DNA from: Rhodocyclaceae bacterium
GTDB lineage: Bacteria; Pseudomonadota; Gammaproteobacteria; Burkholderiales; Rhodocyclaceae
Direction of reading: 5' to 3'
Assembly: GCA_020445785.1 (NCBI GenBank)
Contig: JAGRFZ010000017.1
Location: forward strand, 1-51,616
Length of the DNA stretch: 51,616 bases
The notes under the pieces are model-generated. The model was not told the origin of the DNA, searched no databases, and saw nothing but the letters and a program-made list of their open reading frames with translations. Below, one piece after another: positions 1 through 51,616 of the stretch (position 1 is its first letter; each line of letters begins with the position of its first letter). The position numbers and the translations under genes are program-made.

Positions 1-87
1 AAGACCTGCGACATCAAGGACCCCAGCCAGAACATCAACTGGGTGTCACCGCAGGGCGGCGAGGGCCCGATCTACCAGGGCATGTAG
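1..87 (+). CDS. 3' end of an unidentified gene (5' end outside window)
   Basis: Reading frame 1 is open from the window edge to a TAG at 85-87 and encodes 28 residues ending in GEGPIYQGM. The tail contains one Cys and is hydrophilic. The frame has the GC-rich third positions usual here, but the fragment is too short to assign to a family. It is called only because the frame is open from the edge and the next gene starts about 150 bases later on the same strand. Confidence 0.4.
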   Translation, partial: KTCDIKDPSQNINWVSPQGGEGPIYQGM

Positions 88-234
88 CACTCGCCGACGC
101 GAGCCGGCGTGGCGTCGCCGCGCAAGTCCGGTTACACATTCGACGACGCAGACGGCATACTTCGTCTGGATAGTACAGATTGCGGCGCTCCTCGACGGGC
201 ACCGCATCCGACCAGCCCAGCTGCGAGGTACGCC

Positions 235-2745
235 ATGTCCAGCTCGCCCGAGGACCGCCAGCGCCGCAAACGCGCAGGCGTCGCCATTCCGTCCGCCCTC
301 CTTTCGCTGGCATTGGTCGCGCCGGCCGGCGCGATCGATCGGACCTGGGTCGGCGGCAACGGCGACTGGGGCACCCCGGAGAATTGGTCGCCGAGCGGAG
401 AACCCGGCAGCGGCGACAGCTCCCGCGTCAGGGTCGGCACGGTCACCTTGGCTGTCGATGCCGTGGTCGGTGCCCTGCGGCTCGAGGGCGGCACGATCAG
501 CGGCCCGGGCAGCCTTGCGGTGGCGGGCGACGCGACCTGGAGCGGCGGCCTCCAATCCGGCGCCGGCCAGACCCGCATCGGCGGCTCGCTGGATCTGTTC
601 GGCCGGTTCGACAAAATCCTCGCGAACGGCCGCCAGCTGTTCGCCGGCGACACCGTCTGGCAAGGCAACACCACCACCAACAACGGCAGCCTGGTGGTCG
701 GTGCCGGTGCGGGCTTCATCAATACCGGCGTGTTCCGCGAGGCGCAGACCTTCATCAACCGGATCGAAGGCGGCGGCCGCTTCGTCAATCAGGGCAGCTT
801 CGAGAAAACCTCCGACACCACCACGACGGTGCTTCCGGGTTTCGACAATGCCGGTCAGGTCGACGTCCGGGCCGGCCAGCTCCGACTCGGCGGCGGCGGC
901 GATCATACGGGAGAATTCGCAATCGCCAGCGGCGCCGAGCTCGCCTTCGGCGGTGGCACGCATCGGCTCCGCGACGGCGCCACGATCGGCGGCGCGGGCA
1001 CCCTCGCGCAGAGCGGTGGAGTGCTCGATGTCGACGCCGGCGCGACCATCGGCGAAGCAATGCCGGTGGTGCTCTCCGCCGGCATCGCCCGTCTGGCAGG
1101 TCCCCACGAGCTGGCGAGCCTCGAACAGTCCGGCGGCACCATCGAAGGCCCGGGCACGCTGATCGTGTCCGGTGCCGTCGAATGGCGAGGCGGTACCCAC
1201 CGGGACGCGGCCGAAACCCGCTTCGACGGCACCCTGACCCTCACCGGAAACGGCGACAAAACGATCTCCGACGGCCGCCACGTCCGGGCGGGTGACAGCA
1301 TCTGGCAAGGCAGCACCGCCAACAACAGTCGCCTGCTGATCCTGGCCGATTCGCGCTTCACCAATACCGGCGTGTTTCGCGAGGCACAGGATTTCGCCAG
1401 TCGCATCGAAGGTGCCGGCCGCTTCGTCAATCAGGGGCTTTTCGAAAAGACCTCGAATACCACCACCGTCGTCGCCACCCGGTTCGAGAACACCGGCAGC
1501 GCCGAGATCCGGGCCGGCCAGCTCCGCCTCGATGGCGGCGGCGAACACCAGGGCAGCTTCGAGATCGCGGCGGACGCCCGCCTCGCCTTCGGTGGCGGCA
1601 CCCATCGCATCCGTGACGGCGGCACGATCGGTGGCAGCGGCGTGCTCGAGTTGGGCGCGGCCTCGGTCGACCTCGAGGCCGGTGCGCGCATCGACGGGGC
1701 GACGTCGCTGGAACTGTCCGGCGGCGTGCTGGTACTGGCGGAGCCGCAGACCGTCGCCAAGCTCATCCAGAGCCTCGGCACGGTCGAAGGCCCGGGCGAT
1801 CTGGTCGTCGTGGGCGCCGCGAACTGGCGCGGCGGCACCCACCGCGACCCGGCGGAGACCCGCTTCGACGGGACCCTGTCGCTCGACGGCAACGACGACA
1901 AGGTGATCTTGGGCGGCCGTCATGTGCTCGCCACCGAAACCGTCTGGCAAGGCAGCACGGCCAACAACTCCCGTATCGTCATCGGTGGCGATTCGCGCTT
2001 CACCAACCACGGCGTATTTCGCGAGGCACAGGGTTTCGACGCCCGCATCCTGGGCGCCGGCCGATTCGTCAATCAGGGTCGGTTCGAGAAGACCTCGAAC
2101 ACCACCACGACGGTCGCACCGACCGTTGACAACCCCGGCGAAATCGAGGTGCTCGCCGGCACCCTGGCCCTGGGCTCCGCCTTCGACAATGCCGGCCTCG
2201 TGACCGTGGCCGACGGCGCCCGCTTCGCGACCGACTCGGCCTTCCTAAATGTCGGTACGCTGACCGGAAGCGGCAGCTTTGCCGCCGGCGCCGGCCATGA
2301 AATTGTCAACAGCGGCCGCATCGCGCCGGGCATGGGCAGTACTGCCAGCCTGCATTTCGACGGCGATCTCTCGCTCGCAAGCGACAGCGTGCTGGCCTTC
2401 GAGCTCGCCAGCGTGAGCAACTTCGATCACCTCCGGATAGACGGCGAACTCGCGATCGGCGGCGCGCTGTCGATTCTGCAGCTCGGCTACGTACCCCGCC
2501 TGGCGGACAGCTTCGTCGTCGCCAGCTTCGCATCGGTGGTCGGCAATCCGGCTTTCGACAGCGTTACCTGGGACGGCTTCGGCAGCGGCGTGGCGTTCGC
2601 CGCCATCATCAATCCGGACAACATCACGCTGACCGTCACTGCAGTGCCGGAACCCCATCAAGCTCTCATGATGCTCGCCGGTCTCGCTATTGTCGCCGGC
2701 GCGATCCGCCACCGGGCCCGGCAGGCGGCGGCAACGGCGGCTTGA
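235..2745 (+). CDS. PEP-CTERM repeat protein (autotransporter-like beta-solenoid)
   Basis: A secreted surface protein of 836 residues. The ATG at 235 is chosen because GAGGT lies 7 bases upstream and the product then begins with a basic stretch, a hydrophobic signal segment (about residues 16-32) and a likely AGA cleavage site; the longer reading frame from 109 lacks these. The body is Gly/Asn/Thr-rich and built from long imperfect repeats: the WQGxT motif recurs at DNA positions 658, 1303 and 1945, a period of 214-215 codons, each followed by FxNxGVFREAQ and RFVNQGxFEKTS(D/N)TTT. This pattern is typical of right-handed beta-helix passenger domains. The C-terminus has VPEP, a hydrophobic helix and an Arg cluster, the classic PEP-CTERM exosortase signal. 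The protein is therefore expected to be cut and anchored or released by an EpsH/XrtA exosortase encoded elsewhere. The exact ligand or role is unknown. Confidence 0.88.
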   Translation: MSSSPEDRQRRKRAGVAIPSALLSLALVAPAGAIDRTWVGGNGDWGTPENWSPSGEPGSGDSSRVRVGTVTLAVDAVVGALRLEGGTISGPGSLAVAGDATWSGGLQSGAGQTRIGGSLDLFGRFDKILANGRQLFAGDTVWQGNTTTNNGSLVVGAGAGFINTGVFREAQTFINRIEGGGRFVNQGSFEKTSDTTTTVLPGFDNAGQVDVRAGQLRLGGGGDHTGEFAIASGAELAFGGGTHRLRDGATIGGAGTLAQSGGVLDVDAGATIGEAMPVVLSAGIARLAGPHELASLEQSGGTIEGPGTLIVSGAVEWRGGTHRDAAETRFDGTLTLTGNGDKTISDGRHVRAGDSIWQGSTANNSRLLILADSRFTNTGVFREAQDFASRIEGAGRFVNQGLFEKTSNTTTVVATRFENTGSAEIRAGQLRLDGGGEHQGSFEIAADARLAFGGGTHRIRDGGTIGGSGVLELGAASVDLEAGARIDGATSLELSGGVLVLAEPQTVAKLIQSLGTVEGPGDLVVVGAANWRGGTHRDPAETRFDGTLSLDGNDDKVILGGRHVLATETVWQGSTANNSRIVIGGDSRFTNHGVFREAQGFDARILGAGRFVNQGRFEKTSNTTTTVAPTVDNPGEIEVLAGTLALGSAFDNAGLVTVADGARFATDSAFLNVGTLTGSGSFAAGAGHEIVNSGRIAPGMGSTASLHFDGDLSLASDSVLAFELASVSNFDHLRIDGELAIGGALSILQLGYVPRLADSFVVASFASVVGNPAFDSVTWDGFGSGVAFAAIINPDNITLTVTAVPEPHQALMMLAGLAIVAGAIRHRARQAAATAA

Positions 2746-2928
2746 ATTGGTAGCATGACCAAAACGTCGCAATCGACGCCCCACGGAGCGCGTTTCGCCT
2801 CTGCCCGGGCCCTGCGTGCGCCGCATGCCGACCGGTGCGGAACGCCGAACCGATCGCGCGCACCGGGCATCCGGTATCGCTGGGTGACCACGCAGGGCAG
2901 GCTTTGCACGGCCGGCCCGTTCGACAGG

Positions 2929-2947
2929 CGCGAAGCAGTGCTTCGCG
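2929..2947. repeat. Short inverted repeat in intergenic spacer
   Basis: CGCGAAGCA, one G, then TGCTTCGCG: a perfect 9-bp inverted repeat in the 260-bp convergent gap between the PEP-CTERM gene and the old yellow enzyme gene. It could act as a bidirectional terminator, but no T tract follows on either side. The rest of 2746-3005 shows nothing convincing. Confidence 0.35.
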
Positions 2948-3005
2948 AAACCCCTGCCTCGGTCCCGCCGGACGGTGAACGGGCGTCTCGGGCGGGCGGG
3001 GGCGC

Positions 3006-4109
3006 TCATCGGCGCCGAACGTCGCGCGGGTAGTCCGTATAGCCGCGCGCATCGCCTCCGAACAGGGTGGCCGCATCGAAGTCCGCCAACGACACGCCGT
3101 GGCGGATCCGCTCGGGCAGGTCGGGATTGGCGATGAACGGCCGACCGAAGCCCACCAGATCGGTCAGGCCGGCGTCGATCAGCTTGGCCGCCCGCTCGGC
3201 GTCATAGCGACCGGCAACGATCAGCGCACCGCCGAAGCTCTCCCGCAGCGACCGGCGAAAGCCCTCGGGCACCAGCGGCGCGTCGTCCCAATCGGCCTCC
3301 GCCAGGTGGATGTAGGCGAGCCCGAGCCGGGCCATCCGGGTCGCTGCCGCCAGCACGGTCGGCACGATGTCGGGGCAGTCCATGCCGCGGGCGGTGATCT
3401 GCGGCGACAGCCGCAGCCCGGTGCGCTGGGGACCCACCTCCGCCGTGACCGCGGCAACGACCTCGTCGAGGAAGCGCAAGCGGTTCTCCCGGCTGCCGCC
3501 GTAGCGATCGTCACGCCGGTTCGAACTGGTCCGCAGGAATTGGTCGATCAGGTAGCCGTTGGCCCCGTGAATCTCGACGCCGTCGAAGCCTGCATCGACC
3601 GCGTTGGCGGCGGCCTGGCGATAGTCTTCGACCACGGCCTCGATCTCGCCGATCTCCAGGGCCCGTGGCGTCGGGCACGCAAGCATTTGGCCCTGCCCGT
3701 CCCCGTTGGCGACCCACACCTGGGCGCCCGGTGCCAATGCGGAGGGCGCCACGGGCGGCCGACCGTGGTGGAAACTGGGGTGGGACATCCGGCCCACATG
3801 CCAGAGCTGCACGAAGATCCGACCGCCAGCACGATGCACGGCGGACGTCACCGTGCGCCAGCCCGCAACCTGGACGGCCGAATGGATGCCCGGTGTAAAG
3901 CTGTAGCCCTGGCCCTGCGGTGACACCTGGGTCGCCTCGGTAACGATCAGGCCGGCACCCGCCCGCTGGGCGTAGTATTCGGCCATCAGCCGGTTTGGCA
4001 GGTTGCCGGGCTGGCTCGTGCGGCTGCGTGTCATCGGCGCCATGACGATACGATTCGGCAGTACCACGGGGCCGAGGCTTCCGGGCCGAAAGAGCGCGCT
4101 GTCCCTCAT
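3006..4109 (-). CDS. Old yellow enzyme family alkene reductase (NemA-like)
   Basis: An FMN-dependent oxidoreductase of 367 residues that reduces activated C=C bonds, nitro compounds or nitrate esters with NAD(P)H. The family signature runs through the whole length: VLPNRIVMAPMTRSR at the N-terminus, EYYAQRAGAGLIVTEATQVSPQG, the substrate/FMN region FVQLWHVGRMSH, GVEIHGANGYLIDQFL, RYGGSRENRLRF and the phosphate-binding GFGRPFIANPDL. The length is normal for the NemA/OYE1 class. The start ATG (4107-4109) overlaps the stop of the HbpS-like gene by 4 bases, so the two are translationally coupled. It is last in a three-gene operon facing a LysR regulator, which suggests an electrophile or quinone detoxification unit. 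The exact substrate cannot be read from sequence. Confidence 0.93.
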   Translation of the reverse strand: MRDSALFRPGSLGPVVLPNRIVMAPMTRSRTSQPGNLPNRLMAEYYAQRAGAGLIVTEATQVSPQGQGYSFTPGIHSAVQVAGWRTVTSAVHRAGGRIFVQLWHVGRMSHPSFHHGRPPVAPSALAPGAQVWVANGDGQGQMLACPTPRALEIGEIEAVVEDYRQAAANAVDAGFDGVEIHGANGYLIDQFLRTSSNRRDDRYGGSRENRLRFLDEVVAAVTAEVGPQRTGLRLSPQITARGMDCPDIVPTVLAAATRMARLGLAYIHLAEADWDDAPLVPEGFRRSLRESFGGALIVAGRYDAERAAKLIDAGLTDLVGFGRPFIANPDLPERIRHGVSLADFDAATLFGGDARGYTDYPRDVRRR

Positions 4110-4528
4110 GTCCCGATCTCCATCGCGGCCAACGCACGGATCGCGACCGCCTCGTCCTGTTCGGGACGGGCACCGCTGACACCGATCGCGCCCGCGACAC
4201 CGCCACCGACCCGCAACGGCAGGCCACCGCGCATCATCGTCCGGCCGCCCAAGGTCGCCAGCGCCGGCCGGCTCGCCAAGGCATCTTCGAGTTCTCCGCT
4301 CGGCCGCCCGAAGGCAAGCGCCGCGCCCGCCTTGCCGATCGCGGCATCGGCGCTTGCCGGTGGTGCCCCGTCGCTGCGCCGAAAGGCCAGCAGCACACCG
4401 GCCGCATCGACCACCGCCAGCGACAGGGCCAACCCCATGCGCCGCGCCTCGGCGTCCGCCGCATCGATCAGGCACTGCGCGCCGTCGGCCGTGAGACTCG
4501 GCCACGTCCGCCACATGTCCTTGCTCAT
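4106..4528 (-). CDS. GlcG/HbpS family (DUF336) heme-binding-like protein
   Basis: A small cytosolic protein of 140 residues. It shows the family pattern: an N-terminal helix (LTADGAQCLIDAADAEARRMG), a central strand with LAVVDAAGVLLAFRRSDGA, then TLGGRTMMRGGLPLRVGGGVAGAIGVSGARPEQDEAVA. Members bind heme or act as companions of oxidoreductase operons (GlcG in glycolate utilisation, HbpS in Streptomyces), but the function of most is unproven. It overlaps both neighbours by ATGA (4525-4528 and 4106-4109), so it is made together with the MDR reductase and the old yellow enzyme. No signal peptide is seen. Confidence 0.85.
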   Translation of the reverse strand: MSKDMWRTWPSLTADGAQCLIDAADAEARRMGLALSLAVVDAAGVLLAFRRSDGAPPASADAAIGKAGAALAFGRPSGELEDALASRPALATLGGRTMMRGGLPLRVGGGVAGAIGVSGARPEQDEAVAIRALAAMEIGT

Positions 4529-5541
4529 TGGAATCCCTCCAGCACGATCTTGCCCCTGGCCTGCCCGCTCTCGAGCAGCGCGTGGGCACGCTTCAGCGCG
4601 TCGGCGCAGATCCGGCCGAAATGTTCGTTTGCGGTGCTTCGCACCAGCCCTTCGTCCACCATCCGCGCCAGTTCGCCGAGCAGCCGACCTTGCGCTGCCA
4701 TGTCATCGGTGGCGAACAGCGATCGGGTGAACATGAACTCCCAGTGCAGCGAAACGCTCTTCCTCTTGAGCAGCCGTACGTCGATCGGACCGGGATCGTC
4801 GATCAGCCCGAAGCGCCCCTGCGGCGCGATCGCCTCGGCGATGGCCTCGAAGTGTTCGTCACTGTGGCTCAGGCTGACGACATGGCTGGCGGCGCCGATG
4901 CCGATCGCCTCGAGCTGAGCCCGCAGCGGTTTGCGGTGGTCGATGACGTGGTGCGCCCCAAGCAATTTCACCCAATCGGCCGATGCCGGCCGCGACGCCG
5001 TGGCGACCACGGTCGCGGCGGTGAGTCGGCGGGCCAGCTGCAGCATGATCGATCCGACCCCACCGGCAGCCCCGATGATCAGCAGGCATTGCCCATCGGA
5101 CTGCTTGCCGGGCACCAGTTGCAGGCGATCGAACAACATTTCCCAGGCCGTGATCGCAGTGAGCGGCAGGGCCGCCGCCGCGGCGAAATCGAGCGCATCG
5201 GGCATCGATCCCACCAAGCGTTCGTCGACGAGCTGCAACTCGGCGTTGCTACCCGGCCGATCGATGGCGCCGGCGTACCAGACCCGGTCGCCGGGACGAA
5301 AGCCGCGCACCTCGTCACCGACCGCCCGCACCACACCGCTGGCATCCCAGCCCAGCACCTGCCATTGCCCTTGCACCGGCTCGCTCCGCATGCGCATCTT
5401 GGTGTCCACCGGATTGACCGAGACCGCGCGGACTTCGATCAGCAGATCGCGGCCTTGGACCACGGGATCGGGGAGCTCGACATCGAGCAGGGATTCGGCC
5501 TCTTCGACCGGCAGGGATCGTTGGTAGGCAACGGCTTTCAT
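4525..5541 (-). CDS. Zinc-type alcohol dehydrogenase-like / quinone reductase (MDR family)
   Basis: A medium-chain NADPH-dependent reductase of 338 residues. It starts MKAVAYQ and shows the GroES-like N-terminal fold (VRAVSVNPVDTKMR), the WDASGVV and PGDRVWYAG elements, and the Rossmann fingerprint IIGAAGGVGSIMLQLA around residue 155. The Cys/His ligands of zinc enzymes are absent, which places it with the zinc-free YogA/quinone oxidoreductase group. The ATG at 5541 is preferred over an in-frame GTG at 5553 because GGAG lies just upstream of it and family members begin MKA. It is first in the operon with the HbpS-like protein and old yellow enzyme; 94 bp separate it from the divergent LysR gene, which probably controls it. 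Confidence 0.92.
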   Translation of the reverse strand: MKAVAYQRSLPVEEAESLLDVELPDPVVQGRDLLIEVRAVSVNPVDTKMRMRSEPVQGQWQVLGWDASGVVRAVGDEVRGFRPGDRVWYAGAIDRPGSNAELQLVDERLVGSMPDALDFAAAAALPLTAITAWEMLFDRLQLVPGKQSDGQCLLIIGAAGGVGSIMLQLARRLTAATVVATASRPASADWVKLLGAHHVIDHRKPLRAQLEAIGIGAASHVVSLSHSDEHFEAIAEAIAPQGRFGLIDDPGPIDVRLLKRKSVSLHWEFMFTRSLFATDDMAAQGRLLGELARMVDEGLVRSTANEHFGRICADALKRAHALLESGQARGKIVLEGFQ

Positions 5542-5617
5542 GAGCGTCTCCACGGCAAGGTAGCGTCATGCTGCGCGCCCGCGATTGATCGAAAAAGAGG
5601 AGTACGATTGAACTTCC

Positions 5618-5634
5618 TTCAAATAATTTTTGAA
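5618..5634. promoter_or_regulatory. Putative LysR operator (TTCAAA-N5-TTTGAA)
   Basis: A perfect 6-bp inverted repeat, TTCAAA-TAATT-TTTGAA, in a strikingly AT-rich patch of the 94-bp spacer between the MDR operon and its divergent LysR gene. The T-N11-A core and the location match known LysR-type boxes. It ends one base before the LysR ATG, so binding would block expression of the regulator itself (autoregulation) and lies upstream of the divergent operon. Confidence 0.6.
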
Positions 5635-5635
5635 A

Positions 5636-6538
5636 ATGAGGGCCCTGAGAGATCTCGAGATCCTGGTTCGCGTGGCGGACGAAGGCAGTCTCTCGGCCGC
5701 CGCCCGTCGGCTCGGCCTGAGTCCCGCCGCGGTCAGTGCCGCCCTGAAACGTCTGGAGACGGACCTCGGCGCGGTGCTGATGCTGCGCTCGACCCGCAGC
5801 CTGCGCTTGAGTGCGGAAGGCGAAGTGTTCCTCGAACATTGCCGGGCCGCTCTGGCGCTGCTGGCAGACGCTTGTGCCGGCCTCGCCGAAGGTCGCGCTG
5901 CCATCCGCGGCGAGCTGCAGCTTGCCCTGCCTTCGGACCTGGGGCGCAACCGCATCCTCCCCTGGCTGGACGACTTCCAGCGCCTGCACCCGCAACTGAG
6001 ACTGCGGATCGGTCTCAGCGATCGCATCGCGGACGTCTTCCGTCAATCCGTGGACATCGCACTACGCTACGGCGAGCCACCGGACTCGCGCCTGGTGGCC
6101 CTGCCGGTCGCGCCCCACAACCGCCGGGTGCTGTGCGCCTCGCCCGACTACGTCGCCCGCCATGGCAGCCCCCGAAACCCGGCGGCACTCACTGGACACA
6201 ACTGCCTCTGTTTCCGTCTCGGAGACCGTCTGCACGATCGCTGGCGCTTCGAGCGCGACGGCGAGGCGACGGTGGTCACGGTCCAGGGCGACCGCGATGC
6301 CGACGACGGCGATGCCGTCCGCCGCTGGGCCCTCGCCGGTTGTGGCATTGCCTACAAGTCGAAACTGGACGTCATCGGCGAACTGGCCCGCGGCGAACTC
6401 GTCACCCTATGCCCGGACTGGCGTACCGAATCGGTCCCGCTCAATCTGATCTGCGCCGACCGCAGGCAGTTGAGCCCGGCGGTGCAGGCGCTGCTCGCCC
6501 ACTTGCGCAAACATTGCCGCAGCGAGGTCGGCGCCTGA
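5636..6538 (+). CDS. LysR-type transcriptional regulator
   Basis: A DNA-binding regulator of 300 residues. The N-terminal winged helix-turn-helix reads LEILVRVADEGSLSAAARRLGLSPAAVSAALKRLE (about residues 5-40), followed by the linker helix and a periplasmic-binding-like effector domain (PSDLGRNRILPWLDDFQRLHPQLRLRIGLSD, then ALRYGEPPDSRLVALPV). It resembles the CrgA/YafC subgroup that often sits next to quinone-reductase and old yellow enzyme genes. ATG 5636 is used; an in-frame TTG at 5630 is possible and neither has a strong ribosome site. It is divergent from the MDR-HbpS-OYE operon, so it probably senses the substrate of those enzymes. Confidence 0.93.
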   Translation: MRALRDLEILVRVADEGSLSAAARRLGLSPAAVSAALKRLETDLGAVLMLRSTRSLRLSAEGEVFLEHCRAALALLADACAGLAEGRAAIRGELQLALPSDLGRNRILPWLDDFQRLHPQLRLRIGLSDRIADVFRQSVDIALRYGEPPDSRLVALPVAPHNRRVLCASPDYVARHGSPRNPAALTGHNCLCFRLGDRLHDRWRFERDGEATVVTVQGDRDADDGDAVRRWALAGCGIAYKSKLDVIGELARGELVTLCPDWRTESVPLNLICADRRQLSPAVQALLAHLRKHCRSEVGA

Positions 6539-6580
6539 CCGGCGCGACCGGTCGACCGGGCCCGAGCCCGAGTCCATGCT

Positions 6581-7636
6581 TCAGCTTCGGGCCATGCCGC
6601 AGACGGGGCCGGTCGTCGTGCCGACCACCAATTCGGCCTCCCAGAGTTCGGCGCGTGGCGACCCCTCGGGCCGCTCGATTCGCTCGATCAGCATCTCGGC
6701 GACACGTCGTCCCGCGGCCCGGATCGAAGATCGCATGGCGGTCAGATACGGCACCTCGACACGCGTGGAAGGATGCAGAAACGACAGGTCGTCGTCGTAG
6801 GCGAGGACCGAGACCTGGCGCCCCGGCTGCAGGCCGGATTCGTACAGGGCCCGTACGACGCCGAGCGCAATCAGCGTGCTGGCGCACAGCACCGCGGAAG
6901 GCGGCTCGGCTCGGGCCAACAGCTCCCGCGTCCGCCGATGACCGTAGGACTCCAGCATGGGCTCGGCCGACATCAGCCGCGGATCGGCTTCGAGCCCTGC
7001 GCAGGACATGGCACGGAGGTGGCCCCGTCGTCGGTCGGCTGCGAAATTCAGGTGCTCCGGCCCGTTGAGCAGGGCAATGCGCCGATGACCGAGGTCGAGC
7101 AGGAAGTCGGTCGCCCGGTGAAACGCCCGTTCGTTGTTCACGTCCAGCCACGAATGATCGGCCTTGCCATCATCGGCGCGCCCATGCACCACGAACGGCA
7201 GCGCCAGCGAGCGCAACCAGGCAATGCGCGGGTCGGCCGCCGTCGGCCCATGAACGACGACACCGTCAACGCGGCGACGACTGACGAAATCGCGGTAGAC
7301 CCCGGCCTCGGCCTCCCGCTCAGCCATGCGGATCAGCATGTCGTAGCCGAAGCGGGCACAAGTCTCGCCGGCACCGGCGATGAAATCCGAGAAATGCGGG
7401 TCGATGACGATGCCATCGGACTGGGTGACCACGTTGCCGACAGCGAAGGTCCGACCGGTGGCCAACGATGCCGCGCTCGCGCTGGGCCGGTAGTCGCAGC
7501 GTCGGGCCGCCTCCTGCACCCGTGCTCGGGTCCTTTCGCTGACCTCGGGGAAGCCGTTCAGCGCACGACTGACCGTGGTCTGCGACAGCCCCAACTGTTC
7601 GGCCAACTGCTTCAGATTGACAGAAGGTCTCGCCAT
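6581..7636 (-). CDS. aglR: LacI-family repressor of the alpha-glucoside operon (AglR-like)
   Basis: A DNA-binding sugar-responsive repressor of 351 residues. It opens with the LacI helix-turn-helix VNLKQLAEQLGLSQTTVSRALNGFPEVSERTRARVQEAA and hinge RPSASAASLATGRT, followed by a periplasmic-binding-like domain with DGVVVHGPTAADPRI, DVNNERAFHRATDFLLDLGHRRIALLNGP and SVLAYDDDLSFLHPS. It is transcribed away from aglEFGK, and two identical palindromic sites lie in the shared promoter region, one in front of each gene. It therefore likely represses both the transporter and itself until an alpha-glucoside (or derivative) is bound. The symbol follows the conserved arrangement in rhizobial agl loci. 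Confidence 0.9.
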   Translation of the reverse strand: MARPSVNLKQLAEQLGLSQTTVSRALNGFPEVSERTRARVQEAARRCDYRPSASAASLATGRTFAVGNVVTQSDGIVIDPHFSDFIAGAGETCARFGYDMLIRMAEREAEAGVYRDFVSRRRVDGVVVHGPTAADPRIAWLRSLALPFVVHGRADDGKADHSWLDVNNERAFHRATDFLLDLGHRRIALLNGPEHLNFAADRRRGHLRAMSCAGLEADPRLMSAEPMLESYGHRRTRELLARAEPPSAVLCASTLIALGVVRALYESGLQPGRQVSVLAYDDDLSFLHPSTRVEVPYLTAMRSSIRAAGRRVAEMLIERIERPEGSPRAELWEAELVVGTTTGPVCGMARS

Positions 7637-7658
7637 GCCCGAACCCGCCCAGTGGTAT

Positions 7659-7672
7659 TCAAAGCGCTTTGA
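7659..7672. promoter_or_regulatory. LacI-type operator O1 (TCAAAGCGCTTTGA)
   Basis: A perfect 14-bp palindrome with the central CG typical of LacI-family sites. It lies between the predicted promoter and the start codon of the repressor gene, so it suits autoregulation. An identical site occurs exactly 147 bp away at 7806. Confidence 0.88.
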
Positions 7673-7684
7673 CGCGGCGCTGGA

Positions 7685-7713
7685 ACTATGCGCGCAGAAC
7701 CGACGAGGCGCAA
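7685..7713 (-). promoter_or_regulatory. Predicted sigma-70 promoter of the LacI-family gene
   Basis: On the minus strand TTGCGC (7708-7713) and CATAGT (7685-7690) are separated by 17 bases. Operator O1 begins 12 bases downstream of the -10 element. Confidence 0.45.
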
Positions 7714-7771
7714 CGCCGCATCTTCTGATAAGGCCTTTACCCGAGAACCCGCGTGCCGCCGGCCCGCCCGG

Positions 7772-7800
7772 TTGACAGGCCCTTCCCCGGAGCACAGACT
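7772..7800 (+). promoter_or_regulatory. Predicted sigma-70 promoter of aglEFGK
   Basis: A consensus TTGACA at 7772-7777, 17 bases, then a weak -10 CAGACT at 7795-7800. Operator O2 starts 5 bases further on, over the expected transcription start, so bound repressor would block initiation directly. Confidence 0.55.
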
Positions 7801-7805
7801 TGTTT

Positions 7806-7819
7806 TCAAAGCGCTTTGA
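7806..7819. promoter_or_regulatory. LacI-type operator O2 (TCAAAGCGCTTTGA)
   Basis: The same 14-bp perfect palindrome as O1, placed at the predicted start of transcription of aglE. The spacing to O1 of 147 bp equals 14 turns of 10.5-bp DNA, so the two sites face the same side and could be bridged by a repressor tetramer. Confidence 0.88.
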
Positions 7820-7874
7820 GCGCCGCCCGCTGCGGAATTTGCGCATCGATCCGGGCTTCGAGAGGGAGACGTCG

Positions 7875-9224
7875 ATGATTACGGCACGGCTTGCCTGCGC
7901 CCTCGCACTGGCTGCTGCAATGACGACGGTTCATGCCGCGGACCTCAGGTTTCGCCCCGGTGAAGGCGACTTCCACTGGGCCAGCTTCGATGCCCTCAAG
8001 GCGATGCGCCTCGAGGGCGAGCGGCTGACCGTGTTCGGCCCATGGACCGGCCCGGACCAGGTCATCGTCGAAAGCGTCCTGGCGTACTTTGCGGCAGCCA
8101 CCGGTGCCGACGTGCGCTACACCGGCTCCGACAGCTTCGAACAGCAGATCCGGATCGACACCGAGGCCGGCTCGGCGCCGAACATCGCCGTATTTCCGCA
8201 ACCGGGCCTGCTGGCAGATCTGGCGCGCCAGGGGCGGGTCGCCGCGCTCACGATCGACGATGCCCGGTGGGTCGAAGCCCACTATGCCGCCGGCGAGTCC
8301 TGGGTGGACCTGGGCAGCTTCGTCGGCCCCGACGGCGAGAAACGCCTATTCGGCTTCTTCTTCAAGGTCGACGTCAAATCCCTCGTCTGGTACGTGCCGG
8401 AAAATTTCGAGGACGCCGGCTACGAAGTCCCGGCCACGATGGAGGCGTTGAAGGCACTGACCGAAACCATCGTCGCCGACGGTGGGATTCCCTGGTGCAT
8501 CGGCCTCGGCGCCGGCGGCGCCACCGGCTGGCCGGCCACCGATTGGGTCGAAGACATCCTGCTGCGGACCGAGCCGCCAGCGATCTACGATCGCTGGGTG
8601 AGCAACCGGATTCCCTTCGACGACCCGGCGGTGCTTGCGGCGATCGAGTCCTTCGGTTGGTTCGCGCGCAACGACGCCCATGTGGCCGGTGGGGCCGAGG
8701 CGGTGGCCACCACCGATTTCCGCGATTCGCCGAAGGGCTTGTTCTCGGCGCCGCCCCAGTGCTACCTGCACAAGCAGGCCTCGTTCATTCCGTCGTACTT
8801 TCCGCGGGGCACGGTGATCGGCCAGGACGTGGACTTCTTCTACTTTCCCGCGTTTGCCGATCGGGATCTCGGAAAACCGGTGCTCGGCGCCGGCACGGCC
8901 TTCGCAATCACCCGCGACAGCCCGGCCGCGCGGGCCTTCGTCGAGTTTCTGAAGTCGCCGATCGCCCACGAGGTATGGATGGCCCAGAAAGGCTTCCTGA
9001 CCCCCCACAAGGGCGTGAATACCGCGCTCTACGGCGATCCGACGCTCAGGAAGATGGGCGACATCCTGCTTTCGGCCGACACCTTTCGCTTCGACGCCTC
9101 GGACCTGATGCCCGGCGGCATCGGCGCCGGCGCATTCTGGACCGGCATGGTCGACTACACCGGAGGCAAACCGGCCGCGGCAGTGGCCGCAAGGATCCAA
9201 CGGGCGTGGGATGCGTTGAAATAG
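7875..9224 (+). CDS. aglE: Alpha-glucoside ABC transporter substrate-binding protein
   Basis: The periplasmic receptor of a carbohydrate ABC importer, 449 residues. ATG 7875 follows a good AGGGAG ribosome site and gives a clean signal peptide (ITARLACALALAAAMTTVHAA). The mature part matches my memory of rhizobial AglE along its length: LTVFGPW, SFEQQIRIDTEAGSAPNIAV, PQPGLLADLA, DVKSLVWY, GGATGWPATDWVEDILLRT, TTDFRDSPKGLF, HKQASFIPSYFP, and the ending DLMPGGIGAGAFWTGMVDY. AglE-type receptors bind sucrose, maltose, trehalose and similar alpha-glucosides. It is the first gene of the operon, directly behind operator O2. No glycoside hydrolase follows, so the hydrolase must be encoded elsewhere. 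Confidence 0.95.
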   Translation: MITARLACALALAAAMTTVHAADLRFRPGEGDFHWASFDALKAMRLEGERLTVFGPWTGPDQVIVESVLAYFAAATGADVRYTGSDSFEQQIRIDTEAGSAPNIAVFPQPGLLADLARQGRVAALTIDDARWVEAHYAAGESWVDLGSFVGPDGEKRLFGFFFKVDVKSLVWYVPENFEDAGYEVPATMEALKALTETIVADGGIPWCIGLGAGGATGWPATDWVEDILLRTEPPAIYDRWVSNRIPFDDPAVLAAIESFGWFARNDAHVAGGAEAVATTDFRDSPKGLFSAPPQCYLHKQASFIPSYFPRGTVIGQDVDFFYFPAFADRDLGKPVLGAGTAFAITRDSPAARAFVEFLKSPIAHEVWMAQKGFLTPHKGVNTALYGDPTLRKMGDILLSADTFRFDASDLMPGGIGAGAFWTGMVDYTGGKPAAAVAARIQRAWDALK

Positions 9225-9238
9225 GCGCCATCCCGTGC

Positions 9239-9277
9239 CGCGCCGAAGCCGGGCCGAAACGGGTCGGCCGCGGCGCG
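9239..9277 (+). repeat. Intergenic hairpin between aglE and aglF
   Basis: CGCGCCG at 9239-9245 pairs with CGGCGCG at 9271-9277 in the otherwise empty 148-bp gap (9225-9372). Such hairpins after a binding-protein gene commonly stabilise or limit transcripts so that receptor is made in excess over permeases. The region is GC-rich, so chance pairing is possible. Confidence 0.3.
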
Positions 9278-9372
9278 TGTTGGCTCGCGGCCCGCTCCCG
9301 GTGCGCGCGTGCGCAGGTACCGCGGCCTGGACCGGCTCCCGCAGTCCGCCCTGAACCGGGGCTGCCGGCGTC

Positions 9373-10380
9373 GTGAATGCCGCCCTCCAAGGCCTGATCA
9401 CGATCCTGCTCGGGGTCGGCGGATGCGTGGCGTACTACACCCTCTCCAATCTCCTGGTGGACACCCTGCTGTTTCCCGCCCGCGGGCCGCACCAGGCGCG
9501 AAACATTCGCCGCGCGAACCTCGTCCGCCCGTGGCTGTTTCTGGCACCGGCGCTGTTCGTGCTCGCCGTCTACCTCGCCTACCCGGTGATCGAGACCCTG
9601 CGCCTGTCCCTCAGCGAACGGGTGGCGGGCGATGGCAGCCGATTCGTCGGCTTCGCCAACTACGTGCAGATGCTGTCGGAATCCAAGTTTCGGGAGGCGA
9701 TGCGGAACAATCTGCTTTGGCTCGTGGTGGTGCCGGCCGCCGCCACCGCCTTCGGCCTGCTGGCGGCCCGGCTCACCGATCGAATCCGCTGGGGCAGTCT
9801 CGCCAAGTCGCTGATCTTCATGCCGATGGCCATCTCGTTCGTCGGTGCTGCGGTGATTTTCAAGCTGATCTACGATTTTCGTCCGCCGGGGCAGGCGCAG
9901 ATCGGTGCGCTCAACGCCTTGGTTCTGTTCCTCGGCGGCAGCGAACCCCGCGCGTGGCTGACGATGCCGCTGTGGAACAATTTCTTCCTGATGGCGGTGC
10001 TGGTGTGGATTCAGACCGGCTTCGCGATGGTGATCCTGTCGGCGGCCCTGCGCGGCATTCCCGAAGAGACCATCGAGGCGGCGATCATCGACGGCGCCGG
10101 CCCGTTCCAGCTCTTCTTTCGCATTCAAGTGCCTCAGATCCGGGGCACGATCGCGGTGGTGTGGACGACGATCACGGTGGTCGTGCTCAAGATCTTCGAC
10201 ATCGTGTTCGCGATGACCAACGGCCAATGGGGCACCCAGGTGCTCGCCAACTACATGTACGACAAGCTGTTCCGGGCCGGTGATTGGGGCGTGGGATCCG
10301 CTTCCGCGGTCGTCCTGATGCTGCTGGTGACGCCGATCCTGGTCTGGAACGTGGCCAATGCGCGGCGGGAGATGCGGTGA
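9373..10380 (+). CDS. aglF: Alpha-glucoside ABC transporter permease AglF
   Basis: An inner-membrane permease subunit of 335 residues with a GTG start. It has an N-terminal membrane segment (LITILLGVGGCVAYYTL), a second at LFLAPALFVLAVYLAYPV, and the binding-protein-dependent transport signature EAAIIDGAGPFQLFFRIQVPQIRGTI, the EAA loop that contacts the ATPase. The extra N-terminal helix before the usual MalF-like core is a feature of AglF. It follows aglE by 148 bases and precedes aglG by 12, so it pairs with AglG to form the channel. The start codon has only a weak ribosome site. Confidence 0.93.
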   Translation: MNAALQGLITILLGVGGCVAYYTLSNLLVDTLLFPARGPHQARNIRRANLVRPWLFLAPALFVLAVYLAYPVIETLRLSLSERVAGDGSRFVGFANYVQMLSESKFREAMRNNLLWLVVVPAAATAFGLLAARLTDRIRWGSLAKSLIFMPMAISFVGAAVIFKLIYDFRPPGQAQIGALNALVLFLGGSEPRAWLTMPLWNNFFLMAVLVWIQTGFAMVILSAALRGIPEETIEAAIIDGAGPFQLFFRIQVPQIRGTIAVVWTTITVVVLKIFDIVFAMTNGQWGTQVLANYMYDKLFRAGDWGVGSASAVVLMLLVTPILVWNVANARREMR

Positions 10381-10392
10381 TGGCGTCCGCTC

Positions 10393-11553
10393 ATGCCTGA
10401 AATCGCCGGTCGCAGATCCGCGCTCGGTTGGGCACTCAACCTCTCGGCGCTGGCGCTGGTCCTGCTGTGGACCTTTCCGACCGCCGGACTGTTGGTGTCC
10501 TCGTTCCGTACCGCCGACCAGATCGCCGGCAGCGGCTGGTGGCGAGCGATGGTGCCTGCCGATCGAAACCTGATCCTGCGCGCCGCGCCGCCGGCGGCCC
10601 AGCGCGAACACGAGGGGCTGTTCGTCCTCGAGGGCAACCTGTTCGACGAGGCGGACGCGCCGCGAGCCGCGATCTCGGCCTTCGGCGTTTCGTCCCGCGC
10701 GATCGACGCCCACCGCCCCGGCACCACGGCCGAACTCAGGAACGGCGAGCGCATCGAGGTTGCGGCCAACGGCGACTATCGCCACAGTTCAGCGCAAGCG
10801 ATGCAGGGGCGTCGCGGCCAGCGGGTCTTCGTCACCGCCACCATTGCGCCGTCGTTCACCCTCGACAACTATCGGCACGTGCTGCTCGATCCACACAACG
10901 TGGAAGGCATGTCCCGGGCCTTCTTCAATACCTTGACGGTGACGATCCCCGCTACGATAATACCGATCCTGGTGGCCGCCTTCGCCGCCTACGCCCTCGC
11001 CTGGATGGCCTTCCCCGGGCGGGCATTGCTGGTGGCGGCGATCGTCGGCCTGCTGGTGGTGCCGCTGCAGCTCGCGCTGATCCCATTGCTCAAGCTCCAC
11101 AACGACCTCGGCATCGGCAAGGGCTACGTCGGCGTGTGGCTCGCCCACACCGGTTTCGGACTGCCGCTGGCGATCTACCTGCTTCGCAACTACATGGTCG
11201 GGCTGCCGCGCGAGATCATCGAGAACGCCCGCGTGGACGGGGCCAGCGAACTCCAGATCTTCGTCCGGATCGTGCTGCCGCTGTCCTTCCCGGCACTGGC
11301 CTCGTTCGCAATCTTCCAGTTCCTGTGGACCTGGAACGACCTGCTCGTGGCCCTCGTCTTCCTGATCGATTCATCCGGCGAAACCACGGTGATGACCAAA
11401 AACCTGCTCGAGTTGCTGGGCACCCGCGGCGGCAACTGGGAGATCCTCGCGACCTCGGCCTTCGTCTCGATCGCCCTGCCCCTGCTCGTGTTCTTCTCGC
11501 TGCAACGCTATCTGGTGCGCGGCCTGCTGGCCGGCTCGGTCAAAGGCGGATGA
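10393..11553 (+). CDS. aglG: Alpha-glucoside ABC transporter permease AglG
   Basis: The second inner-membrane permease, 386 residues. After a first membrane helix ([20 protein letters not shown]) comes a long periplasmic insertion of about 120 residues ([14 protein letters not shown] through [13 protein letters not shown]), then five hydrophobic segments. The ATPase-contact loop is [21 protein letters not shown]. The insertion between helices 1 and 2 is characteristic of AglG and absent from ordinary MalG permeases. It begins 12 bases after aglF and is followed by the ATPase gene 67 bases later. Confidence 0.93.
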
Positions 11554-11620
11554 GCGGCGCGACGGGTGCCGGCGACGGCAGGCTGGCGAGCACGCCGCCC
11601 GGCGGCACGAGAGGAGAGGG

Positions 11621-12724
11621 ATGGCAAGTCTCGAACTGAAACAACTGACCAAGGCCTACGCCGACGTCGACATCTTGCACGGCCTCGATCTGCACATCGG
11701 CGAGGGCGAGTTCGTCGTCTTCGTCGGCCCTTCCGGTTGCGGCAAGTCGACCCTGCTGCGGATGATCGCCGGACTCGAGACCATCAGCGCCGGCGAGCTG
11801 TGGATCGGCGGACGGCGGGTCAACGAGGTGCCGCCGTCGGAGCGCGGCATCGCAATGGTGTTCCAGTCCTATGCGCTGTACCCACACATGACGGTGTTCG
11901 ACAACATGGCTTTCGGGCTGCGCATCGCGAAAGTGCCGAAGGCAGAGATTTCCGCTCGGGTGCGCGAGGTCGCCCAGGTCCTGCAGCTCACACCGGTTCT
12001 GGAGCGGCTGCCGAAAGCACTGTCGGGCGGCCAGCGCCAGCGTGTCGCCATCGGTCGGGCGATCGTGCGACAACCCGCGGTCTTCCTCTTCGACGAACCC
12101 CTGTCCAACCTCGACGCCGCGCTACGCGTCGCCACCCGCATCGAAATCGCCAGGCTCAAGGAGCGCCTGCCCGGCACGACGATGATCTACGTCACCCACG
12201 ATCAGGTCGAAGCAATGACACTCGCCGACCGCATCGTCGTGCTTTCCGCCGGCCGCATCGAACAGGTCGGCACGCCGCTCGAACTCTACCGCCGCCCCGC
12301 CAACCTGTTCGTCGCCCGTTTCATCGGATCGCCCGCCATGAACATCTTCGACGCGCGTGTCGGCCACGGCGGCGCAGCCACCTGCACGGCGGCGGGCGAT
12401 ACCGAGATCCGACTCCTCACGGCAGGCGAGACGCCGGCCGCCGGCAGCCCGCTCAAGCTCGGTGTGCGTCCCGAGCATCTCGAATTCGCCGCCGGCGGCC
12501 CCGCACTGCTGTCGGGTGTGGTCAGTCTGGTGGAATCCCTCGGCGAGGTCACCAACGTCTACCTGGACGTCCCGGGCACCGACGAGCCCGTCGTGGCCCG
12601 CCTCGCCGGCAGCCAGTCCCTTCGCCGCGGCGATACCGTCGCGCTCACTGCGGACCCCGCGGCAATGCATTGGTTCGACGCCGACGGCCGGGCGATCCGG
12701 CCGTCCGAACTGCCGGCCGATTGA
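11621..12724 (+). CDS. aglK: Sugar ABC transporter ATPase (AglK/UgpC/MalK type)
   Basis: The cytosolic ATPase that powers the importer, 367 residues. Visible motifs are Walker [10 protein letters not shown] (about residue 37), Q-loop [14 protein letters not shown], signature [15 protein letters not shown], Walker [14 protein letters not shown] and the switch His in [12 protein letters not shown]. The last 120 residues form the OB/TOBE regulatory domain of the MalK subfamily, with [19 protein letters not shown] precedes the ATG. It ends the agl operon; a convergent gene follows after 66 bases. Confidence 0.95.
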
Positions 12725-12790
12725 CACCGCGCGGCGCGGGCTCGATCGAGCCGGCCAACACTCGGCGGAACCCTCGCCAACGCCTGCCAC

Positions 12791-13048
12791 TCAGGCGCCC
12801 GCACCGGGTGCGACGCAGCCGCCGTCCTTGCGCACCCTCGTTCGCGAAGCCGGGTATTTGCCGAGCAGGCCGGCCGGGCGCGCGGGACGCCGGACCAGGT
12901 CCCCGCCGCAGTTCGGGCAGACGCGTCCGAGCACACCCTCCGCACAGGACACGCAGAAGGTGCATTCGAAGCTGCAGATCATGGCCTCGCGCGAAGCCGG
13001 CGGCAGATCGCGGTCACAGCATTCGCAGTTGGGGCGCATCGCCAGCAT
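12791..13048 (-). CDS. DUF1272 small cysteine-rich protein
   Basis: A predicted 85-residue protein. It begins MLAMRPNCECCDRDLP and carries CxxC pairs at CECC, CSFECTFCVSC and CPNCGG, an arrangement that suggests a compact zinc-binding fold and matches the DUF1272 family as I know it. The ATG at 13048 is chosen because GAGGAGG sits 7 bases upstream; a second ATG at 13039 is possible. The tail after the last CxxC is basic. The function of the family is not known. It sits alone between the agl operon and a VOC-family gene. Confidence 0.8.
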   Translation of the reverse strand: MLAMRPNCECCDRDLPPASREAMICSFECTFCVSCAEGVLGRVCPNCGGDLVRRPARPAGLLGKYPASRTRVRKDGGCVAPGAGA

Positions 13049-13261
13049 CTTCGTTCCTCCTCGATCGATTCCTCGGCCATTGCGCGCGGCGAGAGCGCAG
13101 GACAGCGCCACCCGGGGCCGGCGCTTCGGCCCGCCCAGGGCAGCCCGCCGTGGCGCCGCCATGCTGGGCCGTTCCACCGGCGCCCGTCAATGGCCGGGCG
13201 GCAAAAACGTCGGCGGGCGCGGCACCTACGGCGCGCCCATCGGAGAGCACCGGCCAGCGTC

Positions 13262-13639
13262 TCAGCCCTCCTCCTCGACCACCAGATGGATGATGTTGGC
13301 CGGACTCGACAGCCAGAACGCCGCCAGGCCTTCCGGCAGTGCCTCGACGCCGGGCCGCATGGTGCAGTCCCCGTCCGCCAGATGCGTGGACGCCAGCGCA
13401 AGGTCGGCGGTGACGACCTCGAGCCAGATCTCCGCCTGGCTGATGCCCGTCACACGATCGACCCATAGCACTTTGTCGCCGAAGCGGAAACGGGCGGCAT
13501 CGGGCAACGGCTCGCCGACCCCCTCGAAACCGAGGATGTCGCGATAGAACGCGACCGTTCGCTCGTACTCGTGCTCCGGCACCTTGATCGCGATGTTGTG
13601 GCCGGCCGAGAACGCCGGCGTGCGTGGAGCTGCAGTCAT
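13262..13639 (-). CDS. VOC/glyoxalase-family protein
   Basis: A 125-residue single-module protein of the vicinal oxygen chelate superfamily. The diagnostic start is GHNIAIKVPEHEYERTVAFYRDILGFEGVG, followed by RFGDKVLWVDRV and a C-terminal NIIHLVVEEEG. One module normally dimerises to build a metal site. The reaction is unknown; many such small proteins are thiol-transfer or ring-cleavage enzymes or antibiotic-binding proteins. CTGGAGGAGG precedes the ATG at 13639. The methyltransferase upstream is on the same strand but 215 bases away. Confidence 0.85.
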   Translation of the reverse strand: MTAAPRTPAFSAGHNIAIKVPEHEYERTVAFYRDILGFEGVGEPLPDAARFRFGDKVLWVDRVTGISQAEIWLEVVTADLALASTHLADGDCTMRPGVEALPEGLAAFWLSSPANIIHLVVEEEG

Positions 13640-13854
13640 CGATCCTCCTCCAGAGTATCCAGGCTTCGGGCGGTGGCGCAGCGTCCCGGCGCCGCCGCCA
13701 CACAACCAGGCGGCATTCGCTTCCTGCGCCTCGGGACGACCGGAAACGCCCTGGCAAATGCGCCATCCGGCAATACGTTGCCATTGCCCCCCGGCCTGCA
13801 AGCGGTCGGGCGCCCCCGTGGCGGCGTCGCCGGCCGCCGGCTGCACGACCGGTC

Positions 13855-15015
13855 TCAGCGCCTCGCGACCAACCGCCACAGGCTGGTGATCTCGGCCCCG
13901 CGCGCGCCGTGCAGCGGGTCGGAGCGGTCGAACGCCTTGCGGTGGCGCGGGCGGATATCGTCCCGCGCCAGCACTTCGAGTCCCGCCCGCTCGATCCAGC
14001 CGAGCAGCACCTCGCGCGGACGAAGCTGCAAGCGCTCGGCCAGATCCGAGAGGATCAGCCAGCCCTCTCCGTCGGGTGCCAGGTGCGCACCGAGACCGTC
14101 GATGAAGCCGCGCAGCATGCGGCTGTCGGGATCGTATACCGCAGCGTCCAGCGGCGACGCCGCCTTGCCCGGCAGCCAGGGGGGATTGCACACCACCAGC
14201 GGCGCCCTGCCCGGTGGATAGAGGTCGGCTCGGCAGACATCGACCCGCTCGCCGAAACCGAGCGTCGACAGGTTTTCGCGGGCACAGGTGAGCGCACGCG
14301 GGCTGAGATCGGTCGCGACCACCCGTTCTACGCCGCGCCGGGCAAGCACGGCGGCAAGCACGCCGGTACCGGTGCCGAGATCGAAGGCCAGTTCCGACGA
14401 CGGCAAGGGGGTGCGCGCCACCAGGTCGAGGTATTCGCCCCGAATCGGCGAGAACACGCCGTAGTGGGGATGGATGCGACGGCCGCCCAGCCCCGCGATC
14501 GGCACGCCCTTGAGCCGCCACTGGTGGGCGCCGATGATGCCGAGCAATTCCCGCAGCGACACCACGGTCGACTCGTCCGCCGCCTCGCCCCAGGCCTCGC
14601 GGCAGGCCAGCGCCACGGCCGGAGCCCGTCGCAGCGCCAGCTCGTAGCCGGCTCCGAGCGGCACCAGCAATTGGCCGAGCGTGCGTGCTCGCTGGGCTTG
14701 CGCCATGCGATGACGATGAAACGCCTCCGCGACATCCGACGGCGCCCGACGGCGCCGGTCGCTACGGTCGACGCGCCGACCGATTGCGCTCAGCAACTGG
14801 CGGGCATTGTGGAAATCTCCGCGCCAGAGCATGGCCTTGCCCTCGCAGGCCAGGCGCCAGGCACGATCGGCCGGCATCCCGTCATCGACCACCTCGACCT
14901 GCACCGGCGGCGGCAACCCGGCTTCCGAACGCCAGCGGGCAGCCAGTGCCCGACCGTCCTCCCGCCAGTGCAGCCTGGTGGGAGTCTGGTCCGGCGCCGC
15001 AACGGCTTCGCTCAT
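13855..15015 (-). CDS. Class I SAM-dependent methyltransferase (MTS/PrmC-like)
   Basis: A 386-residue protein with an N-terminal helical half and a C-terminal Rossmann methyltransferase domain. Motif I is LAFDLGTGTGVLAAVLARRG (about residues 215-234), followed by VVATDLSPRALTCARENL and the catalytic NPPW motif (VVCNPPWLPGKAA). NPPY/NPPW motifs are typical of enzymes that methylate an amide or exocyclic amine, such as glutamine in release factors or guanine/adenine in RNA. HPHYGVFSPIRGEYLDL matches the linker of the MTS-type domain. The target is unknown. It is divergent from the BtuF-like gene. Confidence 0.85.
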   Translation of the reverse strand: MSEAVAAPDQTPTRLHWREDGRALAARWRSEAGLPPPVQVEVVDDGMPADRAWRLACEGKAMLWRGDFHNARQLLSAIGRRVDRSDRRRRAPSDVAEAFHRHRMAQAQRARTLGQLLVPLGAGYELALRRAPAVALACREAWGEAADESTVVSLRELLGIIGAHQWRLKGVPIAGLGGRRIHPHYGVFSPIRGEYLDLVARTPLPSSELAFDLGTGTGVLAAVLARRGVERVVATDLSPRALTCARENLSTLGFGERVDVCRADLYPPGRAPLVVCNPPWLPGKAASPLDAAVYDPDSRMLRGFIDGLGAHLAPDGEGWLILSDLAERLQLRPREVLLGWIERAGLEVLARDDIRPRHRKAFDRSDPLHGARGAEITSLWRLVARR

Positions 15016-15209
15016 TCACTCCTCCTCGATACGCACCCACGGTACCCTGTGCCGAAGCGCCGGACAATCGGCAATTCGGCCACGTCCGCCGCACCATGCG
15101 GTGTCCCGGCGGGCCGCCCCCCCGGAAAGGCGCCACAAGACCGGAATTCGCGCGCAGCCCCCCGGCTCGAAGGCGACGCGCGGTTTTTCGATTGATGGGA
15201 GAACTCGTC

Positions 15210-16019
15210 GTGCAAAGCCTGTTGCCTGCCGGTCCCCGGCGCATCGTCTGCCTCACCGAGGAAACCACCGAGACGCTCTATCTGCTCGGTGAGGAGGACC
15301 GGATCGTCGGCATCTCCGGCTTCACCGTCCGACCGCCCCGGGCACGCCGCGAGAAGCCCCGCGTTTCGGCCTTTCTGAGCGCCAAGATCGACCGCATCCT
15401 TGCTCTCGAACCCGACCTCGTGCTGGGATTTTCCAACCTGCAGGCCGATATCGCCGCGCAATTGATCCGCGCCGGCGTCGCGGTGCACGTCTTCAACCAC
15501 CGCCGCCTGCCGGAGATCTTCGAGATGATCCGTACCGTCGGCGCGCTGGTCGGGTGCGGGCACAAGACCGAGGCATTGATCGACGAGCTGGCCCAGGGCG
15601 TGGCGAGCGTCGCCGAGGCCGCAACTGCGCTGCCGACGAGGCCCGTGGTCTATTTCGAAGAATGGGACGAGCCGATGATCTCCGCCATCGGGTGGGTCTC
15701 GGACCTCATCGAAGTGGCCGGCGGGCGCGACTGCTTTCGCGAATTGGCCGCCCAGCATGCAGCGGGCCAACGCACGATCCACGATCCCGATGAAGTGATC
15801 CGCCGGGCGCCGGACATCATTGTCGGCTCCTGGTGCGGCAAGAAGTTCCGCCCCGAACGAGTCGCCGCGAGGCCCGGCTGGGCGGCGATTCCCGCGGTCG
15901 CCGAGGGCGAGCTGCACGAGATCAAGTCGGCCGACATCCTGCAGCCGGGACCAGCGGCCGTGACCGACGGGCTGCGCCAACTGCACCGTATCGTCACGGC
16001 CTGGGCAAACCGCCGCTGA
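15210..16019 (+). CDS. BtuF-like metal/corrinoid-binding protein without signal peptide
   Basis: A 269-residue protein of the helical-backbone periplasmic binding class. It shows RIVCLTEETTETLYLLGEEDRIVGISG, ILALEPDLVLGFSNLQADIAAQLIRAGVAVHVFNHR, VVYFEEWDEPMISAIGWVSDLIEVAGG and DPDEVIRRAPDIIVGSWCGKKF, the order seen in BtuF/FepB-type proteins. The GTG at 15210 is preferred because GGGAGA stands 8 bases upstream; ATG 15195 lacks a ribosome site. Either start leaves no signal peptide, so it is predicted cytosolic, unlike BtuF. No transport genes adjoin it. Related cytosolic proteins are annotated as cobalamin-binding, but ligand and role are inferred only from fold. Confidence 0.82.
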   Translation: MQSLLPAGPRRIVCLTEETTETLYLLGEEDRIVGISGFTVRPPRARREKPRVSAFLSAKIDRILALEPDLVLGFSNLQADIAAQLIRAGVAVHVFNHRRLPEIFEMIRTVGALVGCGHKTEALIDELAQGVASVAEAATALPTRPVVYFEEWDEPMISAIGWVSDLIEVAGGRDCFRELAAQHAAGQRTIHDPDEVIRRAPDIIVGSWCGKKFRPERVAARPGWAAIPAVAEGELHEIKSADILQPGPAAVTDGLRQLHRIVTAWANRR

Positions 16020-16046
16020 GCGACGCGGCGCATCGACTGCGCGCGC

Positions 16047-19000
16047 TCAGTCGACCAGCAATCTGCGAATCGAAGAAACCAGCGAATCGACCTCCCCGGC
16101 GAATGCGCCGGCGTCGTCGAAGACTTCGTCCTGGCGGGCACGCGCCATCCGCTCGACCTCGGCGGCGCGCTGCTGCATCGCACTGGCACAGAGATTTCCG
16201 CTCATGCCCTTGACCGAATGGGCGAGCTGTCGCAACGACTCGAAATCGCGACGGCTGACCGCATCGGCGATCTTCGCCGACGCCGCCTGATTGGCGTCGG
16301 CAGCCGTTCGCAGCAGACGCATGACGAATTCGCTGCGACCACGGAAGCGCTTCAGTAGGGCTTCCATATTGACCTGGTCCGCATCGCCTTCGCCCGGGAC
16401 CGGTGCAGCATCGTTCGGAATCTGGCTCGACATGGGTTTCTCCTTCTCGGGGGATTTCGCAAACTTGCGGATGGCCTCGACCAGTTGGTCGATTTCATAG
16501 GGTTTGGCAATGTGCTCAGCCATGCCCGCTCCCAGACACTTGGCGCGATCGGATTGCGAGGCATGGGCAGTCAGCCCGATCAATGGCATCTCCGGCCGCA
16601 GGCGCCTCAACTCGCGCGCCAGGGTATAGCCGTCCATGCCGGGCATTTCGATGTCGAGCAACGCGATGTCGAGGGCGCCGGGCGGCAGCGACCGCACGAT
16701 CTCCAGCGCCTCTTCTCCGCTTGCCGCCAAGCGCAGCCCGACGCCCTCGAGGCGCAGCAGATCGGCGAGCACGACCCGATTGACTTCGTTGTCGTCGACG
16801 CCGAGCACCCGCATTCCGTGGAGCCGGCGGGGCGCGTCGTCCATCGCTTCGACGGCCGTGCTGCCGAGCATCGTCGCCAGCCGCCGCACCACCAGCGGCC
16901 GCACCCAGTGCATGCGGCCCAACCTCGGCGCGGGACCGGGATCATGCACGACGATGAGGCGCGATTCGGGCACACCTTCTTCCACCGCCAGTGCCAACGC
17001 ATCGGCGGTGCCAAGCAGGAATTCGCCGGGCGCCCGTGCGGCGGCGCCTGGCGCCACGCTGCGCAGACGGCAACCGCGGCGGGCGAATTCGTGCTCGAGC
17101 AAGGCAGCTTCCTCGTCGCCCAGACCGCTCTGCACCAAATCCGTCGGCAATGCGGGCGCGACGCCGTCGCCCCCCTCGACCACCGGCAGCGGCACTGCCA
17201 ACCGGAATCGGCTGCCGTGGCCGATCTCGCTTGCGACCGCAACGGACCCGCCCATCATCGTCACCAGTTGATGGGTGATCGCCAGCCCGAGACCAGTACC
17301 GCCGAACCTGCGGGTCGTGGAACCGTCGGCCTGTTCGAAGGGACGGAACAGACGCGACATCTGCTCGTCGGTCATGCCGATGCCGGTATCGCTCACCGTC
17401 AGCGACAGCACGTGCCCATCATGGTCCACGTCTAAGCGAACGGATCCCTCCTCGGTGAATTTGATCGCATTGCCGAGCAGGTTCACCAGGCACTGGGTCA
17501 GGCGCAGACCGTCACCCCGCAGGGCTTTCGGCAGATTCGGCGCCTCCGACACCAGCACCGCGATGTTTCGGTCGTATGCGCCCGGCGTCGCGATATCCAG
17601 CGCTTGGTCCACGACCTTGGCAGGCTCGAACGCCGCATCCTCCAATTCGAACCGGCCCGACTCGATCTTGGAGAAATCCAGCAGGTCGTTGATCAGTCCC
17701 AGCAAATGCACCGCCGATCGATGGATCTTGTCGAAGGTGTGATGGGCGCGGCGACCGGCATTTTCACGAACGCCGACCTGGGCGAGCCCGATGACACCGT
17801 TCAACGGCGTGCGAATCTCGTGGCTCATGTTGGCCAGGAACTCCGATTTGGCCCGGGCGGCCGCTTCTGCCGCCTCGCGTGCACGGGCCGTCATCTCTTC
17901 GGCTTCCTTGCGCGTGGTGACGTCCTGCAAGGTCTCGATCGCGCCGATGCACTTGCCGCTGGCGTCGAGCATCGGCGCGGCCGTCAGGTACAGCCAGCGC
18001 CCCAGCTTGGGAAAGTGCGCTTCGGCCTCGAAGGCGCCGTGGACCAGCGACGACGCCCGGCACGTGCCAGCGTATTGGCGGCGCAACTCGTCGCTTCGGC
18101 CGGCAACGATCAACTCGGCCATCACCGGGCGTGGTTCATCGTAGAAGGCGCGCCAGGCGTCCGTCGTTCCGACGATGTCTTCCGGTTCGATGCCGAATGC
18201 GATGGTGCAGGCCTTGTTCCAGTAACTGACCTGCCCTTCCTGATTCACCACGAAGATCGGCAGCGGGCTGCTTTCGAGCGTATGGGCGAGTTTGGCGCGG
18301 GTACGCTCGAGGGCTCGTGTGCGATCGCGAACTTCCCGTTCGAGGGTGTCTCGATAGCTTTCGAGCGCCCGTTGGGCGCCGGCACGATCGGTGATGTCGT
18401 GGCCACTGAGCACCGCGCCGCGCACCTCGTCCCCACGCCACAGCGGTGCCAGTTCGAGTTCCAGCGTCCGTTGGCCGGCGCCGGCGCCGACATCCACCGG
18501 CAAGCGCTGGACCTGACCGTCGAATGTCAGCGTCAAGGCCGGCTCCAGCTTGGCCATCATGGACGCACCGAGCATTCCGGCAAGCGACTGCCCGGCGGGC
18601 ATGTCCGACGGGCAGTCGAAGGTCCGGACGAAGGCCGGGTTGGCCACCTCGACGGCACGGTCGGCATTGATGCAGGCCAGCAACTCCCCCGAAGCGAGCA
18701 CCACCGACCGCATGTGCTCGGCCTCGCGCTGGGCGAGCATGCGCTCGGTCGCGTCCCGCAGCAACATGACGCAGGTGGGGGTGTCGTCGTCGCCGACCTT
18801 GCGCGCGGCCGAGACATCGGCCCACTGCTCGCGCTTACCCGGCAACGAGAAAGTCAGTTCGGCACTGGCGAAGCCGTCGGCCAGCGCGTCGTCGATCACC
18901 CGGCGAAGCTGCGCGACGCTGTCCGCCGGCAGCAGTTCGCTCGCCAGGCGCCCGCGCATCTCTGCCCGTGGCCACGCCAGCAGATCGTCTCGACCGCTGT

Positions 19001-20870
19001 GGACCTCGAGCATACGGGCGGATTCGTCGAACTCGATCAACAGGTCCGGTAGTGCGTTGAGGGTGGCCTTGAGATTCGCACCGAAGCGCAGTGCCGTGCT
19101 TTCCGCCGCGAGTTCTTCGGTCACGTCGAGGCCCGACGCCATGCATCCGGCAACGCGGCCATCGTCGCCACGCAAGGCGCTGAAGCGCCAATCGATGACA
19201 TGGGGGCAGCCGTCGGAACCGTTCAGGGAAATTCTCGCGCTTGCGCTCTCTTGTCCCTCCGCCAGCGCCGCGAGCGCGCGCTTCAGGGCTGGCACCGCCT
19301 CGTCGGGCGTCGGCGAGAAGCGGCCGAACAGCGACGAACCGAGGAGGTCGGCTTCGGGCTGACCGAGAAATTCGCAGCCGAAGCGATTGACCATGGTCAC
19401 CCGACCGCTGGTGTCGAGCGCCAACAGCAGGTTGGCGAGCGCATCGAGTGAACGCTGGCGCAGATCTCGTTCCTCGCGCAGCCGGGCATTCATGCTGACC
19501 TGGCCGCTGAGATCTCCCATCACCACGATCGCTTTGCGACGACCGCCGTGCTCCATTGGAGAGATGCCGAGCGCCACCGGCAACTCCTCGCCGTCGGCCC
19601 TGAGCACGCGGAACTCTCCGCGCAGGTTCATCGGCATGTCCTCGTCGAAGCGGGCGGAACGCATGAAACTGCGGCGCTTGTCGCCATGACTCGCGCGAAA
19701 GCGCGGCGGTACCAGATCCTCGACGCTCATCCCCTGCAACTCGTCGGCGCTTCGCTTCAGCAGCTTGTGGGCCTGCGGATTGGCCTCCTCGATCACGCCG
19801 TCTTCGGTGACGATCAACAGCCCTTCCGGGGTCGCCTGGAACAGTTGCCGCATGCGCAGTTCGCTGTCGCGCAGCGACGCCGTACGCGCGTCGACGAGAT
19901 TCCGGATCTTGCGGTTGCGACCACCGACGATCCAGGTCAACGCCGTGAACGCGGCGGACAGCAACAGTCCGGCCGCCAGCTGCCACAGCGCACCCGCCGA
20001 CCAAACGACCAGCGGCACGGGCGCCGCCAGAATCGTCACCTCCAGCCCCCTGCCGGCGAATAAGACCCGGCCACGACTCAGCCGGACCGCGTCGTCGCCG
20101 GCGTCCGGACCGAGCCGGGCGAGAACGATGGCACGGCCGGCATCGGTGACGTCCGACACTTGCGCCGCCAGGAAGCCGTCCGCACGGACGGCATGGGCCA
20201 GCATCGCGGCCGGCTCCATCACTGCGGCGAGCAGTTCCGGACGGGCGCCACGGCGCAGCGGCATGAACACATGGTAGCCCGTTCGCCCTTCCCCATGCTT
20301 CAACGTCAGCGGCGCGGATGCGAGTGGCTGCATCTCGTCCAGGGAGCGTAACAGGGCCTCTGCCTGGGCACTGTCGTGGGCCAGGTCGAGGCCGAGGAGC
20401 GATTGATTGCCGTTCAGCGGGTGGATTCCACGGATCGGAAAGTAGCGTGCCCGCACGCCGGCCACGGTCACACCGTCCGACCTCGCCTCGACGAGGGGCG
20501 TCGGACGACCGGCGAGCGCGGCGAGGTCGGCTTCCGCGCCCTCCCGTGCATCGCGTTCGACTTCGGCGACCCACGCCAAGGACTGGAACGGGGACGATGC
20601 GGAGACCACTGCGGAGGCAAATGCGGCGAATCGCAACGGCGACGACAACTCGGACAGTTGGGCGACGGCGGTCAATTCCCGGATGCGCCCGTCGGCAACG
20701 TGAAACGTGCGCTCGATCAGCGTTTCGAGATCGACAGCCGCGTGCTCGCGGTGCTCGTGGGTGCGCGCCGAATCCATGTCGAAGCGCAGCCACATGGCGG
20801 CCGCGGTCAGGCACAGACAAAGCGCAGCGACGAGCGACGCGAGCGGCAGCGGCCTCGATTTTCCGGTCAA
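16047..20870 (-). CDS. Large hybrid histidine kinase: CHASE-like, five PAS, HisKA, HATPase, REC, Hpt
   Basis: A membrane sensor kinase of 1607 residues. A TTG start is used because AGGGGAG lies 7 bases upstream. Order: membrane helix (about 8-28), periplasmic CHASE-like sensor (45-250), second helix (285-310), then five PAS modules, each starting near a sequence like [22 protein letters not shown]. Next come HisKA with phospho-accepting His in [13 protein letters not shown] (about 1017), HATPase ([10 protein letters not shown], then GGTGLGLAI), REC with phospho-Asp in [12 protein letters not shown] (about 1408), and a C-terminal Hpt with [12 protein letters not shown] (about 1550). All phosphorelay residues are present, so an unorthodox His-Asp-His relay is expected. 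The final acceptor is probably one of the two stand-alone REC proteins that follow. It is divergent from the REC gene, with back-to-back sigma-28-like promoters between them. Confidence 0.92.
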
Positions 20871-20960
20871 GCGGATCTCCCCTGGCGAGCAGCCGCCGTG
20901 CCTTGCCGGATCTCGGCATCCGATCCGGCAGGCCTTGGGGCCACGGTTTGCTAAGGGACG

Positions 20961-20987
20961 TTTACGGCGACACGCGCGGCGGATTTA
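20961..20987 (-). promoter_or_regulatory. Sigma-28 (FliA)-like promoter of the CHASE-PAS kinase
   Basis: On the minus strand TAAATCCG, 11 bases, then GCCGTAAA. The FliA consensus is TAAAGTTT-N11-GCCGATAA. The spacing is exact and the -10 differs at two adjacent positions. It lies about 90 bases upstream of the TTG start. Confidence 0.6.
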
Positions 20988-20999
20988 GCGCTCGCTAAA
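20984..20999. repeat. Inverted repeat between divergent promoters
   Basis: TTTAGCG-CT-CGCTAAA, a 7-bp perfect inverted repeat that touches the -35 elements of both divergent sigma-28-like promoters. It arises partly from the TAAA of the two -35 boxes but extends beyond them, so it may also be a regulator site. Confidence 0.45.
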
Positions 21000-21022
21000 G
21001 TTTGGCGCCCGCCGGACGTTAG
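20996..21022 (+). promoter_or_regulatory. Sigma-28 (FliA)-like promoter of the REC gene
   Basis: TAAAGTTT at 20996-21003 (perfect -35 octamer), 11 bases, then GACGTTAG at 21015-21022 for GCCGATAA. The same element, with the same -10 variant, recurs in front of the next gene at 22466. Confidence 0.65.
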
Positions 21023-21227
21023 CGTCGCCTTATGGATGGAATCACGCCACAATCGCCGTACCTCGACCCGGCAGCCGATCGACCGGGCAGCACCCCGCGC
21101 GGGGCCATGCCACTGCTGCGCGCCCTGCCGCCGGCGCCGGCGCCAACGGTCGCGGACGACGCCGGCAGCCGGCGCACGACCGAGGGTGGATTCCTGCGGC
21201 GTACCGACCACCTTGCCGAGGCCGACC

Positions 21228-22415
21228 ATGGAACTATTCGATGAGCTCCCGGAGATCCAGGACGACGAGGGGGACTGCGCGCCACCGGACGATGCGGACG
21301 GTCACGCGCTCCTGATCGTCGACGACGATCCCTCCACCCGGCTGATCCTGGCGGACCAGTTCGAATCGACCGGGCTTCGAACCGCCGAAGTGGACTGTGG
21401 CGAACGCTGTCTCGAGGCCCTCGACGACGACATCGGCATCGTCCTGCTGGACGTGAACATGCCGGGTCTCGACGGTATCGAGACCTGTCGGCGCATGCGC
21501 GAAGCCGGGCACACGCGGGCGCGCGTGATCTTCATTTCCGCCGACGACGAACTGGAAACCCGACTCCGCGCCTACGACGCGGGCGGCAACGACTTCATCG
21601 TCAAGCCGATCGAACCCAAGGAGCTGGAGCGCAAGGTACGTGTCGCCCGTCAATCCCTGGTGGCGTTCGACGCAGTCGCCGGCGAAGCCGCCAGCGCCAA
21701 GCAGGCGGCATTCGCCGCGATGTCCTCGATGGGCGAGATGGGGACGGTGCTCGAGTTCATGCGTCGCAGTTTCGGCTGCGACGACGAAGCCACGTTGGCC
21801 CGCGCGACGCTGGAAGCGGTCGCCCAGTACGGCGTCAATGGCTTGCTGGCCGTCGGCTGCCAGGACGAAGCCGGCCATTATGCACCGAATGGCGGGTGCA
21901 CACCGCTGGAGCAATCCATTCTCGATCACTCCCGCGGCTTGCAGCGCATCTTCCAATTCAGTAACCGGCTGGTGATCAATTATCCCCTGGCGACGCTGGT
22001 GGTCAGCGACCTGCCGATGCAGGACCCCGAACTGGTCGGCCGCCTGCGCGACCACCTCGCGGTGCTCGTCGAGGCTGTCCATGCCCGCGTCGAAGCCCTG
22101 CGGCTGCAAGCGGAACGCGACGAACAGTCGCGCGCGCTGCGTGACGCGGTACGACAATTGGCCGACGTGGTCGACAGCGTCGAGCGTCAGCAGACGGAGA
22201 GCCGGGATCGTGCCGGTGCGGTGACCACCGAACTGTTCGGCAACATGGAAGCGGCTTTCGTGCACATGGGCCTGACCGAGATGCAGGAGACCGAACTGGT
22301 GGACCTGACGGCCGCGGCTACCCGCAGCATCGCGCAGATCCAGGACGAGATCTTCCAGATCGGCGACCGCCTATCGAGCGCCCTCGCCGACTTGCGCGGG
22401 CAGCTCAAGGACTGA
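21228..22415 (+). CDS. Response regulator with REC domain and a novel alpha-helical output region
   Basis: A 395-residue cytosolic protein. REC spans about residues 25-145: ALLIVDDDPSTRLILADQ, the phosphorylated Asp in IVLLDVNMPGLDGIET, FISADDE and the Lys in FIVKPIEPKELERKV. The remaining 250 residues have no DNA-binding, GGDEF or phosphatase motif; they contain a GAF-like stretch (ATLEAVAQYGVNGLLAVGCQ) and a long C-terminal helix of coiled-coil character (ALRDAVRQLADVVDSVERQQ onward). It probably acts by protein contact. The ATG at 21228 follows a GAGG; a longer in-frame start at 21036 is rejected for its odd composition. It is flanked by two sigma-28-like promoters and lies between the two kinases. 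Confidence 0.88.
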   Translation: MELFDELPEIQDDEGDCAPPDDADGHALLIVDDDPSTRLILADQFESTGLRTAEVDCGERCLEALDDDIGIVLLDVNMPGLDGIETCRRMREAGHTRARVIFISADDELETRLRAYDAGGNDFIVKPIEPKELERKVRVARQSLVAFDAVAGEAASAKQAAFAAMSSMGEMGTVLEFMRRSFGCDDEATLARATLEAVAQYGVNGLLAVGCQDEAGHYAPNGGCTPLEQSILDHSRGLQRIFQFSNRLVINYPLATLVVSDLPMQDPELVGRLRDHLAVLVEAVHARVEALRLQAERDEQSRALRDAVRQLADVVDSVERQQTESRDRAGAVTTELFGNMEAAFVHMGLTEMQETELVDLTAAATRSIAQIQDEIFQIGDRLSSALADLRGQLKD

Positions 22416-22465
22416 GGCACGCGCCCATCGCCGATACGGCCCGTCATCCTCGGCGGACGGTCGAT

Positions 22466-22492
22466 TAAAGTTGCCTTGCCGGTGGTCGTTAG
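22466..22492 (+). promoter_or_regulatory. Sigma-28 (FliA)-like promoter of the REC-GGDEF gene
   Basis: TAAAGTTG at 22466-22473, 11 bases, then GTCGTTAG at 22485-22492. The -35 matches FliA at 7 of 8 positions and the -10 shares the CGTTAG form with the promoter at 20996. The gene starts 36 bases downstream. Confidence 0.6.
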
Positions 22493-22528
22493 CAGGCGGA
22501 AGATCACCCCGCCCACGGCCTTCGACCG

Positions 22529-23575
22529 ATGACCACCACCCTTTCGCGGGATCGCCCGAGCGGCGCGAACCGCCAGGGCGACCGCCCCGCTCCCATGGCA
22601 GGCGATCACCATTCGCCGAGGCTTGGCGCGACCGCCGACAACCTCACCGAATCCAGTCTGTTGCTGGTGGACGACGATGTCGGTTCGATTCGCGTACTGC
22701 AGCGCATTCTCTCCGACTACGCGCATCTGTGCTTCGCAACCGATGGCGACGAGGCTCTGCGCCTCGCCAACGAGTCACCGCCCGACCTCATCCTGCTCGA
22801 CGCCGACATGCCGGGACTGGACGGATTCGGCGTCTGCGACGCCCTCAAGCGCAACGAGCGCCTGGCCCACATTCCGGTGATCTTCGTCACCAGCCACGAA
22901 GACGTCAGCGTCGAGACCCGCGCCCTCGAACTCGGCGCCACGGACTTCATCGCCAAACCGGTGTCGGCCGCCCGGGTGCGATTGCGGGTGCGCAACCAAT
23001 TGCTGCTCAAGTACTACACCGATCGCCTTCGTCGCGAGGCCGCGACCGACCCGTTGACGGGCCTCGGCAACCGCCGCGCGCTCGAGGCGGCCCTGCCCCT
23101 GGAATGGCGCAGGGCGCAACGACACCTGCGCCCGCTGAGCCTGCTGATGGTGGATGTGGACCACTTCAAACGGGTGAACGACCGCCACGGGCATGCGGTC
23201 GGCGACGACTGCCTGCGGGCGATCGCCATCGCCCTGGAATCCTGCGTCGGCCGGCCGGGCGATCTGGTCGCTCGCTTCGGCGGCGAGGAATTCGCGTTGC
23301 TCCTGCCGGAAACGCCCCGCGACGCAGCGCGTGCGATCGCCGATGGCATTCATGCTGCGGTCCGCGGCCTCGAGATCCCGGTCGGCGAGGGAGCCGGCAC
23401 AGTGACATTGACCGTGAGCATCGGCATCGCCACCTGCGGCAACGACAAAGAGGCGTCGTCGTGCAGTGAATCGAATCTGCTGCGCCGCGCCGACAAGGCC
23501 CTGTATTGCGCCAAGCTCGCCGGACGCAACCAGAGCCGCATGGACGAGCCACCGGGCGTGGAAACCGCCCGATGA
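22529..23575 (+). CDS. REC-GGDEF diguanylate cyclase (PleD/WspR-like)
   Basis: A 348-residue response regulator that makes cyclic di-GMP. REC (about 42-160) has LLLVDDDVGSIRVLQRIL, the phosphorylated Asp in LILLDADMPGLDGF, and the Lys in FIAKPVS. The GGDEF domain (about 175-335) begins DPLTGLGNRRALE and has an intact active loop GGEEF, the substrate-binding DVDHFKRVNDRHGHAVGDD and an RxxD inhibitory site (RPGD) five residues before the loop. It should therefore be active, phosphorylation-stimulated and product-inhibited. A later ATG at 22595 is possible. Its stop overlaps the start of the next kinase (ATGA at 23572), so regulator and kinase are co-translated, a strong hint that they are partners. 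Confidence 0.94.
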   Translation: MTTTLSRDRPSGANRQGDRPAPMAGDHHSPRLGATADNLTESSLLLVDDDVGSIRVLQRILSDYAHLCFATDGDEALRLANESPPDLILLDADMPGLDGFGVCDALKRNERLAHIPVIFVTSHEDVSVETRALELGATDFIAKPVSAARVRLRVRNQLLLKYYTDRLRREAATDPLTGLGNRRALEAALPLEWRRAQRHLRPLSLLMVDVDHFKRVNDRHGHAVGDDCLRAIAIALESCVGRPGDLVARFGGEEFALLLPETPRDAARAIADGIHAAVRGLEIPVGEGAGTVTLTVSIGIATCGNDKEASSCSESNLLRRADKALYCAKLAGRNQSRMDEPPGVETAR

Positions 23576-26500
23576 CCTCCGCCCCTCGCGCCACGACCGG
23601 CAGCCTGTCGTCCGGCATCGCCGTCATCGTCGCGCTGGTGCTGGCCATCGTCATGCTGCTGGTGTTCGGCACGCTTTACGAGCAGGCGGGCCGACGCGAG
23701 GCCGAAAGCATCGAAGCCACCCTCGGCGCCAGACTATCCTCGGCAGAGACCCTGATCCGCCACGACCTGGCGAGGATGAGGTCCGAGGTCCGGTTTCTCG
23801 CCGATCTGCCGGCGGTAGCCGGCATCGGGCGGGCCATCGCCGACGACGGCTACGACGCCACAGGCCACTCGTCCCGACAGTTGTGGCTCGACCGGCTGGC
23901 CGAGATCTTCCGGGCCTATGCCGAATCCGAGCCAACCGTCCGCCAAGTGCGGCTGATCGGGATCGCCGACCGCGGCCGGGAATTGCTCCGGGTGGAGCGC
24001 CGCGGCACCGTCGTCGAGCGCGTTGCGGACGCACAGCTCCAGGCCAAGTCGGACCGCCCCTACGTATCGCGAACGATCGCCATGGCACCGGGCGCCACCT
24101 ATGTCACCGGGATCGAACTCAACCGGGAGCACGGTCAACTCGACGAACCACACTGGGCTACGGTGCGGGTCGCCACCCCGGCCACGGGACACGGCCACGC
24201 CGTCTATGGCGTGGTCGTCATCAACTTCGACGCCCGCCGGCTGCTCGCCGAACTCGCCTCGGCCGACAACGATTGGGCGGTGATGTACCTGGCCAACGCG
24301 AATGGCGACTTCCTCGTCCATCCCGATCCGGCCAAGCGATTCGGCTTCGATCTCGGCACCCGCCATCGCATCGCAGACGAATTTCCCGACCTTCGCCATG
24401 AGCGGCTGCGTCACTCCATGCAGCTGACCCGGGGCAGCGAAGGCTCCCGCTACGTCGCGATGCAGGCATTGGTGCTCGACCCGACCACGCTCGATGGCGG
24501 TCTGACCCTGCTCGCCGTGGTCGACCCGCGCCGCGTCTCCGAACAGGCGCGCAGCCAGATCGGTCAGTTGGTGCCACCGATGCTGCTGGTCGCCGCCGTG
24601 ATCATGGCGCTGGCGTTCGCCATGCTCCGCCGCCAGCTGTCGCCCCTGCACGCGCTGGTGGCCGCCGCGCGAGACGTCGCCGCCACCGGCGACTACTCGC
24701 CGCTGCCCAGGGGCTATGGTGGCGAAGTCGGCGAACTCGTCACGGCCTTCGACGCCATGCATGAGAGCCTGCGATCCCGGCGGGACGACTCCAGACAGCT
24801 CGAATTCCAGTTGCGGGAAAGCGAGGCATTTGCCAACGCCATCGTGCGCAGCTCTCCCAGCGGCATCCTGGTGGTCGGCGACGACGGCCTGATCGTCCGC
24901 AGCAACCTCGCCGCCGAGCGCATGTTCGGTTACGCCGGCGAGGAGATGCAGGGACACTCGGTGGACATGCTGGTGCCGATCGAGCAGCGTGAATCGCATC
25001 CTGCCCTGCGAAGTCGCTTCGACGTCGCGGCGCCCGCGCGACCGATGGGCGAGCGCAGGGGCCGTCTTCAGGGACAGCGCAAGGACGGCAGCCGATTTCC
25101 GGCCGAGATCGCCCTGGCCAACCTGCTCATCCGTGGCGACCGCTTCGTCATTGCGACCGTAAACGACGTCACCGAGCAACGCCAGCGCCAGATGCATTCG
25201 GACATGCTGGCCTCGATCGTCGAACACTCCAGCGACTTCATCTTCATCTGCACGCCCCTGCTCGAGTGCCTGCACCTGAACCCGGCGGCCTGTCGCGTCG
25301 TCGGCCTCGACGGCGAGGTCACCGCGTCACACCATCTTTCGCACTTCCTGAGCGAGTCCGAGCGTGCGCGACTGCGCGACGAAATCACCCCTTCCGTGGA
25401 GCAGGCCGGTCGCTGGAGCGGAGAGGTGCAAATGCAGCATGGTGGCGACGGACCGGCGTTCGAAACCCACTGGGAGATGTTCGCGATTCGGGAATCGGAT
25501 GGACAGACCAAGGCACTTGCGGTGGTCGCGATGGCCCTCGCAGACCAGCGGGCACGGGCTGCCGCCGAAGCGGCCAGCGACGCCAAATCGAGCTTTCTCG
25601 CCCATATGAGCCACGAAATGCGCACGCCACTCAATGCCGTGCTGTCCGTGGCTCACCTGCTCTCCCGCACGACGCTCGATCCGGCCCAGCGGCGTCTGCT
25701 CGCGCAGCTCGAACGCGCCGCCAGGCATCTCACGGATCTGATCAGCGACGTCCTCGACCTGTCCAAGATCGAGGCCGGCAAGCTGATCATCACGACCTAT
25801 CCGTTCGCACTCGGCGACCTGTTGCAGGAAATCACCGGACTGATGGCGCTGCAGGCCGCCGAACACGACATCGCGGTCGGTCTCGATCTGGATCCTGAAT
25901 TGCCGCCGACCGTCGTCGGCGATGCCACCCGGATCAACCAGATCATCGGCAACCTGATGTCCAACGCCATCAAGTTCACCGAGCACGGCCGGGTCGATCT
26001 GGGTGCCCGATTGATCGAGTCGCACGACGGCGGCGTGCTCATCGAGTTTTCGGTGACGGACACCGGCATCGGCATCGCCCCGCAGGACGTCCAACGCCTG
26101 TTCGCCCCGTTTACTCAGATCGATCCGACGGCCACGCGCCGATCCGGCGGAACCGGACTCGGTCTCGCCATCGTCCACCGCCTCGCCACTGCCATGGGGG
26201 GCGAAATCGGCGTCAGCAGCGAACTCGGGAAGGGAAGCCGCTTCTGGTGCCGGCTGTGCCTGCGAGCGGTGGCGGCCACCGCCGAAGCACGAAGCCCGGC
26301 GCAGCCGGCTCGACTTCCACCCGGCGCCGGTGGCAGCCCCACACCGACCCGGCCCGCAGTTCCGCAATTGGCGGGGATTCGGGTGCTGGTGGTGGACGAC
26401 AGCGACATCAATCGCGACCTCGCTCGGCAGGTCCTGCAACTGGAGGGGGCGCGGGTACGCCTGGCAGCGAGCGGAGAGGAAGCCCTCGCGCTGTTGCACC

Positions 26501-27387
26501 GCCACGGGCGCGAGATCGACGTCGTCCTGATGGACCTGCAGATGCCCGGGCTCGATGGCTTCGAGACCACCAGCCAAATCCGCCAGCAGGCCGGGCTGCA
26601 GGACCTGCCGGTCATCGCCCTGACCGCTGCCGCGCTTCCCGCCGAGCGGGAAAGGGCGGCCGCGAGCGGCATGCGGGACTTCCTGACCAAACCGATCGAA
26701 CCGCAGATGGTGATTGCGGTGATCCGTCGCCAGATGGGGCAGCCGGCACCGCAGCCCGCCGCCGACACGCCGTCGCACAGGTCCGACCCAGCGCAGGAAT
26801 GGCCCACCATCGAAGGCATCGTCGGCGAAGAAACCCGTGTCCGCCTGGGCGGCGATGTCGCACTGCTGCGCGCACTGTTGGGCAGGCTGTTCGACGAATT
26901 CGGCGATCTCCTGCAGCCACCGGACGGAACGGCAGTGACCGCCGCAATCTCTGCCGCACGCATGCACAAGCTCAAGGGCATCGCCGCCAACCTGGGCGCC
27001 ACGCGCGTGCGGGATCGTGCCGCAGCGATCGAACGCGCGCTGGACCCGGAAGCGCGCGGCGATGTCGATGGAATCGTGGCCCAACTGAGCCGACCGATGA
27101 CTGCGCTGCGCGAGGCCAGCGCCGATTTTCTCGCAGCCCATGCGCCGTCTGCGGCCGGCGCCGAACCTTTGGATGCCGCCGCGGTGGGTGCGCTGATCAC
27201 CCTGCTGCGGCGCCACGACCTGGCTGCGGGCGACGCCTTCGAGAGGCTCTCCGGGACACTCGCCGTCAGCCTCGGCGCCACAGAATTCGAGCGCCTGCGG
27301 CATTGCGTCGATCGGCTCGAGTTCGACGCCGCAGCGTCGATCCTGTCCGCACTGGCGCTGCCCGCACACCCGCTGACCGTCGATTGA
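23572..27387 (+). CDS. Hybrid histidine kinase: Cache-like sensor, HAMP, two PAS, HisKA, HATPase, REC, Hpt
   Basis: A membrane sensor kinase of 1271 residues. Order: helix 1 (about 17-37), a periplasmic region of about 300 residues reminiscent of dCache sensors (HDLARMRSEVRFLADLPAV), helix 2 (about 340-358), HAMP, PAS 1 (FANAIVRSSPSGILVVGDDG), PAS 2 (IVEHSSDFIFICTPL), HisKA with His in HMSHEMRTPLNAV (about 680), HATPase ([23 protein letters not shown]), REC (LVVDDSDINRDLARQ, phospho-Asp in LMDLQMPGLDGF near 987), and Hpt with MHKLKGIAANLG (about 1132). The start ATG overlaps the stop of the diguanylate cyclase gene. The longer frame from 23506 reads through that gene and is rejected. It probably drives cyclic-di-GMP synthesis by its partner. 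Confidence 0.93.
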   Translation: MTSAPRATTGSLSSGIAVIVALVLAIVMLLVFGTLYEQAGRREAESIEATLGARLSSAETLIRHDLARMRSEVRFLADLPAVAGIGRAIADDGYDATGHSSRQLWLDRLAEIFRAYAESEPTVRQVRLIGIADRGRELLRVERRGTVVERVADAQLQAKSDRPYVSRTIAMAPGATYVTGIELNREHGQLDEPHWATVRVATPATGHGHAVYGVVVINFDARRLLAELASADNDWAVMYLANANGDFLVHPDPAKRFGFDLGTRHRIADEFPDLRHERLRHSMQLTRGSEGSRYVAMQALVLDPTTLDGGLTLLAVVDPRRVSEQARSQIGQLVPPMLLVAAVIMALAFAMLRRQLSPLHALVAAARDVAATGDYSPLPRGYGGEVGELVTAFDAMHESLRSRRDDSRQLEFQLRESEAFANAIVRSSPSGILVVGDDGLIVRSNLAAERMFGYAGEEMQGHSVDMLVPIEQRESHPALRSRFDVAAPARPMGERRGRLQGQRKDGSRFPAEIALANLLIRGDRFVIATVNDVTEQRQRQMHSDMLASIVEHSSDFIFICTPLLECLHLNPAACRVVGLDGEVTASHHLSHFLSESERARLRDEITPSVEQAGRWSGEVQMQHGGDGPAFETHWEMFAIRESDGQTKALAVVAMALADQRARAAAEAASDAKSSFLAHMSHEMRTPLNAVLSVAHLLSRTTLDPAQRRLLAQLERAARHLTDLISDVLDLSKIEAGKLIITTYPFALGDLLQEITGLMALQAAEHDIAVGLDLDPELPPTVVGDATRINQIIGNLMSNAIKFTEHGRVDLGARLIESHDGGVLIEFSVTDTGIGIAPQDVQRLFAPFTQIDPTATRRSGGTGLGLAIVHRLATAMGGEIGVSSELGKGSRFWCRLCLRAVAATAEARSPAQPARLPPGAGGSPTPTRPAVPQLAGIRVLVVDDSDINRDLARQVLQLEGARVRLAASGEEALALLHRHGREIDVVLMDLQMPGLDGFETTSQIRQQAGLQDLPVIALTAAALPAERERAAASGMRDFLTKPIEPQMVIAVIRRQMGQPAPQPAADTPSHRSDPAQEWPTIEGIVGEETRVRLGGDVALLRALLGRLFDEFGDLLQPPDGTAVTAAISAARMHKLKGIAANLGATRVRDRAAAIERALDPEARGDVDGIVAQLSRPMTALREASADFLAAHAPSAAGAEPLDAAAVGALITLLRRHDLAAGDAFERLSGTLAVSLGATEFERLRHCVDRLEFDAAASILSALALPAHPLTVD

Positions 27388-27481
27388 CGAAGCGCAACCC
27401 GAGCGCAGCCACTCGACACCCGGGGCTTGCGGAATGCGGCAGGTCGCGCGACGATGCGCCCACACTGGATAACCCGAGAGA

Positions 27482-28228
27482 ATGCGGATGATCGTGCTGT
27501 TTACGGATTTCGGTGCCAACGACATCTACACTGCCCAGGTCGAGGGACGGTTGCATGCGATCGCCCCGCGCCATCCCGTCATTGTCACTGCCTTGCACAG
27601 CGTACCCGACTTCGAACCTCGCTCCGCCGCGCACCTGCTGGCGGCGCTGCACCGGCAGTTCGCCACCGAAACGGTCTTCCTCGCAGTGGTCGACCCGGGC
27701 GTGGGCAGCAACCGGGGGGCGGTCGTGATGCAGGCCGACGAGCAATGGTTCGTCGGCCCCGACAACGGTTTGCTGTCGGTGATCGGGGCCCGCGCCGAGC
27801 GGGCCGCCTATTGGCGCATCCGCATCCCCGACGAGGGCATTTCCGCCTCCTTCCACGGCCGCGATCTGTTCGCCCCGATCGCCGCCCAGATCGCCACCGG
27901 GGTACTCTCGCCGAGCGTGCTCGACAGCGTCGAGCGACTCGATGTGGCGCTCGGTGCGGACGATCTCGCCGAAGTGATCTTCGTCGATCACTTCGGCAAT
28001 GCCATCACAGGCCTGCGAGCCGCCGAGATCCCGCACCATTGCGGCATCGATGTCGCCGGCCGTCGCGTACCGTGGGCGCGGGTGTTCTCCGACATCGAGC
28101 GCGGGGCGCCGTGTTGGTACGAAAACAGCCTGGGGCTCGTCGAGATCGCGGTCAATTGCGGCCGTGCCAGCGATGAACTGGGGCTGGCACCCGGCCACGC
28201 CATCCGCCTCATCGACGGCCCGGACTAG
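27482..28228 (+). CDS. SAM hydrolase (SAM hydroxide adenosyltransferase, DUF62)
   Basis: A 248-residue enzyme that cleaves S-adenosylmethionine with water to adenosine and methionine; the family also contains fluorinase and chlorinase. It starts MIVLFTDFGANDIYTAQVEG and keeps the Asp-Arg-His triad of the hydrolases: Asp71 and Arg78 in VDPGVGSNRGA, and His125 in FHGRDLFAP. VGPDNGLLSV and the C-terminal DHFGNAITGLRA are also conserved. The halogenase loop is not evident, so hydrolysis is the likely activity. ATG 27488 is an alternative start. It ends 19 bases before eutB and probably shares its transcript. Confidence 0.9.
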   Translation: MRMIVLFTDFGANDIYTAQVEGRLHAIAPRHPVIVTALHSVPDFEPRSAAHLLAALHRQFATETVFLAVVDPGVGSNRGAVVMQADEQWFVGPDNGLLSVIGARAERAAYWRIRIPDEGISASFHGRDLFAPIAAQIATGVLSPSVLDSVERLDVALGADDLAEVIFVDHFGNAITGLRAAEIPHHCGIDVAGRRVPWARVFSDIERGAPCWYENSLGLVEIAVNCGRASDELGLAPGHAIRLIDGPD

Positions 28229-28247
28229 GCGCCGACGGACCCGCGCG

Positions 28248-29642
28248 ATGGGCTTCCGGCACGACGTCGGGCAGCGACGCTACCGCTTCGACGATCTACG
28301 CTGTCTGCTGGCCAAGGCTTCGCCGCCGCGCTCCGGCGACCTGCTGGCCGGCGTCGCCGCGCAGAGCGAAGAGGAGCGCGTGGCCGCCCGCTGGGCGCTG
28401 GCCGAGCTGCCCCTCGCGCACTTCCTCGACGAAGCGATCGTCCCGTACGAAGAGGACGAGGTCACACGCCTGATCATCGATCATCACGACGCTGCCGCCT
28501 TTGCCGAGATCGCGCACCTGACGGTCGGCGAATTCCGCGAGTGGCTGCTCGCCGACGACACCGACGGTGCCCGTCTGGCCGCCATTGCCGATGGCCTCAC
28601 GCCGGAGATGGCCGCCGCCGTGTCGAAGCTGATGCGCAACCAGGATCTGGTGCTGGCGGCGTCGAAGCGCCGCGTCGTCACCCGCTTCCGCAACACCTTG
28701 GGGCTGGCCGGGCGACTGGCGGTGCGCCTGCAACCGAACCACCCCACCGACGACGTGCGCGGCGTCGCGGCCGCGATCCTCGACGGGCTGATGTACGGCT
28801 GTGGCGATGCGGTCATCGGCATCAACCCGGCCGGCGACGGTTTGGCGGCAATCGTCGACCTGCTGCACCTCACTGACGAGATCCGCACCCGCTTCGACAT
28901 CCCGACCCAGACCTGCGTGCTCACCCATGTCACCAACACGCTTCGGGCAATCGAGGCCGGCGCCCCGGTGGACCTGGTGTTCCAGTCGATCGGCGGTACC
29001 GAGGCCACCAACCGCAGTTTCGGGGTGGACCTGGCGATCCTCGCCGAAGCGCAAGCGGCGGCACTGGCGCTGGGCCGCGGCAGCGTCGGCGACAACCTGA
29101 TGTACTTCGAGACCGGCCAGGGCAGCGCGCTGTCCGCCGATGCCCACCACGGCGCGGACCAACAGACGCTCGAGGCCAGGGCCTACGGCATGGCCCGGCG
29201 CTTCGACCCGCTGCTGGTCAATACCGTGGTCGGCTTCATCGGACCGGAATACCTCTACGATGGGCGCGAGATCACTCGTGCCGGGCTGGAGGACCACTTT
29301 TGCGGCAAGCTGCTGGGCCTGCCGATGGGCTGTGACGTGTGCTACACCAACCATGCCGAGGCCGACCAGAACGACATGGACAACCTGTTGACGCTGCTGG
29401 CGGCGGCCGGCGTCAATTTCGTCATGGGCGTGCCCGGCGCCGACGACATCATGCTCAACTACCAGAGCACGTCCTTCCACGACGCGCTGTATTTGCGCCG
29501 CTTGTTCGGTCTCGATCGTGCACCGGAGTTCGACGACTGGCTCGAGAGGATCGGCATCACCGACGCCGGCGGTCGCCTGTTGCCGCCGACACCGAGCCAC
29601 CCGCTGCTCGGCATGGCGGACGCGCTGGAACGTGCCCCATGA
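28248..29642 (+). CDS. eutB: Ethanolamine ammonia-lyase large subunit
   Basis: The catalytic subunit of the adenosylcobalamin-dependent enzyme that turns ethanolamine into acetaldehyde and ammonia, 464 residues, normal length. Characteristic stretches are LAKASPPRSGDLLAGVAAQS, NPAGDGLAAIVDLLHL, TQTCVLTHVTNTLRA, FQSIGGTEATNRSFG, MYFETGQGSALSADAHHGADQ and CYTNHAEADQNDMDNLLTLL, which line the TIM-barrel active site and corrin face. The ATG at 28248 is used because the longer frame from 27999 lies inside the SAM hydrolase gene. The stop overlaps the eutC start by ATGA. No eutA reactivase or microcompartment genes are in view, so this is the short, cytosolic ethanolamine pathway. Confidence 0.96.
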   Translation: MGFRHDVGQRRYRFDDLRCLLAKASPPRSGDLLAGVAAQSEEERVAARWALAELPLAHFLDEAIVPYEEDEVTRLIIDHHDAAAFAEIAHLTVGEFREWLLADDTDGARLAAIADGLTPEMAAAVSKLMRNQDLVLAASKRRVVTRFRNTLGLAGRLAVRLQPNHPTDDVRGVAAAILDGLMYGCGDAVIGINPAGDGLAAIVDLLHLTDEIRTRFDIPTQTCVLTHVTNTLRAIEAGAPVDLVFQSIGGTEATNRSFGVDLAILAEAQAAALALGRGSVGDNLMYFETGQGSALSADAHHGADQQTLEARAYGMARRFDPLLVNTVVGFIGPEYLYDGREITRAGLEDHFCGKLLGLPMGCDVCYTNHAEADQNDMDNLLTLLAAAGVNFVMGVPGADDIMLNYQSTSFHDALYLRRLFGLDRAPEFDDWLERIGITDAGGRLLPPTPSHPLLGMADALERAP

Positions 29643-30397
29643 ACCGAGGCGCCCCACCCGACCCCTGGCACCGGCTGCGCGCCCTCACCGCGGCACGCAT
29701 CGCGATCGGCCGCGCCGGCGGCAGTCTGCCGACCCGCGAGATGCTGTCGTTCTCGCTCGACCATGCCCGCGCGCGCGACGCAGTACACCAGGCCCTGGAC
29801 CGGGCAGCACTGCAGGAAGCCTTGCGCGAGCGGGGCCTTCGTGGGCTGTCAGTACACTCGGCGGCCGCCGATCGGGCGGAATTCCTGCGTCGACCGGACC
29901 TCGGCCGGCGCCTGACGGCCGACAGCCGCGCCCGCCTTCAGGCCGCCGGCGAAGACACCGGCTACGATCTCGCCCTGGTGCTGGCCGACGGCTTGTCCGC
30001 GATCGCCGTGCAGCGCCATGCGCTTGCCCTGCTCGACGCCCTGCTGCCACCCTTGTCGGACTGGCGTCTGGCCCCCATCGTGATCGCCGAGCAGGCACGC
30101 GTGGCCCTCGGCGACGACATCGGTGCCGCCTTGGGCGCGCGCCAGGTGGTGATGCTGATCGGCGAACGCCCGGGCCTCAGCTCGCCCGACAGTCTGGGCC
30201 TCTATCTCACCCACGAACCCCGGCCCGGCCGCAGCGATGCGGATCGCAACTGCCTATCGAACGTGCGTCCCGAGGGCCTGGCACCGGCGGCGGCGGCCCG
30301 GCGACTCGACCACCTGATCCGCGGCGCACGGGCATTGGGTGCCAGCGGCATCGCCCTCAAGGACGATTTCTCCGAGGACGGCCCCGCCCTCGCCTAG
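29639..30397 (+). CDS. eutC: Ethanolamine ammonia-lyase small subunit
   Basis: The partner subunit of EutB, 252 residues. It shows LTAARIAIGRAGGSLPTREMLSFSLDHARARDAV, SRARLQAAGEDTGYDLALVLADGLSAIAVQRH, LIGERPGLSSPDSLGLYLTHEPRPG, SDADRNCLSNVRPEGL and a C-terminal GIALKDDF. These match EutC, which helps bind the adenosylcobalamin cofactor. The gene begins in a 4-base overlap with eutB, assuring equal synthesis. It ends 54 bases before a convergent dehydrogenase gene. Confidence 0.95.
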   Translation: MNRGAPPDPWHRLRALTAARIAIGRAGGSLPTREMLSFSLDHARARDAVHQALDRAALQEALRERGLRGLSVHSAAADRAEFLRRPDLGRRLTADSRARLQAAGEDTGYDLALVLADGLSAIAVQRHALALLDALLPPLSDWRLAPIVIAEQARVALGDDIGAALGARQVVMLIGERPGLSSPDSLGLYLTHEPRPGRSDADRNCLSNVRPEGLAPAAAARRLDHLIRGARALGASGIALKDDFSEDGPALA

Positions 30398-30451
30398 GCG
30401 GCCGAACCACCCGGCCGCTCAGTTCGTCCGGAAGGCACCGCGGGCAGGGGC

Positions 30452-31177
30452 TCAGAAGCGCTCGACCCAGGGCCTCAGATCGAGTTCCTGAGTCCATGCA
30501 CTCCTGGGCTGCATCGCCAACTGGAAGTAGGCCTCGGCGATGTCGTCGGGCTCGAGCAGGCGGGCGCTGTCGTCACTGCCCTGCTCCACCACCGCCGGCG
30601 CGCGGATCCGCCCATCGATCACGACATGGGCGACATGGATGCCCTGCGGGCCGAGCTCTCGGGCCATGCTCTGAGCCAGGGCACGCAGCCCGAACTTGCC
30701 GACCGCGAGATTGTGGAAGCCGGCACTGCCGCGCAGGCTGGCGGTGGCGCCGGTATATAGGATCGCGCCACCGCTGCGACCGTCGCTGCGCTGGCTCATG
30801 CTGCGCGCCGCCTCGCGCCCCACCAGGAATCCCCCCATGCAACCGATGCGCCAGCAGCGCTCGAATTCGTCGGCGCTGGTCTCGAGCAGTGCGCGCTGGA
30901 CGAAGGCGCCGGCGTTGTACACCACCACGTCCGGCGCACCGAAGCGTTCCTCCGACCACTCGAACAAGGCCTGTACCGAGCCCTCGTCGCAGGCATCGCA
31001 CGCCCGGCTCGAAACACCGTGGCCGATGCCGCTGAACTCGGCGGCAAGGGTATCGACGCGCCCAGGACGCCGGCAGGCCATGACGACATTCATCGACGCG
31101 CGGGCGAAGCGCTGTGCCAGCGCAGCACCCAGGCCCGGGCCGGCACCGACCACGATGGCCAGACGCTTGTCATCCAT
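30452..31177 (-). CDS. SDR-family protein lacking the catalytic tyrosine
   Basis: A 241-residue Rossmann-fold short-chain dehydrogenase/reductase. The cofactor site is VVGAGPGLGAALAQRFA, with the structural VVYNAGAF. At the place of the YxxxK motif the sequence is FHNLAVGKFGLRALAQSM: the Lys is present but the Tyr position is Leu. The subfamily with FALRALAQSMARELGPQGIHVAHVVIDG is common in proteobacteria and also tends to lack Tyr, so it may bind NAD(P) without normal dehydrogenase chemistry, or use another acid. A GGAG lies 7 bases before the ATG. It is downstream of the chemotaxis receptor gene, on the same strand but 147 bases away. Confidence 0.9.
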   Translation of the reverse strand: MDDKRLAIVVGAGPGLGAALAQRFARASMNVVMACRRPGRVDTLAAEFSGIGHGVSSRACDACDEGSVQALFEWSEERFGAPDVVVYNAGAFVQRALLETSADEFERCWRIGCMGGFLVGREAARSMSQRSDGRSGGAILYTGATASLRGSAGFHNLAVGKFGLRALAQSMARELGPQGIHVAHVVIDGRIRAPAVVEQGSDDSARLLEPDDIAEAYFQLAMQPRSAWTQELDLRPWVERF

Positions 31178-31324
31178 TGCCTTGCTCCGATAGAAGTTTC
31201 CGGGGGCCGACGGGAAGCGGCGAGGCCGCCTCTCGCTTCATTCTAGCCCGGAACCCTCGGCCCATCGTAGCGGCCGGCCCGCCGGATGCGGCACCGGCAG
31301 TCGTGCAGCATTCGTGCCTGTCGC

Positions 31325-32965
31325 TCAACCCACCCGGAACTTTGCCACGAGCTGCTGCAGATCCGTCGCCATGACCGAGGTATCGGCTGCGACACCGGAA
31401 ACGCTGTTGATGGCAGCGCCGGTGCCTTCGACCATGCGCGCGATCGACTCCATGCTCTGGGCCGTCTGTTCCGCCACGTGTCGTTGCTCGCTGGTGGCAT
31501 GGGCAATCTCGTCGGCACGCGCGTTGACTTCGCCCGCGGCCGCCAGGATCTTGTCGAAAATCTGTTCCAGATTGCGGAAGTTCTCGGCGCCGGACTGGAC
31601 GTCGGCATCGACGGCCTTCATCGAATCCACCGCGGCATCGGTCTGTTCCTGCACGGTGGTCAGCATCGTCGAGATGTCGGCAGTACTCTGGGCCGTGCGC
31701 TCGGCCAGCTTGCGCACTTCGTCGGCCACCACCGCAAAACCGCGTCCCTGCTCGCCGGCCCGCGCCGCCTCGATCGCCGCATTGAGTGCCAGCAGGTTGG
31801 TCTGTCCGGCGATTTCGTTGATGACCTCGGCCACTTCGCTGATTCTCGTCGTGGTGGAACTGAGCTCGGAGATGACCTGGCTCGACGACGCACTTGCACG
31901 CAATGCGCGTTCGGTGGCCCGGCGCGACTCATCCATCAGGCGGGCACCCTCGCCCGCCACCTCGCGCGAATGCCCCGCCGCCGCCGACACCTTCTCGGCC
32001 CCCGAGGAGATCTCGGCGACACTCACCGAAAGCTGCTCCATCGCGGCGCTGATCTGCATGACCTGATCCGACTGTTCGTTGGCGCCGGCATCGGCGTGCC
32101 TGGCATCTCGCGACAGCGTGCCGGACGCCTCGGCCAGCTGGGATGCAGCGGATTTCACGCCACCGATGGCTTCCCGCAAGCTGGCCAGCGTCGCATTCAT
32201 GTCGGCACTCATCTGTCCGATCTCGTCGCTGCCGCGGATCTCTGCCTGGGTCGCGAAGTCACCCGCCGCGACCCGCCGGATGGTGTCGCGCAGGCCCCCG
32301 ACCGAACGCTGGGTGGCGCGCACGATCAACGCGCTGGTGGCGACCATGAGGACGATGCCGAGTGCGACGATGGCGAGGTTGAAGCGGTCGAGCCGCTTGT
32401 TGAGCGCCAGCGACGAAGCCACCGTATCCTCCACCGCCGCGCGCCGCAGTTCGATCAGTTCGTCGATCGGCTTGATCACGGCCGTGGTCAACCACGGCCA
32501 GCGATCCTCGAGCACCACCGTGAGCTGGTCGTAGAGATCGGGCGCGTCATAGGCCTTCAAGGCCTCCGCCATGAACGACGGCAACTGGGCGATGCTGCGC
32601 TCCAGTTTCGCCTCCAGCGCCCGCTCCTCTTCACTCGCGGTATCGCGGCCGGGTCGAGACAGATAGGCTTCCCATCGTTGCGGCAGGCGCTCGAGCATTT
32701 CCTCGACCTGGCGCTTGGCATTGGGTGGCCCGGTCTGGTCGAGAAGGACCGACGCAAGCCGGAAGCGCGCCTCCCGCAGATCGTTGTCGATCGCCTTGAG
32801 CGCGTTGAGCGGTCGGAAGCTGCCTTCGACGACGGCGTGCATCGCCTCATCGTTGGCGCGATTGGCGTACAGCGCGACACCCGAAATCAGGGTCATGATC
32901 AGCACGGCGCCCAGCGCCAGCCCGAACAACTTGGCACGGATCGAGATGCCGGAAATCCACTTCAT
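31325..32965 (-). CDS. Methyl-accepting chemotaxis protein
   Basis: A membrane chemoreceptor of 546 residues. It has helix 1 ([19 protein letters not shown], about 13-31), a periplasmic helical ligand domain of about 160 residues, helix 2 ([21 protein letters not shown]), HAMP ([19 protein letters not shown]) and a cytoplasmic signalling hairpin. The hairpin tip is [43 protein letters not shown], the invariant CheA/CheW contact. The C-terminus ends LVAKFRVG and has no CheR-binding pentapeptide. It follows the periplasmic rhodanese gene with 75 bases between; a sigma-28-like promoter may lie upstream of that pair. The ligand is unknown. Confidence 0.95.
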
Positions 32966-33007
32966 ATCAAATTCCGTCCATACGGTGGTCGGCTGCAGAA
33001 CAGCGGA

Positions 33008-33027
33008 CCGGCGCCGATCGGCGCCGG
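33008..33027. repeat. 20-bp perfect palindrome
   Basis: CCGGCGCCGATCGGCGCCGG reads the same on both strands. It lies between the rhodanese stop (33041) and the chemoreceptor start (32965), 43 bases before the latter. It could be a dimeric protein site or a strong transcript hairpin reducing read-through; no T tract follows on the minus strand. Confidence 0.5.
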
Positions 33028-33040
33028 CCGCGCATCCATG

Positions 33041-33481
33041 TCACTTGACCGGGTAGCCCGCGGCCTTCCACCCGGGATAGCCGTCACGCATCCACTTGAC
33101 ACCGGTATAACCAGCGCCGACCGCGGTGACGCTGGCCTTGTAGCTCTTCCAGCAATCGATGCCGTTGCAGTAGAAGATCATCTCGGACTGCTTGTCGGCG
33201 GGCAGCTTGCTGAGGTCGAACTTGTCCTTGCCGCCATCGAAGTCGGCCACCTTGGGACTGCGCTCCTTGTAGGGCACGTTGTGGGCACCCGCTACGTGGC
33301 CTTCGGCGAATTCGTTCTTCGAGCGCACGTCGAAGACCGGCACGCCGGCCTCGATCATTGCCCTGGCCTCGCCCACACTGACGATCGTGGCACCTGAGAT
33401 GCTCGACGGGTTGTCGATGGCGAGGGCGGGAGAGGAAAACAGTACGGCAGCCGTCGCAGCCGCCAGCATCGAACGATTCAT
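33041..33481 (-). CDS. Periplasmic rhodanese-domain protein
   Basis: A single-domain sulfurtransferase-like protein of 146 residues. The ATG at 33481 gives a signal peptide (MNRSMLAAATAAVLFSSPALA) and follows GGAG. The domain reads VFDVRSKNEFAEGHVAGAHNVPYKE, the usual CH2A motif, and the active loop is YCNGIDCWKSYKA, with a catalytic Cys followed by a second Cys four residues later. Two close Cys could form a disulfide in the periplasm, so redox or sulfane-sulfur handling is possible. It lies upstream of the chemoreceptor on the same strand and may be co-transcribed. Confidence 0.9.
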   Translation of the reverse strand: MNRSMLAAATAAVLFSSPALAIDNPSSISGATIVSVGEARAMIEAGVPVFDVRSKNEFAEGHVAGAHNVPYKERSPKVADFDGGKDKFDLSKLPADKQSEMIFYCNGIDCWKSYKASVTAVGAGYTGVKWMRDGYPGWKAAGYPVK

Positions 33482-34028
33482 GGCTTTGTCACTCCATTGC
33501 GTTGGGTTGTGGTCGTTCGCCGATCGAGATCGGCCGAGCGACATCGCGGAACGGGGGCAACTGCGACCAGGGACACGGCGACCACACGGAGGGGCGGGCG
33601 AACGAGTATTCAGGCGCAGGCGCGCCGCTCCGGGTGGCGCCCGCTTGAGATATCGGCACGCCGCGACAAGCCCTTTAAGGGCGGCACACCGGCGCCAAGA
33701 CCTATACCTTTAGTAATATCTCGTGCGATCGATCACACGGGCCTTTGCAGCCGAAGTTCGAGCGATCGGGGAGAAGGTGGGACGACGACCCGGGCGCAGG
33801 AGCGGATAAATTCTCCGGCATGCCTCGAAAGCGCTGCCGTTACACCCGAATGCTCCCGACCTGCCGTGACGCCATTTGTCCCCCGAAGAAGTCAGGCGCT
33901 TGCTGCCGGCTGCCATCGGCGCGGCACGAGAAGCTACATCCGGCGCCGGCAAGGATGCCGTCGGGCTGACGACCGGCGAGACGCTGCGGCCGACGACCGG
34001 TCGCCGCATTCGGCGCCTCGGCGGCCGA
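33482..34028. other. Intergenic region, 547 bases, no convincing gene
   Basis: The space between the rhodanese start and the MscS stop. It contains one possible sigma-28-like element (33686-33712) inside an AT-richer patch. A 99-codon frame at 33710-34009 on the minus strand has no ribosome site or recognisable composition and is not called. Nothing else is evident. Confidence 0.5.
33686..33712 (-). promoter_or_regulatory. Weak sigma-28-like promoter candidate upstream of rhodanese/chemoreceptor
   Basis: On the minus strand TAAAG, 14 bases, then GCCGGTGT: the same TAAAG-N14 geometry as the promoters near 21 and 22.5 kb, with an intact GCCG but a poor second half of the -10. It is about 205 bases before the rhodanese ATG. 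Chemoreceptor genes are usual members of the FliA regulon, which raises plausibility. Confidence 0.3.
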
Positions 34029-35405
34029 TCAGAGTTCTCTCGGCGCCTGTGGGGACAACAGGTTCTGCTCGTTGCCGGCGCGCTGTTCCGCGTGCACGCG
34101 CGCCTCGAGGCTGCGATCGGCGCTCACGTCCTGCATGCGGCGATCGTGCCCGCCCGCACGGTCGAGATCGGCCGTGGCGTCGGAAGCCGACGCGGCACCG
34201 GCAGCGTCGATCACCCGCAGCTTGTAGATCGGTTCCGGCATGACCACGCCGGCTTCGTCGAAGCTCTGCTTGACCGCGCGGATCGCCTCGCTGCGTACCT
34301 TCAGGTAGCTCGACGAACGCTGATCCATCCAGCCGTAGGCGGAAAGCACGACGTTCGAGTCGCCCAGCGCATCGACCACCACCATTGGCGGCGGGTCGAC
34401 AAGCACGCCCGGCACCGCCGACAGACTCTCCATCGCCAGCGACTGGACCGGCAGCAGATCGAGGTCGGTATCGACGCCGATGTCGAAGCGGAAGCGGCGC
34501 TCGGGGCGCCGCGTGTAGTTGACGATCACCGCCTTGAAGACCTTGGCGTTGGGAATCCGCACATGGTTGCCATCGGGCGACAGCAGAATGGTCGCCCGCG
34601 CCGTCATTCGCAGCACGTTGCCCTCGAAGCCATCGATCGCGACGTAGTCATTCGCCTCGAACGGGTTTCGAATGCTCAACAACAGGCTGGCGATGGAATT
34701 CTCGACGGTGTCGCGCACGGCAAAGCCGAGCGCCAGACCGACGATGCCGGCGGCGCCGAGCACGGTTCCGATCAACGCCGTCGCATCGAACAGCACCAGC
34801 GCGGCGACCAGGCCGAGGATCACCAGCAAGAGGTGCAATGCCTGACCGACCAGCACCGCGATGAATGGGTTCGGCGCCAGCCGCTCCAGCCAGCCGCGGT
34901 GCCGGGACAACGCCCGGCCGAGCCACCAGGCCAGCACCACCAACGATACCGCTGCAAGCAGCAGGGGCAGGTTCGAGATCAGGCGCCCGACCGCGGCGGT
35001 CAGTGCCTGCCAGCCGATCAGCAAGCGGCGCTCCAAATCACGATCGACCTCGATCGCACTCTCGACCTCGACCACCCCTTCGACCTGGCCGGCGAAGCGG
35101 ATCGCCCGCTGCGCCTGGGCCGGCGACGGCACCTTGCCCCCCAGGTCCACGACCCCCTGGTGGACCTCGACGGACACCGCCTCGAGCCCCGCCACCTCGC
35201 GGAAGATCGCGGCGAGACGTTGCCGGATACGGGCATCCTGGGCCTTTGTGCTGTCGGTGTCGATGACCCGCGCCGGCGATTCCGCCCCGTCCCCGCCCGC
35301 CGACCCGAGCAGCGACCCGACATCCTGCGGGTGGCCGACTGCGGGCCACGCCGCCATCGCCACCAGGATCAGCCGGACCAGCCGGATTCGATTCGATCTG
35401 CCCAT
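34029..35405 (-). CDS. Mechanosensitive channel MscS-family protein with periplasmic BON domain
   Basis: An inner-membrane channel of 458 residues. The ATG at 35405 follows GGAGGAGG and gives a signal sequence (IRLVRLILVAMAAWPAVGHP). A BON domain follows (about 55-115: RIRQRLAAIFREVAGLEAVSVEVHQGVVDLGGKV), then three membrane helices. Helix 3 is the pore helix with the Gly/Ala pattern ALIGTVLGAAGIVGLALGFAVRDTVENSIASLLL, followed by the MscS beta domain (NPFEANDYVAIDGFEGNVLRM, IPNAKVFKAVIVNYTR) and a C-terminal cytosolic cage. The tail is hydrophilic. It releases solutes on membrane stretch; BON may bind lipid or peptidoglycan. Confidence 0.93.
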   Translation of the reverse strand: MGRSNRIRLVRLILVAMAAWPAVGHPQDVGSLLGSAGGDGAESPARVIDTDSTKAQDARIRQRLAAIFREVAGLEAVSVEVHQGVVDLGGKVPSPAQAQRAIRFAGQVEGVVEVESAIEVDRDLERRLLIGWQALTAAVGRLISNLPLLLAAVSLVVLAWWLGRALSRHRGWLERLAPNPFIAVLVGQALHLLLVILGLVAALVLFDATALIGTVLGAAGIVGLALGFAVRDTVENSIASLLLSIRNPFEANDYVAIDGFEGNVLRMTARATILLSPDGNHVRIPNAKVFKAVIVNYTRRPERRFRFDIGVDTDLDLLPVQSLAMESLSAVPGVLVDPPPMVVVDALGDSNVVLSAYGWMDQRSSSYLKVRSEAIRAVKQSFDEAGVVMPEPIYKLRVIDAAGAASASDATADLDRAGGHDRRMQDVSADRSLEARVHAEQRAGNEQNLLSPQAPREL

Positions 35406-35518
35406 CGCCGCCTCCTCCGTACCCACCCCTGTCGGAGGCTAGCGCAGCCCTCACCCCATGCCCGTCGGCGACTGCCGACGCACGCTGTCGGATCATTCCT
35501 ACGCAGCGGCGGTAGGCA

Positions 35519-36733
35519 TCAGCGCTTACGCGCCTCCGGGCCGTAGCGGCGCCAATAGTGACTGAAGGAGGGGCTCAGGCTCGGTGGGTCCGGCAGCCAG
35601 TGCGGCGGCTCCCGCGTTTCGGTAGCGAGTGAGCACAGCAACTCGCGGTATTCCGGATACATCGTTCGCTCCGCCACGACGCGGCGCCCTGCGAGCGGCG
35701 CCGCCAGCATCGACGCATCGCCGACGAACAGGCGGTCACAGACCTTGCGCAGACGCGGCAGCACGAAGTGCCATCGCTGCGACGACCACGCAAAGCGCCG
35801 ATGAAACGGCAGGTGCACCACGCCGAGGACGATCGCGCCATCCGGTCGCCGCGGCGGCGGTCGCAGATGCCAGGGATGGAGCAGCAGCACCGTTCTTCCC
35901 GGCGCCAGCGACGGTAGCAGCCCATCGCCGCCCTCGAGCAAAGCCGGCGGCGGACAAGCGAGGGCCGGCGGCACGGGCACCGGATCGCCACGCCGACATC
36001 CACACAGGATGCGTCCGGAACTGCGCGCCAGCGCTTCGAGGGTGGCGTAATCCGCGTCCAGCGCGCTGCCCGCACATTGCCAGTCGGCAGGGGCGAAGCG
36101 GGCGACGTTCTCGGCGTTGAACACGTAAGGCTTGCGGCTGAAGGTCGCCGCCACCCACTGCCACGACAGATGGTTGGAGGCCAGATCGCCATCGAGCAGG
36201 TACGAATACATCCAGTCGGCACCCACCCGCCAGTGGACCTTGGCGTAATGAATCAGGAAGCTGGCCAGCCACATGCGGGCATGATTGTGCAGGTAACCGC
36301 TACGGTACAAGGTACGTACGGCCTGATCGACCGGGGGCAGCCCGGTACGGGCCTGCACAACCGCAGCCGGCAGTTCGCGACCGTAGCGCACCCCGTCGAG
36401 GCCAGGCCGGATGTCGGCCAAAATGCCCTCGCCGAGCCTCGCCCACACGTGGTGAAAGTACTCGCGCCATGCGAATTCGTAGGCCAGCTTGTGCCGCGCC
36501 CGCAAGCCGCGATAGCGCGCAAGCCACGCCACCACCTGGGCCACCGGCGAGAAGCCGTGCGCGATCCAGGGCGACAGGCCGGTGACCGCCCCGTCGAGAT
36601 GATTGCGGGTGCGCGCATAGCTCGCCACGTCGATCGCGCGCAGTCGCGCTGCGAATAAGGACTCGTCGCGCCAAGCGTCCGGCAGGACCTCGGCGACCTC
36701 CGGCATCTCGAGCCACGGCGATGCTTGTTCCAA
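35519..36733 (-). CDS. Cryptochrome/photolyase FAD-domain protein without antenna domain
   Basis: A 404-residue protein. TTG at 36733 is chosen as start: AGGAGAGGAG ends 5 bases upstream, and no ATG precedes the conserved part. The N-terminal 215 residues match the C-terminal FAD-binding half of DNA photolyases: TGLSPWIAHGFSPVAQVV, AYEFAWREYFHHVWARLGEG, RSGYLHNHARMWLASFLIHYAKVHWRVGADW, DGDLASNHLSWQWVAATF and KPYVFNAENVARFAP, including the Asn/Asp that contact flavin and a Trp of the electron-transfer chain. The alpha/beta antenna domain that normally precedes it is absent. In its place is a C-terminal extension of about 190 residues with a CGCRRGD motif. It could repair DNA or act as a light sensor. 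A double-HTH regulator is divergent from it. Confidence 0.88.
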   Translation of the reverse strand: MEQASPWLEMPEVAEVLPDAWRDESLFAARLRAIDVASYARTRNHLDGAVTGLSPWIAHGFSPVAQVVAWLARYRGLRARHKLAYEFAWREYFHHVWARLGEGILADIRPGLDGVRYGRELPAAVVQARTGLPPVDQAVRTLYRSGYLHNHARMWLASFLIHYAKVHWRVGADWMYSYLLDGDLASNHLSWQWVAATFSRKPYVFNAENVARFAPADWQCAGSALDADYATLEALARSSGRILCGCRRGDPVPVPPALACPPPALLEGGDGLLPSLAPGRTVLLLHPWHLRPPPRRPDGAIVLGVVHLPFHRRFAWSSQRWHFVLPRLRKVCDRLFVGDASMLAAPLAGRRVVAERTMYPEYRELLCSLATETREPPHWLPDPPSLSPSFSHYWRRYGPEARKR

Positions 36734-36999
36734 CGGATCTCCTCTCCTCGATCGGCATCGCCTATCGACCCCGCCGCGGCCAATGCGTTCCCGCGGCATC
36801 TGGCGCGACTGTACCGGAAGTCCTATGCTTTGCCGGTGGCGACAAGGCCCCGTACCCGATGGACGGTTCGGCCGCGACGACCCGGGACCGGCCGCAGCCG
36901 GGCGCGGCTTCTCCCCACTGCCGGCTGGAACACCAGGGTCGTCGGCCGAAGATGCCGAGCGCCACCTGTTGCCGTGGCGCATCGGCCATCGATCGGATC

Positions 37000-38253
37000 A
37001 TGAAAATCAAGGACTGGGTCGCACTGCTGGAAGCCGGCTATCGGGTCGATGGTGACGACCAGACCTGGCTGTCCGAAGTGCTCGCACAGGCCGCACCGCT
37101 GTTCGAGCGCGGCATCTGGCCGAGCATCTACACGTTCCGCTACACCCCGACCACGGCCGTCGTGCAGGCGCTGGCCACGCGCGGTCCGCGGCGGGTGGCG
37201 CAAGTGCTGCGCGAGAGCGTCGACGAATCCCCCCAGGCGGTGGATCTGGTCTACCGGCGGGATGTCGGCGTGAATACGATGAGCGAGACGGTCTTCGCGC
37301 GAATGCCGGAGGAACGGGCGAATTTCCGCCGCAAGGGCTTGGGCCTGGTGCGCGACACCCTCGGCGTCAAAGCCTTCACCGGCACCGGCCAGGGCCTGAT
37401 GCTGGCCACCGCGCTGCTGCGCACCGGCCGCCCGAGTGCCCGCGAACAGACCCTGTGGCCGCTCGCCGCGAGCCACCTCGCGGCGGGCCTGCGGCTGCGT
37501 GGACTGGCCTCGGACCTGAGTCCGGAAGCCGCCGTCGTCGAAGCGATCTTCGACGGCGGCGGGCGCCTGTACGAGGCACGTGCCGAAGCCAGCGGCCGGG
37601 CGCGCCGCGAGCAACTGCGGGAGCGGGTGCGGCAACTCGACCGCCTGCGCAGTCGCGCCGGCCGCAGCGACCCGGAGCAGGCGCTGGCGGGGTGGGAGGC
37701 CCTGGTGGACGGACGTTGGTCGCTGGTGGACATCTTCGACAACGACCAGCGCCGTTTCGTCGTCGCGGTGCGCAACGATCCGGCCTTCCCCGATCCGCGC
37801 GGCCTGACCACGCGGGAACGCCAGGTCGCCGAGTTCGCCGGGCTCGGCCAGTCCAGCAAACAGATCAGCTACACCCTCGGTCTGTCGCCGTCGGCGGTCA
37901 CCAACAACACCGCCAGTGCCCAGGCCAAGCTCGGACTGGGCTCGCGCACCGAGCTCGCCGCATTCTTCGCGCCCAGCGGACTGCGCACCAAGCTGGCCGA
38001 ACTCGCGCTGGCCGGCGAGCGGCTGCTGGTGGGCGCCTATCCACTGGTGGACGAGCGACGCGTCCGCAACCTCACCGCGGCCGAACGCGAGGTGCTCGCG
38101 GCGATCCTCGCCGGCTCGACCAACCAGGACATCGCCCAGCGTCGCCGGGCCAGCGCGCATACCGTCGCGAAGCAGGTGCAATCGGTATTCCGCAAGCTCG
38201 GGGTGCGCTCGCGAAGCGAACTGGCCGCGCGCCTCCAGGCCTCCCCAGACTGA
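37000..38253 (+). CDS. Transcriptional regulator with two LuxR-type HTH domains
   Basis: A 417-residue protein. The first 250 residues have no recognised domain. HTH 1 spans about 268-325 (GLTTRERQVAEFAGLGQSSKQISYTLGLSPSAVTNNTASAQAKL) and HTH 2 about 357-415 (NLTAAEREVLAAILAGSTNQDIAQRRRASAHTVAKQVQSVFRKL). Both keep the TxxERxV entry and the recognition helix of GerE/LuxR domains. Most family members have one such domain at the end. ATG 37000 is used; the ribosome site is weak and the frame is open upstream to 36721. It is divergent from the photolyase-like gene with 266 bases between, so it may regulate it. Confidence 0.85.
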   Translation: MKIKDWVALLEAGYRVDGDDQTWLSEVLAQAAPLFERGIWPSIYTFRYTPTTAVVQALATRGPRRVAQVLRESVDESPQAVDLVYRRDVGVNTMSETVFARMPEERANFRRKGLGLVRDTLGVKAFTGTGQGLMLATALLRTGRPSAREQTLWPLAASHLAAGLRLRGLASDLSPEAAVVEAIFDGGGRLYEARAEASGRARREQLRERVRQLDRLRSRAGRSDPEQALAGWEALVDGRWSLVDIFDNDQRRFVVAVRNDPAFPDPRGLTTRERQVAEFAGLGQSSKQISYTLGLSPSAVTNNTASAQAKLGLGSRTELAAFFAPSGLRTKLAELALAGERLLVGAYPLVDERRVRNLTAAEREVLAAILAGSTNQDIAQRRRASAHTVAKQVQSVFRKLGVRSRSELAARLQASPD

Positions 38254-38259
38254 GCCGGA

Positions 38260-38281
38260 GGCCGTGACCGGCGTCACGGCC
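38260..38281 (+). terminator. Hairpin after the double-HTH regulator
   Basis: GGCCGTGAC, CGGC loop, GTCACGGCC: a perfect 9-bp stem starting 7 bases after the TGA. No long T run follows, only CCGCCTTGTG, so it is a probable but not classic terminator. Confidence 0.55.
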
Positions 38282-38471
38282 GCCTTGTGCGATTCGCGCC
38301 GGCCGATTGCGGGTGGTCGGGGGCAGTACCGACCCTCGAGATTCGCCGCGCCCCAGGTCCCAGGCGGCTTCGGGCCGTTCCGCCGGATCGCGGCACATTC
38401 GGATTCGGCGTCGCGCGCTGTGGAATTGGGTATGGAAGCCGCCATTGCGCCGCCCTAGGGTGCTCTCAAGG

Positions 38472-38491
38472 GCATGGCGTGGAGGCCATGC
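38472..38491 (+). repeat. Leader hairpin before the second PEP-CTERM gene
   Basis: GCATGGC, six bases, GCCATGC: a 7-bp stem about 20 bases before the GGAGG ribosome site. It may shape the leader of the mRNA. The rest of the 267-base gap (38254-38520) shows nothing else firm. Confidence 0.3.
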
Positions 38492-38520
38492 GCCGATCCG
38501 ATTCCGAATGGAGGTCAGTC

Positions 38521-39459
38521 ATGAAATCGAAGCCTTTCCGCGAGCACCGCACCGGTGGTGTGCGTGGAACCCCCACCTTGCTCGCCGTGCTGCTGCTCAC
38601 GGCCAATCCGGATGCGATCGCCTACCCGATCGACTTCTTCGGCGACATCGCCGCAACGGCGCGCCATCGCGATGGCAGCTTAGTCGATCAAGCCGAGGTG
38701 GATTTCGCGTGGCCGGACGCAAATGGCAATCAGCATGTTGCGCTGCAGCTGGGCACCGAGCCGAACGATCCGAGAGATCCGTTCGGTGGCGTGAACGAAG
38801 CACGCGGCTTCGCCAACGACGCTGGTGAGTTCGGCGCCTGGGTCCATGTGGATAGCGAGCGCGGTGACGTCGCTGGCAGCTTTCGAGCGACCTATCTCAA
38901 GGACTCTCCCGACGCGAAGCATCAAGTGCGGTTCAGCAATTCCTTTCTGTCCCTCGTGGATTTCGGGGCCCAGACCGATGACATCCTGTTCGCCCGACTC
39001 GAGGTCAACGTGCTGGCGCAAACGTCGAGACTGGGCGTGTTCGCCAGCCTGACCGACACCGTCCAGATCTTCGGCCGCGACCGGGACTTCGAGATCGAAG
39101 AGGGCCGACATCTCACCGGCACCATCGATCATCTGCTCAACGGGTTCGATCTGGGCACTGCGGTCCTCAACTACCGGATCGACAACGCCACCTTCAACTT
39201 CCTGCTCGATCCGATACTCGTCGGCGAGGAATATACCGCCATCATCGATTACGAACTGGCGGTCGGCGCGGCAGGGGGGGAAACCTTCGCCCATGCCCAG
39301 TTCTGGGACCCGAACACCGGTGGCGGCCTGCTCAGCCTGCAAGTCCCTGGCGACGCCGCGCCGAACCCGGATCCGAATCCGGTGCCAGCCCCCGGCACGG
39401 CGGCGCTGCTGGTCGCCGGGTCCGGCGCCCTGTGGTGGTGGCGACGGCGGTCGGGCTGA
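38521..39459 (+). CDS. PEP-CTERM-like secreted protein
   Basis: A 312-residue exported protein. ATG 38521 follows GGAGG at 7 bases. The N-terminus has a signal peptide (TPTLLAVLLLTANPDAIA). The middle resembles extracellular choice-of-anchor domains, rich in Phe/Asp/Asn with beta character. The C-terminus is PNPVPAPGTAALLVAGSGALWWWRRRSG: a Pro-rich VPAPGT motif, one hydrophobic helix and Arg cluster, the PEP-CTERM layout. It is therefore an exosortase substrate like the protein at 235-2745. The role is unknown. Confidence 0.85.
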   Translation: MKSKPFREHRTGGVRGTPTLLAVLLLTANPDAIAYPIDFFGDIAATARHRDGSLVDQAEVDFAWPDANGNQHVALQLGTEPNDPRDPFGGVNEARGFANDAGEFGAWVHVDSERGDVAGSFRATYLKDSPDAKHQVRFSNSFLSLVDFGAQTDDILFARLEVNVLAQTSRLGVFASLTDTVQIFGRDRDFEIEEGRHLTGTIDHLLNGFDLGTAVLNYRIDNATFNFLLDPILVGEEYTAIIDYELAVGAAGGETFAHAQFWDPNTGGGLLSLQVPGDAAPNPDPNPVPAPGTAALLVAGSGALWWWRRRSG

Positions 39460-39791
39460 ACCCTCCGCGCGGCGGCCCGCCGCCCCGGCAGACGCCCGCT
39501 CGAGGCCATCTGGTGCGCCCCCGGGCGCCGGCGCTGGCCGCGACAGCGACGCGGGAGATCGGCCGGGCGTGTGGACCAGCGGCCGCCCCCGGCGGTGCCG
39601 CGGCCGAGCCCGACGCGGGTGCCGACCGCGACCGGGCCGGTAATCGGCGGACACAAAAGATTCCGCGTTGCGCCATTCGATGCCGCAATGTGCGTGCTAG
39701 CATTGCGCTCCTGCCGACACCGCATCGCACCATGCCAATCGCGTTGCGCCCCCTGGCAGATCGAACCCGAAAGAAGAGAGGTATTGGTCAG
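39460..39791. other. Intergenic region, 332 bases, no gene seen
   Basis: It lies between the PEP-CTERM-like protein and the lipoprotein gene, both on the plus strand. The first 200 bases are very GC-rich; the last 100 are more mixed and probably carry the lipoprotein promoter, but no element is good enough to call. Frames here are shadow-like. Confidence 0.4.
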
Positions 39792-40175
39792 ATGAAACAT
39801 TCGTTGCTCGTCAGCCTATTGATCGCCGCCGCCCTGTCCGCCTGCGGCAAGGAAGAGCCGCCGCCGGCACCGAGTTCGGCACTCGAAAGCGCCAAGGAAT
39901 CCGCCGCCAAAGCCGTGGATGCGGCCAAGGAAAGCGCCGCCGCAGCCGGCGACGCGATCAAGTCCGGCGCCGAAGCGGCGGGCGAGAAGGCGTCGGAGAC
40001 CATGGAAGCCGCCAAGGAAGGCGCCTCCGAGGCGATGGACAGTGCCAAGGAAAAGACTGCCGAAGCCGCCGCAGCGACCAAGGAAGGCGCCGAGGAAGCC
40101 GCCCGCAAGGCGGCCGAGGCCGCCGTCGAGGCCGCACGCGAAGGTGCCGACGCGGCGAAGGAAGCGGTCAAGTAG
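39792..40175 (+). CDS. Lipoprotein with long amphipathic Ala/Lys/Glu repeats
   Basis: A 127-residue lipoprotein. The lipobox is LSAC after a short hydrophobic leader (MKHSLLVSLLIAAALSAC). After a PPPAPSS linker the whole body is a run of AAKE/AKEG-type units (ESAKESAAKAVDAAKESAAA and on to the C-terminus) with an 11-residue rhythm. This predicts one long amphipathic helix like those of LEA and apolipoprotein-type proteins. Such proteins may protect membranes or bind lipid; the function is not established. AAGAAGAGAGG precedes the ATG. A strong terminator follows. Confidence 0.87.
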   Translation: MKHSLLVSLLIAAALSACGKEEPPPAPSSALESAKESAAKAVDAAKESAAAAGDAIKSGAEAAGEKASETMEAAKEGASEAMDSAKEKTAEAAAATKEGAEEAARKAAEAAVEAAREGADAAKEAVK

Positions 40176-40197
40176 CTGGAGCGGTCAAGACAGCCGG

Positions 40198-40223
40198 CCG
40201 GCCCTCAGGGCCGGTTTTTTTTT
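40198..40223 (+). terminator. Rho-independent terminator of the lipoprotein gene
   Basis: CCGGCCC, loop TCA, GGGCCGG, then nine T's: a classic intrinsic terminator, 22 bases after the stop codon. Confidence 0.93.
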
Positions 40224-40300
40224 GGGCGGGCAAACGAGTTCATCTTTCGAAACAGCTCGGTTACCACGACGAAACCTCCGCATCCGCCGGCTGCGGCACA

Positions 40301-40621
40301 ATGGCGACGATGACTACGCGCTATCAGATTCTTGCGATCGCGATCGTGATCGCGGCGTCGACGAGCATGGCTGCGGACGACGACGCACGCCCGCTTCGGA
40401 CACCCCCTCTGGAAACGGCCGGAAAGCCGAAGCCGGAACCCGGATCGACCAGGCGCGGTGGTCCGACGCTGTGCGAATGCCTGAACGAGCCGGGCGACGA
40501 CCCCAAGACCGTGGCCCACTGTGACGGCATGCTCGCGAGCCTCGAGATGGCCGCAATCGCGCGGGCACGAGCGAAATGCGGAGAGCAGGCCGCAGGTCCC
40601 CACCCGGCCGACGTCAAGTAG
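40301..40621 (+). CDS. Small secreted protein with conserved-looking Cys pattern
   Basis: A predicted 106-residue protein. A signal peptide is clear (ILAIAIVIAASTSMAA). The mature part is Pro-rich, then CECLNEPGDDPKTVAHCDGMLASLEMAAIARARAKCGEQ, with four Cys suited to two disulfides. I do not recognise a family. ATG 40301 is used; ATG 40310 is as likely and neither has a strong ribosome site. It stands alone between the terminator and a convergent helicase gene. Confidence 0.6.
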   Translation: MATMTTRYQILAIAIVIAASTSMAADDDARPLRTPPLETAGKPKPEPGSTRRGGPTLCECLNEPGDDPKTVAHCDGMLASLEMAAIARARAKCGEQAAGPHPADVK

Positions 40622-40691
40622 TACCGGTCTGCACGTCGGGCGGCAGGCGAGCCGGCCGGGCGCGCACTGCGGCCTCGCGCGCCGGCGCTGC

Positions 40692-42329
40692 TCACGATAC
40701 GCCCCGCGCGGCCAGTGCCGCAGCGGCTCTCCCGCTTGCCACGACGATCAGCTTCATTGTCGCCCGCGTTGCGCCGACGAAGACCTTGCGGACGGCGAGA
40801 TCGTCCATCTGCTCGAAATCGACCTCCGCCAGAATCACCGCCGGTGCCGACTGGCCCTTGAAGCGATACACGGACTCGGCGAGCAACTCGCCGTCCGAAA
40901 ACTCGGGCTCACCGAACATGTCATAGCTGCCGGTGAACCGGCGCAGGCGGATTCTTCCGAGGGCCTCCCGCCCCAGCAGCCGCGAGTGCTCCCGCCCCCG
41001 GAAACTGACGAGCACGGTATCGGCACTGCGAAAGCCTGCGCCGTAGCACGTTCGTACCGCCTCTCGCACCCTGGCCTCCAATTCCTCGTCGGAGTCGTAG
41101 CAGAGAAAGTCCACGGCTCCGCCGGGCAGCGGTGACCGGGCTTCGATGCGTTCGTCCGCGGGCAACAGTGCCGAGAGCATCTGTACGATGCCCTGCGGAC
41201 TTCGATAGTTGCCGCGGGCCCGCAGCCCGACCCAACCGGGCAAGGCTACCGGCTCGCGGCCGTACAGGTTCTGCAGGGGGTCTTCGAGCCACAGCAGCCG
41301 CGCCTGGGCGCGCGCGAGACCGAGCACCAGGTCGCGCCAGGCGGCCGGAAAATCCTGGCCTTCGTCGACGATCACGCAATCGAAGCGGAACCCCTCGCCG
41401 ACGCTCAGTGCAGAGGCGCGTTCGACCAGCGCGTCGAAGGCGTCGTCGCGGACGAAGTCCGGCGTTTCACCGTGGGCCCGAAGCAGGCGATCACACAGCA
41501 TGTGGAAGCTGCACACGACACCGCCGTCCGGCGCGATGCGGCGAAAATGATCGGCCAGTGGCCGGTTGTAGCAGACGTACAAAGCGCGTCCGCCGGCGGC
41601 AATCGCCGCCCGGAACTCGGCCAGCGCGAGCTGGGTCTTGCCCGAGCCGGCGGTGCCGGTGACCCGCAGGCGGTAGGGCGCCATTTCGATCTGGCGGGCC
41701 CAGTGCGCGAGACCACCGGCGACGCGATTGACGAGCACGCGCGCGCGCCCCATCAGCGCGCCGACGTCCGCTTCGAGCTGAATCATGTCGCGCAGGAATC
41801 CGTGCACCGCATCGGCCTGCGGCGCAGCTTCGCCTTCACCCAGCACCTGCCCGATCAGCCGCGGCAACTGGCTCCGCAGGCCCGCGTCGACGATGCGATC
41901 GGCGGCAATGCCCGCGCTCTCGCGGGAGCGGACCTGGTAGTCGGGGCAATACAACAGGTACTCGAGCACGATCGGCACGCCCTCGCAGCGCAACGCCAAC
42001 TTGCGTCGCAGCACCTGCAGGCTGCGGGCAACCCCAGCCGCCACCTCGAGCCGACGGCCGGGGTGGCGGCGGACCAGCCCGCCTTCGGCCTCTTCCAGCA
42101 ACCCACCCACCTGCTCGATCAGCAATACCGATCCGGCACGATTGACGATGGCGAAGCTGATCTCGCCATAGATCGAGCGCCCCTGCTCGACCGTCGACCA
42201 GTGGATCGCATGATAGACCGTGTAGGCCTCGCCCAGCGCCCGCTCGAGCGTGCCCAGGGTCTCGATCTCGCGCGCCGCTGCACCGCCGGCATCGAGATCC
42301 CGCCAACCGTCCGGTACGATCTTCGCCAT
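40692..42329 (-). CDS. UvrD/Rep-like SF1 helicase with degenerate NERD-like N-terminus
   Basis: A 545-residue ATP-dependent DNA helicase-like protein. Motif I is GTAGSGKTQLALAEF (about residue 225), motif II VIVDEGQDFPAAW, motif III region LLWLEDPLQNLYG, motif IV NYRSPQGI, and motifs V/VI RFKGQSAPAVIL and VFVGATRATMKL. The first 200 residues resemble a NERD nuclease-like domain (LERALGEAYTVYHAIHWS, then GEISFAIVNRAGSVLLIEQ), but the catalytic ExK is EQ here, so nuclease activity is doubtful. It is shorter than UvrD (about 720), as in other NERD-helicase fusions. It is transcribed away from a LysR gene and alone. Confidence 0.88.
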   Translation of the reverse strand: MAKIVPDGWRDLDAGGAAAREIETLGTLERALGEAYTVYHAIHWSTVEQGRSIYGEISFAIVNRAGSVLLIEQVGGLLEEAEGGLVRRHPGRRLEVAAGVARSLQVLRRKLALRCEGVPIVLEYLLYCPDYQVRSRESAGIAADRIVDAGLRSQLPRLIGQVLGEGEAAPQADAVHGFLRDMIQLEADVGALMGRARVLVNRVAGGLAHWARQIEMAPYRLRVTGTAGSGKTQLALAEFRAAIAAGGRALYVCYNRPLADHFRRIAPDGGVVCSFHMLCDRLLRAHGETPDFVRDDAFDALVERASALSVGEGFRFDCVIVDEGQDFPAAWRDLVLGLARAQARLLWLEDPLQNLYGREPVALPGWVGLRARGNYRSPQGIVQMLSALLPADERIEARSPLPGGAVDFLCYDSDEELEARVREAVRTCYGAGFRSADTVLVSFRGREHSRLLGREALGRIRLRRFTGSYDMFGEPEFSDGELLAESVYRFKGQSAPAVILAEVDFEQMDDLAVRKVFVGATRATMKLIVVASGRAAAALAARGVS

Positions 42330-42481
42330 GTCCCGTTTCCACCGCCGTCACCAGTTGGCAGCTTATCCGAATCGGCCGCAGTGCCGGCAGGTCGACCGCG
42401 GGGTACCATGCGAGGCAGATGGTCATCGATGGAGTGCGCCATGAGCGGGACGAGGGGCAAGGCCGGCGGCGGGTTCCCGAC

Positions 42482-43393
42482 GTGATCGCCCGCCGCTACC
42501 TCTATCTCATCGCCCTCGCCCGAGAACGACATTTCGGTCGGGCGGCCGCCGCATGCCATGTTTCGACCTCGACCCTGTCGGCGGCGATCCGCGACATCGA
42601 GTCGGAACTGGGCGTCACCGTGGTCGAGCGCGGCCAGCAGTTCGGCGGACTGACCGCCGAGGGCCGCTGTGTGCTCGAATGTGCCCAGCGCCTGGCCGAT
42701 GGCGCCGCCGGGTTGCGCCAACAACTGGCCACCTTGCGGGACCACCTCGAGGGGCGCCTGATCATCGGCGTGATTCCGACCGCCCTGACCGCCGTGAGCG
42801 CCCTCAGCGCCGCCTTTGCCGCCCGCCATCCGCTGGTTGCGGTCGAGGTGCGCTCCCTGCCGACAGACGAGATCCGGAATCGGCTGGCACGCTTCGAGAT
42901 CGACGCCGGCGTACTCTACCTGCCCGACCACAGCGACCTGGCACTGGACTGCCAACCCCTGTGGATCGAGGATCATGTGCTGCTGACGCCGAATTGCGGT
43001 CCGCTCGCGGAGCGCGACGAGATCCGCTGGGGGGAAGCGGCCGAGTTGCCGCTGTGCCTGCTGACGCCCGACATGCTGAACCGGCGAACCATCGACGAAA
43101 CCTTCGCCTCGGTCGGGGCCAGCGCCACTCCGACGCTGGAGACCGATTCGATCGTCAGCCTGCTCGCCCACGTATGCACCGGCGCGTGGAGCACGATCAT
43201 TCCGCGCAGCGTGCTCGAACAGATCGGCACGCCAGGCGACACCCGGGTGCTGCGGCTGGTCGCCCCCAAGCTGGCCTGGACCACCGGGCTCGCGACGCTG
43301 CGCCAGAATCCCCCGAAGCCGGCGGTGGCTGCCCTCCACGCCGTCGCCGCGTCCCTATCCCGCGAGCGCGGCGAACACGGTCGCCGGTCATGA
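42482..43393 (+). CDS. LysR-type transcriptional regulator (CynR/OxyR-like)
   Basis: A DNA-binding regulator of about 303 residues. GTG 42482 is chosen because it places the helix-turn-helix (YLYLIALARERHFGRAAAACHVSTSTLSAAIRDIESELG) at the very N-terminus as in the family; an ATG at 42419 would add 21 atypical residues and its GAGG is too close. The effector domain follows (GRLIIGVIPTALTAVSALSAAF, IDAGVLYLPDHSDLAL, TDSIVSLLAHVCTGAWSTIIP). Its stop overlaps the start of the DUF2254 gene by ATGA, so the two are made together. Confidence 0.9.
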   Translation: MIARRYLYLIALARERHFGRAAAACHVSTSTLSAAIRDIESELGVTVVERGQQFGGLTAEGRCVLECAQRLADGAAGLRQQLATLRDHLEGRLIIGVIPTALTAVSALSAAFAARHPLVAVEVRSLPTDEIRNRLARFEIDAGVLYLPDHSDLALDCQPLWIEDHVLLTPNCGPLAERDEIRWGEAAELPLCLLTPDMLNRRTIDETFASVGASATPTLETDSIVSLLAHVCTGAWSTIIPRSVLEQIGTPGDTRVLRLVAPKLAWTTGLATLRQNPPKPAVAALHAVAASLSRERGEHGRRS

Positions 43394-44742
43394 TGATCCG
43401 TCTGCAATACCTCTGGGAGCGGATGCGCACCAGCTACTGGCTGCTGCCCTCGTGGATGCTGCTGTCGGCGGCCTTGCTGGCGTGGCTGGCGCTCTATGTG
43501 GACAGCCGAATTGGACTGGAAGTGCTGGACGGCGTCGCCTGGGCGCTGGTCGTCAGCAGCGAGGGGGCGACCGCGGTGATGTCCACCATCGCCGGCTCGA
43601 TGGTGACCATCGCGGGCGTGGTGTTCTCGATCACCCTGGTCGCGCTGTCGCTGGCTTCCGGCCAGTTCGGACCGCGCATGCTGCGCAACTTCATTCGTGA
43701 TCGGGTCAACCAGACCGCACTGGGCGCCTTCCTCGCGACCTTTCTTTACTGCCTGCTGGTGTTGAGCGCGATCCGCCACGATCCGCTGCAGCCGTTCGTG
43801 CCGCACATCGCGGTCGGCCTCGGCGTGGTACTCGCGGTGATCAGCGTGGTGACACTGATCATCTACATCCATCACGTGGCGGTGACGATCCAGGCCGATA
43901 CGCTGATCGAGGCCATCTACCGGGATCTCTGCGCGCTGATGGACCGCCTCTACCCGGAGGCGATCGGCGACCACGCCGAGGCACCGCACGCGGCCGCCAG
44001 CGATCAGCCCCACCGCTTCGATCGCGCGCCGACCGAAGTGCTGGCGGACTGCCATGCGTACGTGCAGGCCATCGATCTCGCGGGCTTGGTCGCAGTCGCG
44101 GCCGGCAACGATCTGGTGATCCGGCTGCGACGAAGCCCCGGCCAGTACGTGTTGCACGGCTCCGTGCTGATGTCGGTATGGGCGGAGCAAGAGATCGAAG
44201 AGGAATTGCGCGAGCGGCTGCGGCGGCTGGTGGTCTTCGGCGCCCAGCGAACCGCCACCCAGGACGTCGAATTCGCGCTCGACCAGCTCGTCGAGATCGC
44301 CTCACGGGCACTCTCGCCCGGCATCAACGATCCATTTACGGCAATTACCTGCATTGACCGCCTCGCGTCGGCGCTCTCGCTGCTCGCGAGCCGACGGGTA
44401 CCGCCCGCCTGGCACACCGACACCGACGGCGTCGCCCGGGTATACGACTCGCCGGTGAGCTTCGACAAGGCGATCGACGCGGCCTTCGACCCGATTCGTC
44501 AATACGCGCGAGGCAACGCGCCGGTGACCATCCGCATGATGGAAGTCCTCGCCGAGCTGGTCCCGCTGTGCCGACGCCAGCGCGACAAGCAGGCCCTGTC
44601 GCGGCATGCCGACATGTTGCTGCGAAGCGCCGTCGCAGCCCTGCCGGAGCCTCACGATGTCGCCGACGTCCGGTCCCGCCACCGCCACGTCGCCGAACTT
44701 CTACATGGCCCGCCGCTGGCCACCACCGGCAGCGGCGACTAG
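43390..44742 (+). CDS. DUF2254 membrane protein
   Basis: A 450-residue inner-membrane protein. Four helices lie in the first 165 residues (WMLLSAALLAWLALYV; STIAGSMVTIAGVVFSITLVALSL; TALGAFLATFLYCLLVL; VGLGVVLAVISVVTLIIYI), then a large cytosolic part with FGAQRTATQDVEFALDQLVEIASRALSPGINDPFTAITCIDRL, the family hallmark. The function of DUF2254 proteins is not established. The LysR gene is in front and overlaps, suggesting inducer-dependent expression. Confidence 0.9.
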   Translation: MMIRLQYLWERMRTSYWLLPSWMLLSAALLAWLALYVDSRIGLEVLDGVAWALVVSSEGATAVMSTIAGSMVTIAGVVFSITLVALSLASGQFGPRMLRNFIRDRVNQTALGAFLATFLYCLLVLSAIRHDPLQPFVPHIAVGLGVVLAVISVVTLIIYIHHVAVTIQADTLIEAIYRDLCALMDRLYPEAIGDHAEAPHAAASDQPHRFDRAPTEVLADCHAYVQAIDLAGLVAVAAGNDLVIRLRRSPGQYVLHGSVLMSVWAEQEIEEELRERLRRLVVFGAQRTATQDVEFALDQLVEIASRALSPGINDPFTAITCIDRLASALSLLASRRVPPAWHTDTDGVARVYDSPVSFDKAIDAAFDPIRQYARGNAPVTIRMMEVLAELVPLCRRQRDKQALSRHADMLLRSAVAALPEPHDVADVRSRHRHVAELLHGPPLATTGSGD

Positions 44743-44796
44743 ACTGCCGGGGTCGGAGCGATCGGCGACGTACCCGAAACCACTGCGAGGGCAGCG

Positions 44797-45348
44797 ATGG
44801 CGGCATGGGCACACTTGTGTCGGTTTTGCGGAGACGAAAGGCCCGCGACCGCGTACGTATCGGCCGCCACCGTGGCGGAGATGCCTGCCGCCTGCCGCGT
44901 CGTTCAGGTGCGCATCGACGGGCGATGGCGCTGCGCGCTGGTGGACCGGGACCACCGCTACGCGGTCGATCGAATGCTGCTGCACGACGTCTGCATCGGC
45001 GATCTCGGCGACTGCCCGGAGTGCGCCGCGCTGCTGGCAGGAAACAGCGCCGACCGCCAAGCGGAAGACGCCGGCACGGCGGCCGGCAGCAGCGTCCATG
45101 CGGCGGCGGTCGAGCTCGATGGCCGGCGGATCGTGGTCGTCCTGGTGGCCGAGGCGCTGATCGACAGCCCCGCGGAGGCGGACATGGCCATCGACCGGCT
45201 TTCACCCCATTTCAGCGGTGCCGGCGTGGTCTTGCTGGCCCAGCGCGAGGATGGCAGTCCGTGCTACCACGGCGACGACGAGTCCTGTGGCCGAGTCCGT
45301 CGATTGCCGCTCGAGCGACTACCCTGGAAGGTCTATCCGCTGACCTGA
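44797..45348 (+). CDS. Protein of unknown function with zinc-ribbon-like N-terminus
   Basis: A 183-residue cytosolic protein. An N-terminal CRFCGD and a CPECAAL near residue 73 form two CxxC pairs that could hold one zinc. The second half is a plain alpha/beta segment (VELDGRRIVVVLVAEALIDSP, GAGVVLLAQREDGSPCYHG). A GAGG lies 7 bases before the ATG. I do not recognise the family. It follows the DUF2254 gene by 54 bases and may belong to that operon. Confidence 0.72.
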   Translation: MAAWAHLCRFCGDERPATAYVSAATVAEMPAACRVVQVRIDGRWRCALVDRDHRYAVDRMLLHDVCIGDLGDCPECAALLAGNSADRQAEDAGTAAGSSVHAAAVELDGRRIVVVLVAEALIDSPAEADMAIDRLSPHFSGAGVVLLAQREDGSPCYHGDDESCGRVRRLPLERLPWKVYPLT

Positions 45349-45499
45349 ACAAGACGCCGTTGCGCGACGGTTCCTGCCCGTCCGTAGCCGCGCCCACTGA
45401 AGCCGGATCGCGACTCGATTACACTCCACGGATGAGCATCCGACGCGTAGCGCCTCGACTTCGCTGCGCGACCCCAATGCACCGCCATCGGATCTTCCC

Positions 45500-46237
45500 T
45501 TGAGCAAGCAGCTACGGCTATTCCTGAAATCCCTGCTCGAAAGCGTCCGCGATCTCGCGCCGATCGCCATCGTCATCACTTTCTTTCAACTGGTCGTCCT
45601 GCAGCAGCCGATTCCCGATCTGGCCGACTTGCTGGTCGGCTCGGTACTGGTCGTGCTCGGACTCACGTTCTTCATCCGGGGACTCGAGATGGGGCTGTTC
45701 CCGATCGGCGAGCGCATGGCCTACGAATTTGCCCGCAAGGGTTCCCTCGCCTGGTTGCTGGCCTTTGCCTTCGCCCTCGGTTTCGGCACCACGGTCGCCG
45801 AGCCCGCGCTGATCGCAGTCGCCGACGAAGCGGCGCAAATCGCCGCCGAGGGCGGCGTCATCGACAATCGGCGCGAGGCCCGCGACGACTACGCGCTCGG
45901 ACTGCGCTACACGGTCGCGGTGTCGGTCGGATTCGCGATCATGCTCGGTGTGCTGCGGATCATCCGCGGCTGGCCGATCCAATGGCTGATCATCGGTGGC
46001 TACGCCGGCGTCGTCGTCATGACCGCCTTCGCGCCGGAGGAAATCGTCGGAATCGCCTATGATTCCGGCGGCGTCACGACTTCGACGATCACGGTGCCGC
46101 TGGTCACTGCCCTCGGCGTCGGTCTCGCGTCGTCGATCAAGGGGCGCAATCCGATGATCGACGGCTTCGGCCTGATCGCGTTCGCCTCGCTGACACCGAT
46201 GATTTTCGTCATGGCCTACGGGATGCTGTTCCAATGA
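45500..46237 (+). CDS. DUF1538 membrane protein A
   Basis: A 245-residue polytopic inner-membrane protein, TTG start (no ATG fits; the ribosome site is weak). Two similar halves are visible, each with a Gly/Thr/Ser-rich loop that looks like a re-entrant hairpin: [17 protein letters not shown] in the first and [20 protein letters not shown] in the second. It ends with [15 protein letters not shown]. Such paired motifs are typical of transporters with inverted repeats, but no substrate is known for the family. The next gene is a paralogue, overlapping by ATGA; together they likely form a heteromer regulated by the PII-like and CBS proteins that follow. Confidence 0.9.
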
Positions 46238-47040
46238 TTGCGGGGCTCGGCCATTTTGCGGCGACCGTCGGGCAGACGGTATTCGACGTGCTGCCGATCG
46301 CGGCCATCATCTTCGGTTTCCAGTTCGTCGTGATCCGCAAGCCGATTCCTCAGTTCAAGCAGGTTCTGACCGGTTTTGCGTACGTGCTGCTCGGCCTCGC
46401 GTTGTTTCTCGAGGGACTCGACCAAGCCTTGTTCCCCCTCGGCAAGCTGATGGCCCGGCAATTGACCGACCCGGCCTTCATCTACGGCGCACTGGAGGGC
46501 GTTCGGCCGGCGGTGCATTGGGCCGACTATCTGTGGGTATATCTGTTCGCCGCAGCCATCGGCTTTTCGACGACGATCGCGGAGCCCTCGCTGATCGCCG
46601 TTGCGATCAAGGGGGCCGCCGTATCCGGCGGCGCGATCAGCGTCTGGGGACTGCGCATCGCGGTGGCCAACGGCGTGGCCATCGGCATCGCACTCGGCAC
46701 GTTTCGCATCGTCACCGGCACTCCGTTGCATTACTACATCATTGCCGGATACATCGTCGTGATCCTGCAGACCCTGGTCGCCCCCAAAATGATCATCGCC
46801 CTCGCCTACGATTCCGGCGGCGTCACCACTTCGACGGTGACGGTGCCGCTGGTCACCGCCCTCGGGCTCGGGCTCGCGGGCACCGTGCCCGGTCGCAGCG
46901 TGCTGCTCGACGGCTTCGGACTGATTGCGTTCGCCAGCCTGTTTCCAATGATGACGGTGATGAGCTATGCCCAGGTCGCCGAATGGCGAACCCGCGATCG
47001 CAAGCCCAACTTGGCGAAATCCGCCGAAAGAGGTGAATGA
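46234..47040 (+). CDS. DUF1538 membrane protein B (paralogue)
   Basis: A 268-residue polytopic membrane protein, the second subunit of the pair. It carries the same two signature loops: [17 protein letters not shown] and [20 protein letters not shown], and [15 protein letters not shown] near the end. It is about 20 residues longer than its neighbour because of an insertion ([18 protein letters not shown]) after the first conserved block. The start overlaps the previous stop by ATGA (46234-46237) and its own stop overlaps the PII-like gene, so three genes are translationally coupled. Confidence 0.9.
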
Positions 47041-47393
47041 CCATGCATTTCAAACTATTGATCGCCCTCGTCGAGGACGACAAGACGAACGCGGTGTTGC
47101 AAGCCGCGCGCGAGGCCGGTGCCACCGGCGCCACGGTGATCAACCAGGCTCGCGGCGAGGGGCTGCAGAAGGCCAAGACCTTCTTCGGCCTGGCGCTCGA
47201 GACCCAGCGCGACATGCTGCTGCTTCTGGTCGAAAAGCATCTGGCCCGCAACATCCTGGAGACGATCGCCGAGAAGGGCGAGTTCGACAGCAAGCCCGGC
47301 ACCGGCATCGCGTTCCAGATCGATGTCGAGGACGCGGTCGGCGTGAGCCGCCAGATGCAGGAATTGCTCGGCGTGGTCGGGGAGGAGCTATGA
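47037..47393 (+). CDS. PII-like signalling protein
   Basis: A 118-residue cytosolic protein of the PII (GlnB-like) fold. It starts MHFKLLIALVEDDKTNAVLQAAREAGATGATVINQARGEG, with a beta-alpha-beta order like PII, then LLLLVEKHLARNILETIAEKGEFDSKPGTGIAFQIDVEDAVGV. The uridylylated Tyr of the GlnB T-loop is missing and the B-loop TGKxGDGK is not kept, so it is not a nitrogen regulator; it probably binds a nucleotide and touches the membrane proteins. ATG 47037 overlaps the previous stop; ATG 47043 has better spacing to AGAGG and is an alternative. Its stop overlaps the CBS gene. Confidence 0.9.
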   Translation: MTMHFKLLIALVEDDKTNAVLQAAREAGATGATVINQARGEGLQKAKTFFGLALETQRDMLLLLVEKHLARNILETIAEKGEFDSKPGTGIAFQIDVEDAVGVSRQMQELLGVVGEEL

Positions 47394-47791
47394 GTAGCGA
47401 CGTGGTACGCGTTCATCATGTCATGAAGCGCGAGTTCGACACCATCGACGGCATGGCGACGATCGCCGAAGCGCTGCGTACGATGAAGCATGTCGAAACC
47501 AAGAGCCTGATCGTGGACAAGCGAGACGCGGACGACGAGTACGGCATTTTATTGATTTCCGATATCGCCCGCTTCGTGCTCGGCCAGGACCGTTCGCCGG
47601 AGCGCGTCAACGTGTACGAAGTGATGGCGAAACCGGTGATCAGCGTCGATCCCGAGATGGACATCCGCTATTGCGCCCGGCTATTCACGCGCTTTTCGCT
47701 GTCGCGTGCGCCGGTGATCGAGAGCGGCAAGGTGGTCGGCATCGTCAGCATGGCCGACCTGGTGCTGAAGGGTCTGTATCGCGACCTTTGA
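47390..47791 (+). CDS. Two-CBS-domain protein
   Basis: A 133-residue cytosolic protein made only of a CBS pair: VHHVMKREFDTIDGMATIAEALRTMKHVETKSLIVDKR with a GILLISDIARFVL, then YEVMAKPVISVDPEMDIRYCARLFTRFSLSRAPVIESGKVVGIVSMADLV. CBS pairs bind adenosine nucleotides (AMP, ATP, SAM) and gate channels or transporters. GGAGGAG lies just before the ATG and the start overlaps the PII-like stop. It ends the operon. Confidence 0.94.
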   Translation: MSSDVVRVHHVMKREFDTIDGMATIAEALRTMKHVETKSLIVDKRDADDEYGILLISDIARFVLGQDRSPERVNVYEVMAKPVISVDPEMDIRYCARLFTRFSLSRAPVIESGKVVGIVSMADLVLKGLYRDL

Positions 47792-47869
47792 CGATCTCGC
47801 CTGCCCTCCCGGCCCCACTCGCCGTCCGGGCGCAACGCGGTACCGCTGCGGGGGGGCGCCGGCGTGCGC

Positions 47870-49405
47870 TCAGGCTGCCACGCCGCTGTCCTGGCCGGCG
47901 CATTGCACGCGATTGCGTCCCGCGCGCTTGGCTTCGTACAAGGCGGCATCGGCAAGCGCGATCAACTGATTCTCGTCCGCGACGTCCGCTCGCAATTCGG
48001 CGACACCGAAACTCGACGTGATGCGCAAGCCCGGATGCGAACGAATACCGGACGCGGCGTCGCGCTCGATGCTGGCGCGCAAGCGCTCGGCGACCTCCGC
48101 GGCACGGGCCGCCGACAGGCCGGGCAAGATGATGCAGAACTCCTCGCCACCGTAGCGACAGACCAGGTCTTCGTCGGTACGGACTCCTCGCCCGAGCGCC
48201 GCTGCCACGGCCTGCAACACCTGATCGCCGATGGCATGCCCGTAGTCGTCGTTGAAGCGCTTGAAGAAGTCGACGTCGCTCATGATGCAGGAGAGATGCG
48301 CGCCATCGCGCGCCGCCGCCTCGACCAGTTCGGATACGCGCTCGAAGAATGCGCGGCGGTTGAGGCAGCCGGTGAGCGGATCACGGGTGGCGAGGCGCAC
48401 CAGCTCCTCGTTCTGAACACGGATCAGTTCGTTCGATTGATCCAGCTCGTGCACCGTGTCGAGGAGCTGGGAATTGATCATATGCAGAGCGGTGACGTCG
48501 GCCATCGACACGATGCAGCCCCGAACCCGGTTGCCACCGTCGAGAATCGGGGCGGCGCTGAGCAGAATCCGGGTGAGCTGGCCGGCCTCGCCCGCCAACA
48601 GTTCGACAGGCTGTTCGCGCACCGGCTCGTGGGTACGGGCGACCTCCCGCCACGGATAGGCCTCGCCGTCGTCACCCATGCCGCTCATCAGCCATTTCAG
48701 TGCTGCCACCGGCTTGCCCGTCGGATCGACGCTCGCCTGCGGATGGATCTTGGCGAAGGCCCGGTTGACGAGCAGTACCCGATCCTCGTTGTCGAGCACC
48801 ATCACCGCCTCGCCGAGCGTGTCGAATGCGGCTCGCACCCGCTGTGGAATCACCGAGCCCGGGTCGAGGTACTGCAAGGCACGGCGCAGGTAGAGGTATG
48901 CGAGCAGCGAGCCGCCACAGGCAAAGGCGACGATGCCCTTGACCAGAGGGTCGTCCAGCCAACCGACGACACTCTCGGGAAAGGCCGGCCGAAAGCTCAG
49001 TTCGACGTTGCCCCACTCGTGCTGGCCCGCCAACAAGGGAACCCGGACATTGCGCAAATTCGACGGTGCATCGGCGGACAGATGCCAATGACGGGCGTGG
49101 TCGCCGGCCCGCGATACGATCAGGCCGTCATCGCGCCGGACGGCAACGGAATCGAGCTCGTCGCTGCGACGCAAGACCTTGTCGAGGGTCGAGCTGATGA
49201 GGGTCTGCTGATCGCTGTGCAGCAGGGCCGTAATCTGGACAGCGAGCGTTTCAGCGATGTGTTGACGCAACTCGACCGCCGATTTCTGGCGGTCGGGAAT
49301 CACGCCGATCGCCATGTCGACCAGCAGCATCAGCGACAACAGCAAGCTGACCACCCCCAGGGCGAGGCGCAGCGCCGGAGAAAACAGCGGGCGGCCGGAC
49401 ATCAT
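47870..49405 (-). CDS. Membrane PAS-GGDEF diguanylate cyclase
   Basis: A 511-residue membrane protein that makes cyclic di-GMP. Helix 1 is LALGVVSLLLSLMLLVDMAIGVI (about 14-36); a periplasmic region of about 115 residues follows; helix 2 is GIVAFACGGSLLAYLYL (about 155-172); then PAS (AAFDTLGEAVMVLDNEDRVLLVNRAFAKIHP) and GGDEF beginning DPLTGCLNRRAFFERV, with MSDVDFFKRFNDDYGHAIGDQ and active loop GGEEF. The RxxD inhibitory site is degenerate (TDED). The start overlaps the stop of the giant repeat protein (ATGA at 49402-49405), so the enzyme is made together with it. It is convergent with the CBS gene. Confidence 0.93.
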   Translation of the reverse strand: MMSGRPLFSPALRLALGVVSLLLSLMLLVDMAIGVIPDRQKSAVELRQHIAETLAVQITALLHSDQQTLISSTLDKVLRRSDELDSVAVRRDDGLIVSRAGDHARHWHLSADAPSNLRNVRVPLLAGQHEWGNVELSFRPAFPESVVGWLDDPLVKGIVAFACGGSLLAYLYLRRALQYLDPGSVIPQRVRAAFDTLGEAVMVLDNEDRVLLVNRAFAKIHPQASVDPTGKPVAALKWLMSGMGDDGEAYPWREVARTHEPVREQPVELLAGEAGQLTRILLSAAPILDGGNRVRGCIVSMADVTALHMINSQLLDTVHELDQSNELIRVQNEELVRLATRDPLTGCLNRRAFFERVSELVEAAARDGAHLSCIMSDVDFFKRFNDDYGHAIGDQVLQAVAAALGRGVRTDEDLVCRYGGEEFCIILPGLSAARAAEVAERLRASIERDAASGIRSHPGLRITSSFGVAELRADVADENQLIALADAALYEAKRAGRNRVQCAGQDSGVAA

Positions 49406-51616
49406 GCCGACGGCGCCCCCTTCGCCTGGCGAGGCGACTCGTCGGCGCCGTCCTCCGCGACGGCCTCGTCGTCGTCGTCACCAGCCTCCCCGGCTTCCCA
49501 TAGCACGGCCAGGGGGTCTAGGCTGCGCCAGGCCGGCACCGAGACCATGACGCCTGCCACCAACGCGCCGATCCGGCTCGCCCACCACACCGCACCGACG
49601 GTGAGTACGATGCCCGACAAGGCGACCTGCTCGAACGCGAATTGGATATCCTCACCCGCCTGCTCGAGTTGTTCGACAACCTCGTCAGGCAGGTCGACGC
49701 GGGACGCCGAATCCTGCCGCGTTTCGAGCGCAGATGCCTCGGTTTCGATTCCGCGCGCGATCCAGCTCAGGACTTCGAACTCGTTGGTGTCGCCGTTTCT
49801 GGCCGACACCTCGCCGATCGCGACCCGGAATCGGATGTTCGTCTCGGCGGCGGCATCGGGAGAGACCACCTGGCTTGCGCGAGCCGATGCGGCACCGAAC
49901 ACGAAAGTCGCTTCACCGAGCGGAGCGGCCGGTATGGCATTGTCTTCGGTCTGCGCCGCAGCGCCGTCGGGCTCGTCCACTTCCTCATCGGGTGATTCGT
50001 CCGGATTCGCGGTCGTGCGCTCCACGGGGGACTGGATACTCCCACCGTCGGGGCTTTCATCGATGACTTCGACGCCGAGCGCCACACGGATCGACAGCCC
50101 CTGGGAATCGATCGCACCACGGGAATCGCTGGCCTGGACGACAACGCGATACACGCCATCGCCGTCGGCATCGGCAGGCGCCGCAGGATTTGGCGGGCTG
50201 GCGAAGCGCAGGATGCCGGTAGCGGCATCCAGCACGAAGGCGGCCGCATCTTCGCCGCCGACGATGGCATAGCGCAGCACATCACCGGCGTCGGGGTCGG
50301 TGGCGAAGATGGTCGTCGTGAAGCCGTAGCCGGTACCTGCCTCCAGCGACGCGTTGTCCTGTCCTCCCGCGGAGACGATTGTCGGCGCATGGTTGGTCGC
50401 AAGCACGACGACGCCGAAGGACTGGATGGTGGCATTCTCGCCGTCGGACGCCGACAGTGTGACTTGCCAAGTGCCCACCTGGGCCGCGCCGGGCGTTCCG
50501 ACCAACAGCGCGGTGCCGTCACCTCGATCGACGAAAGTGAGCCAACCCGGGAGCGATGCTGCCTCGATCGAGGGCGGCGCGCTGCCATCCGGATCGACGG
50601 TTCGGACCTCGTAGCGGTATTCGACACCCTCGACGGCGGAATCCAGCGGAGCGCTGACGAACAGCGGTGGCTGATCGGCCGCCGCCACCGAGATCACGAA
50701 TCGCTCGTCGTGGGTAGCGCCAGCGCCATCAGTGACCCGGACGACGACCTCGTAGGTCGACTGACGCTGTCCGTCGATGCGGCCATCGGCAATCGTCAGC
50801 AGGTCGCCGGCCGCACCACCGACCGCGAAACGCGCCTGGTCCGCCCCGCCGACGATCGTATACCCATGAATATCCGTGGCGTCCGGATCCACCACACTGA
50901 GGCGCCCCACGGCGAAGCCCGAGCCCGTGTCGGTGCCGTCGACCACCGTGGATCCGTCGAGTTCGATCCGGAGCGGGGCGTCGTTGGCATCGGTCACGGT
51001 CACGAAAATCGTCTGGCTCGTACTGAGGCCACCGTCACTGACCCGCACATCGACCACGTATACGTTGTCCCCGTTCGCGTCGACCGGCTGCTCGAAGTCC
51101 GGCGCATTCCTGAAGCGCAATGCCCCGCTCACGGTGTCGATCTCGAACAGGCCGGCATCGCTGCCACCCGTGATGGCGAACCGAAGATTCGCACCGACAT
51201 CGGGATCACTTGCCAGCACGGTCATCACGTCGTCGGTGTTTTCGGGCACCGAAATCGCATTCGGCGACGTGATGGTCGGCGCGCCACTGTTGTTCGGCAC
51301 GATGGTGATCGAGACGGTGGCGTCGGACGTCTCGCCATCGTTGTCGGTCACCCGATAGGTGAAGCTGTCGCTGAAATTCTCGGTGCCGTCGTGGGTGTAG
51401 CTGAAGGTGCCGTCGGCGTTCAAGGTCAGCGAGCCGAAGGTGACGTCGGTGACCAGCGAGACGGTGACCGGCGTGTCGCCCAAACCAGCGTCGTTGGCCA
51501 GAACGGAGGTGGCGGCGCTGTCGAGCGCCGTAGCGGTGCCGCCTTCGGCAACGGTGATCGCGTCAGGGTTGGCCACCGGGGTCTGGTCAGACACCGGCGT
51601 GATCGTGATGCTGACC
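49402..51616 (-). CDS. C-terminal part of a giant cadherin/VCBS-like repeat protein (5' end outside window)
   Basis: The frame is open from the window edge to the TGA at 49402-49404, giving at least 737 residues; the start is not in view. The N-terminal part seen is a VCBS-type repeat (TVSITIVPN, SLTLNADGTFSYTHDGTENFSDSFTYRVTDNDGETSD), followed by several cadherin-like modules with the DxDxGDxLRYAIVGG and FEIDTVSGALRF patterns and an Ig-like putative module (PGWLTFVDRGDGTALLVGTP). The last 200 residues differ: an acidic linker, then a membrane hairpin (SGIVLTVGAVWWASRIGALVAGVMVSVPAWRSLDPLAVL) and a short acidic tail. This anchors a long surface or periplasmic adhesin by its C-terminus. It is translationally coupled to the PAS-GGDEF gene. 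Confidence 0.88.
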   Translation of the reverse strand, partial: VSITITPVSDQTPVANPDAITVAEGGTATALDSAATSVLANDAGLGDTPVTVSLVTDVTFGSLTLNADGTFSYTHDGTENFSDSFTYRVTDNDGETSDATVSITIVPNNSGAPTITSPNAISVPENTDDVMTVLASDPDVGANLRFAITGGSDAGLFEIDTVSGALRFRNAPDFEQPVDANGDNVYVVDVRVSDGGLSTSQTIFVTVTDANDAPLRIELDGSTVVDGTDTGSGFAVGRLSVVDPDATDIHGYTIVGGADQARFAVGGAAGDLLTIADGRIDGQRQSTYEVVVRVTDGAGATHDERFVISVAAADQPPLFVSAPLDSAVEGVEYRYEVRTVDPDGSAPPSIEAASLPGWLTFVDRGDGTALLVGTPGAAQVGTWQVTLSASDGENATIQSFGVVVLATNHAPTIVSAGGQDNASLEAGTGYGFTTTIFATDPDAGDVLRYAIVGGEDAAAFVLDAATGILRFASPPNPAAPADADGDGVYRVVVQASDSRGAIDSQGLSIRVALGVEVIDESPDGGSIQSPVERTTANPDESPDEEVDEPDGAAAQTEDNAIPAAPLGEATFVFGAASARASQVVSPDAAAETNIRFRVAIGEVSARNGDTNEFEVLSWIARGIETEASALETRQDSASRVDLPDEVVEQLEQAGEDIQFAFEQVALSGIVLTVGAVWWASRIGALVAGVMVSVPAWRSLDPLAVLWEAGEAGDDDDEAVAEDGADESPRQAKGAPSA

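Follow-up and report, generated by a model that had tools for sequence, protein, structure and literature searches.

Four overlapping genes in the Rhodocyclaceae window

Near the end of the window (the whole stretch of 51,616 nucleotides of Rhodocyclaceae DNA that was analyzed), two genes for DUF1538 membrane proteins are followed by a gene for a PII-like protein and a gene for a CBS-pair protein, with the following features:

45500..46237, plus strand: umpA-like gene for DUF1538 membrane subunit A, 245 aa, TTG start (Pfam DUF1538, NCBIfam UmpA; predicted topology N-in, C-out, 7 TM)
46234..46237, plus strand: ATGA overlap of the A and B genes (ORF coordinates)
46234..47040, plus strand: umpB-like gene for DUF1538 membrane subunit B, 268 aa, with a basic C-terminal tail (Pfam DUF1538, NCBIfam UmpB; predicted topology N-out, C-in, 7 TM)
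47037..47040, plus strand: ATGA overlap of the B and PII-like genes (ORF coordinates)
47037..47393, plus strand: gene for a dedicated PII-like protein, 118 aa, with a TFFG-type short T-loop (Pfam P-II, PII fold in the model, family alignments)
47390..47393, plus strand: ATGA overlap of the PII-like and CBS genes (ORF coordinates)
47390..47791, plus strand: gene for a stand-alone CBS-pair (Bateman) protein, 133 aa (Pfam CBS in two stretches; closest solved chain 5nmu)

The ORF coordinates confirm the chain of ATGA overlaps that the initial annotation had described. For the CBS ORF, the ORF listing gives an earlier in-frame start at 46967, and the start within the ATGA overlap is at 47390. A promoter scan found no sigma-70-like promoter, and the number of terminators in the terminator scan was at the level of shuffled sequence. 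The two membrane proteins are paralogous, as had been proposed, with 117 of 256 aligned positions identical (46%), and both belong to DUF1538 (PF07556; 242.6 bits for subunit A and 215.6 for subunit B, gathering cut-off 22.6). The last gene does encode a two-CBS protein, which scores 67.8 bits against Pfam CBS (cut-off 24) in two stretches, and thus carries the two motifs of a Bateman protein.

The membrane pair and its reported activity

The initial annotation knew of no substrate for DUF1538. This statement is refuted by the NCBIfam UmpA and UmpB models and by a report on the DUF1538 pair UmpAB of Halomonas zhaodongensis, which is described there as a two-subunit Na+(Li+,K+)/H+ antiporter (PMC5484666). 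According to the excerpted text of that report, the cloned fragment was 4.2 kb, UmpAB allowed the antiporter-deficient Escherichia coli strain KNabc to grow at 0.4 M NaCl and conferred salt and alkali tolerance, and the heterodimer exchanged Na+, Li+ and K+ for H+ in vesicles with an optimum at pH 9.0. The window pair resembles UmpAB in consisting of overlapping paralogous DUF1538 genes, with A ahead of B, and in the seven TM segments of each product. Subunit A scores 390.3 bits with the UmpA model vs 194.6 with UmpB, and subunit B 345.9 bits with UmpB vs 196.4 with UmpA. Neither score reaches the curated equivalog cut-offs (NF041627 and NF041628, 490 and 500), and we therefore call the pair UmpAB-type and not an UmpAB equivalog. 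Another difference is that PII-like and CBS genes go unmentioned in the UmpAB paper, in which a term search for PII, P-II and CBS gave zero occurrences. Two papers on cable bacteria mention UmpAB homologs, and term searches of these found neither P-II nor CBS. PsmrAB, as described in the excerpted UmpAB report, is likewise a two-component paired Na+/H+ antiporter, but has three TM segments in each subunit and an unrelated sequence (PMC5484666).

Our analysis of loop charges used seven TM segments per subunit, drawn by hand from the model and the alignment. From the N- to the C-terminus, the mean net charges of the loops are +1.3, -0.4, +0.8, -2.0, +0.8, -0.6, +0.7 and +0.1 in UmpA, and -1.7, +1.5, -2.2, -0.5, -0.4, +0.9, -0.1 and +1.8 in UmpB, so that the UmpB pattern is the inverse of that of UmpA except at the fourth place, where the expected positive charge is not seen. 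The N-in orientation is favored in all 131 UmpA proteins. Among 127 UmpB proteins, N-out is favored in 121 by K+R (2 opposite, 4 ties) and in all 127 by net charge. All of the 25 fused proteins examined are N-in in their first half, and the second half is N-out in 24 by K+R (1 tie) and in 23 by net charge (1 opposite, 1 tie). The sequences behind these counts are related to one another, but the sign of the charge is consistent nonetheless. The opposite charge patterns argue for antiparallel insertion, with UmpA and UmpB most likely forming the two halves of one inverted-repeat transporter and the basic UmpB tail most likely lying in the cytoplasm.

The natural fused homolog L144 (506 aa) was modeled from a 23-row alignment with a pLDDT of 85.2 and a pTM of 0.85; an alignment that combined fused with separate subunits, in which all rows seemed to be placed on the first half, was excluded. 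In each half of the model, helices are broken at two places, namely the A-E-P motif and the T-T-S-T stretch that follows DSGG. The loops that had been called re-entrant-looking thus correspond to predicted helix breaks at AEP and (G)GVTTST. By sequence, no solved DUF1538 relative was found: UmpA gave only a chance-level match (E 0.87), and the profile gave none. By fold, Foldseek returned no PDB match for the fused model at E<=0.001, and none among viral models either. We assign no fold to DUF1538, because the TM-scores are at most 0.23, with no E below 0.001, among the 50 PDB matches listed, and because Foldseek may overlook distant membrane folds.

Several of these weak matches are Na+-coupled carriers (VcINDY, NaDC1, EAAT; TM-score <=0.23 among those listed), with MATE and pyrophosphatase chains ranking equal. 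They would suit a pair that moves another substrate, such as bicarbonate or a Na+-coupled anion, as a functional analog of SbtA–SbtB, with the antiport in E. coli as a side activity. We regard this explanation as unlikely, given the Na+(Li+,K+)/H+ exchange in vesicles and the salt and alkali tolerance reported for UmpAB (PMC5484666, excerpted text), and given that DUF1538 is listed together with the Mrp and Trk families among the Pfam features that relate to optimal growth pH (PMC13255231, excerpted text). Exchange of Na+(Li+,K+) for H+, carried over by analogy from the H. zhaodongensis report, is the activity that we would expect of the present pair.

The PII-like and CBS-pair proteins

The third gene product belongs to the PII superfamily. 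It scores 52.3-52.7 bits against Pfam P-II (cut-off 25), and its model (m698fd0bfc53d, 82-row alignment, mean pLDDT 82.5) has the elements E-H-E-E-H-E followed by a terminal helix, which is the PII order. The first Foldseek match was GlnK1 (2j9e, E 3.3e-7), and SbtB (6mm2, E 1.8e-6) was also matched. Since two canonical PII proteins (116 and 108.6 bits) are encoded at other places in the host genome, the operon protein is an extra paralog; the profile of its own family gives it 177.6 bits vs 19.0 and 14.9 for the two canonical proteins. The family alignment holds 82 rows from 122 dereplicated matches, with orphans, second-clade rows, fragments and some close relatives excluded. Gly28, Gly31, Thr33, Gly40, Phe49, Gly51, Gly102 and Gln106 are invariant in all 82 rows, and Thr48 is kept in 78, Gly42 in 79, Gly88 in 76 and Gly90 in 81.

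For canonical PII proteins, we take Tyr51 to be the T-loop residue, and Lys90, Arg101 and Arg103 to be the ATP residues. In the alignment with the host GlnB/GlnK, the place of Tyr51 is taken by Thr56, in a loop about 5 residues shorter, which bears out the earlier statement that the T-loop Tyr is missing. The places of Lys90, Arg101 and Arg103 are non-basic or unmatched, and these residues together with the T-loop rule out canonical GlnB/GlnK identity. The protein had also been described as lacking a B-loop. This was right in that the loop is altered and has lost its Lys, and wrong in that a loop is present with two Gly kept (KPGTGIAF vs GKIGDGKIF). As the places of Lys90, Arg101 and Arg103 are not basic, ATP binding in the manner of GlnB is doubtful; an adenosine pocket is plausibly predicted from the sequence, and a triphosphate grip of the GlnB type is not. 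The TFFG segment may be the contact with the membrane pair.

We take AmtB to be unrelated to the DUF1538 membrane proteins, and the SbtA membrane family to be different from them. The AmtB–GlnK system is similar in its PII fold and in the linkage of a transporter gene with a PII gene (excerpted text of PMC10710835), but the operon protein departs from GlnK in the T-loop, which is shorter, altered and without the Tyr, and in having no K90/R101/R103. SbtA–SbtB likewise joins a Na+-linked transporter to a small PII-like partner, and SbtB is among the fold matches. By sequence, the similarity of the operon protein to SbtB is only weak (profile match at E 0.042-0.043). The SbtA–SbtB system also differs in that no sbtA neighbor is found here, the neighbors being DUF1538 genes, and in that SbtA is a bicarbonate symporter while the present pair would be an antiporter. 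PII-NG, which is encoded beside CzcABC, offers another PII relative next to a proton/cation antiporter; CzcABC is a metal exporter and not a DUF1538 protein, and the excerpted text makes no mention of a CBS protein (PMC7726332).

The closest solved relative of the CBS pair is CBS-CP12 (5nmu), which aligns with residues 5-128 at E 3.7e-25. CBS-CP12 is reported to bind AMP and to form a hexamer (PMC9406205, excerpted text). The operon protein has no CP12 tail, and its gene accompanies those of a probable antiporter, not a Calvin-cycle regulator. Across 53 aligned CBS rows, the window included, Gly52, Lys81, Pro82, Val109 and Gly117 are invariant. By analogy, the ligand is probably AMP.

Fifteen fetched relatives of the PII-like protein have no DUF1538 gene alongside (two of the loci being truncated on the upstream side), and therefore the family can serve other targets. 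By eye, these orphan relatives lie beside argB- or dusB-ntrBC-like ORFs. They also retain parts of the TFFG-type motif. Such orphans, together with the PII-CBS genes of family f59 that are located apart from the DUF1538 pair, would fit a reverse flow of information, in which the PII-like and CBS proteins, bound and set free by UmpAB, report the Na+, pH or energy state to other cytoplasmic targets. This direction seems to us improbable, since the sensors are made together with the pair wherever the operon exists, and the host retains two canonical PII proteins as well. We prefer control of the exchanger by the sensors.

With regard to the ligand of this control, c-di-AMP merits consideration: the PII-like protein PstA and the CBS pairs of OpuA are reported to bind it elsewhere, and a K+/H+ antiporter gated by c-di-AMP with the PII-like protein, the CBS pair or both as receptor could be envisaged. 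However, a search for the synthase domain DAC, positive in 11 of 14 known genomes as a control, gave no match in the host genome (~89% complete). Among 30 carrier genomes, DAC was matched at E<=0.001 in 9 and above the cut-off in 7. c-di-AMP was accordingly rejected as the general ligand, and because no synthase was found in the host, c-di-AMP gating is unlikely here; as an account of the whole system we give it very little credence. AMP, ADP, ATP or cAMP are the candidate ligands of the PII-like protein.

Linkage across genomes and proposed control of the exchanger

The neighborhoods of DUF1538 genes were surveyed on several scales. In the best 80 of at least 588 confirmed loci, which are hence close relatives and, by record title, mostly Gammaproteobacteria, DUF1538 is immediately followed by the PII-like gene in 76 of the 77 that can be judged; in the other three (L049, L052, L089) the contig ends within 20 bases past the last DUF1538 ORF. 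The CBS gene comes next in 74 of these 76 loci, and the other two are cut before it would be visible. The single exception is a Thiomargarita MAG (L096), in which the 666 bases after UmpB hold an exonuclease-like ORF and no PII gene; since no PII-like match was found anywhere in this genome, it is a true miss as far as visible.

A broader sample comprised 398 genomes from 213 genera of the phylum of the window, with family f39 making up a large share. DUF1538 occurs in 126 genomes (43 genera) and the PII-like profile (E<=1e-8) in 128 genomes (45 genera). Both are present in 120 genomes, DUF1538 only in 6, the PII-like protein only in 8 and neither in 264 (Fisher p 2e-83); the corresponding numbers of genera are 42, 1, 3 and 167 (p 1e-39), the related genomes in both tests being non-independent. 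Among the six genomes with DUF1538 only, two have the start of an adjoining PII gene that is lost to a contig end or a run of N, three have just fragmentary or single DUF1538 matches, and one (G245) has an intact pair with a PII-like gene neither adjoining nor found elsewhere in the genome. The eight genomes with the PII-like protein only comprise five with relatives lacking DUF1538 and three with weak matches.

We fetched 40 loci from 37 of the 43 DUF1538 genera of this sample. PII is downstream in 38 of them, and the two loci that lack it (L157, L161) are from family f59, in which the PII-like gene is on another contig, followed by CBS in 3/3 f59 genomes with a PII match. CBS is present in 27 of the 37 fetched loci judged and missing in 10, with one more unjudged. 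When the window and the other genera (g95, g102, g154, g150 and g170) are added to reach all 43, the PII gene is adjacent in 39 genera, lies on a different contig in 3 and was not found in the last one. Thirty further loci (L186-L215) were excluded from the counts, as their genomes repeat those of the 398-genome sample.

The linkage to PII extends over three DUF1538 architectures, namely the pair, a fused protein of ~510 aa and a second-clade fused protein of ~590 aa. At the second-clade loci, the PII-like gene is present in 21/21 and CBS in 0/21, with the bias that 5 of the 21 (L127-L131) were fetched via the PII match and the other 16 via DUF1538. Three second-clade loci (L220, L222, L232) have a second, divergent PII. 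In the phylum of the genome with locus L090 (record titled Nitrospirae), DUF1538 was found in 5 of 100 genomes, that of L090 included, and the other four loci all have A, B, PII and CBS in this order. In Bacillota, the fused DUF1538 gene is followed by a gene whose product contains two PII domains, and CBS is absent, in 3/3 loci, which are three of four plasmid-collection records, the fourth being a second record of one species. No natural DUF1538-PII fusion was noticed among the ORFs of the fetched loci.

The DUF1538-PII arrangement is thus an old core and CBS a lineage addition, because PII is kept across architectures and phyla and CBS is not. The initial annotation had proposed that a two-subunit membrane system and both sensors belong together as a dedicated unit. 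For the membrane pair and the PII-like protein this view is upheld by the neighborhood counts, PII-like genes being anything but rare at DUF1538 loci, while the CBS gene is present in many lineages but optional. That the neighbors are co-transcribed passengers with no functional connection, as the two pairs without PII (L096, G245) might suggest, is hardly credible, as the linkage holds in several phyla, for three architectures of DUF1538 and with PII proteins of different form.

PII control of transporters is described for AmtB, SbtA and ABC importers, and for the uptake of ammonium, nitrate, urea and bicarbonate, as is CBS or nucleotide control of transporters (PMC10710835, excerpted text). 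Here, the PII-like gene and DUF1538 nearly always adjoin across distant bacteria, which suggests that the PII-like protein switches the exchanger on and off. We infer binding, gating, the ligands and the direction of control, and we consider it rather probable that the operon specifies a Na+(K+)/H+ antiporter of inverted topology whose gating is performed by its dedicated PII-like protein, with the CBS protein as a second input. The operon would encode an UmpAB-type monovalent-cation/proton antiporter together with its own cytoplasmic controller. UmpA and UmpB, as antiparallel paralogs, would form one inverted-repeat transporter, in which the conserved acidic residues at the helix breaks ([12 protein letters not shown]) are the probable ion or proton sites. 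The PII-like protein, probably a trimer, may dock on the cytoplasmic face through the conserved R-G-E-G...K-T-F-F-G segment that replaces the T-loop of GlnK, perhaps with the UmpB tail as well. Depending on the adenine nucleotide (AMP, ADP, ATP or cAMP) bound between its subunits, it would hold the antiporter in one state, in a manner modeled on the action of GlnK on AmtB and of SbtB on SbtA. The CBS-pair protein would be a second, lineage-specific input, probably for AMP. As a net outcome, the energy state of the cell would throttle Na+/K+ extrusion and proton entry.

UmpAB is predicted to assemble into a trimer of heterodimers, because the PII targets known so far are trimers, according to the excerpted text of PMC10710835. 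UmpAB is described solely as a heterodimer in the excerpts of PMC5484666, which counts against this explanation, as do the two intact pairs lacking a PII-like gene. The PII-like and CBS proteins would not be needed for activity as such, since the reported antiport in E. coli needed only umpAB (PMC5484666, excerpted text). More tentatively, and with less than even confidence, we propose a class of energy-gated exchangers: an antiparallel paralog antiporter with a fold absent from the PDB would sit, as three heterodimers joined together, beneath a trimer of the PII-like protein, the TFFG finger would act as the lock and the AMP-reading CBS protein as a second brake, and the fused pair with tandem PII domains in Bacillota would be the same machine with fewer chains.

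Antiport by a DUF1538 pair and PII control of transporters are known already; in the open-licence PMC literature, we found no paper linking DUF1538 or UmpAB with PII or CBS. The question is a broad one, because DUF1538 occurs in about a third of the genomes of the phylum sample, a draw heavy in f39. The antiparallel prediction renders the architecture of UmpAB testable. If the proposed control is true, the PII-like protein would provide a partner for a branch of the PII family that annotation labels as nitrogen regulators, and ion and pH homeostasis would be coupled directly to the energy state of the cell through its action on a Na+(K+)/H+ antiporter.

Genes flanking the operon

The four-gene operon, in which two DUF1538 genes precede the PII-like and CBS-pair genes, is flanked in the window by the following genes.

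42419-44742: LysR regulator and DUF2254 membrane protein with an ATGA overlap, upstream of the operon
43390-44742: DUF2254 membrane protein
44797-45348: 183-aa ORF, between the DUF2254 gene and the operon
47870-49405, minus strand: PAS-GGDEF protein, convergent with the CBS gene

Searches of Pfam and NCBIfam with the 183-aa ORF returned no match at E<=1.

DUF1538 and PII-like genes apart from each other

No PII-like gene is found at either of two intact DUF1538 pairs, those of a Thiomargarita MAG (L096) and of genome G245 of the phylum sample (L244), where the next ORFs were judged by eye to be exonuclease-like and YchF-type GTPase-like. Relatives of the PII-like protein (L112-L126, 96-153 bits) occur without DUF1538 in the fetched stretch, which ends early upstream at L120 and L122. 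Some of them adjoin ORFs that by eye resemble argB, dusB-ntrB-ntrC or glutamate-cysteine ligase genes.

Multiplied and fused sets

Two loci from other genomes carry multiplied DUF1538 genes.

L217, 2272-5264: three consecutive DUF1538 genes, then PII and CBS
L136, 996-5187: two back-to-back DUF1538-PII sets (fused protein, PII, CBS, PII, separate pair)

At L220, L222 and L232, two PII genes follow a fused DUF1538 protein of the second clade (about 590 aa), and the second of these PII genes is very divergent (14-21 bits). In three Bacillota loci (L172, L173 and L174), DUF1538 takes the form of a fused protein of two domains, and the protein encoded after it has a double PII domain: two sensor domains to two transporter halves.
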